From Mesostigma viride (Eukaryota > Streptophyta > Mesostigmatophyceae > Mesostigmatales > Mesostigmataceae): a stretch of 64,000 nucleotides of DNA. How positions within the stretch are numbered: position 1 is the first letter of the stretch; the number at the start of each line of letters is the position of its first letter. Location: positions 350,564-414,563 of the forward strand of contig RPFO01000213.1 in NCBI GenBank assembly GCA_009746045.1, in the 5' to 3' direction. Shown one piece after another: positions 1 through 64,000 of the stretch. Below the pieces are notes generated by a model, which was not told the DNA's origin, did no database searches, and saw only the letters and a program-made list of their open reading frames with translations. Position numbers and translations under genes: made by a program.

Positions 1-149
1 CAACGGCATCAACTACAATGCTCCATCCCACGTCGGTGCGGGGAAATCTTGCAGCATCCACCTGGTTCTCCTCTCGCACCCTTGGCTTTTCTTCAATGGG
101 AAACAGCTCGTTTAAATGCCGCTCGCCAGCCGCAGCAGCCGTCATTAGT

Positions 150-500
150 TAAGTGGCCAGTGACAGCCAACTGCCGCACGCAGCCGTAGTGCAGTACCCA
201 GCACGCGCCATACAGCATGATAGGATATAGTAGCAGCAGTCAGCCACACACCACAGCCTGACTCGCTTGTGGTAGTTGTTGCAACCAGCTGCAGATACCT
301 ACCAGCACCCCATCAGCATGGCAGCACACAGTCGCAGCAGCCAGCAACACACAGCAGCCTGATCAGCTCTTAGTAGTAGTTGCAGCCAGCTGCACGTACC
401 TGCCAGCCAAATCGCCACTTCAGACCAGCATCAATGCCACCAGCCAGCAGTACGCAGCCGTCTAGTCAGCGGTTAGTAGTCACTGCAGCTAGGTGCCTGT
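150..500. repeat. Degenerate ~120-bp tandem repeat, CAGCA-rich
   Basis: About three imperfect units recur. Each has a CAGCAGCCAGC-type block, then a GTAGTTGTTGCAACCAGCTGC-like block, then TACCTRCCAGC. Units are diverged and boundaries are approximate. No coding sequence was recognised in 1-1500. Confidence 0.5.
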
Positions 501-1539
501 AGCTGCTCACACCCACTGCGGTCGTCGCCAGCTCCTGATAAATGATTCCAGAGCGACTCCTGCCATTACCAGCTTTTACGTCCACGATTCCAAGGGGGGC
601 ACCCTTCCAGGGGCATCTACACACGGGGCCGAGCTGGATCCAGTCCTTGTTTTTTCCCAGTATTTCTACGTGACCTGGGGCACCCTGTTCTTCACCTGGC
701 GCACTCCCAGGGCCACTTGGGGGCCATGTGACCCTTAGCTCCAACTGCTACTCTTGCCTATTTCTCCTTTCAGCATGACCGGGTTAGCCGTGTAAGGGGG
801 GGAGAGCTTGGGTTTCTTTATACCCGACTACCCTCACTATCCATGTGTTACTTGCCAGGGGGGTGAGCTTGTATACGGCATTTGGTGCAAGGGGCATGTC
901 AGGAATATGCCCCAATATGCCTGACAAGTCTAGCACTTACTAATCTAGATAAAGTTCGGGTAGTCCGTAGTTAAGTCAGAACAACCTACAACGCCAGTAT
1001 GACTGCGTAGAGCTCATGTTTGGCTACAACTTTGCCACTAGAATCACCTTGATCTGAGCTCTAGGTAGAAAGTTATGAGTCTTTTCATATATATGTGCCT
1101 GGTCACTATACGGCACTGTAGTACAATCCATGTCGTGTCATGTGGCGCATGGCCCATATAGGACAGGCGCCAATAATTCAATTCGTGGTACCTGGACCGT
1201 CAGCTAGGCGTACCTAATTCTGTCTGCCATGGTACAACCATGATTTGCCAGCAGGCAGCATCTAGCACTGGTTAAGTGTTGCCTAGCTGTCATGTTAAGT
1301 TAATTATGTTGTGGTCCTGCCGACCAGCCATATAGGTGGTGGCTGGGCTACACGCCAGACATCTTTTCTGACCACCACTATTCTAGAAAATGGCACCTTT
1401 CAGCCATGGTGGTTGACAAAATATTTCCATCATGACAAAGTCGTAAATGAGGTCATCATTATTAATGTAATATCAACAACCTCCCATGGTCACAGCATGA
1501 CATTTTTGACAGTTACTATAAACTTACTGAGTGGTCCTT

Positions 1540-2060
1540 AGCGCCTTGTCATGTGGTCATATAGGAAACCCATCAACTTGAGCAGTTCTTGTCGCAATGA
1601 CCCCCCACATTGAGCATGCGTTGCCGTCAGCGTGCAAGAGTTGATTATGTGTGCTTTGGTCAGTTTGCAGATGTCTTTGATGAAGAAGGAGGTGCTAGTG
1701 TGGCTAAATGGTTACTCTAATTTCCTTGTAGCGTCTACATGGGTGGCCGTCTTGGAATGGTTGTAACTTGGGCAGTTCTTGTCAGAATGGCGTCAAACCT
1801 TGAACATAGGAGGTACCATGTGTGCAGAGAATGGTAGTATGTGGTTTGGCCAGTTTTCATGAGGCTTATATGTATAAAGGGGTGTTAGTGTGGTTAAATA
1901 CTAGCTAAAACCTCCCTTAGCTTCGTCACAGGTGGCAATCTAGGAATATCCATCAAATAGGGCTGCGCTTGTCAGAATGACCTGAAAATTTGGGGCTGCA
2001 TGTCCCCCCCTCTCTAGTATTTGGGAATATATGATTTGGCCCTATTCCATGTGTTTATGA
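1540..2060. repeat. ~187-bp tandem repeat, nearly three diverged copies
   Basis: Landmarks recur at about 187-bp spacing: GCAGTTCTTGTC-GAATG near 1580, 1770 and 1965, and GTGYTAGTGTGG-TAAAT near 1693 and 1884. Identity between units is moderate, so this is an old duplication. No gene was recognised here; the flanking 2060-2450 is AT-rich with mononucleotide runs. Confidence 0.55.
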
Positions 2061-2570
2061 TTTGATAATTTTTTTTTCATTAAAAAAGTACCCTTTTTGC
2101 GGGAAAATCCATCAATGTGTGTAAACATGATTATTTTGTGCTCAAAATTAGGTAGCATTTCTCAAAAGTCAGGGAACTATATGGGAATATATGATTTGGT
2201 CCCAATATGTTTGCCCACTGCCCTAGGAAAAATGTGACTAGAATAGCGTCTTTTTCTATTTTTAGCGCGTTACCGGTGCCCTGTGGGGGCTAGTACCCCC
2301 CCCAAGTGGCTGGAAATTTTTTTTTTATCATATTAATGGTCCCCAATCATCGTTGGATTTTTAGCACATGCATAGGTATGGTTTCCAGAAAAGTGCCCTT
2401 TAGGGGTGTCCCCTCCCCTTAAATGATCAATGGTTACAATTTCAGAACCGCCGCTGAATGGTCAGTATGAATCAATGGGTTCTTGACGGCTTTATAAATC
2501 TAGTACAGTCACCTTGCCTTTTGCTATTTCATGCATATTCTGGTTGCACAACGGATTCTTTTTTTTGCAG

Positions 2571-2958
2571 AAGTACAGGACACCGGCAATGCGTCAAGCG
2601 ACTCATTAAGGTATGTTTTGAGATGTGGATTTTAAATGCATGTTCATCTTGTGATGTGCACCACAGTGCTGGTCTGGCCATTTAACGCCACCATGTAGTC
2701 AGACCTAGGTGGATGTCGTGCCGGTATTTTTTCAAGTTGTGGCTTCTGTGACTGCACATAAAATGCTTTCTTATGTATGGTGCTGATTTTACATTCCTGT
2801 GTTCTGCTTTTGTTTTGCATTCTTTTCAGTTTGTGGCGCATACCAACGGCACCGACATCTTCAATTTGGGGCATCAAGCTATGCAAGCGGCCTTGTGAAA
2901 GACAGCCATGGCAACATAGTTGTAGCCATCTTCTTTGAAAAAATTGCAGCAAGATAGA
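2571..2958 (+). other. Possible short exon pair of an unidentified gene or gene relic
   Basis: Two segments have good splice signals. A T-rich tract and GCAG precede 2571; the segment ends at 2610 before GTATGT. A TTTTCAG acceptor precedes 2830. In one frame 2571-2610 joins 2830-2898 and ends in TGA after ...HQAMQAAL. In another frame 2830-2958 is open for about 42 codons, includes KDSHGNIVVAIFFEKIAAR, and ends in TAG at 2956; entering that frame from the upstream segment meets a TAA. The two frames compete. I do not recognise the protein. It may be the 3' end of a host gene, a pseudogene, or chance. Confidence 0.25.
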
Positions 2959-3104
2959 GAATTAGACGAGTTTATGGCAGGGCCATGTCAAGAAATACAT
3001 GCACAAAAGGACGGCTTTCATACGTAAAAAAATTATTTTTTAATAAAAAAAACTGTTGCCTTGATTGCCTTGCTGAAATTATGTTGGCAGTGCTTGCTGC
3101 TATC

Positions 3105-3395
3105 ATAATCTGTTTTTCACTCTCTCGTGGTTTTTCATTTTTCTCAGTTCTTGTGATTTCTCACTTTTCTCAGTCCGAGTGAAGTCTCACTTTTCTCAGA
3201 TTTTCAAATTCTCAATTTCTTCTCAGCTCTTCTCAATTTTTCTCACCCCCTTTTCTCAGGTCATTCTCAGTTTTTCTCAGGGCCTTCTCAGCTCTTCTCA
3301 GCGATTCTCAGTCACTTCTCAGTTATTCTCGGCTCTTCTCAGCTTTTTCTCAATTTTTCTCAGGGTTTCTCAGTTTTCTCAATCCTGACTTCCTA
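3105..3395 (+). repeat. TTCTCAG low-complexity tandem array
   Basis: About 25 short units of the type TTCTCAG or TTTTTCTCAG with variable spacing, strongly strand-asymmetric (pyrimidine-rich top strand). Open frames read across it as serine/phenylalanine-rich peptides, which is expected from the repeat. 3396-4119 shows nothing I can name. Confidence 0.7.
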
Positions 3396-4119
3396 GTGTA
3401 GTGCAGGCTTGGGCCACTTGCTCGTGTTTGTATTATCGTTTATTCTGCCGTCGGGACATTGACGGAATTATTACGTAGGATATGCCGTGATTTACCTTAC
3501 CGGCACAATTCTGTGTGAGCTACGTCAGTGCCTTGCTTTATTTTCAGTGTCGACTTTCCAGTACGGAAGATACTGTGGACTTTTGTACCGTCCGTAGGTC
3601 TTACCATATATTTCTGAGTTGTCTGGTATGACGCGCCGCATGGACTTTGGCATTTTTGCCAGACGGACCAGTTGTGGCGCCGCGTCACTTCCCTTGTGAC
3701 AAGTGTAGACGAAAATAAGTTGAGCCTGCGCCGACCTTAGAGAAAGAAACCTAATATAAGTGGTAGAGTACCTTTTGGCTCCGGCGCCGCGCCTCTGGCG
3801 CATGTGCATGACTTTTTGTGCATCCGACAATGTTGTATGCGCCGCCACTAATCTGACGGCTACAATGCGTTGTTGTGGTTTTGCCCTTTGGGTGGACGTA
3901 GCACTTAGAGGAAAATGTTGCTCCTTGTTGTTTACAAGCCAGGTGACCTAAAGGGCTGTCCCCTAGCCATGGTGGACGCCCATAATATTGATGTCTAATT
4001 AACGAATGGAATGCTAAACATTAATTCCTAACGTGAGAGACATTTCATCAAGCACTATAGGCTCAAGAAAGATCAGGTTTCCTCCAATACCTGGTTATTT
4101 TCACAACAGCCACTGTGAC

Positions 4120-4359
4120 TACCCGCCTTAATTAACCAGGTGGAAGGCCGAGTCGGCCAAGGCACCGTGAAACTTGAGGCAGTTGCTACCAAGGTAGACG
4201 CCCTGGCCACGTGCGCAGGTCCCCGAGATCGCCGAGCGAACGGCCACCTGATCGCCGCCCAACCTGCTGGTAGGGCTAGCGATGACCCCTCGACTCCTGG
4301 GCGGACCTGCATGCTCAAGAGCCAGGCATCCTCTACCACGACCGCCATCACCACCAAGC
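4120..4359 (+). pseudogene. LINE ORF1 pseudogene, 5' piece (split by LTR element 1)
   Basis: The open frame encodes a stretch with heptad-like spacing (TVKLEAVATKVDALATCAG) and ends at ...AITTKL. It resumes in frame after the LTR element at 14401 as KLQELEDTRREAADRDRRR, which looks like a coiled coil. L1-type ORF1 proteins have a coiled coil followed by an RRM-like domain and a C-terminal domain, and the RRM-like part follows at 14560-14835. The CAAGC duplication at the break shows the LTR element landed inside this ORF. Confidence 0.55.
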
Positions 4360-5078
4360 TGTAGCGTGCCGACTAGGGTCGAGCCTAGCGAGCACGAGGA
4401 AGTTTGGCAAAAGAAATATGGTATAAAAAGATACGTGCAAAAAGCGATAGATACCTAAGGTGGTTAACGTTGAAGTCCATACCTTGCGGCACATGCACCT
4501 CTGCATGTGTATACGAGGGTGCCGACAGTCGATATCTAGAGTAATATTGGTGACATTGGGATATATATCGATGGATGTGTGTCCGATGGCATAACGTAAC
4601 GATGGTTACCACGGACATGGTTAGAGGTCGATCAGCCCTATATGTTCGACCCGTAGTTCGGCACACTACAATGAACTTCAGGCCGTAACTTAGTGACGGG
4701 CCACACGAGTGGATCAGCCAGCTGGACTGCCGAGTGCCGACCTAGTGGCACTGCTTGGCATAAAGGCGTGCGAGGACGATGGACAAGACAGTCGTCCTCC
4801 AATCCGCCGACTCACCCACCTCAGTTAATCTGAGCTACGAATCTATTCCTTTTAATACAATCGTGTTCGACACATAACCTTGTACAACTGCAATTGCAAG
4901 AATACAAGAAGGTAATTAATATAATGACTCTGGGCCTACGTTGTGATGACAGCAAGCAAGTAGCCCATAGCTTAGTGATTTCCCTTCCTACTCAGGCAGG
5001 AAACAAACCGGGACGATAGTCCCGTAGATAGAAACGATCTTTCCCAACGTGCCTGGCCGATGGGTTTGGCACGTTACA
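4360..5078 (+). repeat. 5' LTR of element 1 (719 bp)
   Basis: Matches 13661-14400 along its whole length. Differences are a handful of substitutions plus several 2-9 bp indels, many of which look like small local duplications (for example AGCAAGCAAG versus AGCAAG). A TATAAAAA box lies at 4422-4429. Confidence 0.93.
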
Positions 5079-5079
5079 C

Positions 5080-5091
5080 TGGTATCGGAGG
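5080..5091 (+). promoter_or_regulatory. Primer-binding site, initiator-Met tRNA-like
   Basis: TGGTATCGGAGG lies one base after the LTR end. The usual plant iMet site is TGGTATCAGAGC, so about 10 of 12 bases agree. The second element has TGGTTATCGGAGG at the same place. Confidence 0.7.
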
Positions 5092-5143
5092 TTTGTTTTC
5101 TTGTTTTGCATTTCGTTGCCTGAGTATAGTTAGTTGATGATGC

Positions 5144-6940
5144 ATTCTATTCCCACTATTACCAATCCACCAACATTTGATTAAAACAATAAGTGGGCAA
5201 TTACAGAACCCATGAGTGAGCCTGCCACGCTGCACCCATTTCATGATTGATTGTAGTTCTCGTTACCCTAGAAACAAACACAAGAAGAGGGAGGGGGGGC
5301 GGGACAAGAAAAAGAGACCTAGAACATCGTGCAATTGGCACTTTAGGGCGGCGTAGCCCGGGCTCGCCTCATGAGCCGTCAGCAACAGTAACTTAATTGC
5401 TACTTAACTTAACGAACTAGAAATGGCCATACAAAACTGGCCAACTAATTCTAACTCATGGAACCGGTCCAGCCCAAGGCCCACCGTCCCGTAGTACCAC
5501 TCACATAGCGGCGTTCATTCTCATCTGTTATAAAGAAACTACGTTCAGAGAACACCGATTCTATTCCCACTATTACCAATCCACCAACATTTGATTAAAA
5601 CAATAAGTGGGCAATTACAGAACCCATGAGTGAGCCTGCCACGCTGCACCCATTTCATGATTGATTGTAGTTCTCGTTACCCAACCCCCCTTTCCTGGTG
5701 CTTTATCTCCAAAGCTCCGCCAACCACTTTCGCTCAGTGGCTCTCGAGGCTGCCCTGCCGCAACGGTCACGACCATTACAATCGCCGGCGGCTGTAGCGA
5801 GCCTCATGCACGATAACCCTTCGCAGGGCCCCCCCCAGCCTTCCACCCTCGGCCAGTAAAAGAGGGTGTTGAATGTGCACGCAAAGACAAGGAAGAAGAC
5901 GCCTCGTTTAACGACCACGGACCTCCCTCAAAGGCCAGTGCCGCCCTAACGTGACGACAACTTGTAGGACGTCACCCGATGCCACCATATCTCGATTACT
6001 GTCAACGTTGTCACCTGGGGGAGTAACTTTCCATATTTCAGGTTTTAGTTGATGAGCAGGCTCTCATCACACACCCCAGCGGCCGATAAAGCGCAAGCGC
6101 AACTGGGCCGGCCAAAATATTTGGTCCTGCCCGGCCCAGGTCCGTCTGTTAAACTGGCCCCTTAAGTCTCGGTCTGAATCGAAATATTGCATAATTCCGG
6201 AATTCGTCCCCACCACATTCCCGAGACCTCACGCACCCATAAGAGCGGATGCTGGTAAATATTTTTCTACTTACGCGAGGGCCGACAGACTTGTCGTCCA
6301 TCACAATGCCCACTGAAAGTAACCCGACCACCCTTCCTTCGGCAGTCAGTAGTCAGGAACTGCAACCCTGCTGCGACATTCCGCAGCAAAGCGGTAGGCA
6401 CTGCAGCGTGGCACGGAAATCTTACTCATGGTTTCAGAGTTCCGTACAGGTGCCACGCGCAGGCAAACGCGAAGTATTTTATAGTCTCTCGTCGGCCAAG
6501 AACCCAGCTGCGGGGAGAAAACCGACGAGGGTAATTAATTTCTTTTTCACAGTCACGTGACTGTTCAAGCTATGTCAGTCACGCGCCATCTCTAATCGGC
6601 CACCGCCAGCCAAAAGGCTGACGCGATTAGGGCAGCATTAAATTTCTTGTAATCCGCCATACCCATACCCCATACATCCGATTACAAGAAAAAGAGACCT
6701 AGAACATCGTGCAATTGGCACTTTAGGGCGGCGTAGCCCGGGCTCGCCTCATGAGCCGTCAGCAACAGTAACTTAATTGCTACTTAACTTAACGAACTAG
6801 AAATGGCCATACAAAACTGGCCAACTAATTCTAACTCATGGAACCGGTCCAGCCCAAGGCCCACCGTCCCGTAGTACCACTCACATAGCGGCGTTCATTC
6901 TCATCTGTTATAAAGAAACTACGTTCAGAGAACACCGATT
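5144..6940 (-). mobile_element. Split-direct-repeat element A (non-autonomous, DIRS/PAT/Ngaro-like layout)
   Basis: Read on the minus strand, the order is A1 (6940-6684), unique 1001 bp, B1 (5682-5558), A2 (5560-5304), 35-bp spacer, B2 (5268-5144). The two 257-bp A copies and the two 125-bp B copies appear identical by eye. B1 and A2 share the trinucleotide AAT, which also begins A1 and ends B2. This A1-body-B1A2-spacer-B2 plan is that of tyrosine-recombinase retrotransposons of the PAT/Ngaro/Kangaroo type. No RT or recombinase is encoded, so it would be a passenger. It is nested in the leader of LTR element 1. Splice or expression evidence: none. Confidence 0.8.
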
Positions 6941-7921
6941 ATCTTGCAGTCATTCCGGCAATGGTCGGAATTGCCGAAATCTGATTTACGAATATTGCAA
7001 CAGTGACAGTCGACGATGGTCGACTCAGTTTAGATCGATCCGGCGATGGTCGGAGCTACCTTTTGTTATACTCCGCTGGGCTGTGTTGCACTACTAGCTG
7101 CGCACCACCCCCTGTGCAGGTCATCACGGACAGGCACGTGAAAAAGCAAGCGGCCCTCCTGCTGGCGAGAGGACGGGTGGACACGAAATCGCGAGGTAGC
7201 TGGCCGGCGAGGTTGCTCTGACGAAAGTCAGGGCTGTCTACATTCCTGCTTCTTCCTTTCGTCATTTCGTTTGTTTTCCATGCATTATGGAGCGGTAATA
7301 CCTTAACGGCCCTCGATGGAGGAACCGTGATGGAATTTCAGTTTTTTCTTGCACAACCGCTTCCTTACTTTGCGGATTAGCATTTGTTTTCCGGCTGCAC
7401 CTTTATTTTCTTTTCCTTTCATAGTCCTGGGCCGACCCCCTCAGAACCAGCTCAATCCAAGGTGAGAATTCTGACCGATGGGTTGGAACAAAAATGCCAT
7501 TTCTTTTTTTGTAATCCGTTTGGTTGCATATACAAATCTTATATTGTAATATTGTGATACGGACCAAAAAGGGGTATAGTGGCATTTTCCTTACCTTTCA
7601 GCCGATGGGCTCAAACCAGATGTCTTCCTTGTGCCTTGCCGATGGGCAAGAATAGGAGGATATTTGGTACAAACAACTAGGGCTTGACGTATACATCCAG
7701 CAAGCTATATATTGCATTTTGATGTACATGCAACCCTATTGAGGGTCCTACTAAACTTATACGATTCATAAATTAACAAAACATTAGACCTGACATTAGC
7801 CGTATAAGTTGACCACGATCCAAGGGTAGGACTAATAATAGTACTAAGTGCTATAAAGGTGTGTGTGAGTGGTGTGTGTGTGTGTCTAAGGGTCGGGTGG
7901 GTAGTTGGGGTGTGGGGACCC
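6941..7921. other. Leader of LTR element 1, no gene recognised
   Basis: About 1 kb between element A and the gag relic. Open frames are short and do not resemble known proteins. A GTGTGT-rich stretch lies at 7858-7890 just before the first gag ATG candidate. Confidence 0.4.
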
Positions 7922-9080
7922 ATGACCCCGGCAACCGGCCTCGAGTGCTGCACTTTAACACCTAATAGGCTAGCACACCCAAAATCGCAACAAATCGAGC
8001 TGGAGCACGCGCACAGACAGCGCCGTTGTCAGTCTGCAGGATCCAACATGAGTAGGCGAGTCAGGGACACGGACGTGAACCTGAACTTCAGCACCATCAC
8101 GGCAGATGACCCGGGCTACGATCACCCACTTTACGCCCAAGCGCGACAGCAGGCAGGAAGCTTCTTGGTAGGACACCGGTCCAAGCATACTCTCCTGCCG
8201 CCCACGTTTGGGTGGCCTGAGCCCCGGGAGTTCAGCGGCCCCAGGCGGCAAAACCTTTTCAAGGCGCCGCCCATGCCCGACTTCAAGCACATCCCCAAGC
8301 TAAACAAGAGCATGAAGCCGCGAGACATCCAGGAGTGGGCTAGGCTGGTGAACAACGCCATTACATTCTGGTCGAACTACCACAACTGGGATCTGTCCAC
8401 CGAGGACTTGATCGACTTGATCATCACCCAGGCCATGGACATCTCAGTTACACGACTGCTTCACTGCGATAGCATCGCGTCACAGTCCTATACCCCAAGG
8501 ATATCCACGAGCTGATGGAACGATTTCAGCAGAAGCTCGTCCCACCAGACGCTGAGTTCCAGGAGCGCATCGCCTTTGGCGCATTCCGACAGGGTGACAT
8601 GCCCTACCGCGAGTTTGAGGTGGAATTGGACGAGATGGCGAATCGCCTATTGGATGTGTCGGGCCACGAGTACAAGATTCGCCTCATGGAGGCCATCCAC
8701 CCTGATCTGCGGCTCGAGGCTAGGAAGAAGTTTGCAGACACCCCGTGGCATCTGTGGGACATGTCCAAGGTCAAAGCATATCTCCTCACTACAGCCGACG
8801 ACCACATGGCTAGTAGGACTGCATGCTCGACGCGGCGCGTACTGACGCGTCGAATCCAGCAGACGAAGGCGACCTCGCGCAGGAATCCCCAGCTGAGGAG
8901 GAGCAAGATGAGGAAGATATTGGCGACGCGCAGAATGACTCTCAGGTCAATGCTCTACTCAACACCCGCAGCCGGCACATGCGGTGCTTCTACTGCCAGG
9001 AGATCGGTCACATGAAGCGCAACTGCCCGAAGTTGACGAGAGGAGCAGACACGCCCTGTGACACGTCGGCAACCTATTGA
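7922..9080 (+). pseudogene. gag pseudogene of LTR element 1 (CCHC zinc knuckle)
   Basis: ATG candidates are at 7922 and 8048. The frame runs to a TGA at 8513-8515, shifts after ...ASQSYTP, continues 8515-8810 (ERFQQKLVPPDAEFQERIAFG...), then shifts again to 8823-9080. The last part is acidic and ends with the knuckle RCFYCQEIGHMKRNC, a C-x2-C-x4-H-x4-C motif typical of Gag nucleocapsid. It aligns by eye with the gag at 20672-22992: both have NLNFS..DDPGY.HP, KAPPMP.FK.PKL, SIASQSY and KLVPPDAE. Gag would bind RNA and form particles. Two frameshifts and the Harbinger insertion just downstream make it non-functional. Confidence 0.85.
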
Positions 9081-9101
9081 ACATGATCATGTGGACCCTT
9101 A

Positions 9102-9775
9102 GGGCCAACTCACACGGGTCGCGATCCGTGGTTCGTACGGTCATGGTTCGCGAACCGCTTTGCCGAGTGGCATCGAACTTTCTGCCACGTGGAACAGAAA
9201 TTGGTTGACGAACCGGTCGCACTCACACGGCGGGTCGCGGGCGTTCGGATTGTTCAAATAGATAAAGATTGGTTCACAGTACCTTTTTTTCTGGCATTTC
9301 CGCACGTTCCGCTCTTTTCCGCACTCCTCCTCAATCTCCTCGTTGTCGCCACCTGTCCTTGGATTTACACATACAGCGGGATATCTACGATACCGTATTC
9401 TGATTATTCGGGTGTATCCAGTGATTATTTGTCTTTACTGGACGATACTAAATTCTACCTGGCGAGACCGGCTTCGCTGGATCGAAACTGTCCAGTTTTC
9501 TTCAGCACCCTGCCGTACTGGTTCTACGCCGACTGAATTCGTACCATTAATTCCCGTACTTTCAGGTCTTTTTCGCACTTGTCAGGTTCGATTCACGGAC
9601 ACGTGGACTTTTCTCTCGTGAACATGGGTCGCGATACGATTTCCCGCGAACCACAAAGTCGGGTCGCGAACCATGCCCGTTTTCCGGCACTATCTGCCGA
9701 CGCCGTGAGAAGATTCCTGCCACGCATGACAAGAGTGCTCACGAACTACGGATCGCGACCCGTGTGAGTTAGCCC
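9102..9775. mobile_element. PIF/Harbinger-type MITE, TSD TTA
   Basis: The ends are inverted repeats of about 35 bp starting GGGCYAACTCACACGGG and continuing TCGCGATCCGTRGTTCGT. TTA flanks both sides (9099-9101 and 9776-9778). Three-base TWA duplications and GGG/GGC termini are characteristic of PIF/Harbinger. Extra subterminal copies of GGGTCGCGA occur inside. The 674-bp body has no transposase, so it is non-autonomous. It lies 21 bp after the gag relic. Confidence 0.85.
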
Positions 9776-9778
9776 TTA

Positions 9779-10429
9779 GCTTTGCATTGCGGTTTGATAC
9801 TCAGCCAACCTTTCTTTGGGAACGAACCAACCTGTTCCCTTCTTCCCTTGCAGGATGCTGCCGGGCTAAGGCCGGGCATGTAGGTCTGCCGCATAGTCGG
9901 CAACCATTCCGAAATGCTGCGGCCGGGAGGTCTGACACTGATTCACCACTTGCCATGTCTGCCTACTACTATTAATTGCTCTGTGTCGACCACACCCACG
10001 TTTCCTTTTTATAGCCGTGGCAGCCTCTGCTCAATGTTGTGTTTGGCCGTGAAGTCGAGGATCCTTCGTGTGACATGCACAATGGCTTGCCGCAACTTAG
10101 GTATTGCTGCTAACGCCTATATACTAATATCGCATAGCCACATTTGTCTGATTGACTAATCCCTAGAGTGTCACGTAGGCGCGACAAATCTGTCGATTAT
10201 CATAGTACTGTCTCCAGATCCATTTAGGGGGGGGAGGAGTCTGACAAGGTTATTGTGATGAAACAACATCAAGTGAAGGGCCAGTTCAGGTGTCAGAATA
10301 TAGTACTTGACATATCTGTCTGGTACTAGTTGTCTTTTCCTTTTCCCTGCACGGCTGCTGGCCAGCGATGGCTGCCCTCAGCAGTTGGCATCATGCATTC
10401 CATGCAGAGGTTACTATGTGTGGAGTCTT
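9779..10429. other. Internal region of LTR element 1, no gene recognised
   Basis: Open frames are short and without recognisable motifs; pol remnants were sought and not seen. Confidence 0.4.
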
Positions 10430-12428
10430 ATTCGGATTTCTTTGAAAAGAGTTTCTCGAAGTGAGGCGGGGAATAAGGCCGCTCACGGGAGCCGCCTGGA
10501 TGGTCGGCTGAACCGGGCGGGTTTGGCAGATGTAACCGGATTTGGCTAATGGCTGGCGACCTGGAATTGTTAGTAGGGGCAGTGGCCCTATTGTGCTACA
10601 ATCTCGAAACAATCTTATGCTTAAAGTTTGACAGGGCCGGGTTTGTTGAACCGGTTTGTTGAATGATAATTAGAACCTTTCGGAAAGGGTATTTGATTGG
10701 TTGTTGTTTTTGTGGTACGGTAGGTGTCGCTACATTCTCAGGTTGGCGTGTTAAGTTAAGCTCGGTTGCTGATGTCAGCCCCGTGCTAGGGCAGTTTGAC
10801 TACTTTGGCGGCGTAGTGACATTGTTGTGGTCTTTTTTCTTGTAAACGTTGGCTGAGCGCCGACGGCTGAGGCTATGGCGGTACAAGAAGTGCCTCACCA
10901 GCCTTGCGCTCAGCATGGGTGCGGGGCTAAAATTTGTTAACCAAATTTCCGGCATCCATGATCCCTGGCTGCTTAAGGCGGTTGGGATTCATGGCTGCCA
11001 CTGGCCCGGAATTAATGTCCGGGTGATCGGGGTTTAAATGCGAAGCGGGGGCTGATGCATTATTTAATGGCTGGTTTGTTTGAAAGAAACGGCCAGCTGG
11101 CCGGGTTGGGCAAGGGCTAGCTTGCTTGATGGTTCCGTACCTGGGGATGCTTGCGCCTCGGGTTGGGCTGTCGGCAGGCTGGCCTGCCTTTGAGTTGTCT
11201 CGTACCTGGAAATGCTTGCATTCCGGGTTGGGCTTGGCTTGAGGGCCGCCGCGGCTCGGGGGGGTAAAAAATTTAAGTCACCGTTGTGGGACACGGAGCC
11301 TCGGCGCAGGAGGCAAGGGCTGAAAGCCAACTTGATTTCGTAATCAGTGGTATTTCCACTTTTTTGTACGGAAGGAGTGTTTATGTGCTCGGCACTAGGT
11401 TGGTTGCTCTTCAAAAAAGTTGTAAACTGGGCGTCGGCTGGAATCAGCGGCGCCAGTAAGCAGCTTTTGCTTTGACTTTGTGTTCCGCGACAGCACCCCT
11501 TAGCGGACCAGAGAAGAGGTCGGCAACGAGGTCAGCGGGGGCCCCCGAGTGGGGTCAAAAATGCGAGCTGTGTCGATTGACAGTGCATGAATTTTTGTGC
11601 ATTCACAGTCGCTGGGAATTAAATCTGTTTTCTGGCAACGGAGAGCGCCCATCGCGACAGGACAGCTTTTGACGGGAAAGGAAATGGTGCTTCTTTAGCG
11701 GACCGGAGGGCCAGGAAGGGGAGGTTGGGTAATCGCGAGCCATGCCTAAGGAGTTCTTAATAGCGGTTCTGTAACCGCTACCTGTCTGTATGCATCTACT
11801 TATTGTTTTAACAAAGATGCTGGTGACTATGGTGAGCAAACGGGTGTATGAATCGGATTTCTTTGAAAAGAGTTTCTCGAAGTGAGGCGGGGAATAAGGC
11901 CGCTCACGGGAGCCGCCTGGATGGTCGGCTGAACCGGGCGGGTTTGGCAGATGTAACCGGATTTGGCTAATGGCTGGCGACCTGGAATTGTTAGTAGGGG
12001 CAGTGGCCCTATTGTGCTACAATCTCGAAACAATCTTATGCTTAAAGTTTGACAGGGCCGGGTTTGTTGAACCGGTTTGTTGAATGATAATTAGAACCTT
12101 TCGGAAAGGGTATTTGATTGGTTGTTGTTTTTGTGGTACGGTAGGTGTCGCTACATTCTCAGGTTGGCGTGTTAAGTTAAGCTCGGTTGCTGATGTCAGC
12201 CCCGTGCTAGGGCAGTTTGACTACTTTGGCGGCGTAGTGACATTGTTGTGGTCTTTTTTCTTGTCCCACCCACCCACCCTCTTTGGTGGCCTGGTCTGCG
12301 CGGGTAATCGCGAGCCATGCCTAAGGAGTTCTTAATAGCGGTTCTGTAACCGCTACCTGTCTGTATGCATCTACTTATTGTTTTAACAAAGATGCTGGTG
12401 ACTATGGTGAGCAAACGGGTGTATGAAT
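10430..12428 (+). mobile_element. Split-direct-repeat element B (non-autonomous, DIRS/PAT/Ngaro-like layout)
   Basis: The order is A1 10432-10843 (412 bp), unique body 10844-11726 (883 bp), B1 11727-11853 (127 bp), A2 11853-12264 (412 bp), 37-bp spacer, B2 12302-12428 (127 bp). Paired segments appear identical or nearly so by eye. B1 meets A2 at AAT; A1 is preceded by ATT and B2 ends in AAT. The body has no convincing ORF and no RT, RNase H, methylase or tyrosine recombinase. Both A starts (TCGGATTTCTTTGAA) and the B core (ACTTATTGTTTTAA) match elements A and C. Confidence 0.82.
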
Positions 12429-13646
12429 GTCTTTTTCAGCTGTGCATGGTCTAAGTTGTTATAGTCATGCAGTTGCTGTCTCCCTTCTTTCTCTTGGGGC
12501 TGGCTTCTCGCCACCCCGAGAGTCAGCCTGACTTTTGTTTGTATATGCCATGCTTCTGCACGACCACAAGCGCAAACAACCCACGCACACAATCTTGCAG
12601 GTTTGAGTGGCGCGCCCATCACGCACTCTGATTTTCCCGTCGCTGAACACGGGACGCTACATCAAGTCATCAATTCAGCGATGTGCGGTCTGACTGCACC
12701 ATCAACATGCGGTTCTTCTCCGATATGACCAAGCTGCATGCGCTAGCTAGCAACACAGCCACGTACCGGTTCACGTACGGCTTCTCCTGATTCAGTTGAC
12801 AATTCAGACGACAACAACCCCAAGCAACTTTGATACGTATCGTCACGATTTCGGCATAAACGTCAAGTAACTGATCAAGCTAGTCTGGCGCATGGCCAGA
12901 CATCCCAGCAGCGGCCAGGACTACCTGCCTCACAGTACGTCGCCTGGCATCACAATGGATGTCCTCAATCCACCAAATGGACCGGTACGATCAACGGCTA
13001 TTATAGGCTTGCCGGATCCACCCTCTATGAATGTTGAGCGGATATAAGCTGCTCTCAAGGAACGGGTGTAGGGTTGTTCATGAAACTGGTGTAACCCAGG
13101 GCGGATGCCTGAAATCATATAGGCTGAAGCTTAAGGCCTGGCGGGACCAGCTCATGAACGCTTCTATAGCCCTGTGTTCCATCTTAGTTAGGGCTCTAGG
13201 CCCGACCGAGGGATCCCTCGGTAGAATAGGAGGGCCTTACGCCCGCCCGGTTCCTCGGCCCGGTAGATAGTTCTAAAGGGACCAAGGTCTTACTTAGGGC
13301 TGGACACTTGGGCCGGCGACCTAAGGAAACAAATCCTGCCGGGGCAGGTCTATCCGTGGGGAGAGTCCCTATTCGAGCGCGGCCCCCCTCCGATCGCTAG
13401 TGCCCAGGATCGTGCCCCTCGATCGCTGTGGCTAGGATCGTGCGCGCCCGCCGTCCGATCGTGCCCCCGATCGTGCGCGCCCGCCTCGAATCACTATATA
13501 GGGTGGGCTCCAGCGGATACCCGGCTTGATGCGTGACTAAGGGAACTTAGCCTAGGGAGAAGAAGGCAACGAGGCCAAGGTCTGGATAGCGCATGAGCCA
13601 AACTATTTGTACCCTTCGCTTGAAGGGAGTGGGCTCCCTTCCCCGA
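12429..13646. other. 3' internal region of LTR element 1, no gene recognised
   Basis: No pol domains recognised. GATCGTGC-type short repeats cluster at 13390-13485. TCCCTTCCCCGATAGGGGGGGAGGAG leads into the 3' LTR. Confidence 0.4.
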
Positions 13647-13660
13647 TAGGGGGGGAGGAG
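13647..13660 (+). promoter_or_regulatory. Polypurine tract of element 1
   Basis: AGGGGGGGAGGAG sits immediately before the 3' LTR, the place where plus-strand synthesis is primed. The same GGGGGGAGGAG core abuts the 3' LTR of element 2. Confidence 0.8.
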
Positions 13661-14400
13661 TGTAGCGTGCCGACTAGGGTCGAGCCTAGCCAGCACGAGG
13701 AAGTTTGGCAAAAGAAATATGGTATAAAAAGATACGTGCAAAAAGCGATAGATACCTAAGGTGGTTAACGTTGAAGTCCATACCTTGCGGCACATGCACC
13801 TCTGCATGTGTATACGAGGGTGCCGACAGTCGATATCTAGAGTAATATTGGTGACATTGGGATATATATCGATGGATGTGTGTCCGATGGCATAACGTAA
13901 CGATGGTTACCACGGACATATGGTTAGTAGAGGTCGATCAGCCCTATATGTTCGACCCGTAGTTCGGCACACTACAATGAACTTCAGGCCGTAACTTAGT
14001 GACGGGTGAATTTGGGCCACACAAGTGGATCAGCCAGCTGGACTGCCGAGTGCCGACCTAGTGGCACTGGCAGCTTGGCATAAAGGCGTGCGAGGACGAT
14101 GGACAAGACAGTCGTCCTCCAATCCGCCGACTCATCCACCTAGCTCAGTTAATCTGAGCTACGAATCTATTCCTTTTAATACAATCGTGTTCGACACATA
14201 ACCTTGTACAACTGCAATTGCAAGAATACAAGAAGGTAATTAATATAATGCCTCTGGGCCTACGTTGTGATGACAGCAAGTAGCCCATAGCTTAGTGATT
14301 TCCCTTCCTACTCAGGCAGGCAACAAACCGGGACCATAGTCCCGCGTAGATAGAAACGATCTTTCCCAACGTGCCTGGCCGATGGGTTTGGCACGTTACA
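13661..14400 (+). repeat. 3' LTR of element 1 (740 bp)
   Basis: Pairs with 4360-5078 and is 21 bp longer through small insertions, for example GTGAATTTG after GACGG. TATA box at 13723-13730. Followed by the target duplication CAAGC. Confidence 0.93.
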
Positions 14401-14840
14401 CAAGCTCCAGGAGCTGGAAGACACGCGCCGCGAGGCCGCTGACCGCGACCGTCGCCGCTGCCAGATCATCCTCAGGCGCTTCGAAATGCAGCCGGAGGAG
14501 ACCCCAGACTAGCTCTCTTCTCGACGAGCTGAAGAAACAACTCCTGGCGTGCATGGAGCTGCCAGGTGCGGCACTGCAGGTCGCCTACCGCCTGCCCCAT
14601 CCACGGGCCAAGGCTGGGCCCCCTCCAGTGGTCCTCACCTTCAGCGACATCACAGCCCGTCGGAGTTCGGTTCCTCTCTTGCCGCAAGAAGCTGGTGGAC
14701 ACCTCCTGGTTGCTTGACGACGACCTGACGCCAGCCCAGCAGCAGCAACGCCGCGATCAGAGGCCCGACTACATCGATCCGCCACAAGACCAACCCCGAG
14801 AAGCCCCAAGTGTACTGGCGGGGCGGGGACCTTGATGTCA
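14401..14840 (+). pseudogene. LINE ORF1 pseudogene, 3' piece (RRM-like and C-terminal domain)
   Basis: Continues the frame broken at 4359, reads LQELEDTRREAADRDRRR, then stops at TAG near 14510. The RRM-like region follows in shifted frames: LPHPRAKAGPPPVVLTFSD, then CRKKLVDTSWLLDDDLTPAQQQQRR. The same blocks occur at 17503-17731, 37664-38841 and 42446-42793. In L1 ORF1p this region is the RNA-binding RRM plus C-terminal domain. Several frameshifts make it a relic. Confidence 0.65.
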
Positions 14841-16100
14841 ACAAGAAACTACATGGAAGCCCCCCCGGGCTTCCCCGGGATAGAGCACTCCAGCTAGTTG
14901 GCGAGCTGGGGGCAATCGATGATGGGATATAGCTAGCTTAGGCATTACAGCACTTGAAACGATATTAGCGCACAGCGTTATAGTACCTTCAATTAGCTCT
15001 GGCAGGAGGGGGGACATTCCCCCCTAAAATCGTACATGAGCGTACTCCAGAGTTTGGCCTACGGCTGCGCCGCCCGGCGCCAGCCAAAGTGAAAAATGGC
15101 TGAGTGCGCTCTGTCAGCCAAAAGGCTGCGCCGGATCGACTTGGGAGTGTGCTACGTGCTACGTGGCTTGTACGACACGTGGCACTTTTAATTGTAGAAT
15201 CTCTTAGTAGAAGCTCTTAGTAAGCGATAGTATTAGCATATTCTCCAAGTAGAAGAATATTAATGATTTTGTACTGCAGTGCTCCGGCTTCAGGCTGGTT
15301 GTTGGTGCAACGGTGGTCTGCAACTCAAGAATGACGTCAAGCCGGCGGAAATTCGATGCCTATTGCATGCCTGACGCCAGGTCCAGTGTCAGAATCAACA
15401 ACAACAACCTGACGCCTGCCTGAAAGTTGATACGTCTTCCTAGAATCAACCAATACTTGGTAAGTTCTCAGCGTAAGTTGTAAGTACAGCAGGGCCAAAG
15501 CGGACTCCTGCACTTAAAATCAAACGCCTGACCGAGCTAGCGGGATCACCAGAGCACACTCCTTTCCTAAAACCAGGCGCCGGACCGGCGGTAGAGGAGT
15601 TAGCTCCACAAAGTTTTTCTTCGCGCCGCCCTAAGAATTTCGACTGGAGTACACTCCGTCGCAAAAATTCTGCCGCCGGACACATTTTTTCCCGTTTTTG
15701 GAGTCCGCTCCACGTCCGGAGGTGCCGCGCCGGACACACGAGTGAGTGTGCTGTTTTGGCTGGATGTCCCCGGCCCTCCTGCTGAGTCTGACACCTTGTG
15801 GTCATCAGCTTGCGCCTTAATTAGCCGACGTCTTGAGCCCACCTCACATTTGTAGCATATAAGCTGTGCGTCAGCCTACCAGCTACCTATGGTATTGCAC
15901 CGGTTGTATTGCACCCATAGTGTTGCGCCCCGGCATGATGCACCATGCCGTGGAGAGAGCGCTCTGTGGCCTGCCCACTTGCGGCAGTGAGAGAAGCTAG
16001 GGCGCCCTCCCTCCTTCTCGCTGTGTATATAGGGTTGAAGGTTCCTTTACTCTGTATTGGCACCCACGTGACGCAGTCACGTGCTTATTAATTAATTAAT
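14841..16100. other. No gene recognised; ~50-bp degenerate repeats at 15490-15760
   Basis: Units contain GAGYACACTCC or GACTCC, then AAAA, then TCTGCCGCCGGAC. About four diverged copies are visible. A GGCGCAGCC-type inverted motif lies near 15060-15135. A TATATAGGGTTGAAGG stretch at 16025 precedes the LINE fragment. Confidence 0.4.
16060..16100 (+). repeat. LINE 3'-end hairpin and (TTAA)n tail, copy 1
   Basis: The 19-bp palindrome CACGTGACGCAGTCACGTG is followed by TTAATTAATTAA. The same pair occurs at 16973-17005 and, reversed, at 39900-39945. Confidence 0.7.
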
Positions 16101-16109
16101 GCATGCATA

Positions 16110-17005
16110 ACAGAAAAGATGCCATGGAATATGCCACAGAATGCCCACCCACGCTCCGCCTCTTAAACGATGCCGAGGTCAACTACCCTCCTTCCGGCCG
16201 CTTCAATCAAGCTGCTCGGCAGTTGGCTTCCCGACTGCGAGGACCACATGACGACACGGATTGGCATGGCGTGGGCGCACCTGACCATGACCACCGCCGC
16301 TGGTGGAGCAACCCCGCCCTACCCCGGATCGTCAAGCGTGACCTCTTCAAGGTCGTCATTCTGACGATCCTGACCTACGGCGCCGAGACCTGGACACTGA
16401 CACAGGAGATGGAGCAACGACTCGACGGCGCCGTCACCAAGATGCTGCGCAAGGACCCCTTTGGTTTGCACATTAGTAATGAGGATTTGTACGCTGATTT
16501 GCCCTATGTTTCCCACATTATTAGGCACAGGCGCCTGGGCCTAGCCGGGCACCTGGCCCGCACAGATCAGGTAGATAGATACATCAGATAGACTAGCTGG
16601 CACCAAGCCCGCCCAGCCTGGGCGATATGTCATCACCTGCATGGCGTGCCCCCGGCCGCGCGCGGCAGGGCCGCCACCCGTGGACTTTCGTGATAGACTC
16701 GGCATGGACATGTGCCACACTAGACGTGACGGGCTCACACCCGGGCAGCCTGAGTCCTGGTTTGTCTGTAATATGGAGGTAGATGGTGCGCAAGGATAGA
16801 TGGCAAGTAGTGATGAAGGAGACCACCCCCAAGCCTGTGGGGGCTCTGCGTGTGACCAAGTATGGCATTCATAGCGATTCGGGCCGCGGTGCCCACACCC
16901 CTGTAACTAGGACCTAGATAGCTTTCACCATCCATTCCATCCCATGTTCCCCTCCCACTGAGGACTTATGCTCACGTGACGCAGTCACGTGTCTCTTAAT
17001 TAATT
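16110..17005 (+). pseudogene. LINE ORF2 C-terminal fragment with 3' end (5'-truncated)
   Basis: The frame 16103-16591 contains LTILTYGAETWTL, TKMLRKD and SHIIRHRRLGLAGHLARTDQVD. These match the region after the RT palm in L1/RTE-like ORF2 and are paralogous to 40136-40818. Beyond the stop, RDGLTPGQPE and neighbouring frames continue the ORF2 C terminus in decayed form. The copy ends with the CACGTGAC palindrome and a (TTAA)n tail. There is no endonuclease or RT palm, as expected from 5' truncation on insertion. Confidence 0.7.
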
Positions 17006-17110
17006 AATTAATGCTACAGAATTAAAAAATTAAATTAAATTATAACATGCCTCCGTGGGGAGATTAATTAATTAATTAATTAATTAATTAATTAATTAAT
17101 TATCAACATC
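17005..17110. repeat. (TTAA)n / AATT-rich tails, back to back
   Basis: Tails of the plus-strand LINE fragment and of the minus-strand fragment that follows meet here. A pure TTAATTAA run covers about 17062-17102. Confidence 0.75.
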
Positions 17111-17731
17111 GCTCCGTTGGGAGTCAATGTAGCACAAATCCCTGAGAAGGGGCATATGGCTTTTAATACATCCTATAGGCTACTTCATGCAAGGGTGGGA
17201 ATGTAAGCTACCTCTGCTCTAGGTGCACCAGGGCACCCGCACCACCATGCTGTCTCAGGTTCAACCCGCCTAGGGGGGGGATCCTGGCACGGGGGAGGAA
17301 GATCATCATGGCTATACAAGGGCTAGGGCATGGCTTCTCGGCAGAGAGCATCTCTCTGCATCAGCATAGCATGGCTAAATTCTTAATGCAACATCCATGG
17401 GGGTCCCATTATAGACAAAGCATGGCTAAATGTTGAAGGCATCATCCATGGGGGCCATTATGGGCGCACATGCGCGGGGGCCACATGCTAGGCTAAGCCT
17501 TACTAATCTACACTACTGGTATATATATTCCTATAGTCTGAGGTGGCAGGAGGGGGCTGCCAGGGCTTGTGGTCAACGTGGATGACCGCCCCCCTCCAGT
17601 ATACCGGCTTCCCCCTTGCGCTCTGCCGGAGCTGAAGGTAGGTCGGCCATAGCTCGCGTCGCCGCTGTTGCTGGGCCAGGGTCAAGTCGTCGTCCAGCGT
17701 GAAGCGAGTCTCCGAGAGCTTCTTGCGGCAT
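17103..17731 (-). pseudogene. LINE ORF1 fragment with own 3' UTR and TTAA tail
   Basis: Minus strand 17731-17503 reads CRKKLSETRFTLDDDLTLAQQQRRRELWPTYLQLRQ and then KPVYWRGAVIHV, the end of the ORF1 RRM and its C-terminal domain. About 390 bp of 3' UTR follows and ends at TCCCAACGGAG next to the TTAA tail. The same ORF1 end plus UTR occurs at 42010-42790. The 5' side is cut at 17732 by an inverted-repeat terminus. Confidence 0.7.
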
Positions 17732-17810
17732 TTAACCCTTAAATGGTACTGACTGATATTTATAGCGGGCAGTACCAACTGCCCGCTACAAATAGCGGAC
17801 AGTTGGTTGG
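17732..17810. repeat. MITE-like terminus TTAACCCTTAAATGGTA with GC-rich hairpin
   Basis: The 17-bp end is the inverse of the end at 37658-37674. Next to it are ACTGACTGATATTTATA and a hairpin with AGCGGGCAGT and ACTGCCCGCT, also present at 37264-37300. 17811-18767 shows no gene. Confidence 0.5.
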
Positions 17811-18767
17811 GAGCATAACGCCAATGCCAGTAGGTATTTCCATGATATTTTTAGCCAGGCGTCTTCAGCTAGATGTGTACTACGTCCCGTACCTAAACAT
17901 CACTACATTCTGACAAGTACACAGGGCCGGACTAATTATTGACCAAAGTACAAGGGGTACCCTTTTAAATGGGACGAAAACGTGAATGTAAAATATTGAC
18001 ATCCGTGCAGATTTGCCGCCATGGCGGTGCAGAAAACTGACTGGCGCAGGAGCGTCGATGCATGGATTCGTTCCAAAATTTGTAGGCACACTTTATACAT
18101 CATAAGGATGCTATAGACCTAGTTGCGCAACCTCTTACGAGGCGCGCAATCATCTCGGGCTGGTTTTTATTGCGTCAACACGCGTTCACTACCACGGGGA
18201 TGCCGATGAAGCTAGCACTTGGTATTTGCCGTTTTATCATTGAATATTTCGCAACGATTAACTTTCTTATGATGTATATCGCATATTTCATCAGCGCTGT
18301 GGGCCAGGGAAGCCTCGGGGCATCGTTTCTGTAATGAGCTTGCTACCTGTCAGACAGCCTTTTTTGCGGTAGTTGGACCTGGCGCAGTTTGCAGTCCCTG
18401 CCGCTGCCGTGAAGGACTTGTGGTTTTATCGTTCGGTAAGTAATCCCGGACTTATTAGTAAGGTTTCGTGGTGTTAAAGCTCCCTCCTTACTACTTTTAT
18501 GTAATGGTTTGTCGTGGTGGCTGTGTACAACCATTTCGCCCAGTTTATCATCCGTGTGCTCATGGTTAGCTGCGTCTTCATCCTATATACTAGAGTAACG
18601 ATCGATGTAATGCTTAAATATTTTGTGCATGGTATTGTGATGGGTTTTCTTGCCTACATTCTTTGGAAAGATGGTAACTTGGCCAGGTTTTGGTTAGCTT
18701 TTTGGTTTTGTTAGTAGAGGACACCCCATAGCCAGTCAGTAGCAGCTAGTATGATAAAGCCCAGCAT

Positions 18768-19439
18768 TGTTACGTCCCGGCCCTTTTGGACGGACGTAAC
18801 AATGGAATAAATTATGTAGTTTGACTTGTTGTCATGATCCGTAGGACTTTGGGACTCATTTCGGGACTTAATTTGGGAATTGTCCCTTGGTCAGGACTTT
18901 TGTATGGAACTATGACAGTTTGGGTGATTCGGACCAGTTATTTTGGGCCTAGGTTGTTGTATGCGTGTATCTTCTAGGGGCCGGTGCAGTCGCGCCGCGC
19001 TGCGTACTTTATAGCTAGTTGAGATATTGTACTCATGCGTGGATTCTGTAGGCGAGGGTCGATGTCGACCCGAGGATCTTGTGTGGACTGCATGCTTTGG
19101 AAGGTCGGCGCCATGTCGGCGCCCCTTGCCAGCGTAGTGGCAGACCTAGGTGAAATTGGTCCGAGGACGAGAGTCTCGTCCTCTTGGTTTGATGAATGAT
19201 AAGTGCGAATACGCCTACACATTAAACCTGGGGCAACTATCCATTTGTAATTGGTATTGCTAGCCATTATAAGTGTGTATGAAGTAGCTTGGCATCAAGT
19301 CGCGGTGCCAGATATCTCACGACCCCAGTCGTGAAGCGCAATCTGCATTAGGCCACCTTGAATCTTCCTAATTCCGGCATGGTAGATCTTTCGCTACGTT
19401 CCTAGCTCAGGCTAGGGGTGTCTGGGCTGGGACGTAACA
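18768..19439 (+). repeat. 5' LTR of element 2 (672 bp)
   Basis: Near-identical to 28192-28863; A/G at about 18838 and T/C at about 18912 are the visible differences. Ends form an 11-bp inverted repeat. Confidence 0.95.
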
Positions 19440-19440
19440 C

Positions 19441-19453
19441 TGGTTATCGGAGG
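19441..19453 (+). promoter_or_regulatory. Primer-binding site of element 2
   Basis: TGGTTATCGGAGG begins one base after the LTR. It equals the element 1 site except for one extra T. Confidence 0.6.
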
Positions 19454-19539
19454 AAATGTGCTGGAGAGGTCAGCTAACTCTCGCGGAGAGGGTTAGGGAA
19501 GCCAATTAGGAAACCAAGGCGGTGCTTGGCGTAGATAGA

Positions 19540-19795
19540 GGTTCCGGAATTCAACGATTGCTGACAGGTCGGCGGCCAGCCCGCAAAGGGATTCAACGAC
19601 GACCTAGGCAGCAAGCGGCCAGTCCGGGATACTCGGCGGGGCTAGCCTTAGCCCTGTGGTGAGGTGCTATCGACAATAGCTGCCAAATGTTACCCCTGTT
19701 TTCAACGACACTTGGTGGCGGCCAGGGCTCTGCCTTCAACGACATCAGGTGGCGGCCAGCTCAGGGGTCATCAACGATATTGACGATGGTACGTC
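19540..19795 (+). repeat. Leader repeats with TTCAACGA...GGCGGCCAG
   Basis: Five imperfect units begin TTCAACGA or ATCAACGA, and most end (G)CGGCCAG, at spacings of about 35-80 bp. They lie in the untranslated leader between the primer site and gag. Function is unknown. 19796-20671 has no recognised gene. Confidence 0.6.
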
Positions 19796-20807
19796 CCCTA
19801 GTTTAGATTTATCCTTCTAGACGCTTGCCTTCTCTCCGGGTCCGCACGCGTAGGGGGTTCTTGTTATACGTTGTGCCTCTACAGGTTGTGAATGTCGTTG
19901 GTGCGAATGGAAGTTGCGGATGACGACCATTCATTGTTTGACCTGTCGTGGGGGTGGATACCGTCTGGCTGTTGCCGACTGTGTTGACGGTGTCTACCTC
20001 CGTGTGCTTATTGTATAGCCCTCTGCCGCGGAAGGCTGGGGCGTGTGCTGTGCTAGACTCCGTGCCCTTCCTCGTTTGTTTAAGGTCACTGCATTTAGAG
20101 GTAGCCTGGGATTCCCCTTTCTTTCCGTCTTGCAAGCTTCTGCTAGCCTATAATGCATTACGTCCCTACAGGGCATGTGAGGAATACATTAGTTAAGGAT
20201 AAGGGCTCTATTGCCAGGTGGAAGGGATTTGATAATCTAGGAGATGCAGATAAGTCTAGTAAGGAACACATGCCATTGCCTGAGGGTATGCACACCACTT
20301 GTGAATGCTATAAGCCACCCACGCACAGCAAGGGAGACAGCAGTCAGGAGGAGGGGGACAGCAGTTACAGTTACCTTCTCCCAGCTGACCATTGGCTCTA
20401 GCAGACAATAGAGGGGATTATTACTAGGGAATAGTACTAGGTCCTACATATATAAGATCTATAGCACGTGGTTGCCCTCTCTCCCTCTCTCTCTTTCTTT
20501 CTGGGGAGGTGTTGCCTGCAGTGTAAGGTATCGGTACGAGCACCATCAGTGCCACGAAAACGGAGAGAACCTGTCAACAGCGAGATAGAACAGGTAGACA
20601 ACCACGAGCAAGGTATAGAGGTGGTAGAGGTACCACCGCACGTCCAAGTAGGGACAGGTACAGGTGAGGTCATGGAGAGACCTGCGGAAGGCTCCCCACG
20701 ATCCACCAGAGACCAGGGCCGCAGAGATTCATCAGATGAAGACAGTCCAGACTCCAGGTTGGAACAAGGGGGGGACGGGCGCAGCCAGGAGATGCTCCAG
20801 CAGGGTT

Positions 20808-21014
<207 letters not shown>

Positions 21015-22075
21015 GACCACAGTGGCCGCGGCGGTATCCTGAGCAGACAGGGCACGAGAATGAAAACACGCAGTACTACCGTTATCATGCTCAGCTAGCC
21101 ACGGAGCGACCATCGCAGCCCTGGGCTGGGCGCGGCCGCTCCATGGGACCTCCGCCAGCCACAACACACCGGGGCAGGCGTCGAGTGTCCTTTGGCCGTA
21201 CTTCCCTACTACCCATGGTGTTGTGGAACTCTGAGGATGACGGGGAGGACACCGGGGCAGATGGCGAATTCGGCGATTTGGAGGGGGCCGTGGAGGATAT
21301 CGAGGAACCAGGGGCACAGGACCCTCCCTTTGGAGCTCATAGGCCACGGGTCTGGCTAGGGGGTGACAGAAGCAGCGCCACCGCACACGACGAGGGGACT
21401 CAGACACCCGTCCAGCGACACGTCCCCCAACCGCAGCGACCTCGGGCGCAGGACAGCAGCATGGTCCACTCGCCTGCGGTCGTCGGCAACCTGAATTTCA
21501 GCAGGGTGGCATTGGATGACCCGGGGTATGAACACCCCTCATCAGTACAGGTGCGGCGGACACATGGTACGCCGTCCAGATCCGGTTCTCTCCCCCGGTC
21601 GCAGCCCCCAGCATTCGGCTCCATCTCCTACAGAGAGATCGGTGGGCCTACGATCAACACGGTAAGGGCCCCACCGATGCCCACTTTCAAGAATGTACCC
21701 AAGCTGCATGCGGATATGAAACCGCGAGAGGTCGACGAATGGGGACGCATGTGGCAACAGCAGTATACCGTCTGGCGCAACCACCACAGTTGGGAACTTG
21801 CCACCCGCGATCTGATCCCGCATGTTGTCAACACGTGCATGGATCCTTCGGTGGTGAGCATCTTGAACTGTGAGAGCATCGCATCCCAGTCGTACCCGCA
21901 AACCGTGGAGGAGTTGATGGACAGGGTGCGCCCCAAGTTGGTACCCCCAGACGCGGAGATCCACGAGCGACTCGCCTTCGGCAAGCTGCGCCAGGGGACC
22001 ACGCCGTATCGCGAGTTTCTGTCCAAGTTTGAGTCCAGCGCCGCTTACCTGACCGACATGACCTGGTACGAGTAC

Positions 22076-22430
22076 CGTAGTGGGCAGAATCTATTTACGA
22101 ATAATTATATTTCCGAGGGTTTTTGGTCCCGGATTTCCTGTTTCCGAGGGTTTTCCATCCCGGTTTTGCACATTTCCGTGGCCTGGGCCCCGTTTGTGCC
22201 AAACGCTAGTACTAGTCCATTGGCTTTGAGAAATGTGAGTTGATAAAGGCTCGAGGCCATGTGATGCGCGGCAAAACGCTGCGCGGCGCGGCGCGACGCT
22301 GGAAACGCCAGCGCGGCGCCCAAAGCGTACCCCGGGTTTCATGATTTCCGGGCCAAAATGAACCCGGATTTCAAGCATTTTCGGGGGGGTATTTGTAAAC
22401 ATTATTCGTAAATAGATTCTAGCCACTACG
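22076..22430. mobile_element. 355-bp MITE inserted in gag, TSD GTAC
   Basis: The termini are inverted: CGTAGTGG near the edge, then AGAATCTATTTACGAATAAT on the left and its reverse complement on the right. GTAC occurs at 22072-22075 and again at 22431-22434. The uninterrupted paralogous gag at about 8670 has a single GAGTACAAG at this point, which fixes the boundaries. The body has a GGCGCGGCGC-rich core and no ORF of note. The superfamily is not certain. Confidence 0.85.
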
Positions 22431-23094
22431 GTACAAGATCAGATTCATTGAGGCACTCAGCCCCGAGCTGCAGGACGAGGTACTAAAGCAGTACGCTGAG
22501 GTTCCTTGAAAGGAGTGGGACATCTTGAATATCCAGAGGTATCTTCTGCAGGTGGCCGACGTCGTGGCTCGCGGGCGCGCACCATCGGTGCGTCGTTTCT
22601 TCCGATCAGGTCCCCCGCACGACGGCGAGGGGAACGAGGACTCCCCCGATGACCTGGAGGACGGGAACGCTGACCATGGCCTCAACGCCATCGACGCGAG
22701 TAAAGCCCGTTGCTTCATGTGCCTTGAGGTGGGTCACCTCAGGCGCGACTGCCCCAAACTCCGTAGCAGGCACGCTGGACGTGGCACGGGGGAGACCGAG
22801 CCCAGGTTTTCAGGCCCGGCGTTCGGCAGTCGCCCGGACTCCTCTGGCCCAAGGGAAAAGCCCCGCAACGTGGATGAGCGGGCGCCAGCAGGCCCGGCAG
22901 TTCACGACTCAGCACCAGCAGCCGCGGCCGCCAGCGATGAGTTCTACCAAGGGCGTGCTGCGCGCGGTCAATGAGATCGAGGCTCACGACTAGCCTCCGG
23001 ACGGCGTGCGACCTTTGAGTCACCAGCAGTGGCCGGTTACGAGTTTGCCGCTGGGAAGTATACTATAATATATATTACTAAATTGCTCTCCGAC

Positions 23095-23830
23095 ACCAGC
23101 TCTTTGCCCCGCAACCTCTCATCACGGCGGGTGCGTCCTGCGGCAGCTGCGGGCTTGCTCTGGATACTACTGGGACGCACTACATCGCGTGCATGGGTGG
23201 CCAGCAGAACCAGAACTGGTTCCTCTATCTCCATACCGCTCTCCTCCGGGTGGTGTGTGCCATGGTTCGGTCGGTCTTTCCCCACTCCACCATTAAGTGC
23301 GAGGACGCGGATGGGGCCGCCCTCTACTCACCCAACCACCGCCCCGACATTACCGTGCTTGACTACGACGGGCAGGGTTGCCACCTGCTCATCGATGTCT
23401 CCGTGGCTCGGCCGCTTTCCGGTCGCCACATCCTCCGGGCGGCTGTGGATGCCGGCGCTGCTGCCGCTGTGGCTGAGCGCGACAAGTTTGCCTCCTACGG
23501 CAATGTGGGGCCCCACCGGGTCATCCCCTTTGTCCTTGAGGAGTTCGGGGCCATGGGCCCCAAGACAGCGGAGTTTTTCCACGAGTGCTGCCAGCGCCGT
23601 GACTGGACCGCCTCGACCTCGAGGGTCAGACCGCCCCGTGGTCTGCCCGCACGTGGTCCTCGTATTGGCGGCAGCGTCTGTCACTCGCCCTCACTCGCAC
23701 CGTGGCTGATGTGTTATTCCGCCGCACCCGGGCCGACTTTGTCGCGACCCATGCGGTCTAGATTCCTTCCAGGCCTGCATGGTGGGCCGGCAGCGCTGTT
23801 GCTGCGTGTAGTTTTGTGATGTATAGTTAG
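23095..23830 (+). pseudogene. C-terminal fragment of an R2/NeSL-like LINE (zinc motif plus restriction-like endonuclease)
   Basis: In the frame of the ATG at 23193, upstream codons give CGSCGLALDTTGTHYIAC, a C-x2-C-x9-H-x3-C zinc motif. It is followed by HTALLRVVCAMVRSVF and RPDITVLDYDGQGCHLLIDVSV, then AERDKFASYG. The RPD...DVS...K pattern resembles the PD-(D/E)XK restriction-like endonuclease placed after the RT in R2/CRE/NeSL-type non-LTR elements. A frameshift near 23620 moves the end (SYWRQRLSLALTRTVADVLFRR) to another frame. No RT remains. It interrupts the stretch between gag and protease of LTR element 2. The family placement is by motif only. Confidence 0.6.
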
Positions 23831-23839
23831 TTGTACCTT

Positions 23840-24060
23840 GTGCCGCTGGCGTGATGCTTGGATGTCTGTGTCAGATTACTATTAATTTCTTCAGGGTTAT
23901 TCTCCCAGTTCTCGGGTTTTTCCTTATGTTGCATGCCTATCTCACCTCCGTAATCTATCATTCTCAATGAATATATATTACTATATTAGTATATTTAACT
24001 AATAATTATATTTTTATAATACGTTCATTCCGGCGGTGCGCTTTTCCAGTCCTAGTGGCT
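23840..24060. other. AT-rich stretch after the LINE fragment
   Basis: Contains TATATTACTATATTAG-type sequence, possibly the decayed LINE 3' end. Nothing else recognised. Confidence 0.3.
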
Positions 24061-24148
24061 GGCCACCTTAGCCATTCTGAGAATGCCCACCTGTGTAGGG
24101 CAAGGGGGGGGTGTCTGTTTTGCCCCACCTCTGTACCAAATACCAAGG

Positions 24149-24268
24149 GTGCATTGGTCCTGCACAGTAGCAGGTCACCCTGTTATCATGATGTCAGTAG
24201 TACGAAGGGTGCATTGGTCCTGCACCGTAGCAGGTCACCCTGTTATCATGCTATCAGCGGTAAGGGGG
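24149..24268. repeat. 60-bp tandem duplication
   Basis: GTGCATTGGTCCTGCAC starts both units and CAGGTCACCCTGTTATCATG recurs in each; the copies are nearly identical. Confidence 0.85.
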
Positions 24269-24435
24269 GGTGTTTGGAATCATACACTGACCCCATGCAT
24301 AGACGCCGTTGGCGGTAATGGGAAATTACTATTAGGCGTCTAGCACTAGTGGTTTTATATAGGGTACCGTTGGCGGTAATGGGATATTTTATATGGGAAT
24401 GTAATAATATATTCAGACACGGCCAACCAACCGTC

Positions 24436-24700
24436 ATGGAGGTCAAGTTTTTGGTCGACACAGGCGCTTCCACGTCCTTCATCAACGCGGCACTGGTGCG
24501 CCGGCTGGGCCTGACGCCCAGCCCCCACACCGGACGGCCGTGCATCTGACCCACTCGGATGGTCGCCAACACCAATCGCCCGGTCTGGCAGATATCAAAG
24601 GTGTGCTGCAAGGCCGTTCGACCTGGCTGCGACCATCGCACCGCTGGGCGCAGCGGACATCATCATTGGGCTCGACTTTGGACGCGCAGGCTGTGGACAT
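24436..24700 (+). pseudogene. Retropepsin (aspartic protease) relic of LTR element 2
   Basis: The frame reads VKFLVDTGASTSFINAALVRRLGL, the active-site DTGAS of a retroviral-type protease. It stops at 24547. A shifted frame gives FDLAATIAPLGAADIIIGLDFGR, matching the ILG-D-F/W flap region that follows in this fold. In gypsy-like elements the protease lies between gag and RT, and here RT is absent. The frameshift makes it inactive. Confidence 0.75.
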
Positions 24701-27700
24701 TCGCGTGCGCCGGCGAGTGGTTTGGTTTCCCGATGGTTCCTTTTGGTGCCCTGACAGCGAGTATAGGGCACATAGCATTACACGGCGGTCCAGCATCCTT
24801 GACTCCTTGGCAGTAACTGGACGATCGCGTGGACGCGTCGTCCCCGGGGGAAGGGGAGGGGTCGCAGAGCGTATGAAACCAGATGGCTACTAATAATACC
24901 ATATACTTCTCTACTATACCTACCTTTTATATACTAAGTACTTGTACTGGTCCATACTCTTCTTAACTATATCTAGCTCCTGTATGATCGGCACGGTTCG
25001 GCTTTGGATCGAGCCGGCCATCTATGTAGGAATCCACCGCGCAGCCGCGCGTGGATCCGACGACCCTTCTACTGCCATGCCAGGGATCGATGCGCAGCCG
25101 CGCGTGGATCCGACGACCCTTCTATACTGCCATGCCAGGGATCGATGCGCCAGCGTGCGGATATTATATATTTTCGATATTCTCTATTTCTATATAATAT
25201 ATTTTCTCCATGATATATTCTCTATGGGATAATCTGCAGTTGGCGGTGGGCTTGAACGGGTCGTCCCGAAGAGGACCACGTCAGGCACTCAGCACCGCAT
25301 GTGCACATGGTCCTGGCCTTTTTGGACATGGGCTCACCGGATGCTTGATGATTCTACTACTAAGGCGTCCGTACCGAGGCATCTCCGCGTGGGATGCCGG
25401 ATTCGGCAGCGAGTGCCAGCGACCCCAGACTACGGCCTGACTGCACGTCGCGTCCCGCGTGACCAACGGACGCGGAGTCCCATGGCACGTGGCCAAGTAT
25501 TATTATAGGGAGTCTTCCGGCGGGCGGCTATGAGTCACGGCTCCCTGACTTCCTGGCGCATGAGGGACGCGCCTCGCTTCTCGTGCACCCGTACGTGATT
25601 AATTTCACCATTGCGGCACGGTGCATGGAGACGGCACGGTGCGTGGAGGCTGTTGCAACCCCGATGCGATTGGGCGATCAGGCAGGGCGGAGCCTGTACT
25701 GAATCGTGGTCGGCCGGCAAACAGATGTACCCCGGCATTGAGTCGACGCCTATAGCTGGGTCAGGGCACTCCTGGGCTCGAGTAACCGTGCATGCAGGGC
25801 GCGCCCGCGTCCGCCGCGACTGTCGGGAGTAAGGGCCCCCGGGGCTGCAAGCATATGCGGGCACGGTGCAGTTGCACGGCGACAGCATGTACTGCCGGCA
25901 GTAGTGGTGGATGACCCAGCCGGTCGTGGTTGCAAGGGTTGCGCTGGTGCCGGTCGTGGTTGCATCAGAAGCAGGTGGCGGTGTCCGGTCATTGTCTCAC
26001 CGCCTCAACAGTGCGCGTGCATGGTGCCGATGCCACATGATGTGGCGCTGTCGCCCCGCAGACTGCCGGTGTCCGAGTAACACCCGGTATCACTGCATAG
26101 GGCCGGTACATCCGCTCTGAGCGGACCCGGCGCTGACGCGCGCTGAGCCATGACAGAGCACTGAGGTACATGGGACGTGCGGGATCTGGCCGTCGAGGGC
26201 GAGTCACGGGGACTGTAGTAACGGCGAGCCGAGACGGAGAGGCAGGCAGGATCGAGCTGCTGGAGTCTGAGCACCCGTAGTCACTGCCCGCGACCCTGTG
26301 CATGGCTACCATCGCGCAGTGTTCGCGTCCCTCCTGTGGGCTGAGCCCGGTAGGGAGTTGTTCGAGCCTTGCACCACTGGTGGAGGCCGATCGAGCGTGA
26401 TTTGCAAGTGGCTCGTGTCCGCGCGCCTACGAGGTTGCATGGATGAGGGACTCAGAGCAGGGCGTTCCATGTGCATGGCGGGCGGGCTGTGTGGGCTTCA
26501 AAATGTACTATACCCCATGGCCATGCACTGGTACAGGGGTGGTGAGAGGCCTTCAAGCTTCGAGTGGGGGATGTGGCAATGCGCGGTGGGGTCTGCATAC
26601 CTTGGGGCGTGTTTCTGTTGCGGGAATCGGGCTTCTGGGCAAAACAGCCAAGCGGGGTGGACAGGCGGTGATCGGTCGTGCGCGGGATTGACCCCGGCCC
26701 ACGATCGCTGTATGTGCTTGAGCACCTGTGGGCTGGGCGCGATCGAGCCCGAGGAGCTCTTCATGTTTGGGACTGCGGGGTTGCTTCGGCCCTACTCCAT
26801 GAGCAGCACGGTGTCTCGCAGGGGCAACGTTACTGATACGGCAGTTCCTGCAAGGCGTGTCACTCCCCGACCTGCCCATTGCATTATATAAGTGCGGGCA
26901 TTGCGGGCGCTATGCAGTCCACGTCGGCGGCCTTGAGCATCACATGCTTATGGGCCTAGGCAAACATCAACCGTGCTCTTGCTGTGCAAGTGTCACGGAG
27001 GGTGTGACTGCGAGCTGAGGAGTTTTCCCTCGCTTGCGGTGGAGTTCAGGCACATATTGGCAGTAAGGAATGCGGGGACCGGCGACTGCTCCGGTCTATG
27101 CACGTCGGCCGGAGTGGTGTTGTGTCTAAACTACTGCAGCTTCGTGGAGGAGTTGGCAGGGCGCACTCCAGTGGACACGCTGGGGCCCTGCTAGTTTTGG
27201 GCACTTAACGTGCCATATTATCCAAGTTTCCGGTGTTGATCGACTTTGACTGTTTCTTGTGCTGGATAGAGACGGCGGGGCGCACTCTAGTGGACACACT
27301 AGGGCCTTGCGGGCACCTGCATGCGTTCGCAGGTGCAGGGGAGGCGCACTCTAGCGGCCACGCTAGGGCTTCCCCCCTCTATACAACCACTCCAGCGGCG
27401 GCCAGGGACGGCCACGTTGCATGGTCGGTTGGCTCACGGCGCGCCTGTATTTGAGAGGACGCGTACAACTGTCGGTAGTGAGGCGATGGATCAGATTCTT
27501 CTGGTGCACGCCCTCGCTTCTGAGCATGGGGCCTGCACTGCATGCTGTGCCTCACCGTCGTCGACGCTAGTAGTACTTCTTAATCGTCATGTGATTACGC
27601 GCATCAGTTGCGCTGTAAGGCTGGGTTTCGGCTGGACGGGATACATGACTGGCCACCTCGTCGGCCGGATCATCAAGTTGTATGCAGGAAAAATATTCCC

Positions 27701-28177
27701 TCTTGCTGACAGGCCCGATTGGCTATATAAAGAGTTGCCCTTGCGTGGCAAGTCTGGGGGGACCTGGTTTCACTGGCCCGTTGGTGCACAAGGGCTGGGA
27801 CATAGTACCCCTATGGTCAACATTTCATCAAGTTTGAGGCTGCTCAGGACCTCGGGACTGGTTGCGCGGGATTACATGGACTGTGCATTATTATGTGGAT
27901 GGGATAGGGCACGCGGTGGCGCCCCCTAAGGTGGCTCCAGTGGATCGGCGCGTCAACAACGGCGGTCGCTGAGATGGTTGTGAGAGTTTTATGACGGATA
28001 GTGGAATTATCCTGTCATCCTGTTTCATGCTACTACGTCAGGGTTGGTCCTGTGTATCAACCTCTAGAGGAATTGGTATTACTAACCCGCGGGTGAACCG
28101 GGGTTGGGACATAGTACTCTTATAGTAGCTTACTTGTTTCCTTTCTATCTCTTGTACGGTAGGGACTACCGACCCCC
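24701..28177. other. 3.5-kb internal region of element 2, no gene recognised
   Basis: GC-rich sequence with open frames up to about 200 codons but no familiar motif. Holds a 53-bp tandem duplication at 25040-25147 (GCAGCCGCGCGTGGATCCGA). A three-fold motif GGCGCACTCYAGTGGACAC-TAGGGC lies near 27160, 27280 and 27345. The stretch replaces where RT, RNase H and integrase would be. Confidence 0.5.
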
Positions 28178-28191
28178 GTGGGGGGGAGGAG
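28178..28191 (+). promoter_or_regulatory. Polypurine tract of element 2
   Basis: GTGGGGGGGAGGAG directly precedes the 3' LTR. Confidence 0.8.
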
Positions 28192-28863
28192 TGTTACGTC
28201 CCGGCCCTTTTGGACGGACGTAACAATGGAATAAATTATGTAGTTTGACTTGTTGTCATGGTCCGTAGGACTTTGGGACTCATTTCGGGACTTAATTTGG
28301 GAATTGTCCCTTGGTCAGGACTTTTGTATGGAACTACGACAGTTTGGGTGATTCGGACCAGTTATTTTGGGCCTAGGTTGTTGTATGCGTGTATCTTCTA
28401 GGGGCCGGTGCAGTCGCGCCGCGCTGCGTACTTTATAGCTAGTTGAGATATTGTACTCATGCGTGGATTCTGTAGGCGAGGGTCGATGTCGACCCGAGGA
28501 TCTTGTGTGGACTGCATGCTTTGGAAGGTCGGCGCCATGTCGGCGCCCCTTGCCAGCGTAGTGGCAGACCTAGGTGAAATTGGTCCGAGGACGAGAGTCT
28601 CGTCCTCTTGGTTTGATGAATGATAAGTGCGAATACGCCTACACATTAAACCTGGGGCAACTATCCATTTGTAATTGGTATTGCTAGCCATTATAAGTGT
28701 GTATGAAGTAGCTTGGCATCAAGTCGCGGTGCCAGATATCTCACGACCCCAGTCGTGAAGCGCAATCTGCATTAGGCCACCTTGAATCTTCCTAATTCCG
28801 GCATGGTAGATCTTTCGCTACGTTCCTAGCTCAGGCTAGGGGTGTCTGGGCTGGGACGTAACA
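28192..28863 (+). repeat. 3' LTR of element 2 (672 bp)
   Basis: Pairs with 18768-19439; followed by AGCAT. The 119 bp from 28869 to 28987 before the next element hold nothing recognisable. Confidence 0.95.
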
Positions 28864-28992
28864 AGCATACAGGGAGCACTAGCTAGCATTGTCATTGAGC
28901 TAGGCTTACTTGCACTTGTTTATTACAGCATCAGCACAAGAAAAAAGTGAGCATCGTGTTTGGCTTGTGTGGTTTCAAGGGTGTGCCCTTAC

Positions 28993-29690
28993 AGTTAACG
29001 CCAAGCGCATTGGCGTGATCCTGATTCGGCGTTTCTCTGCGATTCCAGCGGCACCGGAACGAGTTCATTCCGACAAGTAACAAGAAAGTTATGGCGTTCC
29101 GACTTCCCGGTCGCGCGCGAGCGCGAGCCGGCTGTTCTTCTAAGTCGGACGTGAATATTTGCCGACGACATATGGGGTCGACAGTAATTCCTGGGCTGAC
29201 AGGAATTAGGTGCTGTACCTACGACGGTATTGGGTTAATACGTCGTACGCAGGAAATAGGAACCTTAACCTGTGGTCTGGTGGTACCGCAGGCTTAGTCC
29301 TGGACTTCTAGGTGCAGATGCAATAGTCACTGTGGACTGCGCTCTGTGGTCACTGTGCCTGTATGGCAGACCTACTGTATAGGAACTGGGCGCTGTACAG
29401 GTAGTGAATACTGTACCGGGAGTGTTATTACTGAGCCTACCTCTTAGGTTGCTCAGGACTAGCAAGCACAGTGCACAAGTATATAAACAATAGGCCAATG
29501 CCATTTGGGCAGATCTCTTGCGAGCCCGCCTCACGTGTTGTGCCTTGACTTGGCAAGCGCGTGTACAAGCCTCAAGTGTGTGAGCGCTGTAACATTATCC
29601 AATTTTAACAAAGCTCCGTTTCCAACCATATTCACACATTGCTGCATTGCAACCATATCCTTCACATTGCGTTTGCTAGGAACGTTAACT
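28993..29690 (+). repeat. 5' LTR of element 3 (698 bp)
   Basis: TATATAAA at 29480-29487 is a good TATA box, which places the transcript start a little downstream. Differences from the 3' LTR include GCGTTTCTC/GCATATCTC, AGTAACAAG/AGTATCAAG, TTGGGTTA/TTGGATTA and TAGTGAAT/TAGTAAAT. Confidence 0.95.
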
Positions 29691-29783
29691 CAAATTACAA
29701 CCAGTCTCAGCGGAACGGCCAGGAGGGTCGTTGCCGGTTGCGGTGTGCAGCGTTGACGACGCGAGGAGCTCGTCCGGTGGTGA

Positions 29784-30696
29784 ATGGTGCAGGAAGAACA
29801 ACGGCAGCAGGATTTCCGGTTTCGGCAGTCTGCTGGGGGTTCGATTTCGCCTGAATTGCGTCGTGTCGTTCGGATCTATCTTTATTGCTTGCAGATCGTC
29901 CGCCTGTTAATCGCAGCTTCGTGCAATTCGTCGACGACCAGGTCGAAGATTGGGAGCGAATTCTGCGGCACGTACAAACCATCGTCATTCCGGAGCACCG
30001 GAGCATCGACGACCTCGAGCAGGAGCTTCACGGTTTGGTCGGCATCCAGACGGTGATTACAGCAGTAGCTGAGCGAGTGCGTGCGGAGTTGGCGGCAAGG
30101 CGAGGCGAGGTTGCGGAGGCAGCTGGCGCAGTGCGACACGAGTTTGTACCGACAGCAGCGGGTGCGGGTGTACCACGTACTTTCGCAGGCGTCATCGGCG
30201 ACGAGGGTGTTGCAGCGGGCCAGTTAGGCGTGAACGACGCGGAGCGGAGCATCACAGGCGGCTTGCAGAGGTCGGGGCGACAGCGGAAGCCATCACCGGA
30301 GGACAGCGCGCGGCAAGAGTCGGCAGGTTTCCGGAGCGAGCAAGGGTTCCTTTTCAGGAACTGCCCCAACCCCTTCGCGTTCGTGTGACGCGTTGGGAAG
30401 AGTTTGCACCTCTTGGGTACGATAGTGACCTTGAGGTGGGAGCAGGGGGCGTCGCTGGGCTAGGCGACGAGGCACTTGGCGACCACGAGGTGCCAAGATA
30501 CAATCCGCGGGGTGCCAACGACGGGTTGTCACCTGTCTACTATACCAACGGTGACGATTCAGTCATCGCGGGCCGACAGCGGGTCGACGACGGCGCAGCG
30601 GGTAGCAGGGTGCCAGAGCTGATTGTGGTGAGCGACGACGACAGCGACAAGGAGAACCAGGACGCGCCTGGGGCCAACCGTGGTGGTCTTGCCTGA
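29784..30696 (+). CDS. Possible ORF0 upstream of gag in element 3 (frame-changing)
   Basis: An ATG at 29784 opens MVQEEQRQQDFRFRQ...ELRRVV. A different frame is then open from about 29885 to 30388, with charged helical sequence (SIDDLEQELHGLVGIQTVITAVAERVRAEL written in two blocks at 30000-30090). It overlaps a third open stretch to 30696 that ends in an acidic VVSDDDSDKENQ segment. The joins would need splicing (TTGCTTGCAG at about 29890 resembles an acceptor) or frameshifting. No known domain is recognised; a gag-like or accessory protein is possible. It may also be chance in a GC-rich leader. Separated from gag by about 140 bp. Confidence 0.35.
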
Positions 30697-30834
30697 GTGG
30701 TAACACTTGGCACTTTCCTTTCTTGTTCAGTAGCTTATATTGCTTTAATTGCTGCTTGGCCACTTGGCTGGCTGTAGCAGATCTGAACAGAGGCCATCAT
30801 GGAGTGAGGGAGCTATCACCAACAAGCGGGCTTT

Positions 30835-31986
30835 ATGGGCTTTGCGGGGCGCGGCGCTGGGATGGATGGACGAGATGGACGCGATGGACGCGGTGGACGC
30901 GATGGACGCGGGGACGGCCAGGCGCTGGGAGACCAGGCTGAGGTGCCAGATAATCAGAGCCAAGGATCGCAGGGCGGTCAGAACGCGCCAGCCGCAGATC
31001 AAGCGGCGCCTAAGCGACCGACCGTGGCTGAGGGGTACGCGGTGCTAGGCCAGTTTCAGTCCATCAAGGACAATTGGCAGCCCCGGGATGCTGAGAGGAT
31101 GTTAGAGGACATGAACTTGTACACGGAGATATACACCGGTGACAAGCTTCGCATCCTGGCGTCTAGTGCCTACATAAGGCAGTCGGCGAGGCGGCTGTTC
31201 AAGTTTGTTCGGGAGCGACACGCGGCGGGGGACACCTGGGCGGCGTTTATGACGCGACTCAGGGTGTTCCTGAGTGACAAGAGGACCATAGATGGGTCCC
31301 ACCTGAAGCAAGAATACCTGGACTACAAGCCCATCAAGGGGCAGCTAGTGGTCCACGCCTTTGAAGACTTCGTCAAGCTGAGGGAGGACGCCATGGCCAA
31401 GGGCTTCTTCGTCGCAGATCGGATGGCCATGGGCGACTTTCTCAAGTCGCTGCAGCTGGATCCGGTCACCATGGATAATGTGACCATCCACATGCGACAG
31501 GTCCATGGCTGGGCAGCCATGACGGACCAGTTGTATGAGTGTTTCAGCGGCAAGTACGTGGGTGGTAAGCGCCCTCGTCAGGGTGATGAGGAGGCCACTG
31601 AACCCACGGTTAAGTCCATGAGGGGATCGGGCCACGGGGGCCCAGCGCCCTCGAGAGGGCCTGAGACCTCTTCAAGGGGTCGAGGAAGGTCCAGGAGGGG
31701 GCGTGACAGAAGGGCTGGACGGGGGACCCCGCCGAAGTCGGGACATCCACAGTCCCAGTTTGACTTCAAGAGGGTGGGTGGTCCTCCCAAGGCTGGGCCC
31801 AGCAGTGGGACCTCACGGGACATCAGTCAGGTGGAATGTTATTTCTGCCAGGGGAAGGGTCACTTCAGGAATGAGTGTCCCTCGTACCTGAGGCAGGAAG
31901 GTCAGAGCAAGCCAGCTCAGGGTGGCAGCAAGGACAAGGCTGGTCCATCCCAGGATAAGGGCAAGGGCAAGGCTGCTGATCATTGA
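30835..31986 (+). CDS. gag of copia-like element 3 (383 aa)
   Basis: ATG at 30835. The first 30 residues are an RDGRDGRGG-type low-complexity segment. A helical capsid-like region covers about residues 65-245 (VLGQFQSIKDNWQ, AFMTRLRVFL, MGDFLKSLQL). A basic RGRGRSRRGRDRR stretch follows, then one CCHC knuckle, CYFCQGKGHFRNEC, near residue 340. The C-terminal tail is lysine/glycine-rich. Gag would assemble particles and package RNA. The frame ends in a single TGA (31984-31986) followed by CTT. Sense codons then run unbroken into pol in the same frame, so Pol is probably made by stop-codon readthrough. Confidence 0.88.
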   Translation: MGFAGRGAGMDGRDGRDGRGGRDGRGDGQALGDQAEVPDNQSQGSQGGQNAPAADQAAPKRPTVAEGYAVLGQFQSIKDNWQPRDAERMLEDMNLYTEIYTGDKLRILASSAYIRQSARRLFKFVRERHAAGDTWAAFMTRLRVFLSDKRTIDGSHLKQEYLDYKPIKGQLVVHAFEDFVKLREDAMAKGFFVADRMAMGDFLKSLQLDPVTMDNVTIHMRQVHGWAAMTDQLYECFSGKYVGGKRPRQGDEEATEPTVKSMRGSGHGGPAPSRGPETSSRGRGRSRRGRDRRAGRGTPPKSGHPQSQFDFKRVGGPPKAGPSSGTSRDISQVECYFCQGKGHFRNECPSYLRQEGQSKPAQGGSKDKAGPSQDKGKGKAADH

Positions 31987-31989
31987 CTT
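31984..31989 (+). promoter_or_regulatory. Candidate UGA readthrough site between gag and pol
   Basis: CAT TGA CTT: the stop is followed by C, the base that most favours UGA readthrough, and by CUU, close to the known leaky UGA-CUA context. No stop occurs from 31987 to 35575 in this frame, and no ATG lies near the pol start. Confidence 0.6.
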
Positions 31990-34900
31990 GAGCCTGCACA
32001 CATCCCTGAACCCTGGAGGGTGCCCCCAGGGGTGTGTAATGTAGCTGCTAGTGACGGCAGTGAGGGGCAGCCCCATGCTCTAGTGAAAGAGCCTATTGGA
32101 CACGATGGGGCAAGCTTGGTTACCACAGAGAGTATGCCAGCTGTAGCTGCAGTGGTTACTCGCCAACGTGCCCGCCATGGCGGTGCTGAGCCTGAGGTAG
32201 GACCTGGTGATGTGGACCCAGGTGGATCTCAGAAGCATTCTGACCGTGCAGGACTGGCACAGGATGGTCAGGATGAGGATAGGGCTGGAGACAGTCTGAC
32301 AGGCACGACCCTGGTGCCTCCTGTACATAAGGGATCTGTACATACCTTGAGTGCTAATAATGACAATAAAAGGTTTTCTCTCTTGTATGACATTGCCTCA
32401 AGGTTGCATACCATGTTTGGCCATGCAGCTCAGTCTTTGCAAGTTGCTAGACGGCTGGGAGGAAGTGAGTTGTACTCCATCTGCCAACAGGTTGCTCAAG
32501 CTTGCAAGTGCAGGCTAGTTGCTAGAAAGCCCAAGCAGTCTCATGCCAGGACTCCTATTTTGCAGCCAGGCCATGTGCAGGTAGATATTCAGAGAATCAG
32601 GGGTTTGAAGCTGCTGGTGGCAGTGGACAGATATACCAAGTACAAGACCCTAGAGATCCTGCCTGACATGGAGAAGCCTACATTGATTGCTGCTCTGAAG
32701 TTGACAAGGAGCAGGTACCCTGGGTTGGAGTTGTTGCAGTGTGACATTCAGTTTGAGTGCTGTGAGAACCTGCCAGAGTTTCCAGAGTTGCTGATTACAC
32801 CCAGGGAGAGCCACGGCCAGCAAGGGGTGGTGGAGAGAGCCATCCAAGAGATCAAGACTGTGCTGCTGGTGGAGAGGATTCCAAGGACGTCATCTGCCAT
32901 TGTGACATCTGCATGGCTACGTTCTGTGGAGGACAGGCTGAACCTGAGGACTCCCATGTTCTTTGGTGACATTGCCATCAATCCTCTTATGCTGCATACC
33001 AGGATGCTGCCAGCTGATGCTGAGCAGGCATGGAAGGAGAAGCTAGAGGCCAAGTTCCTCAAGCTGAGGCAGAAAGACAAGGGCTGGAGTGTCCTAGAAC
33101 CTAACGTTGGACAACAGGTTGTTGTGTGGAAGGAACCAAGCTTTCCAGGGAAACGTGGCAGCTGGCATGATGGGGTGGTGACCCGAGTAGAAGCCGCTGG
33201 CCATAAGTGCTGGGTGGCCATTGATGGCTCCCAAGCAGTGCACCGTCTGTCCTGGTCAAAGATCCGTCCCCGGGGAGGTAATCAAGGAGACCTCTTCCAG
33301 GTGCCCGCTGGTGTACAAGGCGGGGGTGACGTGGAGCTTCCTGATCAGGGTGCTACAGCTGTATCGAGCCCTCAGGGTGACCCTGGCCCGGCCCCTGGGG
33401 TACCTTCACATACGGTGGTTGGGCAAGCAGGCGGACAGGCTGCACCTCCGGAACGGCCCGACACCAGGCCTAGGGGTGTGCGTCTATCAGATATTGTACA
33501 GGCTTTGCAAAGAGCCAAGAAGGAGCCTAAGGTGTCCAAGCTTGTCCAGTTGGATGAACCTGAGGTAGCTGCCATGGAGATAGATACCAATGCACAGGTT
33601 TCTGTCATGGGACCTCAGCATACAGGAGAACTGCTGGTCGGAGAACCAAGTTGCCCCTGGGTGTCTGATTTCAGTGGTAGGACGCATCTAAGGGTGTTGG
33701 GAGAGGTTACTGCCCCTGTCATGGGTGTGGATGTGACCTTCCTTGTCCTAGAGGACTATGATGGCCCTGTGATTTTGGGTCAGAATTTTCTGGGCAATCC
33801 TGGGATTTCTATCAGAGCTACAGCTCTGAGAAGAGATGGCTGGGGGATGATTCCCCTAGAAAATTTCAGGACAACATTTCCAGTCAGGTGCAGGGCCAAG
33901 CCGGTCAAGGGTGTAAAATGGGATGAAGGGGAGGTGCCCCCAGCGGCCAGTTTGGTGATTCCAGCTGTGTTGCACCCCAGCAGTATTGGCATAACTCACA
34001 GGAGCCTTGCTGCACACTCTCCTTTGACATATGACCAGCTGGTCCAAGAGATGAGCTCGCCTACTTTGTTTGAGGCTTGGAAGCTCGCCTTCTCCAAGGC
34101 ATTGGAGGAGTGGTTGCAGTTTGAGTGTGCTGCACCAACAGACAGACGTCCCCCAGCATCAAGGAAGCTTGCTTTGAGATTTGTGCTGAAGAGGAAGGTT
34201 GTGGATGAGGTATCAGTGCCCCATGTCAGGCCTGTCCTGAATGAGTATCACGGCACGGGGAGTCTGCCAGGAGAGGAGCTATACACGCCAGGGATGCTAC
34301 ACGACACATGGAGAATTTTGCTATGTCTCTACGTGGGGTTGCTGAACAGGGGAGCAGCTATGTCATCAGTGCTGCTGGACTTCAAGAGGGCATTTTTAAA
34401 ATCTGATCCAGAAGTGGCCAGGAGGGTGTGGAAGCAGGATGAGCCTTACTGTGTTGAGGTGCCTGCCATCTGGAAGCTGGAGCTGCATCAACAATTCCTG
34501 GTTATTCTGAAGGGCCTGGAAGGACTCAGGTCGAGCCCAATCATCTGGAGACTCACGCTGCAGGAAGCTCTGATCAGTGAGTGTGGCTTGAGAGTGTCTT
34601 CAGTTGATCCCTGTTTGCTGCTGGCCCAATGGGAGGGTCTGCCAGTGTATGCTAGTTTGCATGGAGATGATCTGCATTTGCTAGCCCCCACGACCTGGCT
34701 GAAGAAGTTTATTCCTGTCATCAGTGGCAAGTTTTCACTGGGCAAGGAGCTGTGGCAGGAGCCCAACAAGCCTGTAGTGTTCTGTGGAATGCAGGCTACC
34801 CTGTTCAGGAGGGACGGGGAGTGGAGTATCAGGCTTCAGGCTGGAGGAGATTATAAACAGACCATTGTGAAGGCCTTGCCAGAGAAGATCACCCAGGCTG

Positions 34901-35577
34901 CAGGACCTGAGTTGAGAGGCATGTGGGCCTGGTTTGCCAGCATCTGTGGTCCGTCTTTGATGGTCCATAGCAGAATGCCTGATGAGGTGCTTGAGGATGA
35001 GAAGCCTCGAGTCATAGCCCGGTTGGTGGAGAGTACCCCTGATCTGATTTTGTCTGGGATTGACTTTGCCCAGCCTATCACCTTGGAGATCTTTGTTGAC
35101 AGTTCCATGGATGCTCGCCAGGTTACCAAGGTCAGGGGGAGATCTGCTGCTCTGTTTGCTTTTTATCAGAGCAGGGCAAGTTTGTTCAGCTGGTACAGCA
35201 GACTGCAGAAGAGGGTCTGTATCAGTTCAGATGTGGCAGAATGCAGGGCCATATGCGAGGGGATCCAGTCCAGCCTGTACATAAAGGAGTTAATGCTGGA
35301 GCTGGCTTCAGTTACCCCTTGGACCTTGCAGATGGAGACGTTGTTGCTAACAGACAGCATGGGTATGGTCCAGTTTGTTCACAAGCAGCTGGCCAGAAGC
35401 CGGGACCTGGATTATTTGTTGCTGAAGGAGTTGGCCAGTTTGGTTGACTTGAAGCATATCCCTGGCGAGGAGAACCCTGCTGATGCATTGACAAAGCTGC
35501 CACACAAGGCCCCAGCCCAGTACAATGTACTGAGGAAGCTCATGAATGCTGACTGTCAAGTCGGTCTATCTGTCTAA
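31987..35577 (+). CDS. pol of copia-like element 3: integrase, protease-like, RT, RNase H (~1196 aa)
   Basis: Numbering is from codon 32020. An HHCC-like segment lies at residues 125-175 (LHTMFGH, then ACKC). The integrase core follows, with D near 187 (VQVDIQ), D near 240 (LQCDIQFE) and E near 270 (GVVERAIQ). A GKRGSWHDGVV segment comes near 380. A retropepsin-like domain follows (IDTNAQVSVMG near 520, VILGQNFLGN near 585). RT covers about 680-910 with LLDFKRAFL and the active site LHGDDLHLL. RNase H is at about 1020-1160 (FVDSSMDA, SSDVAECRA, LLTDSMG), ending PGEENPADALTK. Copia order is normally protease-integrase-RT-RNase H, so the protease position is odd. DTNA replaces DTGA and GDD replaces VDD. 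Its synthesis presumably needs readthrough from gag. Confidence 0.88.
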   Translation, partial: LEPAHIPEPWRVPPGVCNVAASDGSEGQPHALVKEPIGHDGASLVTTESMPAVAAVVTRQRARHGGAEPEVGPGDVDPGGSQKHSDRAGLAQDGQDEDRAGDSLTGTTLVPPVHKGSVHTLSANNDNKRFSLLYDIASRLHTMFGHAAQSLQVARRLGGSELYSICQQVAQACKCRLVARKPKQSHARTPILQPGHVQVDIQRIRGLKLLVAVDRYTKYKTLEILPDMEKPTLIAALKLTRSRYPGLELLQCDIQFECCENLPEFPELLITPRESHGQQGVVERAIQEIKTVLLVERIPRTSSAIVTSAWLRSVEDRLNLRTPMFFGDIAINPLMLHTRMLPADAEQAWKEKLEAKFLKLRQKDKGWSVLEPNVGQQVVVWKEPSFPGKRGSWHDGVVTRVEAAGHKCWVAIDGSQAVHRLSWSKIRPRGGNQGDLFQVPAGVQGGGDVELPDQGATAVSSPQGDPGPAPGVPSHTVVGQAGGQAAPPERPDTRPRGVRLSDIVQALQRAKKEPKVSKLVQLDEPEVAAMEIDTNAQVSVMGPQHTGELLVGEPSCPWVSDFSGRTHLRVLGEVTAPVMGVDVTFLVLEDYDGPVILGQNFLGNPGISIRATALRRDGWGMIPLENFRTTFPVRCRAKPVKGVKWDEGEVPPAASLVIPAVLHPSSIGITHRSLAAHSPLTYDQLVQEMSSPTLFEAWKLAFSKALEEWLQFECAAPTDRRPPASRKLALRFVLKRKVVDEVSVPHVRPVLNEYHGTGSLPGEELYTPGMLHDTWRILLCLYVGLLNRGAAMSSVLLDFKRAFLKSDPEVARRVWKQDEPYCVEVPAIWKLELHQQFLVILKGLEGLRSSPIIWRLTLQEALISECGLRVSSVDPCLLLAQWEGLPVYASLHGDDLHLLAPTTWLKKFIPVISGKFSLGKELWQEPNKPVVFCGMQATLFRRDGEWSIRLQAGGDYKQTIVKALPEKITQAAGPELRGMWAWFASICGPSLMVHSRMPDEVLEDEKPRVIARLVESTPDLILSGIDFAQPITLEIFVDSSMDARQVTKVRGRSAALFAFYQSRASLFSWYSRLQKRVCISSDVAECRAICEGIQSSLYIKELMLELASVTPWTLQMETLLLTDSMGMVQFVHKQLARSRDLDYLLLKELASLVDLKHIPGEENPADALTKLPHKAPAQYNVLRKLMNADCQVGLSV

Positions 35578-36366
35578 AAGCTGAGAGCTGGGTGCTTAAG
35601 TCTCTGGATATCAGGCTGGGAGCTTGATTGTACATAATCCTGAGCACACCTTGAGGGGTGAGACATGTCTCTGGTGTGGGAATGTCTGACATTGTCTCTG
35701 ATGGAGAGATGTCTATCTGGGGTTTTCATCTCAGTCTGAGGTTTCCCCAGATCTGTGGTTTGTGGGCGGGGTTCGATTCCCTGGTGCCGTCTTAAGGCGG
35801 AGTTTCACGGACTGGCTGACCCATCCACCATGCTGGTGAGGTGGCGACAGGTCCCCTGATTTTCCACGGTTGGAACGAGTATGGGAGCTTGTGTTTTGCA
35901 TGTGCTTCGCGTAGATGTTGTGTCTGGTTCGATAAGGGGCAGCAGACCGGCGCCGACTCCCGTCTGGGGGTCAGCAATGTTTTCTGATGAGCTGTTGTGG
36001 GTGATCTGTGGGGTTTCGCCTAAGGTCCTGAAGGTTGTACATACTTCTCAAGTTCTTAGCTGAACACCTATGGGCTGCCACAGTTGGCCAACCTCTTGTA
36101 CATGGGTAACACAACGAGCCTCCCGTGAAGGGATAGGGACTCATTGTAATTTGTTTGTGCTCCTGAACCAGTATGGGTGCTATGTACATATAATAAGGAA
36201 TCCAAGCTGACTGTCATGCCCAGTGGGTTGTGACTTGTAGTCGGGGAGGATGTCCAGGAATCCAAGCTGACTGTCATGCCCAGTGGGTTGTGACTTGTAG
36301 TCGGGGAGGATGTCCAGTACCCATTGTGTGTGTTTGTATGTAGACTTGTGTGAGCTGCTACAGCTC
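35578..36366 (+). other. 3' untranslated region of element 3 with a 60-bp tandem duplication
   Basis: 36196-36255 and 36256-36315 are identical 60-bp units (AGGAATCCAAGCTGACTGTC start). No further ORF recognised. Confidence 0.7.
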
Positions 36367-36380
36367 AAGAAAAGAAAGGA
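36367..36380 (+). promoter_or_regulatory. Polypurine tract of element 3
   Basis: AAGAAAAGAAAGGA lies four bases before the 3' LTR. Confidence 0.7.
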
Positions 36381-36384
36381 TTGG

Positions 36385-37082
36385 AGTTAACGCCAAGCGC
36401 ATTGGCGTGATCCTGATTCGGCATATCTCTGCGATTCCAGCGGCACCGGAACGAGTTCATTCCGACAAGTATCAAGAAAGTTATGGCGTTCCGACTTCCC
36501 GGTCGCGCGCGAGCGCGAGCCGGCTGTTCTTCTAAGTCGGACGTGAATATTTGCCGACGACATATGGGGTCGACAGTAATTCCTGGGCTGACAGGAATTA
36601 GGTGCTGTACCTACGACGGTATTGGATTAATACGTCGTACGCAGGAAATAGGAACCTTAACCTGTGGTCTGGTGGTACCGCAGGCTTAGTCCTGGACTTC
36701 TAGGTGCAGATGCAATAGTCACTGTGGACTGCGCTCTGTGGTCACTGTGCCTGTATGGCAGACCTACTGTATAGGAACTGGGCGCTGTACAGGTAGTAAA
36801 TACTGTACCGGGAGTGTTATTACTGAGCCTACCTCTTAGGTTGCTCAGGACTAGCAAGCACAGTGCACAAGTATATAAACAATAGGCCAATGCCATTTGG
36901 GCAGATCTCTTGCGAGCCCGCCTCACGTGTTGTGCCTTGACTTGGCAAGCGCGTGTACAAGCCTCAAGTGTGTGAGCGCTGTAACATTATCCAATTTTAA
37001 CAAAGCTCCGTTTCCAACCATATTCACACATTGCTGCATTGCAACCATATCCTTCACATTGCGTTTGCTAGGAACGTTAACT
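36385..37082 (+). repeat. 3' LTR of element 3 (698 bp)
   Basis: Pairs with 28993-29690; TATA box at 36872-36879; followed by CTTAC. Confidence 0.95.
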
Positions 37083-37261
37083 CTTACCATGCTATGATAC
37101 GTACAAATGTGACTGTGCATAGGCGTGGTTACCTATCTTTATATGCTATGATGGATGTTCGGCAGCCTGGACAGGATGTAATTAGCATGTTTGATCATCC
37201 ATGATGTTTTTTGTTGCTAGGGGATAAGAATTTAGCTTAGTAATGCTAGCAAACGTCACCA

Positions 37262-37674
37262 GCCAAACTGTCCGCTATTTATAGCGGGCAGTTATTTTTA
37301 GTGCGGCAGCTGGGTCCCTGGGACAACCCATGATGTCAGTGTTCAGGAGCCCTTACTAGCTTCTTTTCTCACTGCCTTGTCGAATCCAGGACCAGCAAAT
37401 AAGATTTGACTAAGATTTGACATCCAATTAAGCATTATATGTGTGTAACTTTTTGCACCCTGGGCACCCCCTGCCAGGGGGTGCTATATTTAGCACCCAT
37501 AGGACATTGCAATATGACCAATGACGTGACCCCCAAGGAGGTCCATATATGTGTGTGCTTTGGTCCCAATATGGATGGTAAAATTGTTATTAGGTTGGTT
37601 TGTGGGCATTATGATGCCAAGTTGTTAACTGACTGATATTTATAACAGTGAGTTGGATACCATTTAAGGGTTAA
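37262..37674. mobile_element. Partial MITE-like insertion in LINE ORF1
   Basis: On the right it ends TACCATTTAAGGGTTAA (37658-37674) directly against the ORF1 relic, matching the inverted terminus at 17732-17748. The hairpin ACTGTCCGCT...AGCGGGCAGT at 37268-37296 is shared too. The other end was not defined. Confidence 0.45.
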
Positions 37675-38841
37675 GGAACGCCAGCTTGTCCGCCATGTTC
37701 TTAAAGGTGAGGAGCACGGGTGCCAGGCCAGCCTTCCCCCGCGCGCGGGGGAGGCAGACAGCCGACATGTCCAGCTCACCAGTGAGTAACATGGGGGCAA
37801 GAATGGCGCGCTTAAATGCCTCAAGAAGGCTCGTGGAGGTCTCACCTGTCGGCTCAGTCTCACCTGTCGGCTGGTCGAAGTGCTTGATGATGACATTGTG
37901 GCTGCGCCGGGCGATGTCGGCTTCCTCGCGAAGGTCGAGGGCTTGTTGCTTGAGTTGTGCCGAGATGGCGGAGGTGGTGGAGGTGGTGTGCTGCTTAAGC
38001 AAGTCCGCCCAGGTGGAGGGAGCATCGCCGGCCGGGCCAGCAGGCGCCGGCTGGGCGGCGATGTCCTTCACCGCCTGGGCGGTGCATGAGGCCGGCGGTG
38101 TCATGCAAGCTCTCAAGGGCGTTGGCGGTGGCTTGAAGGCGTTGGTCGAGGTCGAGGAGCTGGGCTTTGATGTCGGCAGTGGAGGCGGAAATGGCAGTGG
38201 AGGTGGCGCGGTGAGGTGCTCAAGGAAGTTCAGCAGCCAGCGGACCACCCATTGCTGCGACGTCAGCAGCAAGGGGGGTCACGTGCTGCTGAAAGGCTTC
38301 CGTGAGGATGGAACGGAGTGTGGAGGCGGAGATGGATGGAGCCCAGATCTCGCCGTCAGAGCGCATGAGAAGGGAGTTGAGGATGATGTGTTGGAGGAAG
38401 GTGCGGTTGCACCCGTCCAGCACGCTGATGTTATGCCACCGGTTGCCGTCCGAGTTAATGAGGCGATTGATGTCGTAGAGATGGAGGCACAGGGCGTAAA
38501 GCGAGGCGTAGTCCCCGTAGAAGATGCAACGCAGGGCAGTTGCCGGGGACATGTTGGTCCAGTCGTGATCATCGACCTTGAAAGGTTCAGGCCGAAAGCG
38601 CGGTTAATTCTTTGGGGCGTGAAAACCCTCCTGTGTTGTCGGCTGGGCGGCTGCGTTTAGGGTCAGGCGATGCCGATGGCGAGGCATTAAGCCCGGGAGG
38701 TTGCTGGGCGACCACCAGTGCACGACCAGTGTCACTGCTGCCTGCCGGACCTGATGGCGAAGCTGCAGCCTTGGCTGCAGAATTTTCATGGCCGAGCGCA
38801 TGCGCCAAACTGCGTTGCGTCAAAGGACGTTTGCTCGTCAT
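37675..38841 (-). pseudogene. LINE ORF1 pseudogene, near full 5' part
   Basis: Minus strand from about 38841: MTSKRPLTQRSLAHALG and a low-complexity N-terminus with PDPKRSRPAD, a nuclear-signal-like patch. Then comes FYGDYASLYALCLHLYDINRLI in another frame, then TSAISAQLKQQALDLREEADIARRS (coiled-coil-like, 38000-37930). It ends with LPRARGKAGLAPVLLTFKN and ADKLAFL, the start of the RRM-like domain. Two or more frameshifts occur and the RRM is cut at 37674 by the MITE-like terminus. L1-type ORF1 proteins bind RNA as coiled-coil oligomers. Open frames on the plus strand here are antisense. Confidence 0.65.
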
Positions 38842-38994
38842 ATATTGCGTTTCAGATTCGGAAAATTATATCCCCATGTGCGTCTTCTTAGAAAGACGAA
38901 GCGATAGTGATGTTCACGGCTAAATTTGGTGCTCAAACGTGAAAGTCATGAGCTCCGCCGTCAGCCATGGCTACCTCGTGGCTCGTGGCTCGTT

Positions 38995-39190
38995 ATAGGC
39001 GTGGGGAGATCATGTAGCACATTTCCATGATGAATGGGGTGGAGGAAGCCGCGTGATCGAACTATCCTAACTGTAAGCTATCAAGTTTAGAAAATCCTAA
39101 CTACACTACTCATCAAAACGCCTCCTCCGCTTGGGGGGAGGGGGCTTGCCCACAGGGTCGGGCGTGTGAGCCTTGACAACGCTACAGAAT
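38995..39190 (-). mobile_element. 5'-truncated LINE 3' end
   Basis: Shares GCTTGGGGGGAGGGGGCTTG and GGAGATCATGTAGCACAT with the 3' end of the LINE at 40014-40204, in the same order and strand, with small indels. 39191-39895 shows no gene. Confidence 0.65.
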
Positions 39191-39895
39191 GTAACGATCT
39201 ATAAATGATCATCAACATCATGGCATAGTCCAAATATATGAAAGATCTTTTACCTGGGTTGCTTTCTTGCGTCACAGATTTTCAAGTATCCGAGCAATGT
39301 TGAGATGGAGATTTCACAGCACGTGATTTAGGGAACCACACCCCTTGTAGACACAAGGACAAGCTTGTGCCTAGACGACCTCTGTGGAACTGAAGGTAGT
39401 CTAGTATCAAAGGGCCCTTATGAATGGACAACAAAGACAAGCTTTATTATACCATGATGGATCAAAACCAACGTAGCAACAATGGCGACCTTACGTCCTT
39501 GATATCGACGTGCTTGTCGAGCATGCCCCAACCTTAGCTTGAGGAGAACCAATCAGAATCATGGAGTTCTAAACTAGCAAGATCTTCGTATCCATCCTAG
39601 TCACACAAAACAGAACAACACTACAAACAGCCTGGCAGAATCTATACATGAGATCCTAAATCTGTAGTAAGCACTGAAGTCCCAAAGGACTTTGTTGCAC
39701 CGACCAACAAACTACAACCCCACGTGGATCAGGCCACGACCAATGAGGGCTTCTAACAGTTGGTTGATAAAGTTCAAGCTCCAAGTACCACCGTCTTAGA
39801 AATCTCATTACTTTCTCAATACTGATCCAAAAGTCCTCGAGTAAAAGCCAAACGTTCACAAAACAAAGGATGTAACAACAAATCATTTTTGCTTG

Positions 39896-39945
39896 TTAAT
39901 TAATTAATTAATTAATTAATAGACACGTGACTGCGTCACGTGAGC
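39896..39945 (-). repeat. (TTAA)n tail with CACGTGAC palindrome, copy 3
   Basis: TTAATTAA run followed by GACACGTGACTGCGTCACGTG; the reverse of the tails at 16066 and 16973. Confidence 0.75.
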
Positions 39946-40013
39946 GTAAGTCCTCAGTGGGAGGGGAACATGGGATGGAATGGATTAAATTAAATTAAAT
40001 TAAATTATAACAT

Positions 40014-41998
40014 GACTCCGTTGGGAGATCATGTAGCACATATTCCCGTGGATGGATGGAGGGGGGGGCAAAGCCGCGAAACCGAACTAATCTAACTCTA
40101 AGCTAATCTAATATAGAAAACCCTACTTATTCTACTCAGCAAAGCGCCCCTTCCGCTTGGGGGGAGGGGGCTTGCCCACAGGGGCGGGCGTATGAGCCTG
40201 GACAATGGTTTTCCACCTCCTCTTGTCCTGCATAGATAGCAGTCCAAGCAAGAGAGAGGGAGTGAATGCGATTTTCAAACTGCGCTGGGACCACTAGGTC
40301 AGCCATCAACTGCTGTGGGTAGGTCATGACATGTTTGCCTACCTTCTTAGGAATGTCCTTAGGGCCAGGCCAGGTCAGGATATGCCGTCCTGGCTGGCCA
40401 AGTCGCTGTGGGCCGGCCAGACCGAGGGCGGTGTCTACCTGGCTGGTGCGAGCAAGATGTCCTACGAATGCTATCCTACGCTGTCTAATCTCGTCCGAAA
40501 TGCGAGGCATGCCCCGTGGTACAAAGATTCTAGATGCCTACGCGTGTCAAACCCTACATTCAGGGCCTGACGGAGCATCCTGGTTACCGTGCCGTTTAGC
40601 TTGGCCGCCAGCGTGTCCGTGAGCGTCCATGCCTCGGCGCCATACGTGATCACCGTGAGGACCAGGACCTTGAGGAGCATGCGCTTGCGGTGCTCGCCGA
40701 GGACCTTCGAGTGCCAGTAGGTTTTCAGAACGATGCCGAGCCCAGGCCAGGCCGATGCGGGTGTCCACATCGGCGGCGGTGTCAGGAAGCATGCTTCCCA
40801 GCAGTTTAAAGCGATCACGAAACGGGACCTCCGTCCCGTCTAGCAGCCGTGGTAGCGGCGGGCGACTGGAAGCCCCAATCACCATAGCCTCAGTTTTGAC
40901 ACTAATCTCCAACCCCACCGCCCGCGCCTCCAAGCCCAGACAGTCCAGCCAGGTCTGAATGTGCTCGGGGCGCGCGATGAGGGTGGTGTCGTCCGCATAA
41001 ATCAAGTCGGCCAGGCGGTAACCAGGTTTAACCCCGCCGTGCGCGCTGTCGTTAAGGATGTCCAAGCCAGGCTCGAACCCCTTAAGAGCAGTAAAGCGCG
41101 CACGTGCCCGGCGCATGACGTGATCAACGACAATAATGAACAGACATGGGGACAGGACACAACCTTGCCACACCCCGTGGTGAAGGGGGAATGGTGGGGT
41201 GGTGCCTTCCGCAGTCCGCACTACTGCCTGTGAGCCCTCATACAGTCGGCGAATGGCAGCAATAAACGCAGGTGGCACTCGATCCAGAGCTAGGATGGCC
41301 CAAAGAGCCTCCCAGAGGACCGTGTCAAAGGCCTTGATATAGTCAACAAAAATGAAGACCAGCGGCAAACTGTCAAGGGGAAGGCGACGCACCTCCTCCA
41401 TCAACCGGCGCGCGACAAACACAGCCATGACAGTGTTACGACCACGACGGAAACCCATCTGAGACTCACCCAGGTGTGGGTCCAGCGCGGCGCGGAGCCT
41501 GTGCAGCATCATGCGCATGAAGACGTTCAGCGCGGCGCTCTGGAGGCAGACACCCGGGTAGTTACCGGGGTCAGCAGCAGAGCCCTTCTTGTACAGCATG
41601 ACGCGGATGGCCGTCTGCCACTCAGCAGGCGGAGGCTCGTCAGAAAGCAGGACACGGTTGCAGAACGCCAGCAGAAGATCCCTAACCGCCGGATCAGGGG
41701 TCTTCAGCAGCTCAGCAGAAAGGTGGTCGGCACCGACCGCCGCATCGTACCGCAGGCGAGCAAGGGCGCCGTCCAGTTCCTTCAAAGTGAAGGGGGGGAC
41801 GACGTCGTCAGTGGCAAGGCAGCCCTCCTGCAAGGCGGGGACTTGGTAGTCCGCGGCCGAGGAGGGTGGCGCAGGCGGCGGCGAGGGTCCGGCAACACCG
41901 AGACGGGCGGCCGTCTCGGGGTGAAGCGGCGGGGGAGGGGCGCGAGCCCCACCTGTCAAGGAAAAATTGTGGGCCAACCAGCGGATGGATGGAATGGA
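40014..41998 (-). pseudogene. LINE ORF2 (reverse transcriptase), 5'-truncated and frameshifted
   Basis: Minus strand 41977-40750 is open and carries the RT: FTLKELDGALARLRYDAAVGADHLSAE, YKKGSAADPGNYPGVCL, MGFRRGRNT, FVDYIKAFDTV, GVWQGCVLSPCLF and the catalytic YADDTTL (written here as separate blocks). Frames change near 40800 to ITYGAEAWTL...TRMLRQAL, and near 40510 to SDEIRQRRIAFVGHLARTSQVD, ending QAPSPQAEGALC near 40136. The N-terminal endonuclease is missing and no ATG starts the frame, as in a 5'-truncated insertion. The 3' end is at about 40014, with TCCCAACGGAG and an AATTTAATTT tail. Relic, not functional. Confidence 0.82.
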
Positions 41999-42020
41999 TT
42001 AATTAATTAATTAATTAGGA
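41999..42020 (-). repeat. (TTAA)n tail of the ORF1-type LINE copy
   Basis: GGATTAATTAATTAATTAAT run at the 3' end of the following minus-strand fragment. Confidence 0.7.
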
Positions 42021-42793
42021 ACATAACTCCGTTGGGAGTATATGTAGCACATAGCCCTGAGAAGGGGCATATGAGCCTATAATACATTCTAAGCTACTTC
42101 CTGCAAGGGTGGGAATGTAAACAACACTTGCTCTAGGTGCACCAGGGCACCCGCACCCTCATGGTCTATCACGCTATGCCCGGGTAAGGGGGGGAGCATG
42201 CCTGTGAGGGGGAAGATCATCATGGCTATACAAGAGCTATGGCATGGCTTCTCAGCAGAGAGTGACTCCCTACATGGGCACAACATTACTAAATAAGGCT
42301 AGGCATCGTCTGGAGTGTGGCACATCATAGGCACACATGTACATGATTAAATAAAGCGCAGGGCTTAGCTGAGATAGTGCCTCTAGGAGGCGTACATGTA
42401 CATGGCCACGGTCTATCTATTCTGCACTACTACTGCTGTATTCCCCTAAGCTGGGGCGTCTGGAGTCGCTGGGGCCGCGGGGGGGGGGGGGGTCGCCTGC
42501 CAGGGCTTGTGGCCGACGTAGATGGCCGCCCCCTTCCAGTACACCGGCTGCCCCGCCTTGGTCTGCCGGAGCTGGAGGTAGGTCGGCCATAGCTCCCGTC
42601 GCCGTTGTTGCTGCGCCAGGGTCAAGTCGTCATCAAGGGTGAAGAGAGTCTTCTCGAGCCGCTTGCGGCGTCTGAGAAAAGAAATCTTGTCCGCCGGGGT
42701 CTTAAAGGTGAGGAGGAGCGGGGGCGGCCCTGCCTTACCCCGCGCGCGGGGAAGGCGGTGGGCAGCCAGCTCTATCTCACCGTTAAGGCCCAT
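42021..42793 (-). pseudogene. LINE ORF1-only fragment with 3' UTR (half-LINE-like)
   Basis: Minus strand from 42793: LPRARGKAGPPPLLLTFKT, ADKISFLRRRKRLEKTLFT, LDDDLTLAQQQRRRELWPTYLQ, QPVYWKGAAIYVGHKPWQ. This is the intact RRM-like and C-terminal part of an L1-type ORF1. A 420-bp 3' UTR follows, homologous to 17103-17500, and ends TCCCAACGGAG plus the TTAA tail. There is no ORF2 between ORF1 and the tail. A G-run lies at 42479-42492. Confidence 0.72.
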
Positions 42794-42812
42794 GCGACCA
42801 TGCCGATGGAAT

Positions 42813-43165
42813 GGATGGTGAAAGCTATCTAGGTCCTAGTTACAGGGGTGTGGGCACCGCGGCCCGAATCGTTATGAATGCCATACTTGGTCACACGCGG
42901 AGCCCCCACAGGCTTGGGGGTGGTCTCCTTCATCACTACTTGCCATCTATCCTTGCGCACCATCTGCCTCCATATTACAGACAAACCAGGAGGCTGCCCG
43001 GGTGTGAGCCCGTCACGTCTAGTGTAGCACATGTCCATGCCGAGTCTATCACGAAAAGTCCACGGGTGGCGGCCCTACCGCGCGCGGCCGGGGGCACGCC
43101 AGGTGAGGACATATCGCCCAGGCTGGGCGGCCTTGGTGCCAGCTAGTCTATCTGAGGTATCTACT
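42813..43165 (-). pseudogene. LINE ORF2 C-terminal fragment
   Basis: This segment is the reverse complement of 16577-16935. The minus strand reads RRDGLTPGQPPGL and neighbouring C-terminal ORF2 sequence in decayed frames, ending at CTTTCACCATCCATTCC. It abuts the ORF1 fragment without a tail, so it is a rearranged junction. 43166-43610 has no recognised gene; an AATAAA on the minus strand lies at 43419-43424. Confidence 0.6.
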
Positions 43166-43610
43166 TTTGCTTGTTACACAGAATAATTCCACGCAGATGC
43201 GCATCTCACAAGTCATGGTCAGATGGGGGGTACTGGCGATTGCCGCCTACGCTTCCCGCGCCCCAACATTGACAGGGAACACAAGGTTCGAAACCTGTCT
43301 GACAAATGGCACACTATGTTGTCACCCTACGACAATGATTGACTATTCAATCATAAGTTAATGTGATATCCATTTCTGGCCTTGCTTTGCTTTGCATGCA
43401 TCACCACAAAACATCAAATTTATTACAATATGTGTGCTAGCTTATACGGTGGAATAACACAGACATGTCTACCAGATGGCAACACGGCCATCTGTATGCT
43501 AGGGTGAGCACACTATGTGAATTTGCAGGGCCAGCCCACAGCAGCTGTGCCCCTGCTCTACCCACATCTCCTTACATGGCTAACAGCCGAAAAAAAAAAT
43601 TATGTAGGAC

Positions 43611-44930
43611 AGGCAAAAAAGAAAACTCAAACTACCTAGCTATGGGGGTACTTTGTCCCAACCCAGGTTCACCCTCGGGTTAGTTAAACCATTTCCCCCC
43701 TGACCTCCCACACAAGGGTGAGGTCAGTTGATAGCTAAAAGACGAGAGATGAAAACGGGAAGACGTCAAAACTCGACGCCACCGAAGTGGTGGAGATGAA
43801 ACAGCAAAGACTTCCGTCAATGATCGTCACAGAAAACAAGTATCAAACTACCGCCGAAGCAAGAACAGCAGGTTCGGCGGCAATTATTTTCTTAGTCAAG
43901 CAACGCAACAGGTCGACAAATATTTCATCTCGAACCAGAAAATCCCAAAGTCGGCGCAATGATAGACTTTGCCATCAAACCACCGTCGTATGAAATATTC
44001 TGGAACTGCCGACACTGGGTCTGAGGATGGAGATTCTTGACTGTTTTAGGGTTTCAGGCAAAAAAGAAAACTCAAACTACCTAGCTATGGGGGTACTTTG
44101 TCCCAACCCAGGTTCACCCTCGGGTTAGTTAAACCATTTCCCCCTGACCTCCCACACAAGGGCGAGGTCAGTTGATAGCTAAAAGACGAGAGATGAAAAC
44201 GGGAAGACGTCAAAACTCGACGCCACCGAAGTGGTGGAGATGAAACAGCAAAGACTTCCGTCAATGATCGTCACAGAAAACAAGTATCAAACTACCGCCG
44301 AAGCAAGAACAGCAGGTTCGGCGGCAATTATTTTCTTAGTCAAGCAACGCAACAGGTCGACAAATATTTCATCTCGAACCAGAAAATCCCAAAGTCGGCG
44401 CAATGATAGACTTTGCCATCAAACCACCGTCGTATGAAATATTCTGGAACTGCCGACACTGGGTCTGAGGATGGAGATTCTTGACTGTTTTAGGGTTTCA
44501 GGCAAAAAAGAAAACTCAAACTACCTAGCTATGGGGGTACTTTGTCCCAACCCAGGTTCACCCTCGGGTTAGTTAAACCATTTCCCCCCTGACCTCCCAC
44601 ACAAGGGTGAGGTCAGTTGATAGCTAAAAGACGAGGGATGAAAACGGGAAGACGTCAAAACTCGACGCCACCGAAGTGGTGGAGATGAAACAGCAAAGAC
44701 TTCCGTCAATGATCGTCACAGAAAACAAGTATCAAACTACCGCCGAAGCAAGAACAGCAGGTTCGGCGGCAATTATTTTCTTAGTCAAGCAACGCAACAG
44801 GTCGACAAATATTTCATCTCGAACCAGAAAATCCCAAAGTCGGCGCAATGATAGACTTTGCCATCAAACCACCGTCGTATGAAATATTCTGGAACTGCCG
44901 ACACTGGGTCTGAGGATGTAGATTCTTGAC
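43611..44930. repeat. 444/445-bp tandem array, three near-identical copies
   Basis: Units start AGGCAAAAAAGAAAACTC at 43611, 44056 and 44500, and the last ends GATTCTTGAC at 44930. Only a few substitutions separate them. Each unit has inverted motifs, GACCTCCCACAC...GTGAGGTC and CCGCCGAA...TTCGGCGG. A 68-codon frame present in every copy is likely chance. The array ends about 2 bp beyond the stop codon of the adjacent gene and so would form its 3' UTR. Confidence 0.95.
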
Positions 44931-44932
44931 AC

Positions 44933-60918
<15,986 letters not shown>

Positions 60919-60939
60919 CTGCGCAAAAAGCCACCACAG

Positions 60940-61017
60940 CAGAGATCCCATCCACAGCCACGCAGCAGAGATCCCATCCACAGCCACGCAGCAGAGATCC
61001 CATCCACAGCCATGCAG
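60940..61017. repeat. 26-bp tandem repeat, three copies
   Basis: AGCAGAGATCCCATCCACAG units adjoin the acceptor side of the 60829-60918 exon. 61018-61717 has no recognised gene. Confidence 0.9.
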
Positions 61018-61717
61018 CGCACGAAAACGAAAGAATGACTGGCATGCCATAACTCAAAATCTCAAATTGGGGCAGCAGACAAGTCCCGTCCTTGCCTCAT
61101 CACGACCTCACCCTCCGCTGGCAAAGTGTTGCACTGGAACACGTTCGGGTAGGCCATGCCACGTTGAGGAAGGAACTTCTGTTGATGCGCTTCACCTTCA
61201 AACCTGCAACCATGGCTCGGCAATCATCCAGCCATATGGACAGGGCAATACACAGCCCTCCAATGCCCAACAATACCCATGCGCTGGCCATAATCCACAC
61301 TCCGACACAGTTGCAAGGCATAACCACAGATTGGCCATGGCCCTATATTGTAGTCCAGGCTGGCCAGGGTCCTGTGTGTGCATCAGGCGGAGGCTTTCGG
61401 GGTTCTCTAAGCGGGTTTCTTTTCAAGAAGGAACAAAAGGAAGATATAGAGAGCGTTGCAGAGTCAGCAAACGCTACCGTAGCGTTTGACTAGAAACTTA
61501 TCTATGCATATGAGGCATTTGTTACGGTTTAAATGAGATGTGCTTAGTTCCACGGTATACCCTCTTTAAAAGTCCGCGGATTCGTACTTGGTGTGCTAGG
61601 CCAACTAGGAACTGCAGGGGCTTGTTGAGGCCATATCAGTACGTGTACGTAGGCAGATTTGGTGACATCGATAGGTAATGGGAGGCCTGCCATCTTAAGG
61701 ACACTTGGGTATTTTCG

Positions 61718-64000
61718 AATCGGTTTTCTCTGAATATAGTTTAATTAACGCATGCGGGAAAGATAGGGCCGCTATGCCTTGGCCTGGATGTGGAAGGCTG
61801 TCTGCGACATGGGCTGACTAATTCGATCTGTACAAAGGGTTTCCTGTTCGCCCGAATTTTCCATGGATGACCCGGTTGTTTATAAGGGTCAGTGGCTATT
61901 AATTAGTGGTCCGAGAAAATTAATGGTAGGTTTTATACGACTTCCTTGCAAAGATCCGTGTTTGGTTGCACCAGCTGAGCTTAGGTGGGGACCTGTAGGG
62001 TCGGCTGGTTGCTTAACGAATCTTTGGCTGATTTGGGTTCTTTAGTGAGTCGTGATGAATTATTGTATAGTGGATTCGGACCGGCCCAAGGGGTCGATGG
62101 GCGAGTTTTATGTTTGTCAGTCTTGGGAACCTTGTACAATACCTGTACGGTTAACACACTAGCCTGGGGGTGCGTGGCCACGTTGTTTGTAGTGGCGTTT
62201 TCAGCACTGTTCAGGCCGGCGTGTGACGCATGCCGGTGTTGGAGGATGATGTCAGCTTGTGTGTCGGCGGGCCATGCAAGCTAGGCAGGCAATGATCCGC
62301 AATTATTTCTTTCCCAATGGCGGCAATGGCCGCCTGCGCAAAATTGCACATTCTAGCGCAGGTTGCATCTGTCTTGTAGCCGAGGCAGATGGTGGCACAA
62401 TCGCTAAGTTGTCCGACCAAGCATAGTATAGTTGGTCGTGCAACGGAAAGAAAAATTTAAATTTACCCCCATGTCGTTTTTCCCCGGCTGCGTGTCTTAT
62501 TGACGTGGGCGAAGGATGGGGCGCTACTTCGGCGGTTTGACCAGCTTCGGCGGAGCTGTTCATAAGTTACTAAAACAGCTCTAGTGTCACATCGCAGGCT
62601 TGCCACCTTGCGATGGTGCGTGGGAAGTGATTTGGACTCAAAAGGTCCTGAGCCAGGTTCCGGTCAGCAACGGCCTGTTTTTTTCATAAATTATTTTTTG
62701 TGGCGGCAGGTCAGTTGTCCAGTTGCCCCTGCCGAGGAGGGGTAGTTGGGGACAATAGGAGCCGCGCGAGAGTTGCGCTCCGAAGCTAGAAATTTCCCTA
62801 TTGCGAGACTCGAGTTCCAGGGAGGGCGTCCTAGGGAGGCGAGGCTACGCCAGACCTTTGTCGTTCCTTTTCGTCTCAGCACCTGCTGCGCGGCTCAGTC
62901 TATTATGGTGCGGTAAGACCTCTTTCCTTTTTGGACGGTTCCGGAATTGCGAAATGCTGGCTCTTTTGGGGGGCTTGCTTTTGGGGTGGTCACCGGCTTG
63001 TGTCGCATTGAACCAGCGGGCCCCTGCGAGGGTTAATATAGCCTAGCGCGGGCTGAGTCGCCATTTAAGATGTTGCGACACGCTCTTTCGCGCACGGTGG
63101 TCATGAGTTTAATCGGCGCAATGGGGTTGGCGCCAGGGGGGGGTAATTGGGTGGAGGCTTCTTGCTTCCGCGTGCGGATTGAGAAGCCTTAAGGCCACTG
63201 TTAACTGCTGCATTTGTGGCAGGGCTCCACTTATTGTATTCAATCAAATGCTGGTCTTCTTGGGAGCTCAGTGATCTTAATCGGTTTTCTCTGAATATAG
63301 TTTAATTAACGCATGCGGGAAAGATAGGGCCGCTATGCCTTGGCCTGGATGTGGAAGGCTGTCTGCAACATGGGCTGACTAATTCGATCTGTACAAAGGG
63401 TTTCCTGTTCGCCCGAATTTTTCTTGGATGACCCGGTTGTTTATAAGGGTCGGTGGCTATTAATTAGTGGTCCGAGAAAATTAATGGTAGGTTTTATACG
63501 ACTTGCTTGCAAAGATTCGTGTTTGGTTGCACCAGCTGAGCTTAGGTGGGGACCTGTAGGGTCGGCTGGTTGCTTCACGAATCTTTGGCTGATTTGGGTT
63601 CTTTAGTGAGTCGTGATGAATTATTGTATAGTGGATTCGGACCGGCCCAAGGGGTCGATGGGCGAGTTTTATGTTTGTCAGTCTTGGGAACCTTGTACAA
63701 CTACCTGTACGGTTAACGCACTAGCCTGGGGGTGCGTGGCCACGTTGTTTGTAGTGGCGTTTTCAGCACTGTTCAGGCCGGCGTGTGACGCATGCCGGTG
63801 TTACTTAATTTAGGATGATGTCAGCTTGTGTGTGGGCGGGCCATGCCTTAAGCAAGCTAGGCAGGCAATGATCCGCAATTGTTTCTTTCCCCTCCCTCCC
63901 ACCCTGGAGGCTTCTTGCTTCCGCGTGCGGATTTAGAAACCTTAAGGCCACTGTTAACTGCTGCATTTGTGGCAGGGCTCCACTTATTGTATTCAATCAA
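61718..64000 (+). mobile_element. Split-direct-repeat element C, cut by window end
   Basis: A1 61718-62315, unique body 62316-63151 (836 bp), B1 63152-63281, A2 63279-63891, 13-bp spacer, B2 63905-64000 (incomplete). A copies differ by several small indels (for example TTACTTAATTTAGG versus TTGGAGG). AAT starts A1 and joins B1 to A2. The start AATCGGTTTTCTCTGAA and the B core ACTTATTGTATTCAATCAAA match elements A and B. No ORF of note in the body. Confidence 0.8.

Follow-up and report, generated by a model that had tools for sequence, protein, structure and literature searches.

Element B of Mesostigma viride, a 2-kb split-repeat unit, is very probably a non-autonomous tyrosine-recombinase retrotransposon

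A 2-kb stretch of Mesostigma viride DNA in which two pairs of direct repeats are interleaved raises the question of whether it is a mobile unit in its own right or a duplicated host segment split by later insertions. The DNA studied (the window) comprised 64,000 nt of contig RPFO01000213.1 of assembly GCA_009746045.1 (positions 350,564–414,563, forward strand); positions below are those of the window, and the stretch, referred to as element B, lies on the plus strand. Its parts are arranged in the order A1 (412 bp), body (883 bp), B1|A2, spacer (37 bp) and B2 (127 bp). Alignment within the window showed both repeat pairs to be 100% identical (A1 and A2, 412 of 412; B1 and B2, 127 of 127), so that the plan and the repeat lengths proposed in an earlier sequence-only reading were exact.

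The left terminal repeat A1 (10432–10843), an exact match to A2, starts with TCGGATTTCTTTGAAAAGAG. The body (10844–11726) contains the motif TACCTGGGGATGCTTGC at 11138–11154 (element position 707), which is also present in a further family (D, see below), and a second copy of it, TACCTGGAAATGCTTGC, at 11203–11219 (element position 772). Directly before B1 there is a purine run, AGGAAGGGGAGG (11713–11724), a putative primer tract. B1 (11727–11853) holds a block, CTACTTATTGTTTTAACAAAGATGCTGGT (11796–11824), shared with the coding element F1 described below, and overlaps A2 (11853–12264) by one base, T11853. The B1|A2 junction, GAA-TCGGAT-TTC (11850–11861), is the proposed tyrosine-recombinase site and the sole match to (G/T)AATCGNNNTTC in element B. 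The spacer (12265–12301) opens with the C-rich stretch CCCACCCACCCACCC, and the equivalent place is C-rich in families A, C and D and in F1. The right terminal repeat B2 was matched over 12302–12428; comparison of 40 copies placed the mobile unit at 10432–12427 (1996 bp, TCGG...TATGAA), ending with GAA at 12427, and assigned the last matched base, T12428, to the target. The longest stop-to-stop frames overlapping the element were of 155 and 137 aa, both antisense; judged by open-frame length it has no recognisable coding capacity, in agreement with the earlier claim. No Rfam match was found anywhere in the 64-kb window.

A search of the 440-Mb assembly gave 276 candidate places for element B, and the best 40, which were scored, all span the unit (query 1–3 to 1996–1999). 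The genome holds 329 occurrences of a 26-base word from the start of A but none of the reversed word used as control; with 40 of 40 scored matches spanning the unit, the pattern is not due to chance. The scored copies were those most similar to the window copy, so that old or damaged copies are not represented among them. They share the same ends, in line with the sequence-only reading: on the left TCGGAT in 39 of 40 and TCAGAT in one, on the right GAA in 38 and GTA in two. The 39 copies of equal length (L036, with a 3-base indel, was left out) differed pairwise by a mean of 2.65 of 1996 bases (0.13%; maximum 8), and 50 of the 741 pairs were identical; the family has therefore been active recently. 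Variants within A occupied the same place of A1 and A2 in three cases (L035, L045 and L047) and were confined to one repeat in five.

In most copies insertion was not accompanied by target-site duplication. The number of bases repeated across the insertion was 0–2 in 36 of the 40 copies, and the fraction of copies with at least two bases common to both flanks was 0.225, a slight excess when compared with 0.09 in a control made from flanks of different copies. Four or more end bases were repeated in L009 (ATAT), L024 and L036 (simple repeats) and L037 (a TTAA-rich stretch). Two copies ending in TATGTA, L027 and L042, carry a word of 10 or 12 bases that recurs close to both ends; these odd ends fall outside the mechanism proposed below, and the only idea we can offer for them is a second, rarer route.

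Uninserted forms were found among the fetched loci for three copies located in repeats: L018 with L053 (80% over 327 columns), L033 with L060 (81% over 54) and L039 with L061 (99% over 75). At all three related empty sites the join was seamless, with no duplicated base. In addition, on contig C123 an element of family D had inserted into A1 of an element B copy, where the target, being element B sequence, had neither lost nor gained a base; the insertion point reads TAA|TTATCATTC in the orientation of D. The 1996-bp unit thus enters as a single piece and with a clean join, and the earlier contention that a tandem duplication plus an insertion cannot account for it was borne out.

The junction pattern (G/T)AATCGNNNTTC, that is (G/T)AA-N6-TTC, occurs exactly once per element, at B1|A2, in all five families compared; since it was composed after the junctions had been seen, its weight lies in its uniqueness and in its being shared. 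The target sites of element B resemble this junction. In 35 of the 40 copies (L010, L024 and L036 were left out for simple-repeat flanks, L027 and L042 for odd ends) the target agreed with the element B junction at a mean of 6.9 of 15 positions, compared with 3.8 in neighbouring DNA (z about 11), with G at –3 in 21, A at –2 in 27, A at –1 in 26, T at +7 in 24 and T at +8 in 26. When all 40 copies were counted, GAA occupied –3 to –1 in 16 and TT occupied +7 and +8 in 19, so the preference is loose. A wider list of right ends, obtained with a pattern whose design excludes C at +2 and G at +19, comprised 98 sites with 88 distinct flanks, of which 62 had T at +8 and 74 had T or A at +7. As judged from these alignments, targets of this kind are what one would expect if a tyrosine recombinase used a B2|A1 joint as its substrate. 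All 40 copies carried the 6-base core of the element (TCGGAT in 39, TCAGAT in one) on the left, and none carried it on the right.

The spacing of A starts was read from the first 100 of the 329 places, which gave 45 pairs. It was 1403–1475 in 44 of them and 3382 in the remaining one, in which an element of family D is nested; no circularly permuted copy, with A starts 575 apart, was found among the 45. Ten unpaired A-start places from the same 100 were examined for alternative resolution of the core, which was rejected as the cause for the seven that could be read as other forms. One (C67) is a normal A1 with one mismatch. Two (C436, L103; C887, L106) are bodyless A-spacer-B versions of element B, bordered left and right by genomic DNA, and C844 (L105) is a more diverged form of this kind, 93% identical to element B, with the same flanks as C436. 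C224 has one A and a partial spacer, C1:11629112 and C446 have A1 followed by at least 230 body bases (about 650 bases were fetched), and C1:13567735, C130 and C331 are A2 ends with A1 not at the expected place. Recombination of A1 with A2 may be the origin of the reduced A-spacer-B forms. In one copy of F1 (L052) the B end directly abuts unrelated DNA, without A2 or B2; this is perhaps the complementary reduced form, A1-body-B.

Element B is one of several. Three further small non-coding families, A, C and D, carry the same plan, and two of them are present in the window. Family A (1794 bp) lies on the minus strand at 5145–6938, with A1 at about 6684–6938, B1 at 5558–5682, A2 at about 5304–5560, the spacer at 5269–5303 and B2 at 5145–5268. 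Family C lies on the plus strand at 61720–64000, with A1 from 61720 and A2 from 63281, and its right end falls beyond the window. Family D, of about 1960 bp, was recovered in L081. All families have the A start TCG...TTCT.TGAA...AGTTT, and GCCGCT follows at about 50 bases. They further share the B core, CACTTATTGTTTTAA..AAGATGCTGGT, which varies somewhat, as well as C-rich sequence in the spacer downstream of A2 and G-rich sequence immediately upstream of B1. The unbroken run of 12 purines before B1 is limited to families A and B, with shorter G-rich stretches in F1, C and D. Outside the terminal blocks, the body of element B gave no blastn match at E 1e-3 to F1, family A or family C. The bodies of the four small families are otherwise largely unlike each other, with the exception of the one motif shared by B and D, a similarity of D to C (63% over 150 columns) and a match of D to A over 245 columns that extends into the body before B1.

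The window copies of families A and B are both enclosed in an LTR retrotransposon (4360–14401), in which element B is thus nested. Its LTRs (4360–5079 and 13661–14401; TGTAGC...TTACAC) are 95% alike over 745 columns, a purine run precedes the right LTR, and the flanking repeat is of four bases, AAGC. The left LTR is followed by TGGTATCGGAGG, which we take to resemble a tRNA primer site.

The sequence-only reading had predicted an autonomous partner sharing A and B and encoding RT and a tyrosine recombinase. The genome was searched for the Pfam domain Phage_integrase; the best 150 of 824 candidates were scored, and the matches listed were all above the cut-off and came mostly from few repeated families. 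One of these, F1, is represented by a complete copy of 5467 bp on contig C2, with the order A1, gag-like ORF (350 aa), pol (P0001, L080; 1099 aa), B1|A2, C-rich spacer and B2. The B1|A2 block follows the pol stop codon, that is, the internal repeats lie downstream of the recombinase, which is in sense orientation. In P0001 the Phage_integrase domain scored above the Pfam cut-off and was the only match at E up to 5, at which neither an RT nor a methyltransferase domain was called, although a very divergent methyltransferase is conceivable; the gag-like ORF gave no Pfam match. The RT of F1 was recognised by alignment to P0003, which carries RVT_1 and Phage_integrase and aligns with P0001 over 923 columns, RT included, at 30% identity, and RNase H by conserved residues. 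R933, H1028, R1031 and Y1063, together with I442-D443-D444, are invariant in the four aligned proteins; the first four are recombinase residues, and the roles of all of these are established. A profile of the four pol proteins matched the tyrosine recombinase XerA (solved structures) with E 4e-7, and the top match of F1 pol in a protein search was a Mesostigma viride protein, with 78–79% identity over the aligned part.

P0001 and P0003 contain a 2A-like motif, EGI(H/E)PNPGP, in the interval that separates the RNase H region from the recombinase, and at this stretch the pol profile also matched a virus chain (E 0.005). Other recombinase families were seen as well. Three head-to-tail units of 444 bp, 99% alike, in the window at 43610–44930 match the region just downstream of the recombinase ORF of family F2 (L065). 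A third family (profile span 15–167, with many ORFs of 734–756 aa) is clustered on contigs C1391, C1480, C1579 and C1835, with three to seven copies within about 23–114 kb per contig, and is perhaps centromeric. Contig C2011 gave three strong Phage_integrase matches (L048, L049 and L051; 160, 127 and 89 bits), of which L049 looks AT-rich, and these are perhaps bacterial or other foreign DNA.

F1 and element B share the candidate recombination site and terminal blocks, with 70% identity over 111 bp across B1|A2 (E 2e-10). The prediction of a partner therefore held in part: F1 has the same plan and the RT and tyrosine recombinase, but its similarity to element B is confined to short terminal blocks and does not extend over the whole of A and B, so that a partnership of the two is inferred. 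The search gave no coding element carrying the complete repeats of element B, nor any pair of A starts 4–6 kb apart among the first 100 of 329 places; a closer coding partner may exist, because the best 150 of 824 recombinase candidates were those scored.

The homology of the terminal blocks to F1 would also be expected if element B were a relic left by internal deletion of a particular autonomous element, with a body that is leftover sequence and without a lineage of its own. A parent may lie among the 824 recombinase candidates, of which the best 150 were scored, and the body similarities among the small families (the B/D motif, D to C, and the D/A stretch) also speak for a relic. Against this, the body lacks a match to F1 at the blastn threshold given above, and the four bodies are otherwise dissimilar; we consider a relic unlikely. 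A different route to the same joins would be that of a non-autonomous Crypton-like DNA transposon, in which an excised DNA circle reintegrates through a tyrosine recombinase without RNA, as site-specific joining without target duplication suits any tyrosine recombinase. However, the split-repeat plan and the terminal blocks are common to F1, which encodes both RT and recombinase, and the homogenised A1 and A2 variants of three copies favour copying. Reintegration of a double-stranded circle should in addition yield permuted copies, which were absent from the 45 pairs, and this route appears highly improbable. Spread of the copies by segmental duplication or assembly redundancy, to which the 8 of 88 distinct right flanks found at more than one place and the flanks shared by C436 and C844 could be attributed, is refuted for most listed copies by the 88 distinct flanks among 98 sites and by the target consensus, and its probability is negligible. 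Equally negligible is the possibility that a host segment was duplicated in tandem and that the body and the spacer then entered it as two unrelated insertions: the repeats alone would allow it at one locus, but the order is the same in 40 of 40 scored copies, the A-start spacing is 1403–1475 in all listed pairs except the one with a nested element, and the seamless empty sites, including one inside another B copy, lack all parts together and exclude it.

Element B is thus very probably a non-autonomous retrotransposon of the tyrosine-recombinase type, Ngaro/PAT-like, that is complete, has been active recently and is mobilised in trans. The corresponding part of the sequence-only reading is supported by the one-piece copies and by the existence of F1, whose role we infer. 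In the cycle proposed, RNA would be read from within A1 to within B2 and reverse-transcribed by proteins of an F1-like element acting in trans. The internal B1|A2 block would supply the missing ends, so that B2 would be joined to A1 and GAA-TCGGAT-TTC rebuilt; such rebuilding would explain the identity of A1 with A2 and of B1 with B2. For such templating, the block would be bounded by the G-rich stretch on its B1 side and by the C-rich spacer on its A2 side. A recombinase of the F1 type would then recombine the B2|A1 junction with a chromosomal site of roughly GAA-N6-TTT. The predicted outcome, seamless insertion of the unit, is that observed at the empty sites and in the target consensus.

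Some observations strain this scheme. With a plain double-stranded circle as substrate, B1|A2 and B2|A1 would be identical as sites, and insertions of the form A-spacer-BA-body-B should make up half of the total; none of the 45 pairs from the first 100 of 329 places was permuted in this way, which such a circle does not predict. Moreover, a staggered exchange is expected to place the core of the target on the left of some copies, and none of the 40 shows it. By our estimate from the bit scores, copies of that kind would have ranked among the best 40, a sample chosen by likeness. It is conceivable, though we hold it as a tentative proposal, that integration bypasses the ordinary double-stranded DNA circle, only B2|A1 being recombinogenic despite the identical B1|A2 and the core being resolved one way. 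An intermediate that is linear or in part single-stranded would agree with this, with a single-strand exchange resolved by replication, as for integron cassettes; several non-coding families would then depend on one recombinase pool acting at a common GAA-N6-TTC site.

Among known systems, Ngaro-type elements have the order A1-[ORFs]-B1A2-B2 with the internal repeats downstream of the recombinase, mostly make no target duplication and lack a methyltransferase domain, as described in the available text of PMC4157794 and PMC8547959. Element B and F1 resemble them in the split direct repeats, element B also in that most of its copies show no target duplication, and F1 in the internal repeats downstream of the recombinase and in that no methyltransferase was seen; element B differs in its size of 2 kb without recognisable coding, F1 being the coding counterpart. 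The combination of RT, RNase H and tyrosine recombinase was not found in element B itself. The PAT, TOC3 and Kangaroo elements likewise have split direct repeats, with a putative methyltransferase domain; TOC3 is found in algae and Kangaroo, with an inverted recombinase, in Volvox (PMC4157794, available text). Element B and F1 share the split repeats with this group, but F1 shows no methyltransferase (Pfam, E up to 5) and, unlike Kangaroo, has its recombinase in sense. Under the definitions in the same text (PMC4157794), the lack of a methyltransferase match in F1 points to Ngaro rather than PAT. Of the PAT/Ngaro/Kangaroo plan first suggested for the locus, the split repeats thus stand in both elements, and no methyltransferase like that of PAT and Kangaroo was found in F1.

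SIRE of Trypanosoma cruzi is a short non-autonomous version of VIPER and corresponds to its A2 + B2 region, according to the available text of PMC6681497. It is short and retains terminal repeats of a tyrosine-recombinase retrotransposon, and the reduced forms of element B at C887 and C436 are similar; element B differs in having kept every part of the A1-body-B1A2-spacer-B2 plan, and F1 has no match to its 883-bp body. TOC1 of Chlamydomonas reinhardtii is PAT-like, with split terminal repeats, a length of about 5.7 kb and less than a full protein set. As generally described, it is like element B a repetitive green-algal element with split repeats, but longer. With SIRE and TOC1 as earlier short relatives, the kind of element is already known, and the class is not wholly undescribed; what is new is a set of small families in which the split-repeat plan is complete while each family has its own body. 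A literature search returned little on short non-autonomous tyrosine-recombinase retrotransposons, and the wordings "non-autonomous DIRS" and "non-autonomous Ngaro" were not found in it. Short hitch-hiking elements are well known for LTR and LINE retrotransposons. TOC1 is termed retrotransposon-like in the available part of PMC7722844, and DIRS-type naming is absent from the available main text of the Mesostigma genome papers (PMC7027972, PMC6947507).

The genome of M. viride thus offers four small families, one of which is documented by near-identical copies, precisely defined ends and clean empty sites, and has a coding relative alongside it in that genome. Together they point to the recombinase site GAA-N6-TTC and to a minimal set of cis-acting blocks, and they make the model of circular integration testable by counting permuted copies and scoring the orientation of the core.
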